A DNA stretch of 64,000 nucleotides from positions 124,001 to 188,000 of the forward strand of contig NZ_CP078089.1 in the NCBI RefSeq assembly GCF_022701195.1, given 5' to 3'. Below the pieces are notes generated by a model. It was given only the letters and a program-made list of their open reading frames with translations, was not told the origin of the DNA and ran no database searches. This stretch comes from Allobaculum mucilyticum. GTDB taxonomy: Bacteria; Bacillota_I; Bacilli_A; Erysipelotrichales; Erysipelotrichaceae. Shown one piece after another: positions 1 to 64,000 of this stretch. The position numbers and the translations under genes were made by a program. The number at the start of each line of letters is the position of its first letter. Positions within the stretch are counted from its first letter, which is position 1.

Positions 1-462
1 GATTTTCGAGTCGTCAATCTTACGGATTTCGGTACTTGAGAAGGGGATGAATTCCTTCTGGGCTTCAACGTACAGACCGATGCTGCGATCCTGTGTTCTT
101 GGTACGCCGATATAGCCGTAAATGTATGTGGACATGCCAGGGTTGATGTCGTTGGTAATGGTTGTCTTAAACTGATCAATCGGATTGATCTGCCGGTAGC
201 CGTCTTTTGTCTTCGCACGCAGCGTGTAGACCAGGTTGGACAGGTGGTAGACCGTATCCGAATTGTTGTCGACACCTGCAAGGAAATAGAAGAAGACAGT
301 GTTGGCTTCCTTATTGTCGACTTCAAGAACATCGACCATGGAAAGCGTTACGTTCTCACGAAGTTCGACTGAGGTGATTTTTTCTTCTTTACACCCCGCC
401 ATGGTCAGAGTCATTCCAAGACTCATGGCAAGGGTAAGCAGCAGATTCAGGATTTTTTTCAT
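1..462 (-). CDS. Putative lipoprotein, C-terminus beyond the window
   Basis: The reading frame starts at ATG 460-462 (reverse strand) behind a GGAGG-like site and runs off the left edge, giving 154 residues. The N-terminus is a basic, hydrophobic signal peptide ending in a lipobox-like TMAGC, so the mature protein is probably lipid-anchored at Cys23 on the outer face of the membrane. The rest is a soluble, probably beta-rich domain (a repeated alternation such as TVFFYFLAGVDN and STYIYGYIGV) resembling the small DUF4352/DUF5067-like domains of Firmicute lipoproteins. That assignment is only a resemblance. Function unknown. Confidence 0.7.
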   Translation of the reverse strand, partial: MKKILNLLLTLAMSLGMTLTMAGCKEEKITSVELRENVTLSMVDVLEVDNKEANTVFFYFLAGVDNNSDTVYHLSNLVYTLRAKTKDGYRQINPIDQFKTTITNDINPGMSTYIYGYIGVPRTQDRSIGLYVEAQKEFIPFSSTEIRKIDDSKI

Positions 463-654
463 TCATTCCTCCATCGATGCCTGTTCAGACAGATTCTGCA
501 TTTCTTCAAGGCGGCAATCTGAAGAAATCCATCCAGACTGCCCGAAGCAGTCATTCTGTCTGTCTTTAAAGCGTATGGCTGTCAGTGTAGCCCAAAGAAT
601 CCGTAACAATTTGGAAATTCTTTGTGATCGTCATTCAGGTCGGTTTATAGTCTT

Positions 655-1956
655 CTATTCAGCTGCGTACCAGGCAATGCCTTCGTCTTTCCAGCCGACG
701 GAAACCAGATATTCGCGCTCATTCTGATCAGCGGAGTAGTTATGCGAACCAGATGATGCATTCGGGTTGTACTGACGGTACATCGGGCTGCTGTCCTGGC
801 CGCCTGAATACCAGCCAATGCCTTCATCTTTCCAGCCGGCTGATACCAGATAGTCTCTTTCGTTCGCATCGGCTGTGTAATGATGATCTCCCGGACCGCT
901 TGGATTATACAGTCTGTAAACAGGAGTTCCGCTCTTTGGAGCACGCCAGCCGACTTTCTCAAATTTCCATCCAAGGTTCATCAAGTTTGTACGCTCGTTC
1001 CGGCTTGCAGTATAGAAGTGTTCGCCGGTATGCGGATTGTACAGACGGTACATGGCTACAGATGCATTGTCTGCAGCTCCTTCTGTCGCCTGCTGGATCT
1101 CATTGAGGTAGTCATTGATTCTTGTGCGGAACTCGCTGGTTTTTGCCACATAATCATCTCTGCCGCTTACAGCCGCAAAGGTCTGACCGCATACAGCGCC
1201 AAACAGAGTACCTTCTGAACTGCCAAAGGCGAAACCGGTCACGGTAAAGGTCGGTTTGACAATATTGTTAATGTGCGAATAGTCGCCCGCTCCTGCTTCC
1301 AGTTCACCGAGATACCAGGAGACAAACGGGTTTCTTCCGTTTTCTCCGTTCATGACATTCTGGAAACGATCATTCAGGGTATGGCCCCATGCGAGGTTTT
1401 CATGGACCTGGTAAAGGCGGGAATGGTCCATATTGTTTCGCGATGCGCCCGACTGAACAGCCGCAATGGCCATCAGTGTCGAATCCGCATTCAGTGCATG
1501 CAGTCCGCGAAGTTCTGTACGAATGTAGTTGCAGTCATCGATGCCATCAAGTGCAGCAAGCAGATTCTTCATGGAAGAAGGATCTTCCGGATCATCCAGG
1601 CGGATATAGCCCTCGCTCGCACCTTTTGCGAGAATGGCAGCAGCCTGCCGGTCGCCAAGATACAGATAAAAGCCAAGCGAACCGAGCTTTTCCGGATCCT
1701 GATTCTCATAAGGGCTCAGATAACGGCTGATTTCTTCCTGGTTCAGATAGACACCAGTCTGGTTCCAGGCCGTTTCCAGCCAGATTTCATCGGCGTTTTT
1801 ACCGGTATTTTCCACTCCGGGGATGATTGTTGTTGAAGCGGCGTCTTCAAATGAAGCTTCGCCATCGCTGTTTGAAGCGAGGATCATCTGGGCACTGCCG
1901 GCTGAACAGGCCAGCACGGCAGACAGTGATCCGATCAGCAGCGTATTTCCTTTCAT
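655..1956 (-). CDS. Secreted CAP-domain protein with three C-terminal DUF5648-like repeats
   Basis: A 433-residue exported protein. Residues 1-28 form a signal peptide; VLAC at 14-17 could be a weak lipobox, so secretion or lipidation are both possible. Residues about 145-265 match the CAP/SCP fold: HENLAWGH (185-192), a WY-x-E element near 214-220, then DYSHINNIV and GFAFG. CAP proteins are extracellular; many bacterial ones have no assigned substrate. Residues 301-433 hold three tandem repeats of about 43 residues, each with Y-R-x-YNP, a H-x-Y-[TS]A core and ending G-[WL]-x-x-E-x-[VI]-[GA]-W, as in the DUF5648 repeat family often found at the ends of cell-surface proteins. The repeats may bind wall or host glycans (inference). 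Confidence 0.75.
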   Translation of the reverse strand: MKGNTLLIGSLSAVLACSAGSAQMILASNSDGEASFEDAASTTIIPGVENTGKNADEIWLETAWNQTGVYLNQEEISRYLSPYENQDPEKLGSLGFYLYLGDRQAAAILAKGASEGYIRLDDPEDPSSMKNLLAALDGIDDCNYIRTELRGLHALNADSTLMAIAAVQSGASRNNMDHSRLYQVHENLAWGHTLNDRFQNVMNGENGRNPFVSWYLGELEAGAGDYSHINNIVKPTFTVTGFAFGSSEGTLFGAVCGQTFAAVSGRDDYVAKTSEFRTRINDYLNEIQQATEGAADNASVAMYRLYNPHTGEHFYTASRNERTNLMNLGWKFEKVGWRAPKSGTPVYRLYNPSGPGDHHYTADANERDYLVSAGWKDEGIGWYSGGQDSSPMYRQYNPNASSGSHNYSADQNEREYLVSVGWKDEGIAWYAAE

Positions 1957-2463
1957 AACGGACCTCTACTTCCTTCTTGAACCGTTTAATAAGAACGGAC
2001 GAATTGTACAGACAGTAACTGCATTATCGTTTGAATACGACTCTTACCTGTGTCCGAAAGAACAGCCCGCAAAGAGGCGGGAGGAAATGCAGCTGCAGGA
2101 CAGCCTGAAAACAAAGTAAACGGCTGTTCTGTGCGCGCTCTTCTTTTCAATCCAATGAACACAGAAACAGCCCGATTCATAAATCAAATTCGCATCATTC
2201 TAGCAAAATAAAAACCGGACTGTCCACAGTATAAGACTTTGAGCGCAGACTGAGCAAAATACTCCGGTTTCCAGGAGCCGAAGTCTCTAAGACAGTCCAA
2301 AATCTTTCCGGTATCCTGACACTCCGGACACCGCTTTCATTTTATGTAAAGCATAATAAATCGATCCCTCAACTTTATTTCTTCAAAACAGTCTGCATTT
2401 TTCCATCCAGGCTGAGCCCCATCTTTTGCGCTCTGGTACAGGTTCTTTTTTTCTCCTGGTTCA
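1957..2463. other. Intergenic region up to the first IS4 element
   Basis: No convincing gene. The segment holds the upstream region of the CAP gene and, at about 2200-2330, a base-paired segment listed separately. Before the IS4 insertion at 2464 it would have continued directly into the DUF1836 gene at 4193. Confidence 0.5.
2200..2330 (-). ncRNA. Candidate structured small RNA
   Basis: On the minus strand GGACTGTC (2298-2291) pairs with GACAGTCC (2224-2217). Inside this lie a second pairing of AGACTT with AAGTCT and an apical stem CTCC/GGAG. The 3' arm is followed by CCGGTTTTTATTTT, which is terminator-like. Upstream on the same strand is a loose promoter candidate (TTGAGG, about 18 bases, TACATA). 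Paired 5' and 3' ends with a terminal U-tract suit a free-standing small RNA of roughly 120-130 nt. It does not match the 6S, SRP, tmRNA or riboswitch motifs I know. It could equally be a long terminator stem. Confidence 0.3.
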
Positions 2464-2613
2464 CAATGTCATTAAGTTAAGGAGGGATAAAAATCGTATA
2501 CCCTGTTCATGAGCGTTGTCATTTCTTATATTTTGCGTCTCAGGCATGACGAAAAGGATGATTTTCTACCTGTTGAAAAAATCATCCTGATGACTTTTCG
2601 GTTTTCAAATCTG

Positions 2614-3924
2614 TCACTTCTTCTTTCTGGTATCAGCTCTTCCTTCTCTGATCGGAGATATCCTGGCCAGAAGAAGATCTTCCAGTGTACTCAAGCTGAT
2701 TCTGGCTTTTTTGAACAGCCACTGTTGAATCGTTTTGATGATGAATCCGAAATCTGCCTTCTGCTTGTGCTTTTTGGCCTGAGCGATGCGCTTCTGGTGC
2801 TGACGAGATCTTTCTACCTTGTTGCGCAAACGGGAACAAAGATTGTAGAGAGTCATTTTGGCATAGATCTCTGCCTGGACCAGATCAAGCTTCCTTGAAT
2901 GAGTCCATTCAAGATCGGTGTTTCGTTTCAGTCCCCTGAAGCCGACTTCAACCTGCCAGCGCAGACGGTAGATCTGCTTGATGTCCTCGGTCCCAAACTC
3001 AGCTTCCGACAGATTGGTGCAGACGGTAATGAATGATTCATTCCCTTCGCAGGCAGCTTTGAACCTCACAACCCTGATATTTAAAGGGAGTTCAGTCGTT
3101 TGACCGTCAAATTCAGGCTGCTTCCTGTACGAAGAGATGTACTTATAGACATCCCAATGGTCTTTGACATGCCTGTTGTTTTTACTGGTCAGAATCACAT
3201 TGAAAGGAATGTCATACTCTTCTGACTCGGGAGTCTTATAGTACTTGAGAATGCTTGTAGATGATGTCTCGTCTTTGATACGTATGACAAAAGGGACATG
3301 TTCCTTCTGCAGGCGATAGAAAGACATAAGAGCTTCGTATCCCCGATCAGCGATGAAGATGGCTTTCTGAAATGAAGAACGCTGAGCGAGTTCAAGAAGA
3401 GCTGAATCTTCATTCTTCTCAGAGCCGGGTTGAAGCAGCGCGTCAGTAAAGACGGAGTTGAGGGCGTCGAATTCGGCATTCAAATGAACAAAGTGCCTCT
3501 TCTTGCCTTTTTTAGAAGCGCCATAGGTGATGTCATTGTCCTGTTCAGGAAGAACTTGAATCTCGCTTCCATCTACAGCGAGGAGGCGATAACCCTTGAA
3601 GGTTTTAACATCAGAGCTGGAAGTTGCCTTGTTAAACCGATTGAAGACGTTTTTATAAAGTGAAGAGTTGATTTTGGAACGGGCCTGAGACACAGCAGAG
3701 GCTGAAACAGATGATCCGCCCTTAAACAGGATCCAGGGAAAGGAAGCAGCGAGGGATTCCTCTGTCAGCTGAAACGGAAGAAGGACAAGCTCATGCAGGT
3801 CAATCTGCCGCTTACGGGTGAAGGCGGACTGAGAAGTAAAATTGGCAGGGTTCGCCGTTTCTGAGCTGATGATATTGAGGAAGGTGTTTCTGAAGAAAGA
3901 ACATTCTTTGGCGATAGCAGTCAT
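2614..3924 (-). CDS. IS4-family DDE transposase
   Basis: A 436-residue transposase that catalyses cut-and-paste movement of its own element. The DDE triad is visible: D118 in LLAVDGSE, D193 in IADRGYEAL, and the IS4 signature Y(2)R(3)E(6)K as Y319, R322, E326, K333. The frame is intact, so the enzyme is probably active. An identical protein is encoded at 15753-17063. Downstream of the stop is an imperfect hairpin (GGATGATTTT ... AAAATCATCC) that can terminate transcription. Confidence 0.95.
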   Translation of the reverse strand: MTAIAKECSFFRNTFLNIISSETANPANFTSQSAFTRKRQIDLHELVLLPFQLTEESLAASFPWILFKGGSSVSASAVSQARSKINSSLYKNVFNRFNKATSSSDVKTFKGYRLLAVDGSEIQVLPEQDNDITYGASKKGKKRHFVHLNAEFDALNSVFTDALLQPGSEKNEDSALLELAQRSSFQKAIFIADRGYEALMSFYRLQKEHVPFVIRIKDETSSTSILKYYKTPESEEYDIPFNVILTSKNNRHVKDHWDVYKYISSYRKQPEFDGQTTELPLNIRVVRFKAACEGNESFITVCTNLSEAEFGTEDIKQIYRLRWQVEVGFRGLKRNTDLEWTHSRKLDLVQAEIYAKMTLYNLCSRLRNKVERSRQHQKRIAQAKKHKQKADFGFIIKTIQQWLFKKARISLSTLEDLLLARISPIREGRADTRKKK

Positions 3925-4055
3925 AGGGAAAACTCCTTTAAGTTCTCCCCATCGGCTGCGAAGCAGCCGCGCGGCGGCAGAAATTTGTCAATAGATTTTT
4001 AGAAAAAAGTGAAAAAACTCGAATCATTCGAGATTTGACTTGAAGAGTAGAAAAA

Positions 4056-4088
4056 AGACCACATCACTGCTTAACGCTGATGTGGTCT
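4056..4088. terminator. Perfect hairpin at the 5' end of IS4 copy 1
   Basis: AGACCACATCA (4056-4066) and TGATGTGGTCT (4078-4088) form an 11-bp perfect stem with an 11-base loop just inside the IS end, upstream of the transposase. Hairpins here typically block impinging transcription or translation from the host genome. The same hairpin is in the copy at 15564-17213, and a sequence-divergent analogue (CCTCTCCTCC/GGAGGAAAGG) is in copy 2. Confidence 0.6.
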
Positions 4089-4192
4089 GAGAAATCTTAA
4101 CTTAATGACATTGCCTGGTTCATTTGAAACAGCACTGGTGCAAGTTTGAGAGATGCGAAATAACCTTCGCTTTTTTTGATAGAATAAAAGCT

Positions 4193-4792
4193 ATGAGCAA
4201 CCACCATACCGCTTCGTCTTCTCCTGCTAAGGAAAGCGAATCTTCCTTAGATCAGATTTACGAATCGCTTCTCAACTACAAAGGCCCCCGCTATGAAGAT
4301 TTCCCGGCGATTGATCTGTACATGGATCAGGTTGTTGAACTTCTCAACAGCTATCTTGCGCCGCTCTACTTCACACAGAAGCCCCCACATATCACGCCGA
4401 GTATGATCAATAATTACGTCAAATCTTCGATCGTCTCGCCGCCGCATAAAAAGCGCTATAAGGCCTACCATCTCGCTTTTCTCTATGTCGTCATGGTTCT
4501 CAAGCAGTGCTTTACGCTGCAGGAAATCGCCTCGCTGATCACCATCTATACGGAGATTGAATCCGGCGAGCGCCGGGCACGTGATTTCAACCGGTTTGTC
4601 GAAACGCTTGAGCAGATGCTTCACAGCGTCATGCAGAATGGCGATACCGCCATTGAAGTCTTCGAAAATCCGAACTGGCAGCAGATTCTGATGGTCGACG
4701 TTCTCAGAGCCGCTGCATGCAGACTTTATGGCGCCTACGTCATTACCCGTTACAACAAGAATCAGAAAGACGGGCAGATCGAAAACAAGTAG
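4193..4792 (+). CDS. DUF1836 domain protein
   Basis: A 199-residue protein starting at ATG 4193 (MSNHHTAS). An in-frame ATG at 4124 exists but starts only 11 bases past the IS end and is unlikely to be native. Residues about 70-125 carry the DUF1836 signature (TPSMINNYVK, then PPHKKRYKAYHLA and a helix ending LQEIASLI), which looks like a winged-helix or MerR-like DNA-binding fold. Members are common in Lachnospiraceae and Erysipelotrichia and have no assigned function; a regulatory role is inference. There is no strong ribosome site. The gene is monocistronic and ends before a strong terminator. Confidence 0.75.
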   Translation: MSNHHTASSSPAKESESSLDQIYESLLNYKGPRYEDFPAIDLYMDQVVELLNSYLAPLYFTQKPPHITPSMINNYVKSSIVSPPHKKRYKAYHLAFLYVVMVLKQCFTLQEIASLITIYTEIESGERRARDFNRFVETLEQMLHSVMQNGDTAIEVFENPNWQQILMVDVLRAAACRLYGAYVITRYNKNQKDGQIENK

Positions 4793-4813
4793 ACTCGAAT
4801 TTTTGGACACAAA

Positions 4814-4854
4814 ACAGGCAGGTTTCTTCTCTTTTGAGAATGGATCCTGCCTGT
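4814..4854 (+). terminator. Intrinsic terminator of the DUF1836 gene
   Basis: ACAGGCAGG (4814-4822) pairs with CCTGCCTGT (4846-4854), followed by CTTATT. It lies 22 bases after the stop codon. Confidence 0.75.
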
Positions 4855-4873
4855 CTTATTGCATAAAGAATAA

Positions 4874-4908
4874 AAAGCAGATCACGCTTTTCCGGTGTGA
4901 TCTGCTTT
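4874..4908 (-). terminator. Intrinsic terminator of the SDR gene
   Basis: AAAGCAGATCAC and GTGATCTGCTTT form a perfect 12-bp stem. On the minus strand it is followed by TTATTC after the stem's own U-rich arm. It sits 14 bases downstream of the SDR stop codon. Confidence 0.85.
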
Positions 4909-4922
4909 GAAATACATGCTTT

Positions 4923-5684
4923 TTAGAGCGAAGAGCCGAAGTCTGCAACCAGAACCTGACCGGTCATGGCGCGAGATTCGTCAGAAGCCAGGAAAAGAGC
5001 GATATTGGCGATATCTTCGCTTGTTGCCAGTCCGGCTTTCAGATCGAGATGGGAATACATCTGTGCCATCATGTCGGGATCAAGCTCGTCATGAGAAGCA
5101 TTGGCGCTCATCGGTGTCTGAATCGTTCCCGGGCAGATGACATTGGTACGGATGCCTTTGCCGCAGTAGCGGAAAGCCGTATGCTTGGTCAGTGCAATGA
5201 CACCGCCTTTTGCGGCTGCATAGGCAGCTGGACCGCATCCGAATACGCCTGCAACGGAAGCAATATTGACGATTGCACCGCCGTTTTCTTCCATATAGCG
5301 CACAGCGGCACGGGTGATGTACATTGTGCCTTTGAGATTCGTATCAAGAATCCGGCTGATGTCTTCTAAATCCGCTTTATCAATGGGTTTCATTCCGCTT
5401 TCGAGAATGCCTGCGTTGTTGACAAGAATATCAATCTGACCGAATTCGCGGATTGCTTCCTCCATCAGATGATCTGCATCTTCTGCTTTTGCGATATCGC
5501 AGCGGACCGGAAGGACTTCTCCTCCTGATTCGCGGATCTCATTGGCAACGTCTTCAAGTTTGTCCATTCGTCTTGCGGAGATGACAACTTTAGCTCCTTC
5601 ATCCGCAAAAAGTTTTGCCATTTCGGCGCCGACCCCGGAGTTTCCTCCTGTAATGACGGCCACTTTATCGGCTAAACGATTCAT
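4923..5684 (-). CDS. Short-chain dehydrogenase/reductase (SDR)
   Basis: A 253-residue classical SDR. Visible motifs are the dinucleotide-binding TGGNSGVG (12-19), NNAG (89-92), the catalytic Asn116, Ser143 and the Y155-x3-K159 pair. R38-R39 after the second strand favours NADP(H) over NAD(H). The family includes 3-oxoacyl-ACP reductases, sugar dehydrogenases and hydroxysteroid dehydrogenases. The sequence does not identify the substrate, and the gene stands alone with its own terminator, so no pathway is implied. A bile-acid or fatty-acid role is possible in a gut organism but is only speculation. Confidence 0.85.
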   Translation of the reverse strand: MNRLADKVAVITGGNSGVGAEMAKLFADEGAKVVISARRMDKLEDVANEIRESGGEVLPVRCDIAKAEDADHLMEEAIREFGQIDILVNNAGILESGMKPIDKADLEDISRILDTNLKGTMYITRAAVRYMEENGGAIVNIASVAGVFGCGPAAYAAAKGGVIALTKHTAFRYCGKGIRTNVICPGTIQTPMSANASHDELDPDMMAQMYSHLDLKAGLATSEDIANIALFLASDESRAMTGQVLVADFGSSL

Positions 5685-5852
5685 AGTTATGTACAGATTC
5701 CTTTCGTGGACCTCAATGGGTCCTGATCTTTCCCTATTCTAATCACAGGGCACTCTGGCGACAAGCCAGGCCCATCCTGGGCAGAGTCTGCCGGAAGATC
5801 TGCCTGTAAACCAGTCAGATGACCGCTTTTTCTGTGTAAAAGTCTGTTTCTG

Positions 5853-6611
5853 TTACTGAAGCTCACTCAGCGAGAAACGGTCGAGCAGAGCTTTGCGCGC
5901 TTCTTTTTCGTATGGATTGTTAAGAGGGGCAAGGTCTTCCAGTTTAAAACCGGGATTGCGTTTGGCGATGGCTTTGCTTAATACAAAGTCGGCCAGCTCG
6001 CCGTTTTTAGGCAGCAGCGGTCCATGGAGATAGGTTCCCAGGATTCTTCCGTCATAATAGCCCTCAAATCCGGCATCAAATGCATTGCCGCTGCCTTTTA
6101 CGACTTTTCCTAAAGGCGAAGAGACATTGAGCGTCTGACCGCCATGGTTTTCAAAGCCGATCAGACGGAGCGTCTTTCCATCAAGATCTGCATCAATGAC
6201 AATATTGCCGATACATCTTGTCTTTCCCTTGCCTGTTTCTGTATAGAAATCAAGAAGGCCAAGACCCTCGATCTTATTGTGATCGGCGGTTTCGTAGTAC
6301 TGACCGAACAGCTGATAGCCGCCGCAGATCAGCAGAAAGAATGTGTGCTCATCGAGCGCTTTTTTTATGTTTTTCTTACGTGAGAGCAGATCGGGGATCA
6401 GCGCCATCTGCTCCTTGTCTGCACCGCCGCCCATGAAGACCATGTCAAATTCCGACAGGTCTGCTTCCTGGCCAATGCCGACGGGGACAGCTTCAAATGT
6501 AATGCCGCGCCGTTCTGCTCTGGCGGTGAGGGTCATGATATTTCCTTTGTCGCCATAGAGATCCATGATGTCATGGTACATCCAGGCGCATCGTACTGTT
6601 TCCGGCATCAT
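5853..6611 (-). CDS. gatD: Lipid II isoglutaminyl synthase, glutaminase subunit GatD
   Basis: A 252-residue class I glutamine amidotransferase that releases ammonia from glutamine for its partner MurT. Together they amidate the alpha-carboxylate of D-glutamate in lipid II at the cytoplasmic membrane face. The nucleophile Cys96 lies in ICGGYQLFG and the catalytic His196 in TYLHGPLL. Typical of GatD, there is no separate glutamate of the usual Cys-His-Glu triad at the expected spot. The start overlaps the murT stop by 4 bases, so the two are translationally coupled. GatD is usually essential or important for wall cross-linking in Gram-positives. Confidence 0.93.
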   Translation of the reverse strand: MMPETVRCAWMYHDIMDLYGDKGNIMTLTARAERRGITFEAVPVGIGQEADLSEFDMVFMGGGADKEQMALIPDLLSRKKNIKKALDEHTFFLLICGGYQLFGQYYETADHNKIEGLGLLDFYTETGKGKTRCIGNIVIDADLDGKTLRLIGFENHGGQTLNVSSPLGKVVKGSGNAFDAGFEGYYDGRILGTYLHGPLLPKNGELADFVLSKAIAKRNPGFKLEDLAPLNNPYEKEARKALLDRFSLSELQ

Positions 6612-7924
6612 TTTGCGATCTCCTTTTCAATAGCCGCACGGGATGGCAGCAAAGCCGTATATGTTGCGGCTACATAGACCGTATCGGCTTTCTCAAGCGC
6701 TTGGGCAACTGCGCTTTCAACAGACGGTTCCATCAGCAGTTCGCCTGTATAGCCGCCGTAGTCCATGCGTAAAGCCATATCGCCATAGCGCAGACCTGAA
6801 CAGATGACGCACTGCGTCTGCTTATTCATGAACTTCTCGAAGCGGGTATCGTAAATCCAGGAGACATCCGTTCCGTCCTGTTCACGGTCATTGAGAACAA
6901 TCACGACAGCTTTCCTGCGCGGATCTTTCTCGATGACTTTCATAACTTCGTTGGCGCCCGTCGGGTTCTTGATCAGGTTGAGAATGACTTCCCTTTCACC
7001 CTGTCTGAATTTCTCATTGCGTCCGGCTGGATGAGGCGCGTTTGCCAGCATTTTGCGGAAGGCTTCTGCAGGCAGACCAAACTTCTTTGCGACCGCAAGA
7101 ACGGCTGCGTAGTTGTACATCGAATACATGCCCTCATACGGGCCTTTATACCGGACGCCGTCGTACTTGAATGTCTGATGGTCAAGATCGATGTCTTCTA
7201 AAGAGACATCAAGCTCCGGTGTCTGAAAGCCGCAGTTCGGGCAATGGAATTTTCCGATATGAGAGTACTGGTAATAGTCGTATTCCAGCCGGTGTGCGCA
7301 GACCGGGCAGAATTTGCCTTCGCTGGCTTCCGTTGTATCCTTGCTGGAATATCTGTTTTCTTCAAGACCAAAGCTGACTGTCGGGCTCTTTGGCGCTTTG
7401 AGCTGCAGACGCAGGGTATTGGGATCATTTCCGTTAAGAATCAGCGTGCCCTCAAATGGAGGAAGCACGCCCTCGATGGATTCAATAAGCTGCTCCATCT
7501 CGCGTGCGCGGTCGAGCTGATCACGGAAAAAGTTGGTAACGACCAGTGCGCTGACCGGCAGGACAGGCAGAACGTGACGGATATTCAGTTCATCCACTTC
7601 CAGGACAACCGCATCCGCATCGATGGTTCCATTGAGTTTTGCCGCTTTGAGCAGAGCGGACGTGATGCCGGCTTTCAGATTGTCGCCTTTGCGGTTTGTG
7701 ACAACGGTTTTACCGGCGGCTTCAAAAAGAGAAGAGATCATGTTCGCGGTGCTCGTTTTTCCGTTGGTTCCTGTAACCAGGATCACCGGTCCGCGAAATT
7801 TCAGTTTCTTCAAAGAGTCCGGGTCAAGTTTCAGAGCGATCGAACCGGGCATGGAACCGCCGCGGCCGGCCAGCGAGAGCAGAGCGCTCGATGCTTTTGC
7901 TGAGAGGACTGACAGAATACTCAT
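6608..7924 (-). CDS. murT: Lipid II isoglutaminyl synthase, MurT subunit
   Basis: A 438-residue Mur-ligase-like ATPase, partner of GatD. It has the P-loop GTNGKTS (52-58), a Cys4 zinc ribbon inserted in the middle domain (C206, C209, C228, C231) and the C-terminal DVSWIYD motif carrying the catalytic Asp, all typical of MurT. I start it at ATG 7924 rather than GTG 7933, because the ribosome site (AAAGGCGGTG) is well spaced only for the ATG. An intrinsic terminator ends only 25 bases upstream (7950-7969), so murT-gatD needs a promoter inside that gap or the terminator, or relies on read-through. Confidence 0.95.
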   Translation of the reverse strand: MSILSVLSAKASSALLSLAGRGGSMPGSIALKLDPDSLKKLKFRGPVILVTGTNGKTSTANMISSLFEAAGKTVVTNRKGDNLKAGITSALLKAAKLNGTIDADAVVLEVDELNIRHVLPVLPVSALVVTNFFRDQLDRAREMEQLIESIEGVLPPFEGTLILNGNDPNTLRLQLKAPKSPTVSFGLEENRYSSKDTTEASEGKFCPVCAHRLEYDYYQYSHIGKFHCPNCGFQTPELDVSLEDIDLDHQTFKYDGVRYKGPYEGMYSMYNYAAVLAVAKKFGLPAEAFRKMLANAPHPAGRNEKFRQGEREVILNLIKNPTGANEVMKVIEKDPRRKAVVIVLNDREQDGTDVSWIYDTRFEKFMNKQTQCVICSGLRYGDMALRMDYGGYTGELLMEPSVESAVAQALEKADTVYVAATYTALLPSRAAIEKEIAK

Positions 7925-7949
7925 TAAAGACACCGCCTTTCTGTTAAAA

Positions 7950-7969
7950 ATCCCGGAAAATCCCGGGAT
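7950..7969 (-). terminator. Terminator between the patatin gene and murT
   Basis: On the minus strand ATCCCGG and CCGGGAT form a 7-bp stem followed by TTTTTAAC. It lies downstream of the patatin gene and immediately before the murT ribosome site, so it could also act as an attenuator of murT-gatD. Confidence 0.65.
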
Positions 7970-8082
7970 GCTGTTTTCTGCTTTCTAAGTATACCCAATC
8001 CGACAGAGAGAAGTCGGCCGGATCGTATCACAACGAACGAAAAACCGCCTTCATCTTCTGTGCAGCACCATTTTGGTACGCA

Positions 8083-9114
8083 TTATACTTCGACGATCTC
8101 ATCCAGTCCTAAAAATTCAAGAATCTGAAGCCCGCTTCGTTTGCCTTCCTCATACAGATGTTCCAGCTGCCTCTGGCTTCCGCCTAAAGCATGGACGGAA
8201 TACGTATCCTGCGGATAAATGACAAGCGCGCGTCCTTCCTTCTCCAGTCTGCGGACTGTTTCCAGTGAGCGATTATGGACCTGATTCCGTCTGGCCAGAG
8301 CCTGCGTGATTGCCGGATACTCACGGCCATAGCGGGTAAAGACGGCGGCCTGACGCATGATCTCAGCACTCGGCTGATCTTTGAGAGGCTGAAGATCTCT
8401 GGAAGCCAGAATGACAATTTTCTTTGCACCGAGTTCGAGCGCTTTGTCGATGGGAATGGGATCTGAAACCGTTCCATCCGCATAAGGAATCCCGGCAACC
8501 GTATTTGTGGTACACAGAAACGGTACGGAACAGGACGCTTTAAAAACCGCATAATCATCCTGGCGGATCCGGTCCTTATCAAAATAAGCCGGTCTGCCAG
8601 TCAGCGCATTGGTGGCTACAGAAATCATTCTTGCCGGTGTTGCCATCATCTGCTCGTAATCAATCGGGTACTCGCCATCGGAATTGGTCAGCGTGGAATA
8701 GATGTAGTCAAAATCGAAGAAGGAGTGCTTCGAAACAAAATTGTGCATGGAGGCATACTCCTGACGGAAGGCGTAGTCGTGATAGTAGGTGTAGCAGCGC
8801 TGCGGCTGCAGAGCAAGATAGGTCGCCAGATTGGCACTGCCTGCAGAGACGCCGATGCAAAGACCGGCAAGAATCCCCAGATCAAGAAAGCCATCAAGCA
8901 CGCCGGCCGCAAACATCCCGCGAAGTCCGCCCCCGATATCGATCAGACAAAGACCGTCAATCATCTGAAGCTCACCTCTGGCATATGCCTCACGCATTGA
9001 AGGCTTTGCACTGTCCGCAAGCGGATGCAAAACGTTTTCCGGTCTGCCAGGCTCAGGAGCAGCAGCTTTTGGACGTCTTTGAACATGTGGGATCAGGGTC
9101 TTCTTTTTTGCCAT
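8083..9114 (-). CDS. Patatin-like phospholipase
   Basis: A 343-residue serine lipid acyl hydrolase of the patatin family (cf. E. coli YjjU). It shows the oxyanion-hole glycine motif GGGLRGMF (61-68), the nucleophile elbow G88-V-S90-A-G92 and the dyad aspartate D213 in YADGTVSDP. No signal peptide is visible; residues 1-40 are basic and proline-rich, so the enzyme is probably cytoplasmic or peripherally membrane-associated. Expected activity is hydrolysis of phospholipid acyl chains. The gene is monocistronic, divergent from the GntR regulator, and ends before the terminator at 7950-7969. Confidence 0.88.
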   Translation of the reverse strand: MAKKKTLIPHVQRRPKAAAPEPGRPENVLHPLADSAKPSMREAYARGELQMIDGLCLIDIGGGLRGMFAAGVLDGFLDLGILAGLCIGVSAGSANLATYLALQPQRCYTYYHDYAFRQEYASMHNFVSKHSFFDFDYIYSTLTNSDGEYPIDYEQMMATPARMISVATNALTGRPAYFDKDRIRQDDYAVFKASCSVPFLCTTNTVAGIPYADGTVSDPIPIDKALELGAKKIVILASRDLQPLKDQPSAEIMRQAAVFTRYGREYPAITQALARRNQVHNRSLETVRRLEKEGRALVIYPQDTYSVHALGGSQRQLEHLYEEGKRSGLQILEFLGLDEIVEV

Positions 9115-9625
9115 GAATCAGTCTTCCTTTCTGCGTATAAAAGATGGTATATCTTCCATTTTTTTACATGGTTCTGATCTTTTCAGCATGCCCCGGCTGG
9201 TCTGTTTCTTCAAGTTTTCTGCCTGCTGCAGGCCATGAGATTCTGTGATTCAGCCAGAGTATATCGAATCGCAGAACGCTTGACTCTGTATTTTTTCTGC
9301 TTCTGAACCCGCATTGAATCTGCTGATACAGTACGGTTTGAAGCAATGTTTTATCCTTTGCGGTATTATCTTATACAGATACATACTTATCCTTATCCAT
9401 CCTGCAGATCTTTCCTGAGACAGAACGATCTTCGCCTCTTCTGAATGCGTTCGGATGACAGGCATGAATGGGTGAAACGTTGTGCATAAAAAATCAACAT
9501 GAATACGGAACTGTTCCGATTTGATCAAAACAAGTATAATGTCTAGCATCAAAGTCTGTTTTTCTATATCTGAAAAGGTCTGAAACCGACCGGTTTGCCC
9601 GTATCCATAGACAGGAGGAGCCGCA
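9115..9625. other. Divergent intergenic region between patatin and GntR genes
   Basis: 511 bases with no credible gene. It must hold both divergent promoters. Short reading frames here lack ribosome sites and homology cues. Confidence 0.6.
9512..9540 (+). promoter_or_regulatory. Candidate promoter of the GntR regulator gene
   Basis: A perfect -10 box TATAAT (9535-9540) with a poor -35 candidate TGTTCC (9512-9517) at 17-base spacing. A strong -10 with a weak -35 fits an activator- or repressor-dependent promoter. It lies 85 bases before the GntR start. Confidence 0.45.
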
Positions 9626-10339
9626 ATGAAGAAAAAGTACATGATGATTTATGAAGATGTGAAGAGAGGCATCCTCGACCAGACTTATCCTGTCGGGGCA
9701 CAGATTCCTGATGAAAAAACCATGTGCGAAAAATTCAGCTGCTCCAGAATGACAGTAAAAAAAGCCTACGACATGCTGGTCATGGAGGGGCTGATCTACC
9801 GCAAGCAGGGCCAGGGCAGCTTTGTTCTCTCCAGAGACATTGAACGCCCGGAAGTTGAAATCAAAGAGCGCGAACTAATCGGCTTTACCAAAGCGACCAG
9901 CGGAGCGGGCCGTTCAAAAGTCCTGCGCTTCCAGCTGATTTTCGCAACAGAAAAAATCGCGAAAGCTCTGAATATTAAACCGAATGATCCAGTCTATGAC
10001 ATTCTGCGTGTCCGTCTGATTAAAGACCGCCCCTATGTCATTGAACAGACATACATGTCTCCGACAGTTATTCCGGGTGTGACCAAAGAAGTTCTCGAAG
10101 GTTCGATCTATTCCTATATTGAAGATGAGCTTGTCCTGCGGATCGGGGCCGCCCAGAAAATCACTTCAGCGGATATTTCCAATGACATCGACCACAAAGA
10201 ACTCGGCCTTCAGGATATCGAACCGGTTCTTGTGGTTGAGCAGATCGCCTTTCTCGATAACGGAACACCATTCGAGTATTCCATCTCCCGTCACCGCTAC
10301 GATCTGTTCAAATTCTCCGTCTATTCCCTTCGCCGTTAA
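9626..10339 (+). CDS. GntR-family regulator, HutC/UTRA type
   Basis: A 237-residue repressor. Residues 1-70 form the winged helix-turn-helix (CEKFSCSRMTVKKAYDMLVMEG, then QGQGSFV) that binds operator DNA. Residues about 90-235 form the UTRA ligand-binding fold (a chorismate-lyase-like domain) that usually senses a sugar phosphate. The start is set by AGGAGG eight bases upstream. The next gene, 35 bases downstream on the same strand, is a PTS IIA protein, so the effector is probably a phospho-disaccharide or related sugar (inference). Confidence 0.9.
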   Translation: MKKKYMMIYEDVKRGILDQTYPVGAQIPDEKTMCEKFSCSRMTVKKAYDMLVMEGLIYRKQGQGSFVLSRDIERPEVEIKERELIGFTKATSGAGRSKVLRFQLIFATEKIAKALNIKPNDPVYDILRVRLIKDRPYVIEQTYMSPTVIPGVTKEVLEGSIYSYIEDELVLRIGAAQKITSADISNDIDHKELGLQDIEPVLVVEQIAFLDNGTPFEYSISRHRYDLFKFSVYSLRR

Positions 10340-10374
10340 GTTCTTAACCTGCAGTTGTGCAAAGAGAGGATCCT

Positions 10375-10713
10375 ATGACAGAAATCGAAAGTGCCTGCAT
10401 GGAAATCATCGCTTCAAGCGGCAGTGCCAAAACCAGTTTTATCGAAGCCATTCATGCTGCAAGAGACAATCAGTTTGCGCTTGCAGAAGAAAAGATTGCC
10501 GAGGGCGATCTGGCGATGAGCTCTGCACAGAGACCGCATTTTTCTCTGATCGTTCAGGAGGCCTCCAAAGAGGACGTTCCCTTTTCCATGATGCTCATGC
10601 ATGCCGAAGATCAGATGATGGCTGCAGAAGAATTCCGTATTCTGGCGATTGAACTGATCGCTCTTTACCATCAGCTTGACGAACTCCAGCAGAAAAATTC
10701 ATCCCAGTCCTGA
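10375..10713 (+). CDS. Orphan PTS IIA component, lactose/cellobiose type
   Basis: A 112-residue phosphocarrier of the PTS lactose/cellobiose IIA family, which passes phosphate from HPr to a IIB domain. The phosphorylated histidine is H76 in MLMHAEDQMM with the neighbouring D79 of the trimer metal site. The usual HAQDH reads HAEDQ, so the second His is lost. The start is ATG 10375 behind GAGGA; the upstream GTG at 10357 has no such site. No IIB or IIC gene is adjacent. The downstream IS block inserted between this gene and a terminator (21991-22031), so the gene was already an orphan before the insertion. It may phosphorylate a remote transporter or act in regulation. Confidence 0.85.
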   Translation: MTEIESACMEIIASSGSAKTSFIEAIHAARDNQFALAEEKIAEGDLAMSSAQRPHFSLIVQEASKEDVPFSMMLMHAEDQMMAAEEFRILAIELIALYHQLDELQQKNSSQS

Positions 10714-10726
10714 TCATAAATACCGA

Positions 10727-10734
10727 CAATAAAA
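10727..10734 (+). repeat. 8-bp target duplication, left copy
   Basis: CAATAAAA directly abuts the left ISL3 end GGCGCTCT. The identical octamer is at 21985-21992, immediately after the right end of the last ISL3 terminus. Eight bases is the usual duplication length for ISL3-family elements. Confidence 0.8.
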
Positions 10735-12260
10735 GGCGCTCTAAATTTTGTTGAGGTTTTGATACCTACGAGCTTTTCAAAAGCTTGAGGTTTCAAAACC
10801 TCATTTTTGTTTAAAGGGGAACCTGGACTGTCATTACTTTCCCTTGTCTTCTTTCTCGAACGGCTCCAATCTAAAGGCTGGCCGATTCAATACGTACAGG
10901 ACGCGATTTCTGAATCGCTTCCAGTTCGTGTATCCATTCGCGTTGTTCTTGATCTGTTTCACGAGTTTGTTTCGATTTTCGATCATAGAAGAAGTCAGCC
11001 GGTGATCCTTCCTTCGAGCTTTTCCGTTCTTCTTGTCAACGACGTACTCCGTCTTGACGATCTCGAAAGAATTAACGATCTCCCTGAACCAGTTGACTAC
11101 AGTCTGTCCGAATGCGTTAAGTTCCTTAACCTGGGACCGGTTAAGATCTGCGAGAATGACCTGCAGCCGATCGGCGGCATCCACCTTTGTTCCATTTCTA
11201 AAGAACTCGCTCAGGGTATTTCGCATTTCATAGGCTTCCGTAAGATCATCGCTGATACTCAGCAGAAGCTCACGGAGCTCATACTCGTTTAACCACGTCT
11301 TGAAGTGGGCATTGTAGGTGCGTTCACCGTTCGGATCAAATACGTTTACCCAAATATCTTTCTTCTTCGAATATGGATCTGGATTTTTAATCCTCTTTTT
11401 TGCATTGGGCTTAATTCCGAGAAGGTGATTCTGGTGTTTCAGAAGGTAATATTCATCGGACCCTTTCAGGGTGCCTTTCATCGTCCGGATGCGGACCTCA
11501 GTCAGTCGCCTGTTGAATTCCTGCATCACATGGAACCTGTCACAGGCATAGATCGCGTCTGGAAAGAACTTTTTACAGACAACCCTGTAAGTCTCGTACA
11601 TATCCGCTGCAATAAACCGAACTTTTTGTCTCTCTTCCAGCGGGAAACTGCTGAAGAAGTCGATAAGATCCTGCTTTTTCCGGCTGGGAAGCAGATCAAC
11701 AGCGGTCTGTGTGTCGTAGTCCAGAAGCATGCATACATAGACTGAGGTTCCCGACTTAAAGGAATAAGTCTCGTCAAGCTGCAGCACGCGGGGAAGCGTC
11801 GTCGCTTTGGGGATCTGGACATGATCGTCGAAGATGTGCTGAACAGTCGTAGGCGAGAGATTATAGCGCTTGGCAACTGATGTAAATGTTACGGCTGGGT
11901 CTCTCATTTCCTCGAGGACGCATACGACAGTAGAGACCGAGATCCTCTGCTTCTTGAAAACGAAGGGATTAAATTCATACCAGGTACGATTACATACCGG
12001 ACATTTATAGCGGCGGGCATGATAGTTAATCTGACAGCGGCAGTTATGAAGAATTGAATGAGTTATTGTTTTGTCCACGTAGTTACAGACATTCGGATGC
12101 TCATGTCCGCATCTTGGACAGGGTGGATAATCCGGTTTTAAAGTGACGTTGATAATGACTAAATCACCCAGATTGGTAGACGAAAGACTCTCGACGGCGT
12201 TCTGATCTAGTCCATAGAGCTCAAGAACGGAATTTTCGAGAGAAGTTATCGGTACATTAC

Positions 12261-13933
12261 CAATGTCATTAAGTTAGATAAGGTAGGTCCACTCAAACGT
12301 TAAGCTTACATGTGATTTTTGGCGTCCAGATTTCTGTCGAGCACGACGAAAAGGGTGATTATTTACCTGTTTAAAAAAATCACCTGGTGGCTTTCTCGAT
12401 TCTCAGAACTTTTGGTCAGCGCTTCTTTTTGCGCTTATCCGCTCGCCCTGGACGAACGGACTGCGTCTTATGAAGGATCAAATTGATCAGCTTGTCTGCG
12501 GTATAAACTCCGCTGTCCCATAGAAACGCGTGAACCGCAGTGATCAGAAATGCGTAATCTGCCTTCTGTTCCCACTTCCTCTTCATGGCATTTCGGCAGC
12601 GTTCAGCGAATTCCTGACTGTTTTCAACCTTGTTTCTGATCCGGGAATACAGGTTGTAGAGCGTCATTTTCGCGAAGACTTCTCCAATGACCAGTTCCTT
12701 CTTGCGTCCATGCACATCCTTCAGTCCAATCCGCTCTTTGATATCTCGATACGAGAGCTCAATTTGCCAGCGGAGTCGGTAGATTTCACAGAGATCCTCG
12801 GTGGTGAATTCATCAAACGGCAGGTTGGTAAAAAGTGTGATGAAAGACTCAATCCCTTCGCAGACCGTTTTATAGCGTACGACTCTGCCGTGGAGCGGCA
12901 GTTCAGTCACTCCATTCTGGAATTCCGGATGTTTTGAATAGGACGAGATGTATTTGTAGGTTTCCCAGTTTGCCTTGACATGGGAGTTGTTTTTACACGT
13001 CAAAGTCACATCGAATGGAATGTCATATTCTTCAGTATCTGGTGTTGGATAGTGCTTCAGAATACTGGTAGAGGAAGATTCGTCCTTGATTCGGATGACG
13101 AAATGCTTATCGGTCTGATTCAGACGATAGAAAGTCATAAGCGCTTCATAGCCTCTGTCGCAAATGAAGATCGCCTTTTCTCCTTCGTATCGCTGAGCCA
13201 GCTCCAGAAAAGCTGAGTCCTCGTTCTTCTGAGAACCTGGCTGCATCACCAGATCGAGATAAACATGGTTGAGCACGTCATACAGCGGATTCGCAAGGTA
13301 AAAATGGTGCTTGGATCCCTTTTTCGATCCGCCATAGGTAGACATGTCATTCCCATCGGGGCTGACTGATAGTTCAGAACCGTCGACGCTCAATAGTCGC
13401 CATCCATGAAACGTTTTGTCATCCTCCGAAGAGAACAAATCGTTCATGCGATAGAAGACGTGAGAGTAAAGCAAGAACCTGATTTTCTGTCTGCCCTGGG
13501 AAATGGCAGATAAAGAAACGTCGGACAGAGAATCAGGAAGAATGGGAAGAGATCGGTTGATCGAGCGATCTTCCGTCTGGTAGGCCACGGCTGCCAGATC
13601 GACAGCGGAAAGCCTGCGGGAGCGAGAGAAGTCAGAATCCGGGTGGAGCAGATTGTCAGAATTGGATGCTTCTTCTTTGATGAAGCGCTTGAGAGCAGCC
13701 GACTGCAGGTTGCAGAATGTGTTAAGTGAGGGCATAAGATTTTTCCTTTCCGTCACTTAACGGGCCGCGAAGCGGCCGCACGATTTGAGGTATAAAACAA
13801 CCTGATATTCCCGAAAAACCGAATATTACAAACAAATAACCGATATGTTCTGCTAAGAAAAAAGACAAAAGAAAAGAGACCTCTCCTCCAATCAAGGAGG
13901 AAAGGCCTCAATCAACTAAACTTAATGACATTG
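12261..13933 (-). mobile_element. IS4-family insertion sequence, copy 2 (divergent)
   Basis: A 1673-bp element with the same terminal sequence CAATGTCATTAAGTT as copies 1 and 3 but a clearly different interior. It is inserted in the ISL3 copy A transposase gene with the 9-bp duplication GTACATTAC at 12252-12260 and 13934-13942. It has its own 5' hairpin (CCTCTCCTCC/GGAGGAAAGG) and a downstream stem near 12356-12388, mirroring the layout of the other copies. Confidence 0.92.
12416..13756 (-). CDS. IS4-family DDE transposase, second type
   Basis: A 446-residue intact transposase, homologous to but distinct from the one at 2614-3924. The catalytic aspartates lie in LLSVDGSELSV and ICDRGYEAL, and the IS4 signature Y(2)R(3)E(6)K is in YRLRWQIELSYRDIK. 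The shared end sequence with copies 1 and 3 suggests that the two transposase types may act on each other's ends. The C-terminus is strongly basic (RPGRADKRKKKR). Confidence 0.95.
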   Translation of the reverse strand: MTERKNLMPSLNTFCNLQSAALKRFIKEEASNSDNLLHPDSDFSRSRRLSAVDLAAVAYQTEDRSINRSLPILPDSLSDVSLSAISQGRQKIRFLLYSHVFYRMNDLFSSEDDKTFHGWRLLSVDGSELSVSPDGNDMSTYGGSKKGSKHHFYLANPLYDVLNHVYLDLVMQPGSQKNEDSAFLELAQRYEGEKAIFICDRGYEALMTFYRLNQTDKHFVIRIKDESSSTSILKHYPTPDTEEYDIPFDVTLTCKNNSHVKANWETYKYISSYSKHPEFQNGVTELPLHGRVVRYKTVCEGIESFITLFTNLPFDEFTTEDLCEIYRLRWQIELSYRDIKERIGLKDVHGRKKELVIGEVFAKMTLYNLYSRIRNKVENSQEFAERCRNAMKRKWEQKADYAFLITAVHAFLWDSGVYTADKLINLILHKTQSVRPGRADKRKKKR

Positions 13934-14015
13934 GTACATTACGGGTTTCTGCCTTCTTGCGCATAGTCCTTCCTCCTTAGTGATGGCAGATTCTCATAGG
14001 AGGAGAAATGACGCG

Positions 14016-14486
14016 TCACGTTATAGGTTGAAAAATCGAAAAATGCAGAAATCCAGGAGAAATCATCAGGTAAGGACCGATTTTTACTGCGGAACATGTG
14101 AATAGATCGTTGAAAGTGCGCAGTCGTTTAAGAACGGCAGAAAAGCGCTTCTTCATCTGGTTTAGAAAGCGGTAGGCCGTCGATGCATCAACCAGTCCGT
14201 TGGACTGCTTGGAAACTGGCTTTCCACTGTTGTGAAGCTCAATGATTTCAGCAGCGGTGTCGCTGCAGATCTGGAAGCTGGGAATGACGAAAAGCGGCAG
14301 AACACGATGGTTTCTGCCGCAATGAGGGCAATGGACTCGGCGGATAGTAAGGCTTACTACGGTTTGTGCCGATTGGATCTTAACACTTCTGTTGCATGTG
14401 TCATGGCGGTACAGTCGATGTCCGCAATCAGGGCAGACAGGATGACCAGCCATAAAATGATCGTAGTCCTGGTTGTATTCAGACTG
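14016..14486 (-). pseudogene. Truncated ISL3 accessory gene (DUF6431-like), copy A
   Basis: Same protein as the intact 183-residue copy at 63257-63808, but the first 30 or so codons are lost at a deletion that joins the gene to the ISL3 right end near 14486. The zinc-ribbon pairs CPDC and CPHC are retained. It is probably not expressed as a normal protein. Confidence 0.75.
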
Positions 14487-14518
14487 GAGGCGAAAACCTC
14501 AAGAAATTTTAGATTGTC

Positions 14519-15382
14519 TGAAAGTTGTGTTCCCAGACGCTCACTGCACCAGGATATCGGCTCCACTTCTCCTTAAATTAATCGAAAGAGCCCCTGCTTC
14601 TTTAGCGTTCAAAGCACCGTAGACCCTCTTGATATCCTTGCAGAAACCATCTTTTTCTTTGGTCGGAATGTACTTAAGGAAGTAGCGAAGCGGATGAACG
14701 ATGCAGCGCTGTTCAGTAACGTTCGGAAATACAGCCTTAGTGCCGCTTTCAAGCCCGCTTACGCCGTCCATGGACAGGAAAAAATATTTTCTACGCCTCG
14801 TGCCTTCAGTTAGTCAAAGATCTCCATCCAGAGGTGCTTGGATTCGCTCTCGCCAATCCAGATGCCGAGGATATCTTTGCAGCCTTCGGTGCCGTAAGCA
14901 AGAACCACATATACAGCCTGCTCTTTTGCACTGCGATCGGTTTTGACCGATACATAAAGACAGTCGCCAAATCCGAAGAGATAGCACTTCTTCAGGGGCG
15001 ATGTCGCTACTCACCAGCAACGAGATAAACGCGATCTGTGATGTTTGAGATTGTTTCCGTAGATATTGAGAAGCCATAGATGTCCCGGATAATATCGGAG
15101 ATATACGCTGCGACATGCCCTGTCCCTACATACGCAGTATTATGCCCTAGACATCGGAAATATCCCGGCCGGCTTTCGAAACTGCCTGCGGTTTGAATGT
15201 ACTGAGATGGTCGCGAGGAATACGCAGATCCAGCTCTCCCTGGAGCACCTCCTCAAGAACAGAGGTAAAGATTGTCTTGATGAGGTCCGCAGCTTCTTTA
15301 AACGTCTGAGGCTTGTACTCCTTAACGATGGTTGAAGCAATCTGTTCCCGAGGGTAGGTGCAGCTTTAGCTTTACGTGGCAT
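14519..15382 (-). pseudogene. Degraded IS256-family transposase
   Basis: Fragments in several minus-strand frames align in order with IS256/mutator transposases. They are an N-terminal EQIASTIVKEYKP ... LEEVLQGELD stretch from the ATG at 15382, then YISDIIRDIYGFSISTETI, then FGDCLYVSVKTDRSAKEQAVY, then SMDGVSGLESGTKAVFP and TEQRCIVHPLRYFLKY. Stops and frameshifts separate them. The C-terminal part ends exactly at the ISL3 copy A right end, and the remainder is missing on the other side, so ISL3 copy A lies in or replaced this older element. Confidence 0.85.
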
Positions 15383-15563
15383 ATGTGGTCTTCTTGTATA
15401 AATTTGTCAGGCTCAAGCTGATTGTATCAGTCTGAAATCTTGATGGAATTTACAGAAAAGACCTTGCACTCTCGACAACAACGCTATTCGATATTTTTGC
15501 ATATTGAAAAGAACCAGTTATAAATTGCGAAAGCTGAGCAGACTTTATTTCTATCTACAAGCC

Positions 15564-17213
15564 CAATGTCATTAAGTTAAGATTTCTCAGACCACATCAG
15601 CGTTAAGCAGTGATGTGGTCTTTTTTCTACTCTTCAAGTCAAATCTCGAATGATTCGAGTTTTTTCACTTTTTTCTAAAAATCTATTGACAAATTTCTGC
15701 CGCCGCGCGGCTGCTTCGCAGCCGATGGGGAGAACTTAAAGGAGTTTTCCCTATGACTGCTATCGCCAAAGAATGTTCTTTCTTCAGAAACACCTTCCTC
15801 AATATCATCAGCTCAGAAACGGCGAACCCTGCCAATTTTACTTCTCAGTCCGCCTTCACCCGTAAGCGGCAGATTGACCTGCATGAGCTTGTCCTTCTTC
15901 CGTTTCAGCTGACAGAGGAATCCCTCGCTGCTTCCTTTCCCTGGATCCTGTTTAAGGGCGGATCATCTGTTTCAGCCTCTGCTGTGTCTCAGGCCCGTTC
16001 CAAAATCAACTCTTCACTTTATAAAAACGTCTTCAATCGGTTTAACAAGGCAACTTCCAGCTCTGATGTTAAAACCTTCAAGGGTTATCGCCTCCTCGCT
16101 GTAGATGGAAGCGAGATTCAAGTTCTTCCTGAACAGGACAATGACATCACCTATGGCGCTTCTAAAAAAGGCAAGAAGAGGCACTTTGTTCATTTGAATG
16201 CCGAATTCGACGCCCTCAACTCCGTCTTTACTGACGCGCTGCTTCAACCCGGCTCTGAGAAGAATGAAGATTCAGCTCTTCTTGAACTCGCTCAGCGTTC
16301 TTCATTTCAGAAAGCCATCTTCATCGCTGATCGGGGATACGAAGCTCTTATGTCTTTCTATCGCCTGCAGAAGGAACATGTCCCTTTTGTCATACGTATC
16401 AAAGACGAGACATCATCTACAAGCATTCTCAAGTACTATAAGACTCCCGAGTCAGAAGAGTATGACATTCCTTTCAATGTGATTCTGACCAGTAAAAACA
16501 ACAGGCATGTCAAAGACCATTGGGATGTCTATAAGTACATCTCTTCGTACAGGAAGCAGCCTGAATTTGACGGTCAAACGACTGAACTCCCTTTAAATAT
16601 CAGGGTTGTGAGGTTCAAAGCTGCCTGCGAAGGGAATGAATCATTCATTACCGTCTGCACCAATCTGTCGGAAGCTGAGTTTGGGACCGAGGACATCAAG
16701 CAGATCTACCGTCTGCGCTGGCAGGTTGAAGTCGGCTTCAGGGGACTGAAACGAAACACCGATCTTGAATGGACTCATTCAAGGAAGCTTGATCTGGTCC
16801 AGGCAGAGATCTATGCCAAAATGACTCTCTACAATCTTTGTTCCCGTTTGCGCAACAAGGTAGAAAGATCTCGTCAGCACCAGAAGCGCATCGCTCAGGC
16901 CAAAAAGCACAAGCAGAAGGCAGATTTCGGATTCATCATCAAAACGATTCAACAGTGGCTGTTCAAAAAAGCCAGAATCAGCTTGAGTACACTGGAAGAT
17001 CTTCTTCTGGCCAGGATATCTCCGATCAGAGAAGGAAGAGCTGATACCAGAAAGAAGAAGTGACAGATTTGAAAACCGAAAAGTCATCAGGATGATTTTT
17101 TCAACAGGTAGAAAATCATCCTTTTCGTCATGCCTGAGACGCAAAATATAAGAAATGACAACGCTCATGAACAGGGTATACGATTTTTATCCCTCCTTAA
17201 CTTAATGACATTG
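15564..17213 (+). mobile_element. IS4-family insertion sequence, copy 3
   Basis: A 1650-bp element with ends CAATGTCATTAAGTT / AACTTAATGACATTG, flanked by a 10-bp duplication TCTACAAGCC at 15554-15563 and 17214-17223. It encodes the same protein as copy 1 but in opposite orientation. The transposase reads toward the nuclease-helicase gene, whose start is 274 bases past the IS end. Confidence 0.95.
15753..17063 (+). CDS. IS4-family DDE transposase (identical to the 2614-3924 copy)
   Basis: A 436-residue protein identical in sequence to the transposase of copy 1, with the same D118, D193 and Y319/R322/E326/K333 signature. The start ATG 15753 follows AAAGGAG. The identity of the two copies and intact frames argue for ongoing mobility. 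Confidence 0.95.
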   Translation: MTAIAKECSFFRNTFLNIISSETANPANFTSQSAFTRKRQIDLHELVLLPFQLTEESLAASFPWILFKGGSSVSASAVSQARSKINSSLYKNVFNRFNKATSSSDVKTFKGYRLLAVDGSEIQVLPEQDNDITYGASKKGKKRHFVHLNAEFDALNSVFTDALLQPGSEKNEDSALLELAQRSSFQKAIFIADRGYEALMSFYRLQKEHVPFVIRIKDETSSTSILKYYKTPESEEYDIPFNVILTSKNNRHVKDHWDVYKYISSYRKQPEFDGQTTELPLNIRVVRFKAACEGNESFITVCTNLSEAEFGTEDIKQIYRLRWQVEVGFRGLKRNTDLEWTHSRKLDLVQAEIYAKMTLYNLCSRLRNKVERSRQHQKRIAQAKKHKQKADFGFIIKTIQQWLFKKARISLSTLEDLLLARISPIREGRADTRKKK

Positions 17214-17486
17214 TCTACAAGCCTTAAAATATATTGAAAGACAACTTTAGTGATTTGGTGCTTGCTCATATATGAATAAGTGGGCAAGATAAGAGTTGCA
17301 TTAAGTTGCTAAGATACTGTAGTTATCGGTAACAGTTGATCTGGAACAAGTAAAGCACATGTTAGAGAACCGATCTGATTGCTTCTAGAAGATGCTGAAG
17401 TCAGTTTTGAAGAGTTTGAATCATTCATTAGACTCACCATTCCTGTTTTTCAAAGTTTCGAATGCCAATACTAGAGAGGTAATCCT

Positions 17487-19370
17487 ATGCTGATATATCA
17501 GGCTAATAAAGACTCGTTTCTGAAGAGTGTTGCTAATGATACGCTGACAGACCAGATTGATCAGGTTCTCAAAGAGAAAATGAACATAAGAACTGGAGAC
17601 AGCGAGCGGAGATCCTGGCAGAACTCCATGCAGTATATGTTTCATGTATTAAGCAATGATCAAATTCCTTCAGATGCAGGTGTTGCAATTGAGTACAACA
17701 TCCCGCATACCAACAAACGAGTGGATTTTATGATCAGTGGATACGATGAAGCACGAAAACCGAATGTTGTTGTCATAGAACTCAAGCAGTGGGAAAAGGT
17801 CAAAGAAGTGAGAGGGAAAGAAGCCCTTGTTGAAACCTATACTGGTCACGGGTTCAGACAGGTTGTTCATCCGTCTTATCAAGTCTCGTCTTATGTTCAG
17901 GTGATTAAAGACTATAACACGTCGGTTCAGGATCGTTCGATCGGTCTTTATCCTTGTGCATTTCTCCATAATTATCGAATCGAGGATCAGAACTCAGATC
18001 CACTTCTGGCAAGCCAGTACCAGGAATATATAAAGGAAGCTCCGGTTTATTTAAAAGGCCAGGGTGCCTATCTAGCCGAAATGATTCATGAATATATATT
18101 CACCGGCGATGATCAGGAGATCCTAAAAGATATCGATTATGGAAAGATTCGACCCAGTAAATCGTTACAGGATGCTATATCCAGCGTAATGGAAGGAAAT
18201 CAGGAATTCACCATGCTGGATGATCAGAAAGTTGCCTATGAAACAATTTTGCAGGAGTCTGAGGAAGCAAAAGAGAGCGGCCAGAAGCATGTAGTAGTTG
18301 TGAAAGGCGGACCGGGTACTGGAAAATCGGTTATCGCAATAAATTTGCTGGCAAATCTGACGAAAAAAGGACAAGTAGCTCAATACGTCACGAAAACGTC
18401 ATCTCCCCGTCAGGTTTATGCTGCTAAGCTGGCAAAGGGCGGTAAGAAAGTTATGCCCAAAAGCAGATTTGAAGCTTTATTTAAGGGGTCAGGAACTTTC
18501 ATTGATGCTCCTCGCAATTCTGTGGATACGATCCTGTGCGATGAAGCACACCGTCTGAATGAAAAGACCGGTCCATTTCGAAAAGGTGAAAACCAGATCA
18601 AAGAAATAATCAATGCTGCTAAATGCTCTGTATTCTTTCTTGATGAAAATCAGAGGGTTACATTTAGTGATTACGGAAACTTGCAGAGAATTCGAGAATT
18701 TGCTGATCAGGCTGGAGCTTATGTTACTGTTCTTGAACTGAACAGTCAGTTTCGCTGCAATGGCAGCGATGGATACCTTGCCTGGCTGGATAATACGCTG
18801 GAAATCAGAGAAACTGCGAACTTCAATCTTGAAAACATTGACTTTGATATCCGAGTCTTCGACACCCCAGAAGAAGTGTATGAACAGATTCAAAAGCGGA
18901 ATGACGAAAACAATAATTCCAGAATGGTAGCTGGATACTGCTGGGAATGGGATTCCAAACACAGGGATGATCCAAACCAAAGCGATATTGTTATCGGTGA
19001 TTTTCAGATGAGCTGGAACCTGGGTGATTCAATATTTGCTCTTGATAAAGGATCAATTGACCAGGTCGGATGCATTCACACTACTCAGGGACTCGAATTC
19101 GATTATGTTGGAGTAATCATTGGCAATGATATGCGTTATGAAGAAGGGCATGTTGTGACGGACGCTTCAAAACGGGCAAAATCGGATAACTCGTTGAATG
19201 GATATAAAAAGCTTTTAAAAACCGATCCGGAAAAAGCCAAAAAAAAAGCGGATGAAATAATCAAAAACACATATCGCACCCTCATGACCAGAGGAATGAA
19301 AGGCTGCTACATTTACTGCTGTGATGATGAATTGAAAGAGTATTTACGTCTTTCTATTAATGCATACTAA
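17487..19370 (+). CDS. PD-(D/E)XK nuclease fused to Schlafen-type (DUF2075) helicase
   Basis: A 627-residue intact protein starting at ATG 17487 behind AGAGAGGTAA. The N-terminal domain looks like a PD-(D/E)XK nuclease: D80 in KRVDFMISG, then E98-L-K100 at the end of a hydrophobic strand (VVVIELK), and Q132 in SYQ. From about residue 240 comes a P-loop helicase of the Schlafen group 3/DUF2075 type: Walker A GGPGTGKS (274-281), Walker B DEAH (352-355), the FLDENQRV motif and a C-terminal HTTQGLEFDYVGVIIG motif. Proteins of this design often occur in defence islands, and restriction of foreign DNA or RNA is plausible but unproven. The gene is more AT-rich than its neighbours and is flanked by IS elements on both sides, suggesting transfer. 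No methylase or partner gene is adjacent. Confidence 0.85.
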   Translation: MLIYQANKDSFLKSVANDTLTDQIDQVLKEKMNIRTGDSERRSWQNSMQYMFHVLSNDQIPSDAGVAIEYNIPHTNKRVDFMISGYDEARKPNVVVIELKQWEKVKEVRGKEALVETYTGHGFRQVVHPSYQVSSYVQVIKDYNTSVQDRSIGLYPCAFLHNYRIEDQNSDPLLASQYQEYIKEAPVYLKGQGAYLAEMIHEYIFTGDDQEILKDIDYGKIRPSKSLQDAISSVMEGNQEFTMLDDQKVAYETILQESEEAKESGQKHVVVVKGGPGTGKSVIAINLLANLTKKGQVAQYVTKTSSPRQVYAAKLAKGGKKVMPKSRFEALFKGSGTFIDAPRNSVDTILCDEAHRLNEKTGPFRKGENQIKEIINAAKCSVFFLDENQRVTFSDYGNLQRIREFADQAGAYVTVLELNSQFRCNGSDGYLAWLDNTLEIRETANFNLENIDFDIRVFDTPEEVYEQIQKRNDENNNSRMVAGYCWEWDSKHRDDPNQSDIVIGDFQMSWNLGDSIFALDKGSIDQVGCIHTTQGLEFDYVGVIIGNDMRYEEGHVVTDASKRAKSDNSLNGYKKLLKTDPEKAKKKADEIIKNTYRTLMTRGMKGCYIYCCDDELKEYLRLSINAY

Positions 19371-19611
19371 ATTTCACACAGGAATACATGAGAAATCTTC
19401 TGATTGATATAAAATCAGAGAAAATTCCGTATTAAAGTGCAAAATACTGACATTGTGATCACACAGCCAGCGTGGTTGCACTGGCTGGCAATTCGCCAGT
19501 GATTAACAATACTGGCGCTCTAAATTTTGTTGAGGTTTTGATACCTACGAGCTTTTCAAAAGCTTGAGGTTTCAAAACCTCATTTTTGTTTAAAGGGGAA
19601 CCTGACTGTCA

Positions 19612-21054
19612 TTACGTTCCCTTGTCTTCTTTTCTCGAACGGCTCCAATCTAAAGGCTGGCCGATTCAATACGTACAGGACGCGATTTCTGAATCGCTTC
19701 CAGTTCGTGTATCCATTCGCGTTGTTCTTGATCTGTTTCACGAGTTTGTTTCGATTTTCGATCATAGAAGAAGTCAGCCGGTGATCCTTCCTTCGAGCTT
19801 TTCCGTTCTTCTTGTCAACGACGTACTCCGTCTTGACGATCTCGAAAGAATTAACGATCTCCCTGAACCAGTTGACTACAGTCTGTCCGAATGCGTTAAG
19901 TTCCTTAACCTGGGACCGGTTAAGATCTGCGAGAATGACCTGCAGCCGATCGGCGGCATCCGCCTTTGTTCCATTTCTAAAGAACTCGCTCAGGGTATTT
20001 CGCATTTCATAGGCTTCCGTAAGATCATCGCTGATACTCAGCAGAAGCTCACGGAGCTCATACTCGTTTAACCACGTCTTGAAGTGGGCATTGCAGGTGC
20101 GTTCGCCGTTCGGATCAAATACGTTTACCCAAATATCTTTCTTCTTCGAATATGGATCTGGATTTTTAATCCTCTTTTTGCATTGGGCTTAATTCCGAGA
20201 AGGTGATTCTGGTGTTTCAGAAGGTAATATTCATCGGACCCTTTCAGGGTGCCTTTCATCGTCCGGATGCGGACCTCGGTCAGTCGCCTGTTGAATTCCT
20301 GCATCACATGGAACCTGTCACAGGCATAGATCGCGTCTGGAAAGAACATTTTACAGACAACCCTGTAAGTCTCGTACATATCCGCTGCAATAAACCGAAC
20401 TTTTTGTCTCTCTTCCAGCGGGAAACTGCTGAAGAAGTCGATAAGATCCTGCTTTTCCGGCTGGGAAGCAGATCAACAGCGGTCTGCGTGTCGTAGTCCA
20501 GAAGCATGCATACATAGACTGAGGTTCCCGACTTAAAGGAATAAGTCTCGTCAAGCTGCAGCACGCGGGGAAGCGTCGTCGCTTTGGGGATCTGGACATG
20601 ATCGTCGAAGATGTGCTGAACAGTCGCAGGCGAGATTATAGCGCTTGGCAACTGATGTAAATGTTACGGCTGGGTCTCTCATTTCCTCGAGGACGCATAC
20701 GACAGTAGAGACCGAGATCCTCTGCTTGAAAACGAAGGGATTAAATTCATACCAGGTACGATTACATACCGGACATTTATAGCGGCGGGCATGATAGTTA
20801 ATCTGACAGCGGCAGTTATGAAGAATTGAATGAGTTATTGTTTCGTCCACGTAGTTACAGACATTCGGATGCTCATGTCCGCATCTTGGACAGGGTGGAT
20901 AATCCGGTTTTAAAGTGACGTTGATAATGACTAAATCACCCAGATTGGTAGACGAAAGACTCTCGACGGCGTTCTGATCTAGTCCATAGAGCTCAAGAAC
21001 GGAATTTTCGAGAGAAGTTATCGGTACATTACGGGTTTCTGCCTTCTTGCGCAT
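19612..21054 (-). pseudogene. ISL3-family transposase, copy B, multiply frameshifted
   Basis: The gene starts at ATG 21054 and reads the normal N-terminus with both CxxC pairs. Compared with copies A and C it then has a 3-base deletion near 20728, a 2-base deletion near 20634, single-base losses near 20456 and 20179 and a single-base gain near 19630. The frame is therefore broken at least four times and the product cannot be active. Confidence 0.88.
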
Positions 21055-21105
21055 AGTCCTTCCTCCTTAGTGATGGCAGATTCTCATAGGAGGAGAAATG
21101 ACGCG

Positions 21106-21653
21106 TCACGTTATAGGTTGAAAAATCGAAAAATGCAGAAATCCAGGAGAAATCATCAGATAAGGACCGATTTTTACTGCGGAACATGTGAATAGATCGT
21201 TGAAAGTGCGCAGTCGTTTAAGAACGGCAGAAAAGCGCTTCTTCATCTGGTTTAGAAAGCGGTAGGCCGTCGATGCATCAACCAGTCCGTTGGACTGCTT
21301 GGAAACTGGCTTTCCACTGTTGTGAAGCTGAATGATTTCAGCAGCGGTGTCGCTGCAGATCTGGAAGCTGAATGACGAAAGCGGCAGAACACGATGGGTT
21401 CTGCCGCAATGTGGGCAATGGACTCGGTGGATAGTGAGGCTTACTACGGTTTGTGCCGATTGGATCTTAACACTTCGGTTGCATGTGTCATGGCGGTACA
21501 GCCGATGTCCGCAATCAGGGCAGACAGGATGACCAGCCATAAAATGATCGTAGTCCTGGTTGTATTCAGACTGAAGGTGATGTTGGATAGCAGTCGGATC
21601 CGAATCTGTATTCTTAAGGAGATCGTTGTTAAGGGATGTCCGATTGTTATCAT
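21106..21653 (-). pseudogene. ISL3 accessory gene (DUF6431-like), copy B, frameshifted
   Basis: The start codon and MITIGHPL are present at 21653, but one G is missing relative to the copy at 63808 (GGG instead of GGGG near 21634), shifting the frame after eight codons. The body from 21540 to 21106 remains open with its CPDC and CPHC pairs, and a small in-frame change alters LPLFVIPSFQ to LPLSSFSFQ. Confidence 0.8.
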
Positions 21654-21671
21654 ATAGATGCCTTTCTGGGC

Positions 21672-21716
21672 AGGACGAAACCTTTGAGTGGCCAACTTCA
21701 AATGGGGTTTCGTCCT
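21672..21716 (+). terminator. Terminator inside the ISL3 right end, copy B
   Basis: AGGACGAAACC (21672-21682) pairs with GGTTTCGTCCT (21706-21716), followed by TTTTTTT. It reads toward the IS end on the plus strand, so it may stop read-through across the element. The same structure is at 63827-63872. Confidence 0.7.
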
Positions 21717-21811
21717 TTTTTACGCTTTGTTACTCCTAACTGTATTTCGTGCGGAAAGCTCTTTCAATACCCATAAGTCTCAGAGAGGCGAAAACCTCAA
21801 GAAAATGGATA

Positions 21812-21887
21812 GGGGGAGGTGTCAGCTTCCAGGGGGCATGGTCCGAGCTATGTCTAATGCCCCCCCTTCAGCTGACACCTCCCCCCC
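21812..21887. repeat. GC-rich double-stem palindrome at an ISL3 end
   Basis: An outer perfect 16-bp stem GGGGGAGGTGTCAGCT (21812-21827) / AGCTGACACCTCCCCC (21870-21885) encloses an inner 8-bp stem GGGGGCAT (21832-21839) / ATGCCCCC (21857-21864) with a 17-base loop. The composition is unlike the surrounding AT-rich IS sequence. It resembles REP/BIME or MITE-type palindromes. I saw no second copy in this window. Confidence 0.7.
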
Positions 21888-21959
21888 AGCCTCACGAAGC
21901 TTTAAAGGTCGCCTTAGTCTTTTGAGGTTCACACCTCAGAAAACTTTATAGGCCTGTGC

Positions 21960-21984
21960 CCACCTCAAGAAATTTTAGATTGTC
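21960..21984. repeat. Outer ISL3 right terminus of the nested block
   Basis: ACCTCAAGAAATTTTAGATTGTC matches the right end of copy A (14512-14518 region) better than the inner end near 21811 does. It abuts the octamer CAATAAAA that also flanks the left end at 10735. Confidence 0.7.
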
Positions 21985-21992
21985 CAATAAAA
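21985..21992 (+). repeat. 8-bp target duplication, right copy
   Basis: CAATAAAA, identical to 10727-10734, directly after the ISL3 right terminus. It partly overlaps the terminator that follows. Confidence 0.8.
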
Positions 21993-22031
21993 TCCGGATT
22001 CTGCCTCATATATCGTTGCAGGATCCGGATT
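21991..22031 (-). terminator. Terminator of the exonuclease gene, originally shared with PTS IIA
   Basis: AATCCGGATTCTGCC and GCAGGATCCGGATT form a long imperfect stem. On the minus strand it is followed by TTATTG after the U-rich arm; on the plus strand by ATTTG. It lies 17 bases after the exonuclease stop. Without the IS block it would also lie about 20 bases after the PTS IIA stop, so it was probably a bidirectional terminator for two convergent genes. Confidence 0.75.
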
Positions 22032-22047
22032 ATTTGTTTGTAAATTT

Positions 22048-23238
22048 TCAGACAGCTGGCTCGGCCTTCTTTTTCTTAGCGGGTGAAACAGATGCCGGCT
22101 TTTTCGCTTTAGGGCTGGATTGTCCCGTCTGTTTTTTCAGCTGTTTTGGTTTTGAAGATCCCGGCTTGCGGGATTTTTTCTTTGCGCCAGCTGCTTTTGC
22201 AGGCTTTTCCTCACCGTTTTCTTCCGCGCTTCTGGACGAATGAGAGGCCTGTTCAACGAGCTTCCGGCTGGCCTGTGCTTTCTGCTTTTCCAGTCTGGAT
22301 GTGCGCAGATCATTGAATTTGGATTGGACGCCTTTAAGAATGTGCCAGTCCTGATTGGCTGCTTTCAGATTGCGGATGCCCTGGTCAAGAACACGGACCG
22401 CATCATAGTACATGTTGAGCGAATCATATGTCTGCGCCAGGCGCAGATAGAGACCGGGCGATGACCAGTGTCTGGCCAGAGCCAGCTCATAATGGAAAAT
22501 AATGCCCTCGTAATCGTTAGCCTTGAAGGCTTTGTCGCCCAGGATCTTGGCGCTTTTCGCATTCATCAGCGTATTGGGCGCTCTTGTTGCGATCTGTCTT
22601 CTGGTAAAGGCCAGGAAGATTTTCATCTGTCTTCTGGATGGCTTGTGATCGTTTTTATGGTGTTTATGCTTCGGTTCGGGAATTTCAGTTACAAAGGGAG
22701 AAAGGTCCATGGCAAAGTAACGCGCCATGTAGCGGACGATTTCATAGCAGGCATTGACGTCGCTTTCGGGATTGTGATGGTCAATCTCGATGCCGAGATG
22801 ATCAGCAATGTTGCACAGCTTGAGATCGCCTTTTTTCTGTTTTCCTTTGTAGTAGAACTTTTCCATGATGGCCATCGTATCGATATAATGCGTAGCCTGG
22901 ATCTTTTTGCCATAGCGTGCCAGATCTTTGTTGAGAACACTGACGTCGCTGAGGGTATTGTGGGCACCGATGATATAGCCTTCATCGAAATAGTGTCCAT
23001 AGTCCGCCCAGAACTCTTCAATCGTCCGGGCGTCCAGAACGTCTTTTCGATGGATGTGGTGAATTTCAATATTGTTTGCGGAAAAGAACGTCTTCGGGTT
23101 GATCAGTTCGGTATGACGCAGAACTTCTTTCTGATCTTCAACAACGATCATGGAAATCGCACAGATGCAGTCATTGTTCAGATTCGGGATCTCAACATCC
23201 ACAAATGTATATTTGCCCGGGTATGGAAAATCGTACAT
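22048..23238 (-). CDS. DnaQ-like 3'-5' exonuclease with TPR-like and Lys-rich regions
   Basis: A 396-residue protein. Residues 8-180 form a DEDDh exonuclease (RNase T/DNA polymerase epsilon fold). The acidic residues are D14 and E16 in FVDVEIPN, D98 in AHNTLSDV and the H155-x4-D160 pair in HHNPESDV. Residues about 230-300 look like paired TPR helices (YEGIIFHYELALARHW, LYLRLAQTYDSLNMYYDAVRVLD). Residues 315-396 are a lysine/alanine/serine-rich, probably disordered tail that could bind nucleic acid. Expected to trim DNA or RNA 3' ends in the cytoplasm. The substrate is unknown and no partner is implied by neighbours. Confidence 0.85.
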   Translation of the reverse strand: MYDFPYPGKYTFVDVEIPNLNNDCICAISMIVVEDQKEVLRHTELINPKTFFSANNIEIHHIHRKDVLDARTIEEFWADYGHYFDEGYIIGAHNTLSDVSVLNKDLARYGKKIQATHYIDTMAIMEKFYYKGKQKKGDLKLCNIADHLGIEIDHHNPESDVNACYEIVRYMARYFAMDLSPFVTEIPEPKHKHHKNDHKPSRRQMKIFLAFTRRQIATRAPNTLMNAKSAKILGDKAFKANDYEGIIFHYELALARHWSSPGLYLRLAQTYDSLNMYYDAVRVLDQGIRNLKAANQDWHILKGVQSKFNDLRTSRLEKQKAQASRKLVEQASHSSRSAEENGEEKPAKAAGAKKKSRKPGSSKPKQLKKQTGQSSPKAKKPASVSPAKKKKAEPAV

Positions 23239-23300
23239 TTCAGTTCCTCCTGCTTTTTGTGCAATCGGCGCATGGTCAGAACTCTGACCGAATGGGAAAG

Positions 23301-23834
23301 CTATTTTGAAGATGCTGCTTCAGCCAGTGCAAGAGCCTGCATGAAGGCCTCTGGAGAAGCGCATAAAAAAGTCATTTTCGTTTTGCCCGCTTTGATGGAA
23401 ATCTTGTTTTCTTTGCGGGTAATGGTCATCGCATTCAAAGGATGCGAAAAATGGAAGTTTTCATCCAGGCAGACCAGGCGCTGATCTGTCAGATAAAACA
23501 GATACGGTTCTGAATTGTAGAAATCTGTCCGCATCTGATCGGTCCAGAAGAGCTTTTCGCCGGTTCGAAGCTTCAGTTTGCCCTTCAGCTTCGGTATCTG
23601 TCCGGCTTCGAGCGCTTTTATTGCTTCAGGGTCAAGAACGGACTGAACTTCAGGGCGTTTTGGCTGTTTCTTTTTCGATGAATGAAACAGGAACAGATAG
23701 ATGGACAGGACAAACGCAAAGCCGGCAAGCCAGAGTGTCCAGGTTGGATCCTGTTCCATCAGACACAGTGCTGCAAAGCCGCCGGTTATGGCCATCAGAG
23801 TCAGCAGGATAGTTTTTTTCGCAGTCTGGTTCAT
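23301..23834 (-). CDS. Membrane protein of unknown function, PH-like C-terminus
   Basis: A 177-residue protein with two predicted membrane helices (about 8-25 and 31-51), then a basic linker (HSSKKKQPKRPE) and a soluble domain of alternating strands (GEKLFWTDQM, YLFYLTDQRLVCLD, MTITRKENKISIKAG) ending in a helix. This pattern resembles small bacterial PH-like domains behind membrane anchors, but I do not recognise the family. It lies 62 bases upstream of the exonuclease on the same strand and may be co-transcribed. Confidence 0.6.
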   Translation of the reverse strand: MNQTAKKTILLTLMAITGGFAALCLMEQDPTWTLWLAGFAFVLSIYLFLFHSSKKKQPKRPEVQSVLDPEAIKALEAGQIPKLKGKLKLRTGEKLFWTDQMRTDFYNSEPYLFYLTDQRLVCLDENFHFSHPLNAMTITRKENKISIKAGKTKMTFLCASPEAFMQALALAEAASSK

Positions 23835-23952
23835 ATAACTGACATTCTAGCATGTTCATCTTTCTGCGTCCTGCGATGCCTGGCAGAGACCATTTCTGGA
23901 GTGCGTGCGAAAAAGGGAAGGTCTCTGATTCTCCCTTCCCTGCAGTGCAAAA

Positions 23953-24198
23953 TTATCCAAGTACTTTTTTGGCGTAAGAGCAGACCGGAATGACCGGAAC
24001 GCCCTCTTTTTCTGCTTCGTCGGAAACCATCAGCACCAGATTTCTGGCAATTCCCTGTCCGCCGTACTCAGGAAGCACTTCGGTATGAACGATTGCCCAT
24101 CCCTGATCGGTTACGACATACTGGCAGACACCGATCTGCGTATCGCCGTCATAAGCAGCGCTCATATTCTGATCCTTTAAAAACTCATAGCGAATCAT
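23953..24198 (-). CDS. Small GNAT-type N-acetyltransferase (YjdJ-like)
   Basis: An 81-residue protein of the short GCN5-like acetyltransferase family. It has the acetyl-CoA loop in LPEYGGQGIARNLV, preceded by the strand WAIVHTEV and followed by a C-terminal IPVCSYAKKVL, typical of YjdJ/CG-type members. I start it at ATG 24198 because GGAG is then nine bases upstream; the ATG at 24207 would touch the ribosome site. Substrate unknown. Confidence 0.8.
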   Translation of the reverse strand: MIRYEFLKDQNMSAAYDGDTQIGVCQYVVTDQGWAIVHTEVLPEYGGQGIARNLVLMVSDEAEKEGVPVIPVCSYAKKVLG

Positions 24199-24337
24199 GG
24201 TCTTCATCTCCTGAATTCTACCGGTTACTGTTTTCAGTATATGCCTGCACGAATCGAGGCAGAAGTGAGATACAACAACTGTTTTTCACGCAGATCTATA
24301 CGAGCGTCGGATCAGAGTACTGTGTCTTATCCGGCAA

Positions 24338-24379
24338 AAAAGCACTGAACAGAACGGTAAGGTTCCATTCAGTGCTTTT
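24338..24379 (-). terminator. Terminator of the tandem TetR operon
   Basis: AAAAGCACTGAA and TTCAGTGCTTTT form a perfect 12-bp stem, followed on the minus strand by TTGCC. It is located 6 bases after the stop of the second TetR gene. Confidence 0.85.
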
Positions 24380-24385
24380 CACTGA

Positions 24386-25045
24386 CTAGAGTGCAGAAGG
24401 ATCTGCCTGTACAGGGGTAGGATCTCTGTAACGGTTTAAAGGCGCCTTTTCAATCGGGAGCAGGTATTCAGGAGCCGCTTCGCGGATGGAAAGAATGTTC
24501 CGGCACCACTGCAGAAAGATTTCGGCGTAATCGAAGGCACCGTTTTTGGCAGCCCAGATAATCGCCAGGCCGTTGTTGAGTTCAAGAATTGCGGAAGCAA
24601 GATGCTCTGGCGTATCTATGTTTTCAATGTAGCCTTTTTCCTGCATCATGCGCAGGCAGTCAACAATCATTTTCTCCATGCTTGTACTCTGGCTTGAAGA
24701 ATAGCCAGGGTCCTTGAACATGTACGTCCGGTAGACAGCATACAGCTCAGGTCCCATTTCTTCGGTAATGCCATGGAAGGTATTGAGCAGCCGCTGAAAT
24801 GCAGCAGCCGGCTTGTCATCATCAAGCAGCTCCTTAGCGGCTGGAAGCGCCTCTTCGGTTTTCTGCTGGAAATATTCAACAAGAATCATCTGCTTGCTGG
24901 AAATATGGTTGTAGAAGGTCGGTTTGGTGACCTGGGCTTTTTTGCAGATATCATCTACGCTGACTGCGTCATATCCGCGTTCTTTAAAGAGCGCCAGGCC
25001 GGCGTTTACAATGGACTGTCTTCGCTGCGCAGCTTTCATCGCCAT
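24386..25045 (-). CDS. TetR-family transcriptional regulator (second of a pair)
   Basis: A 219-residue regulator. Residues 8-55 are the TetR helix-turn-helix (IVNAGLALFKERGYDAVSVDD, then QVTKPTFYNHISSK); the C-terminal part is the divergent helical ligand-binding and dimerisation domain. The start overlaps the end of the upstream TetR gene by 10 bases. The pair is followed by a terminator, so no target gene is co-transcribed. It may form heterodimers with its neighbour (inference). Confidence 0.88.
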   Translation of the reverse strand: MAMKAAQRRQSIVNAGLALFKERGYDAVSVDDICKKAQVTKPTFYNHISSKQMILVEYFQQKTEEALPAAKELLDDDKPAAAFQRLLNTFHGITEEMGPELYAVYRTYMFKDPGYSSSQSTSMEKMIVDCLRMMQEKGYIENIDTPEHLASAILELNNGLAIIWAAKNGAFDYAEIFLQWCRNILSIREAAPEYLLPIEKAPLNRYRDPTPVQADPSAL

Positions 25046-25617
25046 ACCTCCTCCTGCCGGATGCGAAAGAGCGTCTTCAGTCCGTCATGGAAGGTCTGAA
25101 GGCTCGCATCACGGTTGCCTAATGCAAATTTTGATCCGCTTCCAAGAATATAGCAGCAGACAAGATCACAGATCTCATCAGGCGGCAGATCGATCCGGAG
25201 CAATCCCTGAATCTGCTCTGTAGACAGCAGAAGAATCATCCGGTTTCTCCAGCCATCATCAATCAGATCATCAATCGCATTTTCCTGGATCAGCACCTGA
25301 TACAGATCACTGAGCAGCCTGGTGCCATAGGCGGTAAATGTTTCAATAATTTCGTCCACCAGATCGAGAAAGCAGCTGACTGGATCATTTTCCAGCTGCT
25401 CTAAATCCTCCTGGGAAAGGACAGCCTCGCGATTGGCCGGCTTATAGAGGTGTATCAGCAATTCATGTTTTTTGAGATCCGCCGCATAGAAGGTCGGCTT
25501 CGATATCCCGACTTTTGCACAGATTTCATCAATGGATACAGCGTCGTATCCTTTTTTGAGGAACAGTTCTTTGGAGGCATCATAGAGAGCCTGGCTTACC
25601 GCTTTTTTCTTTCGCAT
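25036..25617 (-). CDS. TetR-family transcriptional regulator (first of a pair)
   Basis: A 193-residue regulator with the same N-terminal helix-turn-helix design (DASKELFLKKGYDAVSIDEICAKV... STKP-type recognition helix), clearly paralogous to the next gene in the first 55 residues. I start it at ATG 25617 (MRKKKAVSQ) because the family begins here and GGGGAC precedes it; the longer frame to 25749 adds a non-homologous segment. The recognition helix reads GISKPTFYAADLKKHELL, differing from its partner. The product probably autoregulates from the AT-rich region upstream. Confidence 0.85.
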   Translation of the reverse strand: MRKKKAVSQALYDASKELFLKKGYDAVSIDEICAKVGISKPTFYAADLKKHELLIHLYKPANREAVLSQEDLEQLENDPVSCFLDLVDEIIETFTAYGTRLLSDLYQVLIQENAIDDLIDDGWRNRMILLLSTEQIQGLLRIDLPPDEICDLVCCYILGSGSKFALGNRDASLQTFHDGLKTLFRIRQEEVWR

Positions 25618-26090
25618 TGCAGTGTCCCCGATCTGTTGTGCAGCGCCGTTCATGAAGAACGGACGTCTGCTTACTGATCGCAGTATAACATGCTCAATTT
25701 TTGACTTTTTCACACCCTGTAAGCAAAAAGGATAAAAAGAAAAAAACATTATGATTCATTTTCCATAATCTGCAATTGATTTCCTTCCGGAGGATACTTC
25801 GGAATTATGCAGATTTAACTTCTTTGTAAATTTAAAGATTCCCATAAAAAATGTACGAATTTCCTCACTTTTTGGCATGATTCTTATTCACATTTGTAAT
25901 ATGCGGGTTTCTGCCTGTACTGCGCGGGAAACGTACATTACGCAGCGAAAAGAAAAGAAGAACGGATCCGCTTATGCAGCATTTCCGTTCTTCTTCATTC
26001 TCTTTCATCTTCCTGAAAACATTTTTCAGATGCTGCAGAAAAGTCTGATCAGGACTGTTTTTAATACTGTCGTCCTGCTGCAGAACAGAT
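25618..26090. other. Intergenic region between Sel1 gene and TetR pair
   Basis: 473 bases, strongly AT-rich near 25680-25880, presumably holding the TetR promoter and operator. No gene is supported. It includes the terminator at 25955-25995. Confidence 0.6.
25955..25995 (-). terminator. Terminator of the mrp-Sel1 operon
   Basis: AAGAAGAACGGA and TCCGTTCTTCTT form a perfect 12-bp stem with a 17-base loop, followed on the minus strand by TTCTTTTCGC. Confidence 0.82.
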
Positions 26091-26477
26091 TTACTCTGCA
26101 GATTCCCTGGCGCTTTCGGCTTTTTCAGCGTCTTCGCTTTCGTCTTTCCAGCCGCCGGCAATGGCTTTCTGTTTCCAGTATTTTGCCTTGGCAAGATCCG
26201 GCGTGGCTCCAAAGCCTTTTTCATAGATCATGGCAAGATCAGCCATCGACTGAACATCGCCGTTCATCGCGGCAAGCAGTGCATAGTCAAAACCGGTACG
26301 GTAGTCGATGCCATGGTCATAGGCTTCATGCAGATAGATGCGCTCGGCAAGAATCTGCGAATCCACATCAGCCCAGTTGGCTGCCTGACGGATCAGCGGC
26401 ATGGCGGATGTCAGATCGCCCTGTTCAAGAAGGGCAGTATATTCACGGACGACGTCTTCTACGATTTCCTGACTCAT
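26091..26477 (-). CDS. Sel1-like repeat protein
   Basis: A 128-residue soluble helical protein. Residues about 65-110 form one clear Sel1 repeat (GFDYALLAAMNGDVQSMADLA..., then GFGATPDLAKAKYWKQKA), preceded by a weaker helical hairpin. Sel1/TPR-like repeats mediate protein-protein contact. The start overlaps the mrp stop by 4 bases, so the protein may help or regulate the Fe-S carrier Mrp (inference). The C-terminal 20 residues are acidic and serine-rich. Confidence 0.75.
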   Translation of the reverse strand: MSQEIVEDVVREYTALLEQGDLTSAMPLIRQAANWADVDSQILAERIYLHEAYDHGIDYRTGFDYALLAAMNGDVQSMADLAMIYEKGFGATPDLAKAKYWKQKAIAGGWKDESEDAEKAESARESAE

Positions 26478-27349
26478 TTGCCGGCCTTCTCTTTGGCGTC
26501 GACAATCGCGTCAAGATCTGCATTGAGCGTTCTGGCAAATGTATCGAAAAGTTCGCTGACTTCTTCCTGCTGTTTCAGGTTGAAGGCGTCATATTCATTG
26601 GCCTGGCGCAGCAGTTCGTTCATCGGCAGAATCGCATACATCTTCACGCCTTCAAGACCTTCGAGATTCTTGAAGTTTCCGTTTTCATCAACCGGATAGA
26701 AGTTGATGCGCTCTTCGCAGTGCGGACATTTCATGTACGCCATGTTCTCGACCATGCCAAGAACAGGGATTTCCATCTTTTCGCACATGCGTACAGCTTT
26801 GGTAACGATCATGGAAACCATAGCCTGCGGCGTGGTGACCATGACAACACCGGTCACCGGCAGATCCTGCAGGATGGTCAGTGCGGTATCGCTTGTTCCT
26901 GGCGGCATATCAATCAGAAGAACATCCAGTTCGCCCCAGAGAACGTCGGTATAGAACTGCTTAAGCAGGTTGGAAACAATCGGACCTCTCCAGACAACCG
27001 GATCGGCTTCGTCCGCCATCATGTAGTTCAGAGACATTGTTTTAATGCCGTCTTCGCTGACGACAGGAAGAACAAAATTACGTGCATCGGAATAAGCCTG
27101 TTCACCCTGCAGTCCAAGCAGACGCGGGATGGACGGACCAGTTACATCGGCATCAAATACGCCAACCGACAGTCCCATGCGACGGAGTGCGCGCGCTAAA
27201 AGAACAGTTACCGTCGATTTGCCGACGCCGCCCTTGCCGGACATGATCGGTACAATCGCACGGATTTTATTTTCCGGATTTGGCTGCACGCCGCAGCTCT
27301 TCGGATCTTTTGAACATTTGCCCGCAGACGGGCATCCTTCACAGCTCAT
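26474..27349 (-). CDS. mrp: Mrp/NBP35-family Fe-S cluster carrier ATPase
   Basis: A 291-residue deviant P-loop ATPase that carries and transfers [4Fe-4S] clusters in the cytoplasm. The Walker motif is GKGGVGKS (38-45), the switch region DADVTGPSIP (67-76) and the cluster-binding pair C208-x2-C211 in MKCPHCEE. It also has an N-terminal cysteine set C3, C6, C12, C19 as in Nbp35-type proteins, not present in short ApbC forms. It heads a two-gene operon with the Sel1 protein. Confidence 0.93.
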   Translation of the reverse strand: MSCEGCPSAGKCSKDPKSCGVQPNPENKIRAIVPIMSGKGGVGKSTVTVLLARALRRMGLSVGVFDADVTGPSIPRLLGLQGEQAYSDARNFVLPVVSEDGIKTMSLNYMMADEADPVVWRGPIVSNLLKQFYTDVLWGELDVLLIDMPPGTSDTALTILQDLPVTGVVMVTTPQAMVSMIVTKAVRMCEKMEIPVLGMVENMAYMKCPHCEERINFYPVDENGNFKNLEGLEGVKMYAILPMNELLRQANEYDAFNLKQQEEVSELFDTFARTLNADLDAIVDAKEKAGK

Positions 27350-27532
27350 CGTTAAACCTCCTTATATAAGATGCGTCGGTCAAATCTGACCGGCATCAAA
27401 TCATGACTGACCATCCGGTGTTTCTGATTTTATTGTCTGCCGGATACAGTCAGTCTGCTCTAACAATTCTAACGCATGATTCAGTCAACGTATACGAATT
27501 ATATCTTCCGGCACTCTTCATTCCCTGCACTC

Positions 27533-28492
27533 TCAATCCGTATGATCTGCGCTTTCTGGCTTTTCTCCTGTCTGATCGATCTGGCTGTCTGTCGTCCTTC
27601 CAGTATTTCCAAAAAGATCAGGAAGCGCGGAATCGACGGTCTGTCTGAGCCGGTGCGAATCGATATGGGTATAAATCTGCGTCGTGGAAATATCGCTGTG
27701 ACCAAGCAGTTCCTGCACCGTACGCAGATCGACTTCATGCTCGACAAGTCTGGTCGCATAGGAATGGCGCAGGGTATGGGCCGAGGTCGATGGAGAAAGC
27801 GAATGCTCCATGGCGACTTTCTTGCACAGCCTGTAGACATACTGCCGGTTAAGCGGCTTTCCCTGTACAGTCACAAAAAAGCGCCCTGAACACGGTGGAA
27901 GCGGCGAGCGGACAGTGTCTCTGTATTCTTTCATCTGCCTGGCGCACGCAATGCTGATGGGAATTATGCGTTCTTTGTCGCCTTTTCCAATCACGCGGAT
28001 GGAGTGCTGATCAAGCGCGACCCGCCGGTCTTCTAACGTACACAGTTCACTGACCCGCAGTCCAGTACAGTAGAGCGTCATCAGAATTGTCCGGTCAAGA
28101 ATTCCCCGTTCATCGTTATCAAAGCTTTCAAGGATTTCATCCATCTGCTTTTCACCGATCCAGGATGGCAGATGGCGGCTGACGGATGGCGAGCGCAAAG
28201 AAAGCGTGATGTCCTTGAAGTCAAAGCGCAGATTTAAAAACAGATAGAACGAACGGATGGTTGAGCAGAGTCTGGCAACGCTTGCGTTTTCATACCGCAC
28301 CATCAGCCGGTCAATCACCGCCTGCAATCCGGCTTCATCAAGATCAAAAGGCGTCCTGCCGATTTCCTTGCATCCTTCTTCAAACAGGCGCAGATCATTT
28401 TTCTGCGCCTGTATTGTTGCCATGGAAAGGGCTCTTGCGTTCTGCTCATAGGCAAGATATTCCCGGCACACCTGTTCATAACTCATAGCCAT
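27533..28492 (-). CDS. Tyrosine recombinase, XerD-like
   Basis: A 319-residue site-specific recombinase with the SAM-like N-terminal core-binding domain (1-95) and a catalytic domain holding R146, K170, H239, R242, H265 and the nucleophile Y274. The last 35 residues form a polar extension beyond the usual XerC/D length. It is encoded in a housekeeping DNA-repair operon, with its start overlapping the trmN6 stop by one base. A role in chromosome dimer resolution is therefore more likely than phage integration. Whether it is XerC, XerD or a single Xer cannot be decided here. Confidence 0.88.
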   Translation of the reverse strand: MAMSYEQVCREYLAYEQNARALSMATIQAQKNDLRLFEEGCKEIGRTPFDLDEAGLQAVIDRLMVRYENASVARLCSTIRSFYLFLNLRFDFKDITLSLRSPSVSRHLPSWIGEKQMDEILESFDNDERGILDRTILMTLYCTGLRVSELCTLEDRRVALDQHSIRVIGKGDKERIIPISIACARQMKEYRDTVRSPLPPCSGRFFVTVQGKPLNRQYVYRLCKKVAMEHSLSPSTSAHTLRHSYATRLVEHEVDLRTVQELLGHSDISTTQIYTHIDSHRLRQTVDSALPDLFGNTGRTTDSQIDQTGEKPESADHTD

Positions 28493-29244
28493 TATTCTGC
28501 TTCATCCGGGCTCTGTGTTTCTGTTACAGCCGGATGGAGTCCTGTTTTTGGCCGGCTGGTGCGGTCATACCACTTCGGCGGCTCAATCTCCATTGCACAC
28601 GTTCCTTCTTTGACCGCTTCAAGAAGGATCGCACTGGCTGCGCTGCTTTTTGCATCGTAGGCAATCTGCAGTCTGGATGGACAGAGCTTCGCCTTTTTTA
28701 AGGCATCCATCAGCTCAGAAAGACGGTCCGGTCGGTGCACACAGGCAAATTTTCCATTGGAGCGAAGCAGTCTGGATGCACTCAGGCACATGCCTTCCAC
28801 ATTGAGATCCGCTTCAAACCGGGCCCGCTCTTTTGAAGTAAGAGTCTGTGCCTGCTTATCCGGCGGAAGCGGAAAATAGGGCGGATTGCAAAGGACCACA
28901 TCAAATGATCCAGCTGAAAGATCAAGATCCGGATTATTTACGGAACCTTGAATGATCTGCCAGTCGCCATGAGCAAAGGAAGAGAGATTGTATTTTGCCA
29001 GTTCTGCCGGCTGTTCCTGAATTTCAATCCCGCAAAGAAAAGCCGGAGAAAACTGATCGAGATAGAGCAGAATCGCACCGTTATTGCAGCCAATCTCTGC
29101 TACCCGTTTTCCTTTTACAGATGGGGCAAACAGGGCAAGAGCGGCACTGTCGGAGTTGAAGCAGAACGCTTTGGGATCCTGATACAGGCGCAGCGATGGA
29201 TCAATAAAGTAATCCAGGCGAAGTCTGGTTTCCGGCTTATTCAT
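28492..29244 (-). CDS. trmN6: tRNA1(Val) A37 N6-methyltransferase-like (TrmN6/YfiC)
   Basis: A 250-residue SAM-dependent methyltransferase. Motif I is VAEIGCNNG (48-56) and the catalytic NPPY lies at 120-123, the hallmark of N6-adenine methylation in the TrmN6 family. I start it at ATG 29244, which overlaps the dinB stop (ATGAATAA); ATG 29256 is a possible alternative. The longer frame to 29349 is a repeat-rich shadow of the dinB tail. Substrate assignment comes from family similarity only. Confidence 0.82.
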   Translation of the reverse strand: MNKPETRLRLDYFIDPSLRLYQDPKAFCFNSDSAALALFAPSVKGKRVAEIGCNNGAILLYLDQFSPAFLCGIEIQEQPAELAKYNLSSFAHGDWQIIQGSVNNPDLDLSAGSFDVVLCNPPYFPLPPDKQAQTLTSKERARFEADLNVEGMCLSASRLLRSNGKFACVHRPDRLSELMDALKKAKLCPSRLQIAYDAKSSAASAILLEAVKEGTCAMEIEPPKWYDRTSRPKTGLHPAVTETQSPDEAE

Positions 29245-30484
29245 GCTCTTTTCCATTCTTGCCCTGCCCCTGCTGAGCGGTCTCTGTATTGGTCTTTGTA
29301 TCGCTCTTTGTACCGGTCTCTTTTTCTTTCTCTTTAAGAAGATCGCCAAGATGCATCAGCTTTCCTCCGCCTAGTTTTGCGTTGAGATCATCGAGAACGG
29401 AATTGCTGACTTTCTGCGGCAGATCAAAAAGCGAGGGCTGAACAATGATCTTGTCTTCATCCTGCAAAGAGCCTACCGATACGCCGATATGACGGTAGCC
29501 CACCGGTTCAAATTCCTGATAGAGCAGGCCGCTGACCGCTTCGTTGATCACAATCGGATCGTTGGTATAGCCGGAGAGTTTTGCACTGCGCACTTTATTG
29601 CGGAAACTGCCATCGCGCAGAACCAGAGAGACCTGCATTCCCTTTTTATGCTTGCGCTGCATGTTGGCGCAAAGCTCCTGAATGAGCAGGTGCAGCTGGG
29701 TCTGCAGATCCTCAATCGAATACAGATCCGAAGGGAATGTGCGGGAGTGTGAAATCGATTTGCGGGTTGTCGAGTAAATCAGCTCATCGGAAGACTGACC
29801 ATGAATACGGCGTTTGAGGTCATACCAGGAGTTTTTAAAAATCTGCTCGCAGATGGCTTCATTGTCCGGGTCGGCCAGATCGCCGATTGTTTCAATGCCG
29901 GCTTCCTTCAGACGCGGTACGGTTTTTGCACCCACGCCGATACAGGCTTCTACAGGAAGCGGATAGAGCTTGGAGGGAATATCCCGTTTGCGAAGAACCG
30001 TCAGACCCATGGGCTTATGCATATCAGAAGCCATTTTGGCCAGAAAGCGGGTCGGTCCGACGCCGATCGAGCATTTCAGTCCGAGCTCTTTATAGACCCC
30101 CTGCTGGAGCGTTACCGCAAGATCGAGCGGACGGGGAAATTTGCCGATGATCTCAGTGACATCCGCAAAGCATTCATCAATAGAGAGAATTTCAATTTTC
30201 GGACAGTAGCGGCGGATGTACTGGAAAAACTGATTGGAAAGTGAGCGGTAGTATTCATGATCAGGCGGTACAAGGCGCAGGTCGGGGACCATCGCCAGCG
30301 CCTGCATGACAGGCATGGCTGAATGCAGACCAAGCGCTCTTGCCGGATAGTTACAGGTCGACAAAACGCCTCTTGCGCTGTTCGAGCCGATGCCGAGCGG
30401 TTCATCCTTCCATTCGGGATGACGCAGCTCTTCAGCAGAAGCGAAAAAGGCGTTTAAATCGATGTGAAAAAGCACTTTAGCCAT
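29237..30484 (-). CDS. dinB: DNA polymerase IV (Y family)
   Basis: A 415-residue translesion polymerase. The metal ligands are D9 in HIDLNAFFAS and D103-E104 in SIDECFAD. The helix-hairpin-helix thumb (CIGVGAKTVPRL) and little-finger domain follow, and a beta-clamp-binding motif Q349-P-S-L-F-D-L lies after them. Residues about 380-415 are a low-complexity K/E/T/Q tail coded by imperfect direct repeats (29272-29335). The start overlaps the recN stop by 8 bases. Co-expression with recN suggests a DNA-damage role; no LexA-type operator was identified. Confidence 0.93.
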   Translation of the reverse strand: MAKVLFHIDLNAFFASAEELRHPEWKDEPLGIGSNSARGVLSTCNYPARALGLHSAMPVMQALAMVPDLRLVPPDHEYYRSLSNQFFQYIRRYCPKIEILSIDECFADVTEIIGKFPRPLDLAVTLQQGVYKELGLKCSIGVGPTRFLAKMASDMHKPMGLTVLRKRDIPSKLYPLPVEACIGVGAKTVPRLKEAGIETIGDLADPDNEAICEQIFKNSWYDLKRRIHGQSSDELIYSTTRKSISHSRTFPSDLYSIEDLQTQLHLLIQELCANMQRKHKKGMQVSLVLRDGSFRNKVRSAKLSGYTNDPIVINEAVSGLLYQEFEPVGYRHIGVSVGSLQDEDKIIVQPSLFDLPQKVSNSVLDDLNAKLGGGKLMHLGDLLKEKEKETGTKSDTKTNTETAQQGQGKNGKEHE

Positions 30485-32117
30485 GACGGACTCTCTGCGC
30501 CAGTTCGCGCATGCTTTCTACGCTCTTGGCATCCGCCCCGCCAGAAGCCATAATGGCCAGCTCTTCAAAATGCTCGTCTTCATTGAGTTTTGCGACATGG
30601 GTTGTCGTCGTATCGCCATCGGTCGATTTCGACACTCTGTAATGATCGTCCGCCCAGACGGCAACACTTGGCAGATGCGTGATGCAGAGTACCTGATACT
30701 CTTCAGCGAGCGCATGCATCTTGCTGCCCATTGCCAGAGCGACTTTGCCGGAAACACCGGTATCGATTTCGTCAAAGACAAGCGTTCCGATGCCGTTTTC
30801 AGCCTGGAAGACCACTTTTAAAGCGAGCATCAGACGCGAAAGCTCACCGCCCGAAGCTGATTCACGAAGCGGACTTGGTGCCTGCCCGGGGTTCATGGAT
30901 GCATAGAACTCAATGGCATCCATGCCGTCAGCTGCCGGGTTCTTCTTGTCAAAATGAATTTCAAAAACGCAGTTTTCGAGCATCAGATCTTTTGCATGGC
31001 CTTCAATCAACGACTTCAGTTCGCCGACCACAGCCTTGCGCGACTGATGGAGCCTGCTGGCCAGCTTTGTATAGGCAGCCAGCGCTTCCTTGCGCTCTTT
31101 TTCCAGACGGTCAAAAAGATCCTGACGGTGGAGAATCCGGTCGACCTGCTCATTGAGATCTTTCTGCGTTTCCAGCATGGCTGCGTAGCTGCCGCCGTTT
31201 TCCTTGAAAATCTGGCGGATCCGGTATTCGCGCTTATGCATGCGGTCGAGCGAATCGCCTTCCGCAAAGAAGTCGTTTTTAACATCCGAAATCCGCTCGA
31301 ATACATCCTGGATCTGAAAGGACAGATCCGAAACCTGCTGGCCGAAACCGTCTTCTGTTTCGTTGCGCTTTAAGGCACCCGAAGCCTGCGCAAGCAGGTC
31401 CTGAATGCCGCCTTCTTTGCGGTAAAGATAGAGCGCTTCGCTCATGCCCTCAAACGCTGCCTGAATCTGTTCAGCCTTTTCGATTTTCTTTTCAAGCGCT
31501 TCCAGTTCCCCGTCTTTAATCCGGGCTTTTTCGATCGCATTGAGCCGGTCGGTAATCGCCTTGAGTGCCTGATCGGAGAAGGTCTCGTTTTTCAGCTTGC
31601 GAATCTTAGCGAGAATAGCCCGCAGATTTGCATACGCTTTTGCGGTCTCTTCTTTAAGCGCATCGTTTTTTGCATAGCGGTCCAGCAGCGACAGCTGAAG
31701 GTTCGGGTCCATCAGACGAATGGTATCCATCTGCGAATGGATATCGACCATGCGCGAAACGATCGAAGAAACAAACGCATTGGTCGTTGCTCTTGAGTTG
31801 ATGAGCATCCGGCTTTTGCCATTGGCATTCACAATGCGGGTGATGATGATTTCATCTTCGACATCAAAGCCGTTTTCCTCGAGCAGGTCGATGACTTCCT
31901 GCGAGGGTCCGCTGAGAATCATCTGCAGAACGGCTTTTTCTTTTCCTTTGCGCACGGCGCCTCTGGAAATACGGCCGCCCGAAATAGCGGCAATCGCATC
32001 AATCAGAAGGGATTTACCTGCACCGGTTTCACCAGTAATGACTGACATGTTCTGACGAAAATCGATTTTCGCTTCATCAAAGAGGATGTAGTCTTTTACG
32101 CTGAGCTCTTCAATCAT
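30477..32117 (-). CDS. recN: DNA repair protein RecN
   Basis: A 546-residue SMC-like ATPase that gathers and tethers DNA at double-strand breaks. Walker A is GETGAGKS (29-36), the ABC signature SASGGELSRLML lies in the C-terminal half, and Walker B is TLVFDEIDTGVSG. The central 150-350 region is helical coiled coil. The family motif after the first ATPase half reads VDIHSQMD rather than the common VDIHGQH. The start overlaps the tlyA stop by 4 bases (ATGA). Confidence 0.95.
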   Translation of the reverse strand: MIEELSVKDYILFDEAKIDFRQNMSVITGETGAGKSLLIDAIAAISGGRISRGAVRKGKEKAVLQMILSGPSQEVIDLLEENGFDVEDEIIITRIVNANGKSRMLINSRATTNAFVSSIVSRMVDIHSQMDTIRLMDPNLQLSLLDRYAKNDALKEETAKAYANLRAILAKIRKLKNETFSDQALKAITDRLNAIEKARIKDGELEALEKKIEKAEQIQAAFEGMSEALYLYRKEGGIQDLLAQASGALKRNETEDGFGQQVSDLSFQIQDVFERISDVKNDFFAEGDSLDRMHKREYRIRQIFKENGGSYAAMLETQKDLNEQVDRILHRQDLFDRLEKERKEALAAYTKLASRLHQSRKAVVGELKSLIEGHAKDLMLENCVFEIHFDKKNPAADGMDAIEFYASMNPGQAPSPLRESASGGELSRLMLALKVVFQAENGIGTLVFDEIDTGVSGKVALAMGSKMHALAEEYQVLCITHLPSVAVWADDHYRVSKSTDGDTTTTHVAKLNEDEHFEELAIMASGGADAKSVESMRELAQRVRHG

Positions 32118-32848
32118 CCGTGTTCCCCTTCCTGTTTTCTCTTTCCTGCATAGACGAGATATTCCTGGTTGCCGCTGCGGCCGATCACCGGCGAGGGGAT
32201 CGAACGGACCCTGTCATATCTCGTTTTCAGAAAACCGCTCACTTTTTCGAGGGCTCTCTGCTCGTCCTTTTTATTTCGAATGACGCCCTTCTTGTTCAGG
32301 GCGCTTTTTGAGCATTCAAACTGCGGTTTGACCAGCACGACCATCTCTTCAGGAACAAACTGTGCAAACAGCGGTTCAAGAATCGAGAGGGCGCTGATGA
32401 ACGATACATCCATCACGACAAAATCAACGGGCTCGTCAAACCAGTCTTTCTGAATCGTACGCGCGTTGACGCCTTCCATCTCAATGACACGCGGATCTTC
32501 TTTAAGAGAAGGCGACAGCTGCAGATGACCGACATCCAGGGCATAGACCCGTTTTGCACCATGTTCAAGAACGCATTGCGTAAAGCCGCCTGTACTGGCG
32601 CCGATATCGAGAACCGTGCGATCTTTGCAGTCGATGTCAAAAGCATCAATGGCTGCAAGCAGCTTGCCGCCGGCTCTGGAGACATAATCGTGTTCGGCTT
32701 CCTGCACGCGGATTTCATCGGTTTCACTGACTTCAAAAGCAGGCCGGGATACAGCTTTTCCGTTGACAGAAACCCGTCCGGCTTTAATGGCGTCCGCAGC
32801 CCTGGTGCGTGAGCCTAGGTGCGGGGCAAGATAAAGATCAAGACGCAT
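32114..32848 (-). CDS. tlyA: TlyA-family 16S/23S rRNA 2'-O-methyltransferase
   Basis: A 244-residue protein with an N-terminal S4 RNA-binding domain (1-60, RLDLYLAPHLGSRTRA) and an FtsJ-like methyltransferase domain (motif I VLDIGASTGGFT, 79-90). TlyA enzymes methylate ribosomal cytidines and influence capreomycin sensitivity in species that have them. The gene overlaps dxs by 11 bases and recN by 4, in the gene order dxs-tlyA-recN that is common in Bacillota. Confidence 0.92.
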   Translation of the reverse strand: MRLDLYLAPHLGSRTRAADAIKAGRVSVNGKAVSRPAFEVSETDEIRVQEAEHDYVSRAGGKLLAAIDAFDIDCKDRTVLDIGASTGGFTQCVLEHGAKRVYALDVGHLQLSPSLKEDPRVIEMEGVNARTIQKDWFDEPVDFVVMDVSFISALSILEPLFAQFVPEEMVVLVKPQFECSKSALNKKGVIRNKKDEQRALEKVSGFLKTRYDRVRSIPSPVIGRSGNQEYLVYAGKRKQEGEHG

Positions 32849-34700
32849 GAGCTTTCAGCCTTTCAAAGAGATCATCGATCGACACGCCCTGCTCATGGCG
32901 CAGCTTTTCGATATTTCCCTGTTCAATAAAGCCGTCTTTTAATGTCAGCACATCAATACAACGGCCTTTGGTCGCCGCAAACGCCTGCAGCACCTGCGAG
33001 AATCCGCCCTGGGGGCTGTCTGTTTCAAACAGCGTCACAGGCAGACCGCTCTCGAGCAGTTCGGTAAATACTTTCGTATCAAATGGCTTGAAGAAGCGTG
33101 CATTGATCACGCGAAGCGGCATGTTCTCTGCTTTTGCCTGCTCAAGAATCCGGTCGACATCCGGTCCGTAGGCAATGACGATCTGCCGATCGGCCTTGTC
33201 CGGCATCGAAGAAAATGAAGTCCACGTTCCGGTTTCAATTGTATGGAACGTGCGAGTCGGGCGGAATGGCATTTCACCTTTGGGATAGCGGATAAAATAC
33301 GGCTGCTTCTGTTTAAAGCCGCTGTAAATCAGATCCTGTGCTTCACGGGCATCTTTTGGCTGGCAGACGACAACGCCTGGAATGGTATTGAGAAACGCAA
33401 TGTCATAAATGCCCTGATGCGTATCGCCGTCTTCTCCGACGATGCCTGCCCGGTCGATTCCAAAGACAACCGGCAGATTCATTCGTGCAACATCGTGGAG
33501 GACCTGATCATAGCCGCGCTGCAGAAAGGAGCTGTAAATCGAAAGAAATGGATGCAGACCGCCTGCAGCCATGGCTCCGGCCATTGTGACCGCATGCTCT
33601 TCGGCAATGCCGGTATCAAAGAAACGATCCGGATAGCGGCGCGCAAAGGGCAGCAGTGCGCTTCCTGTGGCCATCGCCGGTGTCATCACAGCAAGTTTCG
33701 GATCCGTTTGGGCGAGTGTTTCAAGTGTCGAAGCAACGACCTGCGACCAGGAAGCCATTCCTTCCGTGCTCTTCTTTCGCGGCAGGCCGGTATACAGATC
33801 AAAAGGACCTACGCCATGCCAGAAACCGGTCGTATCGTTCTGTGCAGGCGGATAGCCTTTGCCTTTGATTGTTACGACATGAACGACGACCGGTCCGTCT
33901 TTTTCCCTGGCTGTCTGGAAGGCATTGATCAGTGCAGGCAGATCGTGTCCGTCAACCGGTCCGATGTAATCAAGATCAAACTGGGAAAAGATCGGCGCAT
34001 CCACAACGCGGTGCTTGATGGCATCTCTTCCCCGCTTGAGAAAATGAAGAATCTCCTGGCCTGTTTCTGAATTTGAAAGCGAATGGCTCAGATCCCGTTT
34101 GGTCTCGCGATACACCCTGGAGGTGCGCAGACGGGTAATCGAGCGTTCAAGACCGGAATCATTGGGCGAGATCGACATCGTATTGTCGTTAAAAATGATA
34201 ATCATCCGCCGCTTCTGCCGGCCAAGATCATTGAGGGCTTCAAGGGCCATGCCTGAGCCGATTGCCCCGTCGCCGATAACCGAGACGACATTGTAGTCTT
34301 CATGAAGCAGGTCACGGGCTGCCGCAAAGCCAAGTCCGGCTGAAATGGATGTAGAAGAGTGACCGGATTCCCAGGGATCCGCCTCGCTTTCCTTTCGTTT
34401 CTGAAAGCCGGAGAGGCCATGAAACTGCCGGAGCGTATTGAACTGACTCGCCCGGCCGGTCAGGATTTTATGTATGTAGCTCTGATGCCCGACATCAAAG
34501 ATCAGCTTGTCTTTGTATGGATTAAAAACATAATGCAGAGCAATCGTCAGTTCGACCGCCCCGAGATTGCTGGAAAGATGGCCGCCGGTTTTCGATAGGG
34601 AATACAGAAGAAACAGACGGATCTGCCTGGCAAGCTTTTCAAGCTCCGGCATGCTCATCGACTGAATCTGTTCCGGAGAGTGAATCTCCCTGATATTCAT
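32838..34700 (-). CDS. dxs: 1-Deoxy-D-xylulose-5-phosphate synthase
   Basis: A 620-residue TPP enzyme that condenses pyruvate and glyceraldehyde 3-phosphate, the first step of the MEP isoprenoid pathway. It has H41 in TGGHLSSNLG, the TPP motif GDGAIGSG (143-150) ending at NDN (171-173), the pyrimidine-domain DRAGIVGEDGDTHQG and a C-terminal transketolase domain. I start it at ATG 34700 behind AGGAGG; the longer frame to 34841 lacks a ribosome site and homology. It lies downstream of ispA, so two isoprenoid genes are clustered. Confidence 0.95.
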   Translation of the reverse strand: MNIREIHSPEQIQSMSMPELEKLARQIRLFLLYSLSKTGGHLSSNLGAVELTIALHYVFNPYKDKLIFDVGHQSYIHKILTGRASQFNTLRQFHGLSGFQKRKESEADPWESGHSSTSISAGLGFAAARDLLHEDYNVVSVIGDGAIGSGMALEALNDLGRQKRRMIIIFNDNTMSISPNDSGLERSITRLRTSRVYRETKRDLSHSLSNSETGQEILHFLKRGRDAIKHRVVDAPIFSQFDLDYIGPVDGHDLPALINAFQTAREKDGPVVVHVVTIKGKGYPPAQNDTTGFWHGVGPFDLYTGLPRKKSTEGMASWSQVVASTLETLAQTDPKLAVMTPAMATGSALLPFARRYPDRFFDTGIAEEHAVTMAGAMAAGGLHPFLSIYSSFLQRGYDQVLHDVARMNLPVVFGIDRAGIVGEDGDTHQGIYDIAFLNTIPGVVVCQPKDAREAQDLIYSGFKQKQPYFIRYPKGEMPFRPTRTFHTIETGTWTSFSSMPDKADRQIVIAYGPDVDRILEQAKAENMPLRVINARFFKPFDTKVFTELLESGLPVTLFETDSPQGGFSQVLQAFAATKGRCIDVLTLKDGFIEQGNIEKLRHEQGVSIDDLFERLKAHAS

Positions 34701-35014
34701 GCCGCCATTCCTCCTTTCTTGCGCAGTCCGAAATGCACTGCGCTTTTTAATCAGAGCATGCACTCTGGCTCTCTGATCTGTGCTGCTTCCATCGTTTCTT
34801 CCTCTTCTTTGATGGAAACAGAACTGTATAAACAGCATCATCTACGAATTTTCGCAGTACCTGTTCGTCAATTGTACGGGATTTCGTTCAAAAAGCACAG
34901 GAAAAGGCTGAGCGGCAGCGAATCCGGCCTGTTCACCTGTGTGTTCAGACATTCTATTTTATCGGATTCTATGCCGGATCAGCCTTTTCTTTTCTATGTT
35001 TATTGAACTTACAG
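34701..35014. other. Gap between ispA and dxs with a long imperfect stem
   Basis: No gene. At 34902-34988 AAAAGGCTG and ATCCGGC pair with GCCGGAT and CAGCCTTTT, leaving a 10-11-base bulge on one side and an inner loop of about 44 bases. It could terminate ispA transcripts or form the 5' leader of dxs. No known riboswitch motif was recognised. Confidence 0.45.
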
Positions 35015-35884
35015 TTAATGCGTCCGGTTCTTCATTGTATCGAAAAGGGCGCGAACCGGAGCGCTGTCAATCTGCATGGAAGCCAGCTGCCCTTCGATGT
35101 CCTCAAAACCGGCGGCAACCCGTCTCTTTCCTTCTTCCAGTCCGAAGAGCGAAAGTGCAGTTGCCTTATTGTTGCCGGCATCTGAGAGCGATTTGCCCAT
35201 CTGCTCTTCGCTCGATTCCCGCTCAAGCAGATCATCCTGGATCTGAAAGAGAATGCCAAGCGTACGTCCAATAGAATCCCACGTTGGAATATCCTGGGGT
35301 GCATCGCAGAGGATTGCACCAGCTGCAAGGGGCAGCTCAAACAGACAGCCGGTTTTGTACTGCTCGATTTCTTCGAGCTGCTCAAGACTTACATGCCCGT
35401 TGTCTTCGGCAGCAAGATCGAGATCCTGTCCAAGACACATGCCCGCTGCACCGGCTTTTCTGGCAAGCAGTGCGCAGAGCTTTCCGGCTTTGGCCGGATC
35501 CGGCGTATCGGCTGCATTCTGGAAGGAGAGAGTCTGCAGCGCATCGCCGGCAAGCAGTGCGACAGTATCGCCAAACTGTACATGGCAGCACGGACGGCCT
35601 CGGCGCAGCGTATCGTTGTCCATTTCCGGCATGTCATCATGAATCAGCGAATAGGTGTGCATCATTTCGATTGCACATGCCACCGGCAATGCAGCATGCC
35701 AGTCCTGACCATAGGCATCCATCGCTGCAAAAAGCAGCATCGGACGCAGACGCTTTCCGCCGGCTAAAAGCGAATAGCCCATCGCTTCGCGGATGCGGGA
35801 AGGCGGAAGCTGTTCAATCTGTCTGGAGAGCTCTTCTTCAAGAACTCGAAGACGTACATCGTGTTCAGGCATGTGCTGCTCCAC
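35015..35884 (-). CDS. ispA: Polyprenyl (farnesyl/geranyl) diphosphate synthase
   Basis: A 289-residue all-helical prenyl transferase. It has the substrate-binding GGKRLRP (42-48), the first aspartate-rich motif DDMPEMD (83-89) and the second motif at 217-221, which reads DDLLE instead of the usual DDxxD, a conservative Asp-to-Glu change. Its position next to xseB and before dxs is the standard Firmicute arrangement. The start overlaps xseB by 20 bases. It makes C10-C15 diphosphates for undecaprenyl phosphate and quinones. Confidence 0.92.
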   Translation of the reverse strand: MEQHMPEHDVRLRVLEEELSRQIEQLPPSRIREAMGYSLLAGGKRLRPMLLFAAMDAYGQDWHAALPVACAIEMMHTYSLIHDDMPEMDNDTLRRGRPCCHVQFGDTVALLAGDALQTLSFQNAADTPDPAKAGKLCALLARKAGAAGMCLGQDLDLAAEDNGHVSLEQLEEIEQYKTGCLFELPLAAGAILCDAPQDIPTWDSIGRTLGILFQIQDDLLERESSEEQMGKSLSDAGNNKATALSLFGLEEGKRRVAAGFEDIEGQLASMQIDSAPVRALFDTMKNRTH

Positions 35885-36125
35885 TGTTATTGTTCTGCAT
35901 CAGAACATCAATTTCATTCTGGAACGAATCGAGCTGATTCTGGCAGTACTGAGAAAGCAGAAGACCTTCCTTGAAGCTGTTCATCGCCTGCTCCAGGTCC
36001 ATATTCGGGTTGTTTAAAGAGGCGACGATCTGCTCAAGACGGCTCATCGCCTGCCCAAAGCTCAGCGGCTGTCCATCCGGACCAAGCGGTGCGGCAGAAG
36101 TCTGCACATCAGGCTGGTTAGTCAT
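35865..36125 (-). CDS. xseB: Exodeoxyribonuclease VII small subunit
   Basis: An 86-residue helical protein with the XseB signature FGQAMSRLEQIVASLNN ... LEQAMNSFKEGLLLSQYC. It binds the large subunit XseA to form a single-strand DNA exonuclease. The proline-rich first 20 residues are an extension. It lies 222 bases downstream of xseA, unusually separated by a terminator, and is coupled to ispA instead. Confidence 0.9.
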   Translation of the reverse strand: MTNQPDVQTSAAPLGPDGQPLSFGQAMSRLEQIVASLNNPNMDLEQAMNSFKEGLLLSQYCQNQLDSFQNEIDVLMQNNNSGAAHA

Positions 36126-36224
36126 GAAATAACTCCTTTCGAGCGTGCATTGACTCTCCGTTCCAGATGAATCCGGAAAACAGATTCAGACAGAACAATC
36201 GAATGCACAGGGATATTGAGAAGA

Positions 36225-36259
36225 ACGGGTTCAGAGCAGTCAGGCATTTCTGAACCCGT
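36225..36259 (-). terminator. Terminator between xseA and xseB
   Basis: ACGGGTTCAGA and TCTGAACCCGT form a perfect 11-bp stem with a 13-base loop, followed on the minus strand by TCTTCTC. The U-tract is weak, so partial read-through into xseB-ispA is likely. Confidence 0.7.
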
Positions 36260-36347
36260 CATAATTCATATTCAAAATTAAATACAAACAGAAATGAAAA
36301 ATCAGAAAGAACAGACCGGAAAGAATAACCCGGAAAACCAGCCGCGA

Positions 36348-37769
36348 CTAGTTCCGCGGACTGTTTTCGCTGTCTGTATCGTTAAACACGTCTTCAACGC
36401 GTGCCGATGCTCTGCCTGAAGCAAACTGCACATCGACAAGATCCTCTTTATGAAGTGCAGAAGCATCCGAAACGATCTTTCCATTGTGCGTGACAATGGA
36501 AAAGCCGCGTTCAAGGGTACGGGTCCAGGAGAGCGCATCAAGAAGCTGACGCTGTGACGCAAGGCGGCTTCGCTGATCGACAAGCAGTGCCTGCATGGCG
36601 TTTTTAAGCTGAAGCGTGCGGGTATCGACCACTGCTTTTTCTTTCTGAACGCGAACGGAAGGCGAAACGGAATAGAGCATCGCCATATCATTGTTCAGAC
36701 GCGTCGTCTGGTTCATCAGCTGACTGGACATCCCATTTTCCAGCTGTACGTTCAGCAGATCGAGTTTTCGCTCGGCTGAAGCAAATTCGTTTTCAAAACC
36801 GGAATGCAGCTTCTGCACCAGAAGACTCAGCCGGTCTGCCCTGGACTGGACGAAGGTCTGCGGACTGCTTAGCGGTGAAGAAGCAACAAGGTATGCCAGT
36901 CTTGCCTGGGCATCCTGCAGACGATACTGCGTACGGTCGACAAGCTGCTGAGTAAGCGTATGGAGTCTGTGACGGACTTCCCGCTGATCAGGCGTGACCC
37001 ATTGGGCTGCTGCTGTTGGTGTCAGTGCCCTATGGTCTGCTGCATAGTCGGCCAGGGATGTATCGATTTCATGACCGATGCCTGTGACGGTATACGTCTT
37101 CATCCTGGCAAGCTGGCGGACAATGGATTCATCGTTAAAGCAGAAGAGGTCTTCAAAGCTTCCGCCGCCGCGGATCAGCAAAACAGCATCTGAACCGGAC
37201 TCATCCGCTTTTTTTAAGGCTTCGACGATTTTTGGCGCTGCATCCTGTCCCTGAACGGGTGCAGGAAACAGTTTGACCTGAAGCACCGGCCAGCGGTCAT
37301 GAATGGTTTTGAGCGCATCTTTAAGCGCTGCAGTCGTTTCGCCAGTGACAATCGCGATCGATCGGATTTCGGCAGGCTTTGGTTTTTTTCGCTCCGGGGC
37401 AAACAGTCCCTCGGCTGCCAGTCTTGCCTTGCGCTTTTCGAGTTCGACATAGAGAGCACCGATTCCATCAAGCTGCACATCATTTACATAAAGATTGAGC
37501 TTGCCGCCTTCTTTGTAAATGCCAAGGCTTCCCTGTACGAGAACCGCCATGCCATCTTCCAGCTGAAAATCGAGCTTTGAAGCGACTGTGCGCCACATGA
37601 CGCAGGCCAGCAGGCCATGCTCATCTTTAAGATCGAAATAGCAGTGTCCGTTTCTTTGGTATTTGACACCGGAGAGTTCGCCTTTGATCAGAACGCCTTT
37701 GAGATTGACGTTGTCACGCAGAAACGCATTGACGCTTTCGACGACCGCCGAAACCGCAATGGTACGCAT
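36348..37769 (-). CDS. xseA: Exodeoxyribonuclease VII large subunit
   Basis: A 473-residue protein with an N-terminal OB fold (about 10-100, LKGVLIKGELSGVKYQRNGHCYFDLKDE-type) and the catalytic core including IAIVTGETTAALKD, RGGGSFEDLFCFND and TGIGHEIDTSLADYAADHRALTPTAAA. A long coiled coil follows, ending in the C-terminal SLSWTRTLERGFSIV element. With XseB it degrades single-stranded DNA. Start and nusB stop overlap as TAATG. Confidence 0.94.
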   Translation of the reverse strand: MRTIAVSAVVESVNAFLRDNVNLKGVLIKGELSGVKYQRNGHCYFDLKDEHGLLACVMWRTVASKLDFQLEDGMAVLVQGSLGIYKEGGKLNLYVNDVQLDGIGALYVELEKRKARLAAEGLFAPERKKPKPAEIRSIAIVTGETTAALKDALKTIHDRWPVLQVKLFPAPVQGQDAAPKIVEALKKADESGSDAVLLIRGGGSFEDLFCFNDESIVRQLARMKTYTVTGIGHEIDTSLADYAADHRALTPTAAAQWVTPDQREVRHRLHTLTQQLVDRTQYRLQDAQARLAYLVASSPLSSPQTFVQSRADRLSLLVQKLHSGFENEFASAERKLDLLNVQLENGMSSQLMNQTTRLNNDMAMLYSVSPSVRVQKEKAVVDTRTLQLKNAMQALLVDQRSRLASQRQLLDALSWTRTLERGFSIVTHNGKIVSDASALHKEDLVDVQFASGRASARVEDVFNDTDSENSPRN

Positions 37770-38350
37770 TATTCGTTTGGCAGCGAGTCAAGAATCGCAT
37801 TGATCAGTTTTGGCGATTCTGCGTCGCAGTATTCTTTGGTCAGCGTGATGGCCTCATTGATTACCGCTGCTTTCGGGGTTCCGTTTTCGAGAATCTCCTG
37901 CGTGCTCATCAGCAGGATGGCCTGTTCAAGCAGAGGCAGACGCTCAAATGTCCAGTCGGAACGGAGCTTTTTGGAGAGCAGCTCAATGTATTCGTCCTTG
38001 TTTTCAATCGTCCCGACCGCAAGGGAATACAGATAGCCGTTGACTTCATTTGAGCCGTCAAGCACATCATAGAGTGCCCGGCGGATATCCTTGCCAAGCA
38101 GCAGGTTCTGGTAAATCGCCTCGAGAGCGATCTCGCGCATCTGGTGACGGTTAAATGGAATCCTGTATTTGAGCATCAGCTTGCGGGGAAGAGGAATCTT
38201 CTGAACGAGAGCTTCCTGAATGTTGACAGGAATCTCGTCGAGACGGTCTTTAATTGCGTCGTAAATGTACGGCGAAAGGTTTTCAAGGCCTTCCTGGAGT
38301 TTCTCCGGGCTCATGGCTTCCACATCGGCCAGTGTCTTTTTCTGTTTCAT
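37769..38350 (-). CDS. nusB: Transcription antitermination factor NusB, N-terminally extended
   Basis: A 193-residue protein. From residue 67 on it has the NusB helical fold (RHQMREIALEAIYQ at the start, PKAAVINEAITLTKEYCDAESPKLINAILD at the end). NusB with S10 binds boxA RNA in rRNA operons. Residues 1-66 are an extra helical segment absent from standard NusB of about 130-140 residues. I start it at ATG 38350 with AGGA nine bases upstream; the TTG at 38368 is inside the ribosome site. It heads the nusB-xseA unit. Confidence 0.9.
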   Translation of the reverse strand: MKQKKTLADVEAMSPEKLQEGLENLSPYIYDAIKDRLDEIPVNIQEALVQKIPLPRKLMLKYRIPFNRHQMREIALEAIYQNLLLGKDIRRALYDVLDGSNEVNGYLYSLAVGTIENKDEYIELLSKKLRSDWTFERLPLLEQAILLMSTQEILENGTPKAAVINEAITLTKEYCDAESPKLINAILDSLPNE

Positions 38351-38394
38351 CGAGAACGGTCCTTTCAAAAAATGGGGAAATCCGCCGATTTCCC

Positions 38395-38724
38395 CTAAAA
38401 GATAAATCCGACGACCTGAATCTGAACGGATTCCGGCTTGTAGTCGGTCATGAATTCAATGCTTTCGAAAATCTTCTGCTGCAGCTGGGCACAGACATCT
38501 GTGACATTTGCGTTTGCGCTGACGCGGACCGGAATGGATATATACAGTTTTCCGTCCTGAATCCACGATAGCTTCTCTGCATGGAAGACTTTGGAACTTT
38601 CCGCCGTCTGCGCATCTTTGCTTTCATCAATTACGTTGCGTGCAATGGCGGAAAATACGGACTTGTTATAGACGATGGATCCATACTTGTCCTGAACTTT
38701 CATTACGCTGTTTTCATTTGGCAT
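38395..38724 (-). CDS. Asp23/Gls24 family envelope stress protein
   Basis: A 109-residue protein of the Asp23/Gls24 (DUF322) family, with YGSIVYNKSVFSAIARNVI at the N-terminus and LYISIPVRVSANANVTDVCAQLQQKI in the core. Members associate with the membrane or envelope and often precede nusB in Bacillota (cf. YqhY). I start it at ATG 38724 behind AGGTG; the longer frame to 38856 is not supported. It lies 44 bases before nusB. Confidence 0.88.
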   Translation of the reverse strand: MPNENSVMKVQDKYGSIVYNKSVFSAIARNVIDESKDAQTAESSKVFHAEKLSWIQDGKLYISIPVRVSANANVTDVCAQLQQKIFESIEFMTDYKPESVQIQVVGFIF

Positions 38725-38877
38725 AGTTTTCACCTGTCTTTTCGGTCTCAGTATACCATCGGCGCCATTGAATCTCCAAAGAATGCCGCAGCATGGAGAT
38801 GGGCAGCAGGAGCCGGCATCTGTTCCCAGTATAGCCGCAGGCGCGTTATCAGCCATTCAATTTTGCCTGTAATCTCT

Positions 38878-39909
38878 TCACTGCCCGGCTGGATCTGCGT
38901 CTTCGCTTTCAGCTGGAGCGGCAAGTGCCTGCAGCGACTCTTCATCAATTTCCGGTTTTGCGCGCCAGAGCTTTTCAGTGGCTTCCAGAAGATCTTTTAA
39001 CGGTTCAAGTGCAGGTCTGGTTGCTTTTGCATCACGTTCGAGCTGATCGGCCAGATCCTCTGGGGAGGCAAAACGGATTTCCTGACGCAGGCGGTCCGCA
39101 AAGAAAAAGCGGACAGGTTTCCCGTAGATGTCTTCATGAAAATCGAGGATGAAGGCTTCGACAGTCTTTTTCTTATTGTTAAAGGTCGGATTGCGTCCGA
39201 CGTTGATCATCGCCGGCAGAAAGCGCGTGCCGCTCTGCACGTATCCGGCATAGACGCCGGAAGCAGGCAGGATCTCTTCAGAAGAGAAGCCAAGATTTGC
39301 GGTTGGAAAGCCAAGCTGTCTTCCGCGCTGATAGCCATGGGTGACTGTGCCGCGAATCGAGTAGAAGCTGCCAAGAAGCTCAGCGGCTTTTCGCATTTCT
39401 CCAGCCTCAACGAGCGCTTCAATGCGCGAGCTTGATATTTTTGCGTGTTCGCTCTGAATCTGTTCAATGACATGGACATGGCCTTCAAAGGCTTTTGAGA
39501 GCGTTTCTGTCGTTCCGCTTCCCTTGCGTCCATACGTATAGTCAAACCCGCAGACGATCTCCTGAATATTCAGACCAGCCAGGAATTCATGAAAGCGTTC
39601 GTTCGACCAGCCGGCAAATTCTTTCGAGAACGTAACGACATAAAAGAGATCGACGCCCATTGCGGCAAGCATGAATGCTTTATCGTGCAGATCGCTTAAA
39701 TGAAAGAGATCGGATTGAGGGCGCAGAACGCGCCAGGGGTCGGGATCAAAGCTTAAAACGGCACTCTCCATGCCAAGCTTTTCTGCCTGAGTCAGAGCTG
39801 CCTGAATGAGCTGCTGATGGCCGCGATGCAGACCGTCAAAATAGCCAAGCGCACAGACGCTTGGCGGCAGCGTATAGTGCTCAAACGGATTGATTCGAAT
39901 AATTTTCAT
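38878..39909 (-). CDS. ribF: Bifunctional riboflavin kinase/FAD synthetase
   Basis: A 343-residue enzyme that phosphorylates riboflavin to FMN and adenylates FMN to FAD. The N-terminal nucleotidyltransferase has GYFDGLHRGH (22-31) and, later, the KISSSRI-type motif; the C-terminal flavokinase has GTVTHGYQRGRQLGFPTANLG and the NVGRNPTF element. The C-terminal 30 residues are an acidic tail beyond the usual length. The start overlaps the truB stop by 4 bases. Confidence 0.94.
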   Translation of the reverse strand: MKIIRINPFEHYTLPPSVCALGYFDGLHRGHQQLIQAALTQAEKLGMESAVLSFDPDPWRVLRPQSDLFHLSDLHDKAFMLAAMGVDLFYVVTFSKEFAGWSNERFHEFLAGLNIQEIVCGFDYTYGRKGSGTTETLSKAFEGHVHVIEQIQSEHAKISSSRIEALVEAGEMRKAAELLGSFYSIRGTVTHGYQRGRQLGFPTANLGFSSEEILPASGVYAGYVQSGTRFLPAMINVGRNPTFNNKKKTVEAFILDFHEDIYGKPVRFFFADRLRQEIRFASPEDLADQLERDAKATRPALEPLKDLLEATEKLWRAKPEIDEESLQALAAPAESEDADPAGQ

Positions 39910-40802
39910 GACCAGAGCCCCCGTTTTGAAGCAAATGCCGGCTTGCCTTCTTCAATGCGTGAATAAATGGCAAGCGGCTGATCTTTATAGACAATCAGCA
40001 CCTGATCGCCTTTCGCATCGATGCGCACCTTGCGGCCGTTGCGGATATCGTCATAGCAGACATACGGTTTTGGCGTCCGGTCTGTCTGATCTTTCTGCGG
40101 TGGCAGACTGTCTGTGTCGAAAGCTTCAAGACGCTCATAGCCCAGCAGGCGTTCTGCCGGATAGAGCGTATGCATTTCTGCATCAAGAGGCTGGGCATCT
40201 TCGATGGTAAAGCCGTTGGCTTTTGTGCGAATGAGCGATTTCATCGCCGCCAGGTTTCCGGTTTTTGTACCAAAATCCCTGCAGATGCTGCGAATATAGG
40301 TTCCTGACGAGCAGGCAATTTTAAAGCGATAGGGGCAGTCTCCAGCTGCTTCAAGAGGTTCAATCGAATAGATTTCTACATCGGAATAGACCTCGGGAAC
40401 AGGCTGACCAGCCCTCAAATATTCGTACAGCTTTTTTCCGTTGACCTTTTTGGCACTGGCCTTAGGAACAAGCTGGTGCTGCTTTCCTTCAAATTCATGC
40501 AGAACAGCCGCAAAATCAAAATCTGTATTAACGGGCGCGGTGGCTTCCGCCTTGCCGAAGACATCGTCGGTGTCGTATGACGTGCCCAGTTCGAGCTCGG
40601 CGATGTATTCTTTATCCGTGTCCTTGAGAAAGGGCAGAAGCTTTGTCGCACTTCCGGCAAGAATGACCAGGACACCGCTCGCCATGGGATCAAGCGTTCC
40701 GGCGTGGCCAAATTTTTTCTGCCCGTATTTTTTTCTCAGCCGGGCAATGACATCAAAACTTGTCATGCCTTCCGGCTTGTTGATTACTAAAATTCCATCC
40801 AT
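39906..40802 (-). CDS. truB: tRNA pseudouridine(55) synthase
   Basis: A 298-residue enzyme that forms pseudouridine 55 in the T arm of tRNAs. The catalytic D38 lies in GHAGTLDPMASGVLV and the family start MDGILVINKPEGMTSFDV is complete. The C-terminus carries a PUA-like region (KVRIDAKGDQVLIVYKDQPLAIYSRIEEG). It is coupled to ribF and divergent from the ttcA-like gene, with a 78-base gap that must hold both promoters. Confidence 0.95.
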   Translation of the reverse strand: MDGILVINKPEGMTSFDVIARLRKKYGQKKFGHAGTLDPMASGVLVILAGSATKLLPFLKDTDKEYIAELELGTSYDTDDVFGKAEATAPVNTDFDFAAVLHEFEGKQHQLVPKASAKKVNGKKLYEYLRAGQPVPEVYSDVEIYSIEPLEAAGDCPYRFKIACSSGTYIRSICRDFGTKTGNLAAMKSLIRTKANGFTIEDAQPLDAEMHTLYPAERLLGYERLEAFDTDSLPPQKDQTDRTPKPYVCYDDIRNGRKVRIDAKGDQVLIVYKDQPLAIYSRIEEGKPAFASKRGLWS

Positions 40803-40880
40803 ACGGCTATTTTAGGCATATTTATTCAATCGATAAAGAAAAGCGATTTGCGTTGCAGCAGACCGCTTTGGGAGAAACAC

Positions 40881-41714
40881 ATGAAACTTCAGAACATTCT
40901 TCGCGCAATCCGCCGCGCCGATCAGGACTTTAACCTGATTGATGACGGTGATCGGATTGCGCTCGCCCTGTCCGGGGGCAAGGATTCGATGCTGCTGTGG
41001 CTGGCCCTCAGTCAGTATCAGAAATTCAAAGGAAAGAACTTTACCGTCTGCGCGATCCACATCGATGTCGGCTTTTCCGAAAAGGAAACAGCGCTGATGC
41101 AGGATTTTGCAAAGAAATACGATCTTGAGCTGCACATCATTCCAACACGGATTAATGAAATCCTTCAGATGCAGCAGAACCTGCAGGGCGAAAAGATTTC
41201 CTGCTCGCTTTGCTCGACGCTAAAAAAAGGCACGCTGATCGATGAGGCAAAAAAGCTTGGCTGCAACAAAGTGGCTCTTGGACATCATGGCGATGATGCA
41301 GTCGAAACCGTTCTGCTCAACCTCATTCACGGCGGACGCTTTGCCACGTTTGCACCGATTCAGTACATGAGCCGGGCCGATATCCATATGATCCGCCCGA
41401 TGGTCTATCTCAAAGAAGAAGACATCATTAAAGCCTGCGCCCTCAATGAAATTCCAGCCGTTAAGCCGGTCTGCCCAAATGACGGCACGTCGCAGCGCCA
41501 GGAGATGAAAGACATGCTTTCTTCGTTATATGACGCCTATCCAAGTGCTCATGACAACTTCTTTAAAGCTCTCGTCAACCGCAAGGAAGACCGTCTGTGG
41601 ATGACAGAAGCCGATCGAAAAGCATTCGGGCTGGCAGAAAGAGAACTGACCGGTGCGCAGAGCCGCAGAAAACCGGAACCGACTGAAACAAACGAAACAG
41701 AGAAAACAGAATAA
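40881..41714 (+). CDS. TtcA/TilS-family ATP-dependent tRNA thiolation protein
   Basis: A 277-residue PP-loop ATPase. The ATP motif is SGGKDS (31-36), and C108-x2-C111 in SCSLCSTLKKG with GHHGDDAVETVLLNL matches TtcA-like 2-thiocytidine-32 synthases. Those enzymes use an Fe-S cluster bound by cysteines, including a further one (V-C-P at about 197). ATG 40881 is preferred over a TTG at 40848. The last 30 residues are a polar tail rich in E/T/K. Substrate assignment is by family resemblance. Confidence 0.82.
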   Translation: MKLQNILRAIRRADQDFNLIDDGDRIALALSGGKDSMLLWLALSQYQKFKGKNFTVCAIHIDVGFSEKETALMQDFAKKYDLELHIIPTRINEILQMQQNLQGEKISCSLCSTLKKGTLIDEAKKLGCNKVALGHHGDDAVETVLLNLIHGGRFATFAPIQYMSRADIHMIRPMVYLKEEDIIKACALNEIPAVKPVCPNDGTSQRQEMKDMLSSLYDAYPSAHDNFFKALVNRKEDRLWMTEADRKAFGLAERELTGAQSRRKPEPTETNETEKTE

Positions 41715-41757
41715 ACTGATGCTGAGCCAGGGAAACCTGTTTCGCTCATCATATAAA

Positions 41758-41801
41758 AAGACTGCCAGAACGATCTTTGCGGATCGCTTCTGGCAGTCTT
41801 T
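41758..41801 (+). terminator. Terminator between the ttcA-like gene and yebC
   Basis: AAAGACTGCCAGAA and TTCTGGCAGTCTTT form a 14-bp stem followed by GTTTTTTGTTC on the plus strand. On the minus strand the arm ends in TTTTTAT, so it may serve the convergent yebC gene as well. Confidence 0.85.
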
Positions 41802-41865
41802 GTTTTTTGTTCTGAATGGATCCGCTAGAGGATCCGGTAGTCCAGGTCATCTTTTCTGGTTCTGA

Positions 41866-42588
41866 CTAGATATTGGAAACGTTGTGGTAAACGTTCTGTA
41901 CGTCATCTACATCGTCGAGCAGAGTCAGCAGTCTCTTGAAGAGTTCGAGATCTTCGCCTTCGAGTTCAACAGTATCGTTTGGAACAAGTCGGCGTTCGAG
42001 AACTTCGTATTTAACATCCGGAATGAGAGCATCGATGGCTTCTTTAGCTTCATCGAGCTGAGTCGGATCAACGGTAACAGTCATGTAGCCGTCTTCAACT
42101 TCAACATCGCGCAGATCCACATCGGCCTCGAGCATAGCTTCCATCATTGCTTCTTCGTCTTCGTAAGGAATAACGATAACGCCGAGATCTTCGTATCCGA
42201 AGGATACCGATCCGCTGACACCCATCTTGGAATGCGATTTGTTGAAGCAGGCACGCAGGTTGGCAATTGTACGGTTTGCGTTATCGGTCAGGCAGTCAAC
42301 GATGACTGTGCTTCCTGCACCAGCGCCGAATCCTTCGTAGCGTGCTTCAGAGTAGCTTTCATCTGCGGAAGATTTTGCTTTATCGATGGCGCGTTTGATG
42401 ACGTCACTCGGAACCGAGTTGGCCTTCGCACGTGCGATGGCTTTTTTCAGAGCCTGGTTCATGTCGGGGTCAGGAACTCCGCTCTTTGCGGCCACTAAGA
42501 TTTCTTTAGAGTATCTGGAGTATACCTTGGCTTTTGCGGCGGCAGTTTTGGCCATTGCTGCGGCGCGCACCTCAAAATGTCTTCCCAT
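41866..42588 (-). CDS. YebC/PmpR-family regulator (DUF28)
   Basis: A 240-residue protein of the YebC family, with the start MGRHFEVRAAAMAKTAAAKAKVYSRYSKEI and the core YEGFGAGAGSTVIVDCLTDNANRT. Members act as transcription regulators or as translation factors that relieve ribosome stalling at proline-rich stretches; the sequence alone does not decide which. ATG 42588 follows AGGAC; the longer frame to 42603 begins inside that site. Confidence 0.92.
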   Translation of the reverse strand: MGRHFEVRAAAMAKTAAAKAKVYSRYSKEILVAAKSGVPDPDMNQALKKAIARAKANSVPSDVIKRAIDKAKSSADESYSEARYEGFGAGAGSTVIVDCLTDNANRTIANLRACFNKSHSKMGVSGSVSFGYEDLGVIVIPYEDEEAMMEAMLEADVDLRDVEVEDGYMTVTVDPTQLDEAKEAIDALIPDVKYEVLERRLVPNDTVELEGEDLELFKRLLTLLDDVDDVQNVYHNVSNI

Positions 42589-43281
42589 AATATGTCCTTT
42601 CAAAAATTACCTTATGTAATATATCACGATTTTATACTCTGAACAGGTGACGGCGCAATTTGTGAAAAACTCATAAAAAATGGCGTCTTCTTTGAACGAT
42701 CCTTTTGCACTTCCCTGCTCCTGCTTTTTCAGACTCAGCGCCGTCCGTGCCGGCATCAGAGAAAAGCGGGGTTAGGTCTTCTTTCCCCTTTCTGTTTCAG
42801 CGTCTCTGATCAGCTCCTGCTTCTTAAAACCGAGACGGATTTTTCTTTATACGGTCTTAATTTTCACCTTAATTTCAGGGTGAATACATCCATCAGTTAT
42901 GCAGCAGAACCTTGCGGATACTGCCTCTGTCAAGCCAGTCATCCTCTGCTATCCCATTTTCATCAATTCATTCGAAACACCGTCAATCCGGACTGATTTA
43001 TACAATCCGTCCAGGCAATCTCTGTGAAAACCGGTTTCAGTTCGGAATCACCTTTAGGTGCGGTCGATTGTACAGGAAGATGACGCACAGATGAAAACCG
43101 GGTGAAAGTTCCGGAATCCTGCATGAAATACGGTTGAAAATACAGGTCTTAAAACGCTTACATATCGCGAATTGCGGCAATTCTAAGTGAAAAGATAAAC
43201 CCATCTTGAAACTTCCCGGGCAAATAAGTAGGATGGAATCGCTGTAAAGATAAACCGAAAGGAGAACGTTAGCTCGCTTTT
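42589..43281. other. Long intergenic region between yebC and spx
   Basis: 693 bases with no supported gene. It contains the yebC promoter side, a small hairpin TTCACC ... GGTGAA near 42864-42885 and, at the right, the spx promoter. Two apparent short frames (for example 42912-43094) lack ribosome sites and homology. Confidence 0.55.
43206..43234 (+). promoter_or_regulatory. Promoter of the spx-like gene
   Basis: -35 TTGAAA (43206-43211) and -10 TAGGAT (43229-43234) with the ideal 17-base spacing. It lies 48 bases upstream of the ATG. Confidence 0.65.
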
Positions 43282-43674
43282 ATGAATAGCACCGTATTGT
43301 TCTATACATCCCCCGGCTGTTCGAACTGCCGTAAGGCTAAAAAGTGGCTTGATGAAAACCACATCAACTACGTTGAGAAGAACGTCTTCTCTTCTGACCT
43401 GACAGAAAGGGAAATTAAATACCTGATGGCACGCTGCGAAAACGGCACCGATGACATCATTTCGACCCGTTCAAAAACATATGCACTTCTGAACGGCAAG
43501 CTTGAGGATATGACGATCCAGGAACTGACTACATTCATCCAGGACAATCCATCAATTCTCAAGCGTCCAATCCTTCTTTCCGAGAGAAGCATGACCGTAG
43601 GCTATGACCACGACGAAATCACTTCGCTCGTTCCCCGCAGAAAAACAGAAGCCGGCAGCATGTACGTCGCTTAA
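43282..43674 (+). CDS. spx: Spx/ArsC-family redox-sensing regulator
   Basis: A 130-residue Spx-like protein. The redox switch is C13-x2-C16 (GCSNCRKAK), and the RPILLSE element near 93 and the ISTRSKTY segment follow family lengths. Spx binds the RNA polymerase alpha C-terminal domain and adjusts transcription under disulfide stress. Assignment as Spx rather than arsenate reductase rests on the CxxC pair, which arsenate reductases lack. A purine-rich AAAGGAG lies 17 bases upstream of the ATG, a long spacing; no closer in-frame start exists because TAG lies at 43270. Confidence 0.85.
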   Translation: MNSTVLFYTSPGCSNCRKAKKWLDENHINYVEKNVFSSDLTEREIKYLMARCENGTDDIISTRSKTYALLNGKLEDMTIQELTTFIQDNPSILKRPILLSERSMTVGYDHDEITSLVPRRKTEAGSMYVA

Positions 43675-43686
43675 TTCTGTTCTGCT

Positions 43687-43703
43687 AACGGGTTCAACCC
43701 GTT
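43687..43703 (+). terminator. Terminator of the spx-like gene
   Basis: AACGGGTT/AACCCGTT short stem followed by TCTTTTTTAT, 12 bases after the stop codon. Confidence 0.75.
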
Positions 43704-43719
43704 TCTTTTTTATGACAAT

Positions 43720-43755
43720 AAGGCCTGTTTTGCATCCGCTGCAAAGCAGGCCTTC
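43720..43755. terminator. Second hairpin between spx and the radical SAM gene
   Basis: AAGGCCTG(tt)TTGCA pairs with TGCAA(ag)CAGGCCTT, followed on the plus strand by CTGTTTTTTC. It may be a back-up for spx and, read on the minus strand, serve the AmmeMemoRadiSam operon. Confidence 0.65.
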
Positions 43756-43810
43756 TGTTTTTTCATATCTGTCTTTTCTGACTTTCTGCGATTCCTGCGA
43801 TTCGGTCTTT

Positions 43811-44626
43811 CTATACGTTTCCCAGAACAACTGTATGCAGGTACTTCTTTGCGATGGCTTGCAAAGACTCCAGAGTCGAAAGCGGAGTTGGCGGGATGGT
43901 TTCCTTATAGCGCGGGAAATAACGGGAAAGATGAAGGACGATATCCGGCGAAACGGAAGCGATCCATTTTGCCATCTTTTCCATGTCTTCGGGCGAATCA
44001 TTCTTGCCAGGAACTACAAGCGTGGTCAGTTCCACATGGGCTTTCTTTGCGGCATGGGCGATGAAGTCCTTGACCGTCTGCAAATCGCCGCCTACATAGC
44101 GATACGCTTCTGGCGTAAAACCTTTGAGGTCGATATTGAAGGCATCAATATACGGGAGAATTTCATCAAGCGTGCTGATCGTCGCATTGCCCGATGTTAC
44201 GACAACCGTTTTGAGTCCTTTTTCTTTGGCAAGCTTCGCGGTATCGCGGATGAATTCATAGCCGACCATCGGCTCATTGTATGTAAATGCAATACCGATA
44301 TTGCCGTATAGGACAAGTTCAACGGCTTTGTCGACCAGCTGCTGCGGCGTGACTTCTTCGCACTGCCCTTCCAGGTCAACCTGGGAGATCTCATGGTTCT
44401 GACAGAACGGACAGCGAAGCGAACAGCCGTAGCTGCCGACCGACAGAATCATGCTGCCCGGATGAAAGCGGACAAGCGGCTTCTTTTCCATCGGATCAAG
44501 AGCGGCGCTCGAAATGCGTCCGTAGTTTTTGGCAACGATTTTTCCATCCCGGTTAATACGGCCTTTGCAGAAACCTTCCTGTCCTTCGCTCAGGTCGCAT
44601 TTGCGGAAGCAGACTTCGCACTTCAT
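43811..44626 (-). CDS. amrS: AmmeMemoRadiSam system radical SAM enzyme
   Basis: A 271-residue radical SAM protein. The 4Fe-4S cluster cysteines are C68-x3-C72-x2-C75 (YGCSLRCPFCQNHEIS), with an additional N-terminal Cys set C3, C6, C10, C20. The sequence resembles pyruvate formate-lyase activating enzymes but matches the three-part AMMECR1/Memo/radical SAM system. The reaction is unknown. Its start overlaps the Memo-AMMECR1 fusion by 4 bases, confirming the pairing. Confidence 0.9.
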   Translation of the reverse strand: MKCEVCFRKCDLSEGQEGFCKGRINRDGKIVAKNYGRISSAALDPMEKKPLVRFHPGSMILSVGSYGCSLRCPFCQNHEISQVDLEGQCEEVTPQQLVDKAVELVLYGNIGIAFTYNEPMVGYEFIRDTAKLAKEKGLKTVVVTSGNATISTLDEILPYIDAFNIDLKGFTPEAYRYVGGDLQTVKDFIAHAAKKAHVELTTLVVPGKNDSPEDMEKMAKWIASVSPDIVLHLSRYFPRYKETIPPTPLSTLESLQAIAKKYLHTVVLGNV

Positions 44627-46035
44627 ACGTGTCTGACCACCTCAAAGCGTTCAAGCTCAATATCCTGTTCATCTTCCAGGATACCGGCTTTCTGCTTTGC
44701 GATCCGGATCTGCTGTTCGACGCTGTCTACGCCTTCAAGATCCGGCAGAAGCAGTCCTCTGCGGCCTTTGCTTGAAACAATGACGCCATATTTTTTTGGA
44801 TCGAGGTCATCGATGCTGCAGACCGTAGATGGAGTGAGAACATCGACATTGATTTCGAGATCTTTGAGTTCTTCCGGACGGATCGGCGAAAAGCGAGGAT
44901 CACGGGTACTTGCGGAAATGGCGTTATTCACAATTTCCATCGCAATGTTTTTCTGGGTCGGAGCAGTTGTTCCGATGCAGCCGCGCAGGCCGCCGAATTC
45001 ATGAATGGAAACAAATACGCCGGCTTTATCTTTTCGAAGCTCTTCGGACAGATCGCCAGGAAGCGGTTCAACGATTCCTTTGCGGATGTAGTTTTCAATG
45101 GTCCGGCGGGCAAGTTTTACATACTCGTCTTCTTTCGCTCTTGCTTCACTGCGGCGCTTTTCAAGATCCTTTTCGATCATGTCATAGAGATGACGGTTTT
45201 CATCTTTCTGCAGATCGGTATAAGTGCAGATGCCGTAGCCGACACCGAATTCAGCACTGTGAGCCAGGCCTTTGGATTCCGGTTTGAAACCGTCCATGGC
45301 ACCAGCCATGACGCAGAATGGTTTGTGTCCGCAGCTCATTGCATCGTCCGCTTCTTTTTCCGGCATTTCGACAAGAGATACGAAATCGCCATTGGACATG
45401 ATGTCCATGATTTTTGCATCGTAAATAGGACCGCAGGCTTTAAAGCCATAGCTGCTGCCCTCTTTCTGGCAGTGCGACAGATCGCCGGAAGCCACAACTG
45501 CAACTTTCCTGCCAAGTTTCTTTGCGGCAGCTGCAAGGATCTGACCAGCTTTGTAATGATCAAGATTGCTCAGTCCGCCAATCGACATGCGGACAATCTT
45601 TGTATCCTCCGGCAGGTTCTGCAGGAAATACAGCGGAACAACAGTTCCGTGATCGAGCGGCTCATTCTGACGGCCAAGGGTTCCCATCGCAAATTCCTGC
45701 TCTTCGGCGATCTTTTCCATTTCCCGGACGAGCTCGAGATCGTTATGAACCGTAAAGAAATCTTTCTGATCGCCAAACTGAGTCAGACTGCCGCAGGATA
45801 CCGGCGCGCTGGTCAGCTGAATGTAGTCGAGATAGCTCGGTGCATGCGGCGAGACAATGACGACTGTATCGGGATGCATGTCGACAATCTCCTGGGCAGC
45901 CTTTTCATAGGCTTCTGTAATTTCTGAAACTTCCTTTTCTTCACCTTTGCCGACCGCCGGAACGATCAGAGGCGGATGACAGACCATTACGCCCCCAAGA
46001 ACAGGGCTCTCTGTCTTCTCTGTTTTCGAATCCAT
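44623..46035 (-). CDS. Memo-like (LigB fold) and AMMECR1 fusion, AmmeMemoRadiSam proteins B and A
   Basis: A 470-residue fusion. Residues about 15-275 form the Memo domain, related to class III extradiol dioxygenases, with likely metal-site residues in VIVSPHAPSYLDY, PLDHGTVVPLYF and ASGDLSHC. Residues about 300-470 form AMMECR1 with FVSIHEFGGLRGCIGT. Both domains are conserved from bacteria to humans. The system has no assigned biochemical product, though redox or iron chemistry is suspected for Memo. It lies directly upstream of amrS. Confidence 0.9.
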   Translation of the reverse strand: MDSKTEKTESPVLGGVMVCHPPLIVPAVGKGEEKEVSEITEAYEKAAQEIVDMHPDTVVIVSPHAPSYLDYIQLTSAPVSCGSLTQFGDQKDFFTVHNDLELVREMEKIAEEQEFAMGTLGRQNEPLDHGTVVPLYFLQNLPEDTKIVRMSIGGLSNLDHYKAGQILAAAAKKLGRKVAVVASGDLSHCQKEGSSYGFKACGPIYDAKIMDIMSNGDFVSLVEMPEKEADDAMSCGHKPFCVMAGAMDGFKPESKGLAHSAEFGVGYGICTYTDLQKDENRHLYDMIEKDLEKRRSEARAKEDEYVKLARRTIENYIRKGIVEPLPGDLSEELRKDKAGVFVSIHEFGGLRGCIGTTAPTQKNIAMEIVNNAISASTRDPRFSPIRPEELKDLEINVDVLTPSTVCSIDDLDPKKYGVIVSSKGRRGLLLPDLEGVDSVEQQIRIAKQKAGILEDEQDIELERFEVVRHV

Positions 46036-46218
46036 AAAACATCCCTCTTTTCCATGCCTGTCCGGACTGCTGCAGGCACCCAGGTGAGTGTTGTGTATAT
46101 GCTGATTCGTCTGAACAGGTTCATCTCTATTGTAGTCGTTTGAAATTCAAATCGTTTTCAGGCGCCTTTCTGAATGCCCGGGATAAACCTGGAGCGTACC
46201 GGCAAGCCAGAACAAAAA

Positions 46219-46240
46219 AGTACTCCTTATTCGGAGTACT
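46219..46240 (-). terminator. Terminator overlapping the phoH stop codon
   Basis: On the minus strand AGTACTCC-GAATAA-GGAGTACT forms an 8-bp stem whose loop contains the TAA stop of phoH, followed by TTTTTG. The stem therefore begins within the last codons. Confidence 0.82.
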
Positions 46241-47189
46241 CGTTGTAGCGTTCAATGATTTTCTGGACAAGCGGGTTGCGGACAACGTCGGTCTGGTCAA
46301 AATAGATCATTTCAATGCCGTCAATGCCTTTGAGAATATTGCAGGCATCGATCAGGCCGGAATCGGCTTTGCGGATCAGGTCGATCTGGCTGACATCGCC
46401 GTTGATGATCATGCGGCAGTTCTTGCCCATACGGGTCAGAAACATCTTCATCTGCGCACGGGTGGTGTTCTGTGCCTCATCGAGAATAACGATGCAGTCA
46501 TTGAGCGTACGGCCGCGCATGAAGGCAAGCGGTGCGATTTCGATGATTTCCTTTTCACGCAGACGCTCAACCGTATCCGCACCGAGCATTTCATTCAGTG
46601 CATCGTAGAGCGGACGCAGATAGGGGTCAACTTTCTCCTGCATGTCGCCTGGCAGAAATCCGAGCGATTCGCCGGCTTCAACGGCCGGACGGGTAAGGAT
46701 GATCCGGGAAATCTTTTCTTTCTTGAACTGATCGACCGCATGAGCGACGCTCAGGTACGTTTTACCTGTTCCGGCAACACCGGAAGCAAAAATAATTTTT
46801 GCGTTCTGAAAGGCTTTTGCGAGCTCTTTCTGATGGGGTGTTTTCGGGTAGATCAGCTTGCCGTTGCGCGTGCGGGCGATCGGCGCCTCTTCTTCTTCAT
46901 CTCCGGCTGGCAGAGCGTCTTTGTCACGCGCAGCCAGAAAGCAAAGGCGGCTGACTTCATCGAGCTCAATTTCATGATGAGCGGCGATCGATTGCACCAT
47001 GGCATCCAGAACTGACTGCACCTGATCAAGCACCGTCTGGTCAGGTCCATCGAGCTTGATGGTCTGATTGTTCATAAAAATCTTTACGGGAAAGTTTTTT
47101 TCAATTTCCCGGAAGTTTGCATCATGTGTTCCAGGCAGAGCGACAAGAACGTCAAAAGGCAGCGAGGAACAGTCAAGTTGCGTTTTCAT
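46227..47189 (-). CDS. phoH: PhoH-family ATPase
   Basis: A 320-residue P-loop ATPase of the PhoH/YbeZ family. Walker A is GVAGTGKT (137-144) and Walker B CIVILDEAQNTT (about 231). An N-terminal KH-like region precedes the ATPase. Members often lie near ybeY and are linked to RNA metabolism and ribosome maturation. No ybeY follows here. It is monocistronic with its own terminator. Confidence 0.92.
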   Translation of the reverse strand: MKTQLDCSSLPFDVLVALPGTHDANFREIEKNFPVKIFMNNQTIKLDGPDQTVLDQVQSVLDAMVQSIAAHHEIELDEVSRLCFLAARDKDALPAGDEEEEAPIARTRNGKLIYPKTPHQKELAKAFQNAKIIFASGVAGTGKTYLSVAHAVDQFKKEKISRIILTRPAVEAGESLGFLPGDMQEKVDPYLRPLYDALNEMLGADTVERLREKEIIEIAPLAFMRGRTLNDCIVILDEAQNTTRAQMKMFLTRMGKNCRMIINGDVSQIDLIRKADSGLIDACNILKGIDGIEMIYFDQTDVVRNPLVQKIIERYNEYSE

Positions 47190-47353
47190 TCTGTTTCAGA
47201 TTCTCCTTCCAAAGATCAGGACGTGTACAGAAGACCCTTCCGGTTTTCTGTACGTTTTCTGTTCTATTGTACGGCAGGATCAGCCGCTGCCGTCTCTGGT
47301 GCCGGGATCTTTTCTGATTGAGTCTTTGCTCAGGTGCAAAGAACATAAAAAAA

Positions 47354-47372
47354 AATCTGCTTAAAGCAGATT
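47354..47372 (-). terminator. Terminator of rpsU
   Basis: AATCTGCTT/AAGCAGATT palindrome, followed on the minus strand by TTTTTTTATG. It lies 18 bases downstream of the rpsU stop. Confidence 0.85.
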
Positions 47373-47390
47373 CTAAGTGTTCTGAACGTT

Positions 47391-47570
47391 TTACTTTCCG
47401 CGGCGTACTTTACGTGCTGCTTCGGATTTCAGTTTCTTCTTAACGCCCGGTTTTACATAGAATTCTCTTTTGCGGGCCTCAGCAAGGGTACCGTTGCGGG
47501 ACACTTGGCGTTTAAAACGACGAAGAGCGTCATCAAGCTGTTCGTTCTCTTTCAAGACGACTTTTGGCAT
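47391..47570 (-). CDS. rpsU: 30S ribosomal protein S21
   Basis: A 59-residue basic protein with the S21 signature [24 protein letters not shown] and the basic end [18 protein letters not shown]21 is a small subunit protein near the anti-Shine-Dalgarno sequence. ATG 47570 follows AGGAAGGGGGG; the longer frame to 47597 begins upstream of that site. Confidence 0.95.
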
Positions 47571-47602
47571 ACTACAACCCCCCTTCCTGAATGACAAACT
47601 TT

Positions 47603-47630
47603 ATTATAAGGATCTGAATCCGGATTTCAA
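47603..47630 (-). promoter_or_regulatory. Promoter of rpsU
   Basis: On the minus strand a -35 TTGAAA (47630-47625) and a perfect -10 TATAAT (47608-47603), with 16-base spacing. It lies 33 bases before the start codon, so the leader is very short, consistent with strong expression. Confidence 0.75.
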
Positions 47631-47838
47631 CTGTTTGCATACCGAAACGAACAATTTTTCGAATGATTCGCGCTGTAAGCCCATGATTTCCCGGTCATTC
47701 TGCCTGAATCTGAGGATTCATCCGGGTAAATCGCGAATCTTTTCCTTTTTTCTGTCTGAATCTGTACGCACCAAAAGGATTCCATCCTTAAGTCCGCATC
47801 CAGAGTATATACCATCCAGAACAGAACGATAAGAAAAA

Positions 47839-47864
47839 ACCTGATCTGCATCATGCAGTCAGGT
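47839..47864 (-). terminator. Terminator with no assigned gene
   Basis: ACCTGA-t-CTGCA pairs with TGCAG-TCAGGT over a 3-base loop. Read on the minus strand the stem is followed by TTTTTTCTTATC. It lies downstream of the murE terminator, so it ends something else or is a back-up. Confidence 0.6.
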
Positions 47865-48094
47865 CTTTGCGTCCATTTCTGCCTGCTGTGCAGAAGCGGA
47901 CGTCTTAACAATCAGGGCAGCTGCAGTCTGCTTTCCATGGAAGCAGGTTCTGCAGTGCCATGATTTTCTCTGATTCCTGCACTAAAAGAAAATCAGATGC
48001 CCGAAAGTGCCACAAAAGCTGTCAGCACTCATTTTGCATGCAGACAAGCCGGGATTCCAGGAGCGAAACGAAAAGAGACCAAGCGAACAGAAAA

Positions 48095-48127
48095 GCGGAC
48101 CGTCTGGCTGGAAGCCGGATGGTCCGC
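48095..48127 (-). terminator. Terminator of the mtaB-murE unit
   Basis: GCGGACC and GGTCCGC form a 7-bp stem with inner complementarity, followed on the minus strand by TTTTCTG. It lies 17 bases after the murE stop. Confidence 0.7.
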
Positions 48128-48143
48128 AGATAAACAGATTCAG

Positions 48144-49625
48144 TTAAAGTTCAACAGAAGCGGTGTCGTTCTGTCCGTCATGAAGAAGACGGCGGATGCT
48201 TTCTTTAGCCGCTACATTGTCGCCGATCCAGGGCACGCGTCCCTGAACGTGATACATGAACGGTTCGTCGCCTTTGCCAAGAATCAGCACTGTATCGCCT
48301 GTATTGGCAGCTTCAATCGCCTGACGGATGGCTTCATAGCGGTCAGCCACAAATACATTCGGTACGTCTTTCATGCCCGAGCGGATTTCTGCTGCAATGT
48401 CCCTTGGATCTTCATCACGCGGGTCATCTTCTGTCAGATAGACCAGATCGCAGTACTTCTCAGCGAGCTCTCCGAAGACTTTACGTTTGGCTTTATCGCG
48501 CTTGCCGGCTGAACCGAATACCGCAATGACATTGCCGCCCGGATTTTTGATGGCATTTCCAAACTGGAACATCTTTTCCATGCCGTCGGGCGTATGGGCA
48601 AAGTCAACAATGACATTGAAGTTCTGGCCTTCACGGATCAGCTCCATGCGTCCGGCAATTTGCGGGATATTCTGCGCTTTGGCAATGATCTGCTCCAGAG
48701 ACTGTTCATCGCTGCTCTGATGGACAGCCGCAATGGCCGCAAGCAGGTTGTAGACGTTGAATTCGCCGACCAGATTGGAACGGACCGGATAGACGTTCGA
48801 TCCATAGACAAGATCAAACGACAGCTCTCTGGAATCAATCCGGACATTGATTGCCCGGTAGTCAGCGGCATTATTGATTGCGTACGAAACGACACGTGCC
48901 TGCGAGAGAGCGCAAAGGTCGCTGTAGCGGGCGTCATCGGCATTGAGAATGGAAACACCGTCTGTTTTGACACGCTTGGAAAAGAGCAGCGATTTGGCTT
49001 CAAAATAGCGCTCCATCGTTCCATGGAAATCGAGATGATCGTAAGTAAAGTTGGTAAAGATGGCGACATCAAAATCAATCGCCTTTACGCGCTTCTGTGC
49101 AAGGCCATGGGAAGAGACTTCCATCGCGCAGGCTTTCATGCCTGCATCGACCATATCTTTGAGAATCTTCAGCAAAGAAAGGGCGTCAGGAGTCGTCAGA
49201 TCCGGTGCAAGCACTTTATCGCCATAAGCAATCGCAATGGTGCCGATATAGCCGCAGGGTGTCTGCGGTTCTTCAAAATGACGGATGATGTTGGCAACAG
49301 TGCTCTTTCCGTTGGTGCCCGTTACGCCATACATCCGCATCTTTTCGGAAGGACGGGAATAATAGATTTTCGCGGCCTGGTTCATCGCATCAAGCGGATC
49401 ATCTACGCGGATGTAGACAACGCCTGGTGCAGTCTTTTCGATCGGTCTGGAATGAACGATCGCAATCGCGCCTTTTTCAATCGCCTGATCGATAAAGTCA
49501 TGTCCGTCACTGGTCAGTCCGGGCAGGCAGAAATACATGTCGCCAGGCTTTACCTTGCGTGAATCAAAGCTGAGTCCTTCGATGTTGGTCGTCGGAACAT
49601 CTTTGAACATTTTTGAGAGTCTCAT
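48144..49625 (-). CDS. murE: UDP-MurNAc-tripeptide synthetase MurE
   Basis: A 493-residue Mur ligase that adds the third amino acid to the wall precursor in the cytoplasm. The ATP motif is TGTNGKS (102-108). The amino-acid selectivity loop reads DDPR (400-403) in TEDDPRDEDP: diaminopimelate enzymes usually have DNPR and lysine enzymes often lack the arginine, so this variant leaves the third residue (DAP, lysine or another) open. The start, behind GGAGG, overlaps the mtaB stop by 4 bases. Confidence 0.92.
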   Translation of the reverse strand: MRLSKMFKDVPTTNIEGLSFDSRKVKPGDMYFCLPGLTSDGHDFIDQAIEKGAIAIVHSRPIEKTAPGVVYIRVDDPLDAMNQAAKIYYSRPSEKMRMYGVTGTNGKSTVANIIRHFEEPQTPCGYIGTIAIAYGDKVLAPDLTTPDALSLLKILKDMVDAGMKACAMEVSSHGLAQKRVKAIDFDVAIFTNFTYDHLDFHGTMERYFEAKSLLFSKRVKTDGVSILNADDARYSDLCALSQARVVSYAINNAADYRAINVRIDSRELSFDLVYGSNVYPVRSNLVGEFNVYNLLAAIAAVHQSSDEQSLEQIIAKAQNIPQIAGRMELIREGQNFNVIVDFAHTPDGMEKMFQFGNAIKNPGGNVIAVFGSAGKRDKAKRKVFGELAEKYCDLVYLTEDDPRDEDPRDIAAEIRSGMKDVPNVFVADRYEAIRQAIEAANTGDTVLILGKGDEPFMYHVQGRVPWIGDNVAAKESIRRLLHDGQNDTASVEL

Positions 49626-50968
49626 TTGGATTCCTCCATACGGCCGACATACCGGCCCCCGTCAATTTCGCTTATTCTAACATCGATCCGCCCGGACAGG
49701 GGCATCTTGCTGCAAACTGCAACCGGATGATACTGCGCACTGTAGCCGATGTACACGCCAGGCTGATGCGGATCCTCCCGTTCAATCAGAGCTTCCACAC
49801 AATCAAAGCGTTTCATATCTGCCTCGCGAAGCGTCTTGGAAAGATCGAGCAGAACATCAGCCCGCTGTTTGGATACAGGACCCGGAACAAAGCCGGTCAT
49901 TGAATCAGCGGCTGTTCCCTTTCGTCTTGAATACGGGAAGACGTGCAGGAAGGAGAACGCACAGTCTTTGAGCATCTGGACGGTCGTTTCAAATTCATCG
50001 TCTGTTTCACCGACAAATCCGGTAATGACATCGGTCGAAATGGAAATCTGCGGAATGCGCCGGCGGATTTCTTCCAGGCGTGTTTTGAAGTATTCCGTTG
50101 TATATGGCCGCTTCATGCGGGCAAGCGTTCTGTCATCGCCAGCCTGAATCGGAATATGGAGATGGGGCAGAATGCGCGGATTCTTTTCCATCAGATCGAG
50201 CAGCTCATCTGTCACTTCGGTGATTTCAATCGAGGAAAGACGGTAGCAGACATTTTCCGGCGTTTCTTCAAGAAGCATGGCCAGAAGCTGCGTCAGATTC
50301 GTATCGCGGAAATGATAGCGGCCGGTATGAATGCCGGTCAGGACGATTTCCTGATGGCCGCTCTGGGCGAGATGTTTTGCACTTTCGATGACATCCGCAG
50401 GAATCTGTGAGCGTTCAGGTCCGCGGGCAAGCGGAATCTGGCAATAAGCGCAGTACTGGTTGCAGCCGTCCTGAATCTTCAGGAATGCGCGGTGCTGGCC
50501 TTCAAAATGACCGATCGGCATGGATTCAAAGCGTGTCAGATCCTGTGCTTCTTCGACCAGGTCGAGGCTTTTTCCCTCTTTTTTTGCTTTAACTTCCGCA
50601 TTTTCCGGCTGCTTTCCATCTCTTTCATCGAGTGCTGAAATGATCCTCTCAGCCAGTTCATCTTTATGCGCCGCACCGATCAGCAGATCCACGCCAAGAG
50701 CCTGGCGCTCTTCGGGAGAAGAAACCTGTACATAGCATCCGCAGGCTGCACTGATCGCACCCGGATTTTCCCGGCGAAGCCGTCCGATTTTCCGTCTGGA
50801 TTTCGCTGCTGCGGTATTGGTTACTGTACAGGTATTGATCACCAGCACATCGGCCGGTTCGCCTTCTTCCGCCATGCGAAATCCTGCTTCTTCAAGCTGC
50901 TGAATGTAGTAGGCGGATTCATATTCGTTAACCTTGCATCCAAGGGTTTCAATCTTAAACGTTCTCAT
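49622..50968 (-). CDS. mtaB: tRNA t6A37 methylthiotransferase MtaB
   Basis: A 448-residue radical SAM methylthiotransferase that turns t6A37 into ms2t6A37. It has three parts: an N-terminal UPF0004 domain with C11, C47 and C78 for the auxiliary cluster, the radical SAM core with C169-x3-C173-x2-C176 (DGCNQYCAYCQIP) and a C-terminal TRAM domain. A polar insert at about 112-140 (rich in E/K) separates the first two. It is coupled to murE. Confidence 0.92.
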   Translation of the reverse strand: MRTFKIETLGCKVNEYESAYYIQQLEEAGFRMAEEGEPADVLVINTCTVTNTAAAKSRRKIGRLRRENPGAISAACGCYVQVSSPEERQALGVDLLIGAAHKDELAERIISALDERDGKQPENAEVKAKKEGKSLDLVEEAQDLTRFESMPIGHFEGQHRAFLKIQDGCNQYCAYCQIPLARGPERSQIPADVIESAKHLAQSGHQEIVLTGIHTGRYHFRDTNLTQLLAMLLEETPENVCYRLSSIEITEVTDELLDLMEKNPRILPHLHIPIQAGDDRTLARMKRPYTTEYFKTRLEEIRRRIPQISISTDVITGFVGETDDEFETTVQMLKDCAFSFLHVFPYSRRKGTAADSMTGFVPGPVSKQRADVLLDLSKTLREADMKRFDCVEALIEREDPHQPGVYIGYSAQYHPVAVCSKMPLSGRIDVRISEIDGGRYVGRMEESK

Positions 50969-51086
50969 GCAAACCTGTTCTTTCTAATTCGTCTGCTTCC
51001 AGACTTTTCGATTTCTCTTTCTTCATTGTTACAGACATTCATGCATTCGTTTATTCAATTTTTGCGAAGAATCTGCACAAAGAGAA

Positions 51087-51104
51087 CCCGGGATTTCTCC
51101 CGGG
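51087..51104 (-). terminator. Terminator of the rluB-rsmE unit
   Basis: CCCGGG ... CCCGGG inverted pair with a 6-base loop, followed on the minus strand by TTCTCTTTG. Short but GC-rich; located 37 bases after the rsmE stop. Confidence 0.6.
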
Positions 51105-51140
51105 ATTGATGTCTGGACTGATTCAGAGGGTTTCCTGCTT

Positions 51141-51860
51141 CTATGCATTGGCCTGTGCCTGATACTGCGCAGCGCTTAACACAAAGCAGGCGGCGGTTTC
51201 AGCCCGCAGAATATTGGATCCCAGCGAGCAGAGCGCATAGCCGGCCTGTTCAAGAAACAGCGCCTCTTTTTCGCTCAGACCGCCCTCGGGTCCGATCACA
51301 AAAGATGCCGAGGCAAACGGCGAAGAGAGCTCATCATACAGAATGCGGTGCTCGTCTTCCTTTTCCCAGGCGCAAATGCTTACATCCGCTGTGTACTTGC
51401 CAAGATCTTTCAGCGTACAGGGCGCTTCAAGTTTCACCAGGTCGGTGCGGTTGGACTGTCTGCAGGCCTGTTCAAGAATCGAGGCCCAGCGTTCCATCTT
51501 GCGGCCGATTTTTTTCGGTTCAATCGAAACAACGGTACGCTCGCTGGTAAACGGAACGATGCGGTTTACGCCAAGTTCCGCTGCTTTCTGCAGCATCCAT
51601 TCAAATTTATCCGCTTTAATCATCGCTGCACAGAGCGTAAGCTCCGGCTGTGTCGAGGCAGAAGAACTTTCAATTTCTTCTACGATTTCGATCTGCGGCT
51701 TTTCCAGCACTCTTGCAAGATAGACATGACCATTGCTGACAACGCGAATGCGCTCTTTTGAAGTCGTCCGCAGAACATCAAAAAGATGATGAGCGACCGA
51801 ATCCTCTAAAGAGAGGATGTCGCCGGCTCCGACATCTCTGTCAAAGAAGATCTGTTTCAT
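51141..51860 (-). CDS. rsmE: 16S rRNA m3U1498 methyltransferase RsmE
   Basis: A 239-residue SPOUT-fold methyltransferase. The C-terminal knot motifs VIGPEGGLSEKEALF and LGSNILRAETAACFVL are diagnostic, and the N-terminal 70 residues form the PUA-like RNA-binding domain. It methylates U1498 of 16S rRNA. The start overlaps the rluB stop by 4 bases, giving a two-gene rRNA-modification unit. Confidence 0.94.
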   Translation of the reverse strand: MKQIFFDRDVGAGDILSLEDSVAHHLFDVLRTTSKERIRVVSNGHVYLARVLEKPQIEIVEEIESSSASTQPELTLCAAMIKADKFEWMLQKAAELGVNRIVPFTSERTVVSIEPKKIGRKMERWASILEQACRQSNRTDLVKLEAPCTLKDLGKYTADVSICAWEKEDEHRILYDELSSPFASASFVIGPEGGLSEKEALFLEQAGYALCSLGSNILRAETAACFVLSAAQYQAQANA

Positions 51861-52582
51861 TTGTCGCCGTCTTCGGCCATGGCGATCAGCTTGCGCACGT
51901 CATAGGGTTTCAGACGGCGCACTTCGCCAGGACGGAGTCCTTCGGTTGTAACAAAGCCAAATGACAGACGATTCAGACGTCGTACTTCATGTCCGAGCGC
52001 TTCCATCATTTTCTTGACCTGATGGTTTTTGCCTTCGTAAATCGTCAGATTCAGGAACGTACGGTCCCGGATCGGATCTTTATCTTTGACAAAGACTTTT
52101 GCGGGGGCAAACTTTTCGCCTTTCCAGGTGAAGCCTTTGCGCAGCTTGCGGATATCTTCATCCGTCAGCGTTCCCTGCAGATTGACTTCATACGTTTTAG
52201 GCAGATGATAGCGCGGGTGAAGCATTTTATTGGCAAACTCGCCATCGTTGGTCATCAGCAGAACGCCGCTTGTATCGTAGTCAAGACGGCCCACCGGGAA
52301 TACGCGTACATTGAGCGGTACGTAGTCCATAACCGTATGACGGTCTTTGTCATCTTTGACCGTGCTGACGCAGCCTTTTGGCTTGTTGAGCACATAGTAA
52401 ACTTTCTCATCGCGGGTAATGGCTTTGCCATCCACCGTAATCCGATCGCTGAAATCGGCTTTGGTTCCCAGAGTCGAAACCACTTTTCCATTCACTTTGA
52501 CCTTGCCGGCCAAGATCAGCTCTTCGGCTTTGCGTCGCGAGCAGACGCCCGACTGAGCAATCAGTTTCTGAAGACGTTCCAT
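51857..52582 (-). CDS. rluB: Ribosomal large-subunit-type pseudouridine synthase (RluB/RsuA family)
   Basis: A 241-residue enzyme with an N-terminal S4 domain (MERLQKLIAQSGVCSRRKAEELI) and a catalytic domain whose nucleophile is D101 in VGRLDYDTSGVLL. It modifies a uridine in 23S rRNA by family analogy. Its place downstream of scpA-scpB is the standard Bacillota order (scpA-scpB-rluB). Confidence 0.92.
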   Translation of the reverse strand: MERLQKLIAQSGVCSRRKAEELILAGKVKVNGKVVSTLGTKADFSDRITVDGKAITRDEKVYYVLNKPKGCVSTVKDDKDRHTVMDYVPLNVRVFPVGRLDYDTSGVLLMTNDGEFANKMLHPRYHLPKTYEVNLQGTLTDEDIRKLRKGFTWKGEKFAPAKVFVKDKDPIRDRTFLNLTIYEGKNHQVKKMMEALGHEVRRLNRLSFGFVTTEGLRPGEVRRLKPYDVRKLIAMAEDGDK

Positions 52583-52656
52583 CGTATTCCTCCAGTCTTC
52601 TGGTATATCGCACAGGCAGAATGATCGCTCTGCCTGGAGTTTCCATATTGAATTGA

Positions 52657-53505
52657 CTATTCGTCTGATTCTTCAGCGCCCTGAAGAGCAGACAGAGATT
52701 CTGCATCATCTGGCGCAGTTCTATCTTCTGTCACCATCCGGTCAGAAGACACCGGTTCGCCCGACTCATCGGGTTCATACACAATCTCGACCTCAAGAGG
52801 CTCTTCGTTTTTTTCTTCTGTTCCTGTTTCTGTGACTTTTTCTGTTTCTTTTTCCAGATCAGGAAGCTGTTCAGAAGCTGCTGCAGGCTGATCTGCTTTT
52901 GCGGCTTCTTCTGATTTTTCCTGAGCTTCGGGAAGATCGAACAGACTGGTCTGCTCGAGCGTTTCTTTTCGTTTCTGATCGGTCTGTACATCCGGCAGAT
53001 CATCCAGACTGGACAGTCCGAACACATCAAAGAACGCTTCGCCGACCTGATATAACAATGGACGGCCGATGGTATCAAGATGGCCGCACGTTTCGACAAG
53101 ACCTCTTGCCTGCAGCTTTTTGAGCGTCATATCGCTCGATACGCCGCGGATTTCATCGATTTCCACGCGCGTAATCGGCTGCCGGTAAGCAACCAGAGAG
53201 AGAACTTCAAGAGCGCTTGAAGAAAGTGTCGCGTTTTTAATCCGGGAATACAGACGCTGGGCAAACGGATAGATCGATGCCTTGGCGACATATTTCCAGC
53301 GGCCCCCAAAGCGGACAAGCTCTACACCGCGCTCTTCTTTATGAGTTTCTTCGGCCATTTCTTCAAGCGTATCGGAAAGGGTCCGGCGGTCGCACCAGTC
53401 CAGAACAGACTGGATCTGGATCAGACTCAGACCTTCTTCGCCGCTTGTAAAAATGAGTCCTTCCAGCAGCGCTTTCAGCGACTGGCCTGTATCCGTTGAA
53501 TCCAT
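52657..53505 (-). CDS. scpB: Segregation and condensation protein B with long acidic tail
   Basis: A 282-residue protein. Residues 8-185 form the two winged helices of ScpB (LKALLEGLIFTSGEEGLSL, EVLSLVAYRQPITRVEIDEIRGV). Residues about 190-282 are a highly acidic, low-complexity extension (E/D/A/T/P-rich), beyond the usual ~190-residue length. With ScpA and Smc it forms the condensin complex. It overlaps scpA by 31 bases and starts behind GGAAGGAAG. Confidence 0.92.
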   Translation of the reverse strand: MDSTDTGQSLKALLEGLIFTSGEEGLSLIQIQSVLDWCDRRTLSDTLEEMAEETHKEERGVELVRFGGRWKYVAKASIYPFAQRLYSRIKNATLSSSALEVLSLVAYRQPITRVEIDEIRGVSSDMTLKKLQARGLVETCGHLDTIGRPLLYQVGEAFFDVFGLSSLDDLPDVQTDQKRKETLEQTSLFDLPEAQEKSEEAAKADQPAAASEQLPDLEKETEKVTETGTEEKNEEPLEVEIVYEPDESGEPVSSDRMVTEDRTAPDDAESLSALQGAEESDE

Positions 53506-54254
53506 ACTTCTTCCTTTCCTTGCTCTTCACCTTCAAGCACGCCGTCTGCTTCAATCGACTGCGCACTAGCCGTTCCTTCATGAATGAGTTCCAGCAGAGC
53601 CAGAAATGTAACAACCGCTTCATGGAGCGAGACGACATCTTCGAACAGACGTTCAAACCGGAACGGTTTTTCATTGAAAAATTCAAACGCAAGAATCTGT
53701 TCCATGCGCTCTTCGACACTGAGCTCCTTAACCTCGACTTTGGTCTGCCAGGGCGACAGAAGACGGTGTCTTCGCAGTACGCGGATAAACGCGCGGGAAA
53801 GCGCATCGGCTGACATGGACAGCTCGCCGTTTTCTATGGTCGTTTTCTGCCATTCATCAATCCGGCTCGAGGGTTCCCGGCCGATCTGCATGGCTCTTGC
53901 TTTGCCAAGCTGTTCAATTTTTGCACTGAGCTTCTGCAGCTTTTCATATTCCTGCAGACGTCTGGCAATCTGTTCTGCCGGATCTTCCACATACGTCTGT
54001 CCATCTTCAGAACGGACTTCCTGTTTTCTTGGAAGAAGCTTGCGGGATTTGTACTCGAGCAGCGTGGTGAATTCCACCAGATATTCGCTGCTGACATCCA
54101 GTCCCTGGTCCATCGCCTTATGAATATAGGCAATATACTGGCCGGCAAGCAAATCAAGATTGAGATCGAACAGGTCAAGCTTGCTTGTCCGGACCAGATG
54201 AAGCATCAGATCCAGCGGTCCTTCAAAGCTTTCCAGCGAGACTGTAAATTCCAT
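53475..54254 (-). CDS. scpA: Segregation and condensation protein A (kleisin)
   Basis: A 259-residue kleisin linking Smc and ScpB. The N-terminal FTVSLESFEGPLDLMLHLVRTSKLDLFDLNL and the C-terminal SVEERMEQILAFEF ... FLALLELIHEG segments are typical. I start it at ATG 54254 behind GGAGGTG; the GTG at 54263 lies in the ribosome site. The C-terminal 25 residues extend past the winged helix. It is the first gene of scpA-scpB-rluB-rsmE. Confidence 0.93.
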   Translation of the reverse strand: MEFTVSLESFEGPLDLMLHLVRTSKLDLFDLNLDLLAGQYIAYIHKAMDQGLDVSSEYLVEFTTLLEYKSRKLLPRKQEVRSEDGQTYVEDPAEQIARRLQEYEKLQKLSAKIEQLGKARAMQIGREPSSRIDEWQKTTIENGELSMSADALSRAFIRVLRRHRLLSPWQTKVEVKELSVEERMEQILAFEFFNEKPFRFERLFEDVVSLHEAVVTFLALLELIHEGTASAQSIEADGVLEGEEQGKEEVWIQRIQASR

Positions 54255-54714
54255 AGCGGTCACCTCCAGTATACCATCGGGTTAATTTATCGACTTTTCC
54301 TGACAATCGAAGGGATTTGTTCACCATTCTATAGCAGGAAGCCGCTTCGCGCACCTGCTCGCTTTGTAAGGAGCAGTGCACGCAGAAGCGGATGATAAGT
54401 AAATCAGTATTATAAAGAGATACAGTACCGGCATTCACCGGCATGAATCTGGACAGCTGATTTTCTTCCGGCTTCCCTCATGGGCACAGGCAGACAGAAC
54501 CGCCTTGTTTTGCATCCCCTTAAAGGAACCTGTAAAATTCGCATGAAGAGAGGCCGGCTGCACTCTGTCTTTGCGCTCTGTAATATTGATGCGTCAGACA
54601 AAATACCCAATTTTGCTGACGGCAGATTTGGTGTTCATCAATAGTGAACACAAACAAAAGCTAAATTGAGTTCAATATGTGAAATTGGGGCATATTTCAC
54701 ATACATAGCTTGAA
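54255..54714. other. Region between scpA and the IS1182 remnant
   Basis: 460 bases without a gene. At 54342-54391 CCGCTTC-GC-CTGCTC pairs with GAGCAG-GC-GAAGCGG, giving a long interrupted hairpin with no U-tract. The likely left IS end (GTGTTCAT) is at 54631. The remainder probably carries the scpA promoter. Confidence 0.5.
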
Positions 54715-56331
54715 TCAGCGAAGATACAAGAAGATCAATGCCTGTTTGGCATCTTCTTGTGCGTATTTCAGCACTCGTCTTACGTTTATTGCCGTAATAG
54801 CTAACGTATATCCGAATTTTTTGCGCACTAACCCCTGAACGGAAGGGTATCAATTTTTTGATTCCTTCTTAGCTGGTTTGGGATAGCTTCAACACCGTTT
54901 CTGAACCGGTAATTGGCAATTGCCTCTTCACTTTTCATGGTCCGCTGAAGGTGTGCTCTTTGGATCTTCTTCTGGGAAATGGTTCCAGATCTGACTCTTT
55001 TGTGATTTTTCATCGGGCATCGGCCAGTTGCAGCGAATGGGCAATCTTTACAGGTTGTTTCTTTGTGGAATGAGATATTCCAGGAATCGGTTTTCTCGTA
55101 GTAGGTTACTCGATCTGCAGTCTTTCCGTTTGGGCAGGTTACCGTTTTTGTTTCTTCATCGATTTCGAAATCAGCAGTCAAATCGGGTGTTTCTTTACCC
55201 GTCATAGCAGTTCCTACAAGTTGAATTCCGTGTTCAGCTGCTTCATTGATGTTATCCACGCTGATGTAGGCTCCGTCGGCAACCAAAGTTGTTTCGTCTC
55301 CTTCTTCAGCCATCTTCTGAATTTCATCTTTGGCGAACTTGGAATCGCTGTAGATATTGGGCTGGAAATCAAATGAGTCGATGATCTTTCGGTTGGTATC
55401 GAGGTCGACTGTTTCAGCGAAATTGCCAACGTATCCCTGGTGATTTTCACCGGCCTTCTTACGGAAAGTCGATTCCGGCTCAACTGGATTGTTCAGGACA
55501 GTCGAGTTCAGCTCTTTTCCGTCACGAACGGAATGAAAAGAGCCATCGGTGTTTGTGTTGACCTGCTCGGAAACAAAGCGGATAAGCATCTGTGCTTCTT
55601 CACAGTCATTCAGCGTGCCTGGAATCAGATCACGAACGGCACAGGCATCCTGAAAAGCGGTCTGCAGTTTAGCCGCAGCCGGAGTATGGGAGTGATAAGT
55701 AACCTTATTCTCATCGAAGTCCTCGATATAGTGTTGAAGATTCTCGGGGATTGCGATTTTGTTTTCATCCAAAACCATGAGCATGTTTTTAATGACCACA
55801 TGCGCCAGCTGCAGTCTTGAAAGCTTTCTGGCGCCGTTATCGACCATGATGGAGTCCATTCTCCGCTTGAGATTGGTGCCAAGATAGGCGTCTTTAAGAG
55901 ACTTGGCCAGTTTTTCGGCAAATTCATGGAGAAGATCGATGCCAGTCTGCTGCATATAAAAGGCATTGGCAGCACGAAAGCGGTTAAGCGTTCTCTGGTT
56001 TACCGGCTGATGTTCAAAGACGTTGTTCCAAGAGCGAACTGATACTCCAGAGAAAAGGTAACGCTTCTCTCCAGTTCTTCGTCTGTCAGAGTAAAACAGA
56101 TCTTTCAAAACAAGCATAGCTAAAACGAGGTATGTGAGTTGAAGGTCTGGTGTTGGTGTTCTTTGAGTAAAGAGGCTCAAAAATCGATTCAAGTTTAACC
56201 AGCTCAGGAATAATGACACGGTTGAAATAGCCCGGCCAGCCGGATTCAAGCATTCTGAGCTTTCGATCAGAAAGTGAGTAGGTTAGATCGAAGAGATTCA
56301 TCTGAATGGGTTTGAACTTGGACTGCGACAT
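54715..56331 (-). pseudogene. IS1182-family transposase with two frameshifts
   Basis: The native start is ATG 56331 (MSQSKFKPIQMNLFDLTY). The frame shifts near 56145, after LESIFEPLYSKN, into the frame that carries the main body (LTYLVLAMLVLKDLFYSD ... FRNGVEAIPNQLRR) to 54828. A second shift at the end of DTLPFRG moves to a third frame that encodes the normal C-terminus (GLVRKKFGYTLAITAINVRR) and stops at 54715. Both halves therefore exist but not in one frame, so the transposase is inactive unless frameshifting occurs. Confidence 0.85.
54727..54759 (-). terminator. Hairpin at the 3' end of the IS1182 transposase
   Basis: CAAGAAGAT (54727-54735) pairs with ATCTTCTTG (54751-54759), within the final codons of the restored frame. 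It lacks a U-tract and may simply be a protective IS-end stem. Confidence 0.4.
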
Positions 56332-56544
56332 AAGAAACACCCCCGAAATATTCAATTATATTATACTACTAATATTAATTTAATCGAGATTAATTTCAAT
56401 TAATTGTAGCATTATTTTGAAAAATTCGGATCAGTCCAAGCTTTATGAACACACTTCAGCTATTTGTTACTTTTGTCGGGCGCATCTAATATTTCTTATT
56501 CTTTATTTTTTAGCAGAGCCAGTTTGAACGAAAGGAGGACATCA

Positions 56545-57270
56545 ATGAAACGAGCAATTGTTTTTCTTCTGCTTGCGCTCTTTTTTCTGCTGGTCATTGA
56601 CCCGAATCTGTCCTCCCACCTTCAGCCGGAAGAAAACAAGATTCCTGTCTATGATTCCACTGCACCGCTGAGAACAAATGATGATGTCGAAACCAGACAG
56701 AGCACTTCGCATGCGGTGATCTATATTGATCCGGCAAGAGGCGGAAAGGATACCGGCTATACGCGTCCAAAAGGCGTTTCTGAAAAGGATCTGCTCATGC
56801 AGCTTGCCCTTACAATCGGCGACCGTCTGGAAGAAGCCGGCTATCAGGTCGTCTATTCCCGCTGGTACGATGACGTTCCCGCCTGCTCAAGTACAGAAGA
56901 ATGCGAACAGGCCCGCATTGCCGGCGCCAGAGAAGCTGGCGCAGATTATGTTCTTGCCCTGCAGATGAATCAGGATGATTCCCTGCACCAGGGCTTTTCA
57001 CTCTTTACGCGTCCGGACAATCCCCTGCTTCTGAACCTTTCCCGCTCTATTGCCGAGCAGATTCAGAACGCAAGCTACAGCCGTTTTGAAGGTCTCGATA
57101 CCGACCATTACGATGCCTTCCCTGTTCTGGCTGCCAGGGACTTAAATGCGATTCTGCTGCAGGCCGGCTACATTACCAATCCGCAGGACTATGCAAGACT
57201 GAGCGATTCCAAATTCCAGAACCGGATCGCAGAAGCCGTGACGCAGTCTTTCCTTTCAACAGTCAACTGA
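56545..57270 (+). CDS. N-acetylmuramoyl-L-alanine amidase-fold protein, catalytic residues missing
   Basis: A 241-residue exported protein of the Amidase_3 fold (CwlD/AmiC type). Residues 1-19 are a signal anchor. The zinc site of active enzymes is a His in DPGHGG, a Glu and a His, plus a late catalytic Glu. Here the first motif reads I61-D-P-A64-R65-G-G, so the zinc His is Arg65; E80 and H148 are kept; and the final motif reads LLQ206AGYITN, Gln instead of Glu. The codons were checked directly. Wall amide hydrolysis is therefore unlikely; binding of peptidoglycan or a regulatory role is possible. The start follows AAAGGAGG. Confidence 0.85.
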   Translation: MKRAIVFLLLALFFLLVIDPNLSSHLQPEENKIPVYDSTAPLRTNDDVETRQSTSHAVIYIDPARGGKDTGYTRPKGVSEKDLLMQLALTIGDRLEEAGYQVVYSRWYDDVPACSSTEECEQARIAGAREAGADYVLALQMNQDDSLHQGFSLFTRPDNPLLLNLSRSIAEQIQNASYSRFEGLDTDHYDAFPVLAARDLNAILLQAGYITNPQDYARLSDSKFQNRIAEAVTQSFLSTVN

Positions 57271-57789
57271 TCCATTCTGCACAATCACACCGCTTCACAC
57301 AGTTTTCCCTGCTTCTGTTTTACCGGAACGTTTCCTTTCCGGTTTGCAGCGGCAGATGAATAAAAGCCATATTCATCGATTCAGCACTTCGGTAAATAAT
57401 AAGGATAAACATGTCTTTTTTCCCATACTGTCTGAGCTAAAAATGAGCATGCCGGATGCCTGTCTTTTGAGAGTTTAGAATGAAAGCGCATTCGAATACG
57501 AAACTTTCATAAATTATAAAATTCCGCTTTTCTGTGGGCAAATTTCCGTTACGATTTTAGCAACGTGAAACTGCCCTTTTCTTTCGCGTTTTTTACCGGT
57601 TTTCATTGACCTGAAAGCCGGCAGTGATCAAGCCGCCTGTGCGTCCAGACAGTCTCTACTGCCTGTTTCCGTACCAGAATCTGTTCGATCACTGCTCTGG
57701 ATCAGAAAGTGCAAAAGCCGCATCAGCCGGCTTTCTTTTTCCGTTCCGGCTATTTGAACCATTTGCCCCTGCGGCAGAAAGAGTCAGAA
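57271..57789. other. Intergenic region between amidase-fold and Nudix genes
   Basis: 519 bases, no gene. It has two stems: GGGCA ... TGCCC with inner TTTC/GAAA and GTT/AAC pairings (57536-57576) followed by TTTTCTTTC, and AAAGCCG/CGGCTTT (57715-57735) followed by CTTTTTCC. Both are terminator-like on the plus strand. The first may end the amidase transcript; the second lies 55 bases before the Nudix start. Confidence 0.55.
57715..57735 (+). terminator. Terminator-like stem upstream of the Nudix gene
   Basis: AAAGCCG (57715-57721) and CGGCTTT (57729-57735), 7-base loop, followed by CTTTTTCC. No gene immediately upstream needs it, so attenuation of the Nudix gene is conceivable. Confidence 0.5.
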
Positions 57790-58287
57790 ATGAAAGAACA
57801 AACAGTATATACCGGGCGGATTTTTTCCGTCGTTCAGAAAGAAATGCTTTTCAACGGCAAGCCGGCCGAGCGTGATGTCATCGTTCATCCAGGCGGTGCC
57901 GCAATCCTTGCCGTGCACGATGGCAAAGTCCTGATGGTCCGCCAGAACCGCGCAGGTTCAGGCAAATTCATGCTTGAAATCCCCGCCGGCATGATTGATG
58001 CCGGTGAAAAGCCGATTGAAACCGCCATGCGTGAACTGAATGAAGAAACAGGCCTTCAGGCAAGCGGTCTTAAACCGCTCTGTTCCTTCTACCCGACACC
58101 AGGCTATGATTCGGAAAAAATCCATATTTTTCGTGCGATCGATGTTGCCCCAGCCAGAAAACACCTTGCCATGGATGCCGATGAAGAAATTGAACTGAAG
58201 TGGATCAAAGTCGACGAGGCACTCCACATGGTCAGAAGCGGCGAAATTGATGATGCCAAAACCATCATCGCCCTTCTGATGGTTTAA
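57790..58287 (+). CDS. Nudix hydrolase, ADP-ribose pyrophosphatase-like
   Basis: A 165-residue protein with a perfect Nudix box, G67-x5-E73-x7-R81-E82-L83-x-E85-E86-x-G88-L89, preceded by the ADPRase-type EIPAGMI. The proline element PTPGYDSEKIH about 15 residues after the box also fits ADP-ribose pyrophosphatases. It is expected to hydrolyse ADP-ribose to AMP and ribose 5-phosphate in the cytoplasm. ATG 57790 begins the family homology; the longer frame to 57709 overlaps the terminator-like stem. Confidence 0.88.
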   Translation: MKEQTVYTGRIFSVVQKEMLFNGKPAERDVIVHPGGAAILAVHDGKVLMVRQNRAGSGKFMLEIPAGMIDAGEKPIETAMRELNEETGLQASGLKPLCSFYPTPGYDSEKIHIFRAIDVAPARKHLAMDADEEIELKWIKVDEALHMVRSGEIDDAKTIIALLMV

Positions 58288-58413
58288 CTTTCGCTCTGCT
58301 TCTGCACAGGCTATTCCCTCAGAACAGGCCAGTGCTGAAATACAGGTCTAAAGAATCACCAGCAGTACCCAGAAAAGAAAAAGAGAAAAGAGACACAGAA
58401 AGGAGAAACCTCA

Positions 58414-59619
58414 TTGGAAAATTTCATTTTCATTTCCCCGAACTATCCTGAAGGCTACTGGATGTTCTGCCGCGGACTGAAATCCATGGGCGCCCGCGTT
58501 CTGGCGGTGATCGATACCGCCTACGACAGTCTGGTTCCGCAGCTCAAATCCAGCATTGATGAGTGCTATCGCGTCTCCTCCTTCAACAACTACGAAGAAG
58601 TCTATAAAGCCGTTGCCTATTTCGCCCATAAGTACGGCAAGCCTGACTGGATCGAATCCAACAACGAAGCCTGGCTCGACCTCGATGCCAGACTGCGCGA
58701 CGATTTCCACGTTACGACCGGATTCAGTCTGCAGCAGGTGCAGGAGTTCCAGTCCAAGTCCGCGATGAAATCCTACTATGCAAAAGCCGGTATTCCTGTA
58801 GCTCCTTATTGCCTGCCAAACAGCCTGGAGGACGCGAAAAACTTCGCCCATGAAAACGGATTTAATCTGGTCCTCAAACCGGATCATGGCGTCGGCGCAT
58901 CGTTTACCTGGCATATCCGCAGCGAAGAAGATCTGGAAACCTACTGGAAACAGGCACAGACCCTTGGCACGCAGATGATTCTTGAGCGTTTCATCGCCGG
59001 CAACGTCTGCACGCTTGATGGACTGGCCGACAAAAACGGAACGATCCGTTTCCTGTCCGGCATGAACTATGTCTCCAACTGCATGGATTCCGTACAGAAC
59101 CATGATTCCATCGGTACGTATTACAACTTCGACATTACCCCTGAGCGTCAGGAAATCGCTCAGCGCGTGGTCAATGCATTCGGCATCAAATCCCGCTTTT
59201 TCCATGGCGAATACTTTGAACTGACTCAGGATTATGAGGGAATTGGCCGCAAGGGAGATCTGGTCGCTCTGGAAATGAACTTCAGACCGCCAGGAGGATT
59301 CTGTCCGGACCTGATCAACTATTCCTTTGACGAGGATGTCTACCATCTTTGGGCCGAAGTCATTCTCTCCGGCACATGCCAAACGCATCCCAAAGCCAAA
59401 TACTCTGCCGGCTTTGTCGGACGCCGTACAGGCATCGACTATGCCAACTCGGTAGAAATGCTCATGTCCAAATACAAAGATGAACTGCTCGGCGTGGAGG
59501 TTCTTCCTCCGGCTTTCGCTAGCGCCATGGGTGACGTGACGATCAAAGCGAGATTTACAACACCAGAGCGTCGCGACGAGTTCTTCAGAGACTCGTTTGC
59601 CCGTCAGAACGAACAGTGA
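58414..59619 (+). CDS. ATP-grasp ligase of unknown product
   Basis: A 401-residue ATP-grasp enzyme, starting at TTG 58414 behind AAAGGAG. The nucleotide-binding region includes VLKPDHGVGASFTW (about 151-164), the hinge MILERFIAG, and the metal-binding end LVALEMNFRPPGGF. ATP-grasp enzymes join a carboxylate to an amine or thiol through an acyl-phosphate. The substrate cannot be told. It is the first gene of a three-gene operon whose members overlap by 4 bases each, so it probably acts with the esterase and phosphoesterase that follow. Confidence 0.82.
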   Translation: MENFIFISPNYPEGYWMFCRGLKSMGARVLAVIDTAYDSLVPQLKSSIDECYRVSSFNNYEEVYKAVAYFAHKYGKPDWIESNNEAWLDLDARLRDDFHVTTGFSLQQVQEFQSKSAMKSYYAKAGIPVAPYCLPNSLEDAKNFAHENGFNLVLKPDHGVGASFTWHIRSEEDLETYWKQAQTLGTQMILERFIAGNVCTLDGLADKNGTIRFLSGMNYVSNCMDSVQNHDSIGTYYNFDITPERQEIAQRVVNAFGIKSRFFHGEYFELTQDYEGIGRKGDLVALEMNFRPPGGFCPDLINYSFDEDVYHLWAEVILSGTCQTHPKAKYSAGFVGRRTGIDYANSVEMLMSKYKDELLGVEVLPPAFASAMGDVTIKARFTTPERRDEFFRDSFARQNEQ

Positions 59620-60374
59620 TCGTTAAATACGATCTGTTCTCGAGCAGTCTCCACCGAAACGTCACCATTCACATGTATCTGCCCGATGACTATATGCATT
59701 CGCAGAAAAAATATCCTGTTCTGTATATGTTTGACGGGCATAACCTGTTCTTCGATGAAGACGCAACATACGGCCGTTCCTGGCGCCTGCTCAACCATCT
59801 CTACGCACTCGATACAGAAATCATTGTTGCCGGCATTGAATGTTCGCACGTCGGCAACGAGCGTCTGATTGAATACGCTCCCTTCGATTTCTACGATCCG
59901 GAATTCGGCGGCCGTCTGCCGGGCAAAGGACGGGAAACCATGGACTTTATCGTCCATACGCTCAAGCCGTACATCGACCATCACTTTCCGACAAAGCCGG
60001 ACCGGGCAAACACATGGATTGCCGGATCTTCCTGCGGCGGACTGATGAGTCTGTACGCTCTGCTTGCGTATTCCAGAACATTCTCGAAAGCCGCAGCGCT
60101 GTCGCCGTATATTCTTCCCTGTGCGACTTCCCTGCTCTGTTGTGCGGATCGTGTTCATGTCCGTCATCCAAGCCGCCTCTATCTTTCCTGGGGTGCGCAG
60201 GAAGGCGACACAGCGCATGAATTCGTCCACGAAACCGCTCTGCTGATGGAGCTTTCGAACATTCTGCTTCATAAAGGCGTTCATCTCCATTACGATGTCG
60301 ACCCGCTTGGCACGCATTGCGAAGAACAGTGGGAAAGCCTTGCGGATTCCTTCCTGAGGTTTCTGACTCAGTGA
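59616..60374 (+). CDS. Esterase (D-type alpha/beta hydrolase)
   Basis: A 252-residue alpha/beta hydrolase of the putative esterase family that includes Fes-like and S-formylglutathione hydrolases. The nucleophile is S139 in the elbow G137-S-S-C-G-G, with YPVLYMFDGHNLF near the N-terminus and a late His in PLGTH. No signal peptide, so cytoplasmic. The start is GTG 59616, overlapping the upstream stop as GTGA, which indicates translational coupling to the ATP-grasp gene. Substrate unknown; it may hydrolyse an ester made by, or presented to, the ATP-grasp enzyme (inference). Confidence 0.82.
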   Translation: MIVKYDLFSSSLHRNVTIHMYLPDDYMHSQKKYPVLYMFDGHNLFFDEDATYGRSWRLLNHLYALDTEIIVAGIECSHVGNERLIEYAPFDFYDPEFGGRLPGKGRETMDFIVHTLKPYIDHHFPTKPDRANTWIAGSSCGGLMSLYALLAYSRTFSKAAALSPYILPCATSLLCCADRVHVRHPSRLYLSWGAQEGDTAHEFVHETALLMELSNILLHKGVHLHYDVDPLGTHCEEQWESLADSFLRFLTQ

Positions 60375-61495
60375 ACCGCAGACCTGTAATCCGCCAGATC
60401 CCCGATTTTCCAGGCCGGACCATCGTCATCTCTGACCTGCACGCAAACGATCACCTCTTCACTGCTCTCTTAGAGAAATGTCAGTACAGCCCCGGAGAAG
60501 ACCGGCTGATTCTGCTTGGCGATCTTGTTGAAAAAGGATCTGAAAACCTGCAGCTGCTCCATCACATCATGGAACTTTCAAAACGGCCGGAAGTGTATGC
60601 ACTGATGGGCAACTGTGATTTTGTCGCTAAAAACGTCCTGTTCAGCTATCGCAGCGAGTTTCTTCGCAGCGTGCTGCTTGAGAGAAAAGCCTCGCTCATT
60701 CATGAGATGGCTGCAGCCTGTCATATTCCGCCTCTTGATGAAAAGACAGATATGGATGTTTACACCAGAACGCTTCGCCAGAATTTTCTGGATGAGCTCT
60801 GCTTTCTCAACGATCTGCCGCATGCGCTGACTACGCCAGCGATTATCTATGCGCATTCAGGCATCGATAACGAGAAGACCATTGCCAGCGACTTTCGCTA
60901 TGTCATGACCCGCTTTCGCTTTGAAGAAGAACCAAAAGCGTTTGTCCACACCCTGGTTGTCGGTCACATGCCGGTCAGCGAATACTGCGATCGAATTGCG
61001 GATTTCCGTCCGCGCTTTGACGGACTGAAAAATATCATCTCGATTGACGGCGGAAACAGCGTAAAAAAAGCAGGACAGCTCAATGCCCTGCTCATTGAGC
61101 AGACACCCGAAGGACCGATCTATTCGACTGAATACGTGGATGATCTCGACAAAGTCCGCGTGCTGCGCACGACCTCTCCATCCAATCCGGATCCCTTTTA
61201 TCTGACCTGGCATGATGGCGAAGTTGAGATCCTTGAAGCCAGACCAGGGGTATCTCTGGTTTATTCCCCGCACCTGAATCGAACGTTCGAAATCGATAAC
61301 GTCTTTCTTTCTCAGGGAAATGGTTCCAATTATACGAACTATGAAATGCCGCTGAGTGAAGGAGAAACAGTCTCTTTAGTCAATGTGTATGGCAATAAGG
61401 CGCAGATCAAAAAGAACGGATGTCTTGGCTGGACGTATGCAGAAAACCTCGAACTGACGGATGAACAGCTCGCCCGTCCCGTCGATTTACGCTGA
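60371..61495 (+). CDS. Metallophosphoesterase with C-terminal SH3-like domain
   Basis: A 374-residue calcineurin-like phosphoesterase. The dimetal site residues are D22 and H24 (ISDLHAND), D51 (LLGDLVEKGSEN), N81-D83 (MGNCDF), HSG and VGHMP. After about residue 270 comes a region ending in a predicted SH3-like barrel (NVFLSQGNGSNYTNYEMPLSEG, CLGWTYAENLE), unusual for this family. The start GTG 60371 overlaps the esterase stop (GTGA). The ATG at 60317 is not supported. Product probably a phosphatase or phosphodiesterase; substrate unknown. Confidence 0.8.
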   Translation: MNRRPVIRQIPDFPGRTIVISDLHANDHLFTALLEKCQYSPGEDRLILLGDLVEKGSENLQLLHHIMELSKRPEVYALMGNCDFVAKNVLFSYRSEFLRSVLLERKASLIHEMAAACHIPPLDEKTDMDVYTRTLRQNFLDELCFLNDLPHALTTPAIIYAHSGIDNEKTIASDFRYVMTRFRFEEEPKAFVHTLVVGHMPVSEYCDRIADFRPRFDGLKNIISIDGGNSVKKAGQLNALLIEQTPEGPIYSTEYVDDLDKVRVLRTTSPSNPDPFYLTWHDGEVEILEARPGVSLVYSPHLNRTFEIDNVFLSQGNGSNYTNYEMPLSEGETVSLVNVYGNKAQIKKNGCLGWTYAENLELTDEQLARPVDLR

Positions 61496-61536
61496 TCTGT
61501 CTATTCATGCGATTTGTTTTTAATTTACAAAACAGT

Positions 61537-61574
61537 ACTCCCGGAATTCCTGCATCAGGATCAGTTCCGGGAGT
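61537..61574 (+). terminator. Terminator of the ATP-grasp/esterase/phosphoesterase operon
   Basis: ACTCCCGGAA (61537-61546) and TTCCGGGAGT (61565-61574), a perfect 10-bp stem, followed by TTTTCC. Located 42 bases after the last stop codon. Confidence 0.85.
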
Positions 61575-61754
61575 TTTTCCATTTTGATGGCCAGATTGCA
61601 GGCTCTCCTGCCGCATAAGGAGAACACGTTCTGAATAACGAACACTTTTTTTTCGGGCGCTCTAAATTTTGTTGAGGTTTTGATACCTACGAGCTTTTCA
61701 AAAGCTTGAGGTTTCAAAACCTCATTTTTGTTTAAAGGGGAACCTGGACTGTCA

Positions 61755-63205
61755 TTACGTTCCCTTGTCTTCTTTCTCGAACGGCTCCAATCTAAAGGCT
61801 GGCCGATTCAATACGTACAGGACGCGATTTCTGAATCGCTTCCAGTTCGTGTATCCATTCGCGTTGTTCTTGATCTGTTTCACGAGTTTGTTTCGATTTT
61901 CGATCATAGAAGAAGTCAGCCGGTGATCCTTTCTTCGAGCTTTTCCGTTCTTCTTGTCAACGACGTACTCCGTCTTGACGATCTCGAAAGAATTAACGAT
62001 CTCCCTGAACCAGTTGACTACAGTCTGTCCGAATGCGTTAAGTTCCTTAACCTGGGACCGGTTAAGATCTGCGAGAATGACTGCAGCCGATCGGCGGCAT
62101 CCGCCTTTGTTCCATTTCTAAAGAACTCGCTCAGGGTATTTCGCATTTCATAGGCTTCCGTAAGATCATCGCTGATACTCAGCAGAAGCTCACGGAGCTC
62201 ATACTCGTTTAACCACGTCTTGAAGTGGGCATTGTAGGTGCGTTCACCGTTCGGATCAAATACGTTTACCCAAATATCTTTCTTCTTCTTCGAATATGGA
62301 TCTGGATTTTTAATCCTCTTTTTTGCATTGGGCTTAATTCCGAGAAGGTGATTCTGGTGTTTCAGAAGGTAATATTCATCGGACCCTTTCAGGGTGCCTT
62401 TCATCGTCCGGATGCGGACCTCAGTCAGTCGCCTGTTGAATTCCTGCATCACATGGAACCTGTCACAGGCATAGATCGCGTCTGGAAAGAACTTTTTACA
62501 GACAACCCTGTAAGTCTCGTACATATCCGCTGCAATAAACCGAACTTTTTGTCTCTCTTCCAGCGGGAAACTGCTGAAGAAGTCGATAAGATCCTGCTTT
62601 TTCCGGCTGGGAAGCAGATCAACAGCGGTCTGCGTGTCGTAGTCCAGAAGCATGCATACATAGACTGAGGTTCCCGACTTAAAGGAATAAGTCTCGTCAA
62701 GCTGCAGCACGCGGGGAAGCGTCGTCGCTTTGGGGATCTGGACATGATCGTCGAAGATGTGCTGAACAGTCGTAGGCGAGAGATTATAGCGCTTGGCAAC
62801 TGATGTAAATGTTACGGCTGGGTCTCTCATTTCCTCGAGGACGCATACGACAGTAGAGACCGAGATCCTCTGCTTCTTGAAAACGAAGGGATTAAATTCA
62901 TACCAGGTACGATTACATACCGGACATTTATAGCGGCGGGCATGATAGTTAATCTGACAGCGGCAGTTATGAAGAATTGAATGAGTTATTGTTTTGTCCA
63001 CGTAGTTACAGACATTCGGATGCTCATGTCCGCATCTTGGACAGGGTGGATAATCCGGTTTTAAAGTGACGTTGATAATGACTAAATCACCCAGATTGGT
63101 AGACGAAAGACTCTCGACGGCGTTCTGATCTAGTCCATAGAGCTCAAGAACGGAATTTTCGAGAGAAGTTATCGGTACATTACGGGTTTCTGCCTTCTTG
63201 CGCAT
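61755..63205 (-). pseudogene. ISL3-family transposase, copy C, single frameshift
   Basis: The gene starts at ATG 63205 behind AAGGAGGAAGG. The N-terminal zinc ribbon (C55, C58, C94, C97), helix-turn-helix and DDE core (D170 in LQLDETYSF, D227 in IAADMYET) are intact. Near 62080 one C is missing compared with copies A and B (ATGACTGCAG versus ATGACCTGCAG), which ends the frame after 395 residues with a foreign C-terminus. The normal C-terminal part continues in the other frame to 61755. Confidence 0.88.
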
Positions 63206-63256
63206 AGTCCTTCCTCCTTAGTGATGGCAGATTCTCATAGGAGGAGAAATGACGCG

Positions 63257-63808
63257 TCACGTTATAGGTTGAAAAATCGAAAAATGCAGAAATCCAGGAG
63301 AAATCATCAGGTAAGGACCGATTTTTACTGCGGAACATGTGAATAGATCGTTGAAAGTGCGCAGTCGTTTAAGAACGGCAGAAAAGCGCTTCTTCATCTG
63401 GTTTAGAAAGCGGTAGGCCGTCGATGCATCAACCAGTCCGTTGGACTGCTTGGAAACTGGCTTTCCACTGTTGTGAAGCTGAATGATTTCAGCAGCGGTG
63501 TCGCTGCAGATCTGGAAGCTGGGAATGACGAAAAGCGGCAGAACACGATGGGTTCTGCCGCAATGTGGGCAATGGACTCGGTGGATAGTGAGGCTTACTA
63601 CGGTTTGTGCCGATTGGATCTTAACACTTCGGTTGCATGTGTCATGGCGGTACAGCCGATGTCCGCAATCAGGGCAGACAGGATGACCAGCCATAAAATG
63701 ATCGTAGTCCTGGTTGTATTCAGACTGAAGGTGATGTTGGATAGCAGTCGGATCCGAATCTGTATTCTTAAGGAGATCGTTGTTAAGGGGATGTCCGATT
63801 GTTATCAT
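63257..63808 (-). CDS. ISL3 accessory zinc-ribbon protein (DUF6431-like)
   Basis: A 183-residue protein carried in the ISL3 element upstream of the transposase. It has two CxxC pairs (C45/C48 and C80/C83) around VVSLTIHRVHCPHCGRTHRVLP, which resembles the DUF6431 family often found beside transposases, and a helical C-terminal half. It may bind IS ends or assist transposition (inference). It is the only intact copy of three; copies A and B are truncated or frameshifted. The start has AGAAAGG seven bases upstream. Confidence 0.75.
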   Translation of the reverse strand: MITIGHPLNNDLLKNTDSDPTAIQHHLQSEYNQDYDHFMAGHPVCPDCGHRLYRHDTCNRSVKIQSAQTVVSLTIHRVHCPHCGRTHRVLPLFVIPSFQICSDTAAEIIQLHNSGKPVSKQSNGLVDASTAYRFLNQMKKRFSAVLKRLRTFNDLFTCSAVKIGPYLMISPGFLHFSIFQPIT

Positions 63809-63826
63809 ATAGATGCCTTTCTGGGC

Positions 63827-63872
63827 AGGACGAAACCTTTTGAGTGGCCAACTTCAAATGGGGTTTCGTCCT
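63827..63872 (+). terminator. Terminator inside the ISL3 right end, copy C
   Basis: AGGACGAAACC and GGTTTCGTCCT, 11-bp stem, followed by TTTTTTTAC on the plus strand. Same as 21672-21716 in copy B. Confidence 0.7.
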
Positions 63873-64000
63873 TTTTTTACGCTTTGTTACTCCTAACTGT
63901 ATTTCGTGCGGAAAGCTCTTTCAATACCCATAAGTCTCAGAGAGGCGAAAACCTCAAGAAATTTATAGACTGTCTTTTTTTGCCAACTATTGCCCCGTAT

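Follow-up and report, generated by a model that had tools for sequence, protein, structure and literature searches.

Classical composite transposons carry a target duplication at their outer ends only. Tn9, Tn10 and Tn4001, elements of this class, are named in a study of Enterococcus faecium that also describes a putative ISL3 pseudo-compound transposon around liaSR, with 61 ISL3 copies per isolate (PMC9484755). That study found the neighbourhood of the liaSR block to be shared by the complete isolates queried, held homologous recombination to be the more plausible explanation, and noted that target duplications still had to be examined (PMC9484755). The present locus lies in a 64-kb stretch of DNA, hereafter called the window, in which positions 10735-21984 fairly probably constitute an ISL3-family composite transposon that moved its cargo in one step. 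The features of this block, and of a second block in the same genome, are listed in Table 1.

Table 1 Features of the window block and the sister block (window positions, except for the last line, which gives genome positions).
Feature	Position	Strand	Remarks
PTS IIA (lactose/cellobiose) gene	10357..10713	+	at insertion site
Left 8-bp target duplication, CAATAAAA	10727..10734	+	precedes GGCGCTCTAAATTTTGTTGAGG
ISL3 copy 1	10735..14518	- (transposase)	left end 10735, right end 14518; IS4-interrupted; deletion near right end
IS4-family element inside ISL3 copy 1	12261..13933	-	9-bp repeat GTACATTAC; uninterrupted sequence present in copy 2
IS256-type remnant	14519..15475	-	cut by right end of ISL3 copy 1
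Second IS4-family element	15564..17213	+	distinct from first; 10-bp repeat TCTACAAGCC
Cargo gene, sole one in block	17487..19370	+	627 aa; PD-(D/E)xK nuclease and Schlafen-group-3 (DUF2075) helicase, motifs intact
ISL3 copy 2	19514..21984	-	direct to copy 1; transposase gene frameshifted
Right 8-bp target duplication, CAATAAAA	21985..21992	+	follows ACCTCAAGAAATTTTAGATTGTC
Terminator-like hairpin	21991..22031		cut off from IIA gene by block
17-kb sister block	1179102-1196120		two direct ISL3 copies, one without inner right end; outer repeat AAAATAGG

On the outside, the octamer CAATAAAA borders both ISL3 copy 1, at its left end, and the second, directly oriented copy, at its right end; its placement by an earlier note directly against these two ends was exact to the base. 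On the plus strand of the window the octamer occurs twice, solely at the two block ends; on the minus strand it occurs three times. The inner flanks read TGAAAGTT from 14519, after copy 1, and ACAATACT up to 19513, before copy 2, so that neither copy has a repeat of its own. The target duplication is thus confined to the outer ends of two copies of one insertion sequence that enclose a cargo. Because the inner flanks differ, a history in which the two ISL3 copies inserted one after the other, each duplicating an octamer of its own, was rejected. The content that the earlier note had listed (two direct ISL3 copies, two IS4 copies, an IS256 remnant and one cargo gene) was located in full by coordinates. 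It had also described a PTS IIA gene split from its apparent terminator, and this agrees with the end of the IIA gene and the strong hairpin (-23.1 kcal/mol, z -5.8) just past the right octamer.

Assignment to the ISL3 family was based on the 414-aa part of the copy 1 transposase, which matched PF01610 (E 8.9e-40) and scored 192.8 bits against NF033550 (cut-off 180). The terminal repeats are inverted and imperfect, with 18 of the 23 terminal bases matching between the left end and the reverse-complemented right end. Because the transposase gene is split by IS4 in copy 1 and frameshifted in copy 2, present-day movement would need transposase from other copies. The two IS4 transposases of the block are 52.6% identical to each other, and the second IS4-family element recurs in near-identical form at least 40 more times in the genome. 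Beyond the point at which the IS256 remnant is cut, a relative elsewhere in the genome, 88% identical to the remnant, runs on.

The genome (3.14 Mb, one contig, 92.5% completeness, probably of the Erysipelotrichaceae) contains at least 26 ISL3 copies; the copy numbers of insertion sequences given here are lower bounds, 40 of 52-118 first-look candidates having been scored. An 8-bp target duplication is typical of the ISL3 family. A perfect 8-bp repeat of their own was found for 16 of the 25 two-ended copies in a hand-picked list of 34 left and 27 right ends, and one more copy matched at 7 of 8 positions, which makes 8 bp the rule for this element. Right-end matches at 43692, 44151 and 220393 (4-5 errors) and a left-end match at 1367652 (5 errors) were left out of this list, as were further matches with 4-5 errors in which a left end on one strand had been taken for a right end on the other, or the reverse, or which fell in the inner sequence of a right end. 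At two copies (525280 and 1738483) the left end used was the outer, partial one; the inner left end would give no repeat. Perfect crossing octamers were present in four of the seven same-strand pairs of a left and a right end from different copies within 20 kb, against 2 of 886 among other pairs (both AAAAAAAG), in statistics computed after the pattern had been noticed. Five more two-ended copies without a repeat lie outside any crossing pair, and repeats have therefore also been lost by other routes. Among genomes of this bacterial family, the ISL3 left end was found within 3 mismatches in 4 of 272 genomes, one of them the window's own; no close relative thus carries the element in number. 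The transposase matched 2182 plasmid records, every one below 60% identity.

One of the four pairs with perfect crossing repeats bounds the 17-kb block, whose cargo is a type I restriction-modification operon with hsdR, hsdS, a XerA-like recombinase gene and hsdM. The insertion point of this block lies close to the 3' end of a 5S rRNA gene, and its empty site is present in the same genome, where other rRNA operons join both flanks across one AAAATAGG. For the window block, no unoccupied site, for which the earlier note had proposed to look, was found in four other genomes of the genus (three 58-67% complete and one above 67%), and no second copy of the block or its cargo was found in this genome, in which the cargo has one match. 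The search for the unoccupied site gave just the window's own two flanks and, in one genome, a 45-bp partial gene match. The lack of an empty site and of a second block copy counts against a composite transposon, as do the repeats lost otherwise and the mosaic nature of the ISL3 copies of this genome, which indicates that exchange between copies is common.

Entry of the block as one unit, as the earlier note proposed, is the best-supported reading, given the outer octamers without inner ones, the 8-bp rule, the contrast between 4/7 and 2/886 pairs, and the sister block; its construction by a single transposition rather than by homologous recombination is no more than fairly probable. In the main rival a single ISL3 element would have inserted at CAATAAAA first, and a circle of cargo plus ISL3 would then have recombined into it by homology, much like IS26 translocatable units but via host recombination. 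This course of events seems rather unlikely. The many ISL3 copies would offer many targets, homologous recombination was judged likelier for the Enterococcus block (PMC9484755), and in copy 1 a left part nearly identical to the young consensus (2 events in 1528 bp) gives way to a more divergent right part (8 events in 552 bp), a change of character that also counts against a composite transposon. The reciprocal halves that one homologous crossover between copies 1 and 2 would leave were, however, not seen, a verdict softened by the mosaicism among copies. Copy 2 is divergent over positions 91 to 2435, and by substitutions only it is nearest to a single other copy (c1973) in both halves (5/9 left, 2/3 right), which, at these small numbers, argues that it is not a mix of two lineages. 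When gap columns are counted as well, copy 1 has the most in common with the right part of copy 2 (5/13, against 4 for c1973 and for two others); the substitutions-only recount was made because the large deletion of copy 1 can inflate gap-column sharing. In the 17-kb block a crossover would need to sit near the left end, since one ISL3 copy is young throughout the 2362 bp kept and the other departs from the young consensus past the first 500 bp.

An assembly error, in which reads through the repeated ISL3 were misjoined and the cargo was placed inside a simple ISL3 insertion, is improbable. A 2.5-kb element in so many copies, in a one-contig genome of this completeness, invites such an error, and the many 1-bp indels in copy 2 resemble those of noisy reads; against this, copies 1 and 2 differ not only between themselves but also from the remaining aligned copies (the internal IS4, the deletion and 9 private variants in the left part of copy 2), so that an assembler can separate them, and crossing repeats occur at three more places. 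Least credible of all is that two unrelated ISL3 insertions happened to share the octamer. The A/T richness of the target sites and the two AAAAAAAG pairs, which match by chance, speak for it, but in the window the plus-strand octamer is restricted to these two ISL3 ends, both window copies are without their own repeat and three further neighbouring pairs match; the pair counts disfavour chance. A separate proposal, that a hairpin close to the ISL3 right end serves as a recombination site, was disfavoured. In three partial copies the break falls at one shared point of this hairpin, in a fourth elsewhere in it, and one of the three junctions resembles microhomology with a methyltransferase motif; end joining at a fragile hairpin would be a simpler explanation.

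Under the favoured reading of a composite transposon, two direct copies of one ISL3 element would have flanked the nuclease-helicase gene at a donor site, the left copy lying inside an IS256 element. An ISL3 transposase would then have acted on the two outermost ends, the left one of copy 1 and the right one of copy 2, and the whole block would have landed between the PTS IIA gene and its terminator with duplication of CAATAAAA. Afterwards, IS4 may have split the copy 1 transposase and indels broken that of copy 2. The suggestion of the earlier note that a composite transposon moves a defence gene is favoured in its first part; the transposase genes of both window copies are broken, and the defence role is a putative one, judged from sequence.

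Pfam places the cargo in SLFN-g3_helicase (353 bits). PADLOC models matched it weakly and partially (55.6-58 bits), Nhi (E 4e-16) and AbiO (E 9e-16) by its helicase part and PDC-S41 (E 1e-16) best over residues 4-294. The predicted model of the protein resembled Dna2 nuclease-helicase (Foldseek E 1.9e-9) and human SLFN14 (E 1.1e-7), both at TM-scores of 0.20-0.33 and 11-13% identity; its best structural match was another helicase, DSH9 (E 1e-9). Searched by sequence against solved structures, the protein matched nothing but three RecA chains, in the ATP-binding region. GC3 is lower in the cargo (40.3%) than in four genes next to it (50-56%), which, like the single match of the cargo in the genome, speaks for the composite transposon. 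The cargo DNA matched nine plasmid records at query coverage of 18% or less, and the protein four phage records at 24-45% identity. A MazG-like gene adjoins relatives of the cargo at 56 of 87 distinct loci (the window locus and two loci present twice being left out; otherwise 56/90). In the window no MazG was found near the cargo (tblastn, one query, best E 5.7), and the only PF12643 match in the genome, at 2096061, has no helicase beside it within the 3.2 kb read around it. Literature searches for DUF2075 with nucleotide pyrophosphohydrolase and for DUF2075 in phage defense found nothing. This gene pair of MazG and nuclease-helicase is widespread and of interest for phage defence. A broader and rather doubtful proposal is that, in this lineage, a high-copy ISL3 element has time and again picked up defence operons and carried them, as composite transposons, to sites at or beside transcription terminators. 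Its cargoes would include the MazG-less nuclease-helicase of the window, the type I restriction-modification operon and what is left of a type II methyltransferase block; together with the MazG-like gene that usually accompanies it, the nuclease-helicase would form an undescribed two-gene anti-phage system.

In the one earlier account found, direct ISL3-bounded blocks were proposed without target-duplication evidence (PMC9484755). Four crossing repeats and one in-genome empty-site control make ISL3 composite transposition directly testable, and suggest how a lone defence gene may travel without plasmids or phages. With Tn9, Tn10 and Tn4001 the window block shares two insertion sequence copies with cargo between them; it differs in its ISL3 family, in that no drug resistance gene was seen and in its putative mobility. 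With the E. faecium liaSR block it shares two direct ISL3-family elements bounding host genes in an ISL3-rich genome, whereas the perfect outer 8-bp repeats, the sister block with in-genome empty sites and the restriction- or defence-type cargo mark the present case.

The block is bounded by two directly oriented ISL3 elements, copy 1 on the left and copy 2 on the right. The octamer CAATAAAA abuts an ISL3 left end at 10727-10734 and an ISL3 right end at 21985-21992, exact to the base where the earlier note had placed it, and both outer ISL3 ends were confirmed. The note had also counted two IS4 copies in the block; two IS4-family insertions are present, but because their transposases are only 52.6% identical they are separate elements and not copies of one. 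Copy 2 preserves the sequence as it reads without the IS4 insertion in copy 1. The genome contains 40 or more additional near-identical copies of the second IS4 element, one of them at window 2463-4113, representing a recent burst.

Features of the window block and of other ISL3-bounded intervals in the same genome
Feature	Coordinates	Frame	Detail
ISL3 copy 1	10735-14518	window	split by IS4-family element
IS4-family element inside copy 1	12261-13933	window	repeat GTACATTAC
IS256 remnant	14519-15475	window	
Second IS4-family element	15564-17213	window	
Cargo gene (nuclease-helicase)	17487-19370	window	
ISL3 copy 2	19514-21984	window	
Sister block	1179102-1196120	genome	two direct ISL3 copies, outer repeat AAAATAGG
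Methyltransferase interval	2711428-2721983	genome	ISL3 left piece, inverted ISL3, IS remnants, type II methyltransferase fragment
Phage-gene interval	485777-498632	genome	phage portal, protease, capsid and tail genes; perfect 8-bp repeat

The ISL3 element is about 2.49 kb long, with terminal ends that match at 18 of 23 positions, and encodes a small DUF6431 gene and a transposase of 482-483 amino acids assigned to the ISL3 family by PF01610 and NF033550. In the genome, a single contig of 3.14 Mb (the window being 124001-188000), at least 26 copies match its full left 1525 bp, and an intact transposase frame of at least 480 amino acids was found in 15 of 26 other copies or pieces examined (copy 1 not counted). 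The transposase gene of copy 1 is split by IS4 and that of copy 2 is frameshifted, so any movement of the block at present would depend on transposase supplied from elsewhere. A third copy in the window (61656-63974) is shortened near its right end and has a repeat matching at 7 of 8 positions. Copies at genome 525280 and 1738483 have, within the target repeat, an additional partial left end of 17-18 bp, as if a doubled-left-end unit had transposed. Three partial copies (genome near 498498, 2721858 and 1193759) share one breakpoint, TCTAA/TGCC, within a hairpin close to the right end; this could be a recombination site, a fragile site or the product of microhomology joining. A fourth (near 2712343) is broken elsewhere within the right-end hairpin.

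The 8-mers adjoining 34 left and 27 right ISL3 ends, chosen by hand, were tabulated. A perfect 8-bp repeat of its own was observed for 16 of 25 two-ended copies, a 7/8 match for one and none for eight; these eight include both copies of the window block, and five of them belong to no crossing pair, that is, a left and a right end of different copies with matching octamers. Seven pairs were eligible, being same-strand, left-to-right, from different copies and no more than 20 kb apart, and four of them matched perfectly (CAATAAAA, AATTTATT, AAAATAGG, CTGAAAAG). The remaining 886 pairs gave two matches, each AAAAAAAG.

The sister block, a second ISL3-bounded block, contains hsdR, hsdS, a XerA-like tyrosine recombinase gene and hsdM. 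The hsdR product has 1029 amino acids (type I restriction enzyme model, 997 bits), hsdM is split by a further transposase gene, and one ISL3 copy is missing its final 126 bp at the inner right end. The block starts at a 5S rRNA gene, at its 3' end. The sequence flanking the block on the right has 15 other genomic matches, and in nine of the 11 contexts inspected a 5S gene, a single AAAATAGG and the same terminator followed one another uninterrupted; one of the other two lacked 5S continuity, and in one the inspected stretch was too short to reach. Rfam models identified 23S and 5S in nine of 10 paralogous loci scanned. This continuity indicates that the outer flanks of the sister block were formerly joined, and that, in net terms, 17 kb was inserted and 8 bp duplicated. 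One copy of the rRNA-operon terminator, at genome 2278443, begins at the same AAAATAGG with no preceding 5S gene, another rearrangement at this site. The empty site of the window block, for which the earlier note had proposed a search, was not found in five genomes of the genus, where a 45-bp partial gene match was the flanks' only match outside the window's own genome; the empty-site control was therefore obtainable for the sister block and not for the window block.

In the methyltransferase interval the gene fragment (229 bits) ends in a 126-bp ISL3 right end, and the phage genes of the other interval lie between an ISL3 left-end palindrome of 52 bp and a right end of 135 bp. Both may be single ISL3 insertions invaded later, and they were excluded from the composite count. 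Each of the four joined sites is at or beside a predicted terminator-like hairpin or, in the rRNA case, before one. Since the folding energy of 11 of 13 single-copy control sites is likewise lower than their shuffled mean by at least 4 kcal/mol (lower of two strands), this location reflects target preference and is not a mark of composites. Two direct, repeat-less copies at genome 1973256-1984337 surround a 1766-amino-acid reading frame that appears beta-galactosidase-like; this may be a block that has decayed or been rearranged.

Had a resident ISL3 and a circle carrying the cargo recombined by a single crossover, the two copies would be expected to form reciprocal halves. Relative to the consensus of five young copies, copy 1 differs by two events over the left-hand 1528 bp and by eight over the following 552 bp, and copy 2 by 27 events from position 91 to 2435. 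By substitutions only, copy 2 is closest to another genomic copy, c1973 (5/9 left, 2/3 right), and copy 1 agrees with a different one, c2317, at 2/2 left and 6/11 right; two further copies match copy 1 at 7/11 right-side substitutions, more than c2317 does. In the sister block one ISL3 copy shows two events over 2362 bp; the other shows 31, all beyond its first 500 bp. These patterns, small in number, fit better with two distinct copies that would have moved together than with one crossover. Mosaicism is visible among the ISL3 copies of this genome, and for this reason and the small numbers recombination retains roughly a quarter of the weight.

The cargo protein (627 amino acids) scored 353 bits to SLFN-g3_helicase. 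E69, D80, E98 and K100, Walker A at 274-280, and D352, E353 and H355 are invariant in a 33-sequence alignment that includes it, so its motifs are intact; the first four residues are read as a putative PD-(D/E)xK pattern. The predicted model (pLDDT 83.7, pTM 0.86) resembles SF1 helicases, among them Dna2 and SLFN14, with low TM-scores. Homologues are present in 32 of 145 family genomes. Counted over distinct loci with at least 600 bp on each side, 56 of 87 relatives have a MazG-like gene within 300 bp, on the same strand in all 56, upstream or downstream and often with a few bases of overlap; PF12643 was found in all four neighbours tested. No MazG-like gene lies near the window cargo, and likewise none within 300 bp in 31 of the 87. 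The cargo has a GC content of 41.6% and a GC3 of 40.3%, versus 50-56% GC3 in four neighbouring genes. Its PADLOC matches are weak, and it may serve in defence.

Among the matches listed in searches of openly available papers, neither an ISL3 composite with defence cargo nor a MazG and nuclease-helicase pair appeared. An other-genus genome of the family, with seven places within three mismatches of the ISL3 left end, is a place to seek independent ISL3 blocks. PMC6350997 reports a 210-kb region with two ISL3-type transposase genes at one end, next to an IS2-like transposase. PMC9484755 describes liaSR in E. faecium flanked by directly oriented ISL3 elements, a kind of structure that, to its authors' knowledge, was new for ISL3; homologous recombination was judged more plausible there, and study of target duplications was called for. 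Two blocks here carry restriction- or defence-type cargo, whose defence function we infer. The window block is probably an ordinary kind of element, a composite transposon, in an unusual family, and the case for an ISL3 composite is unusually well documented by the genome itself.
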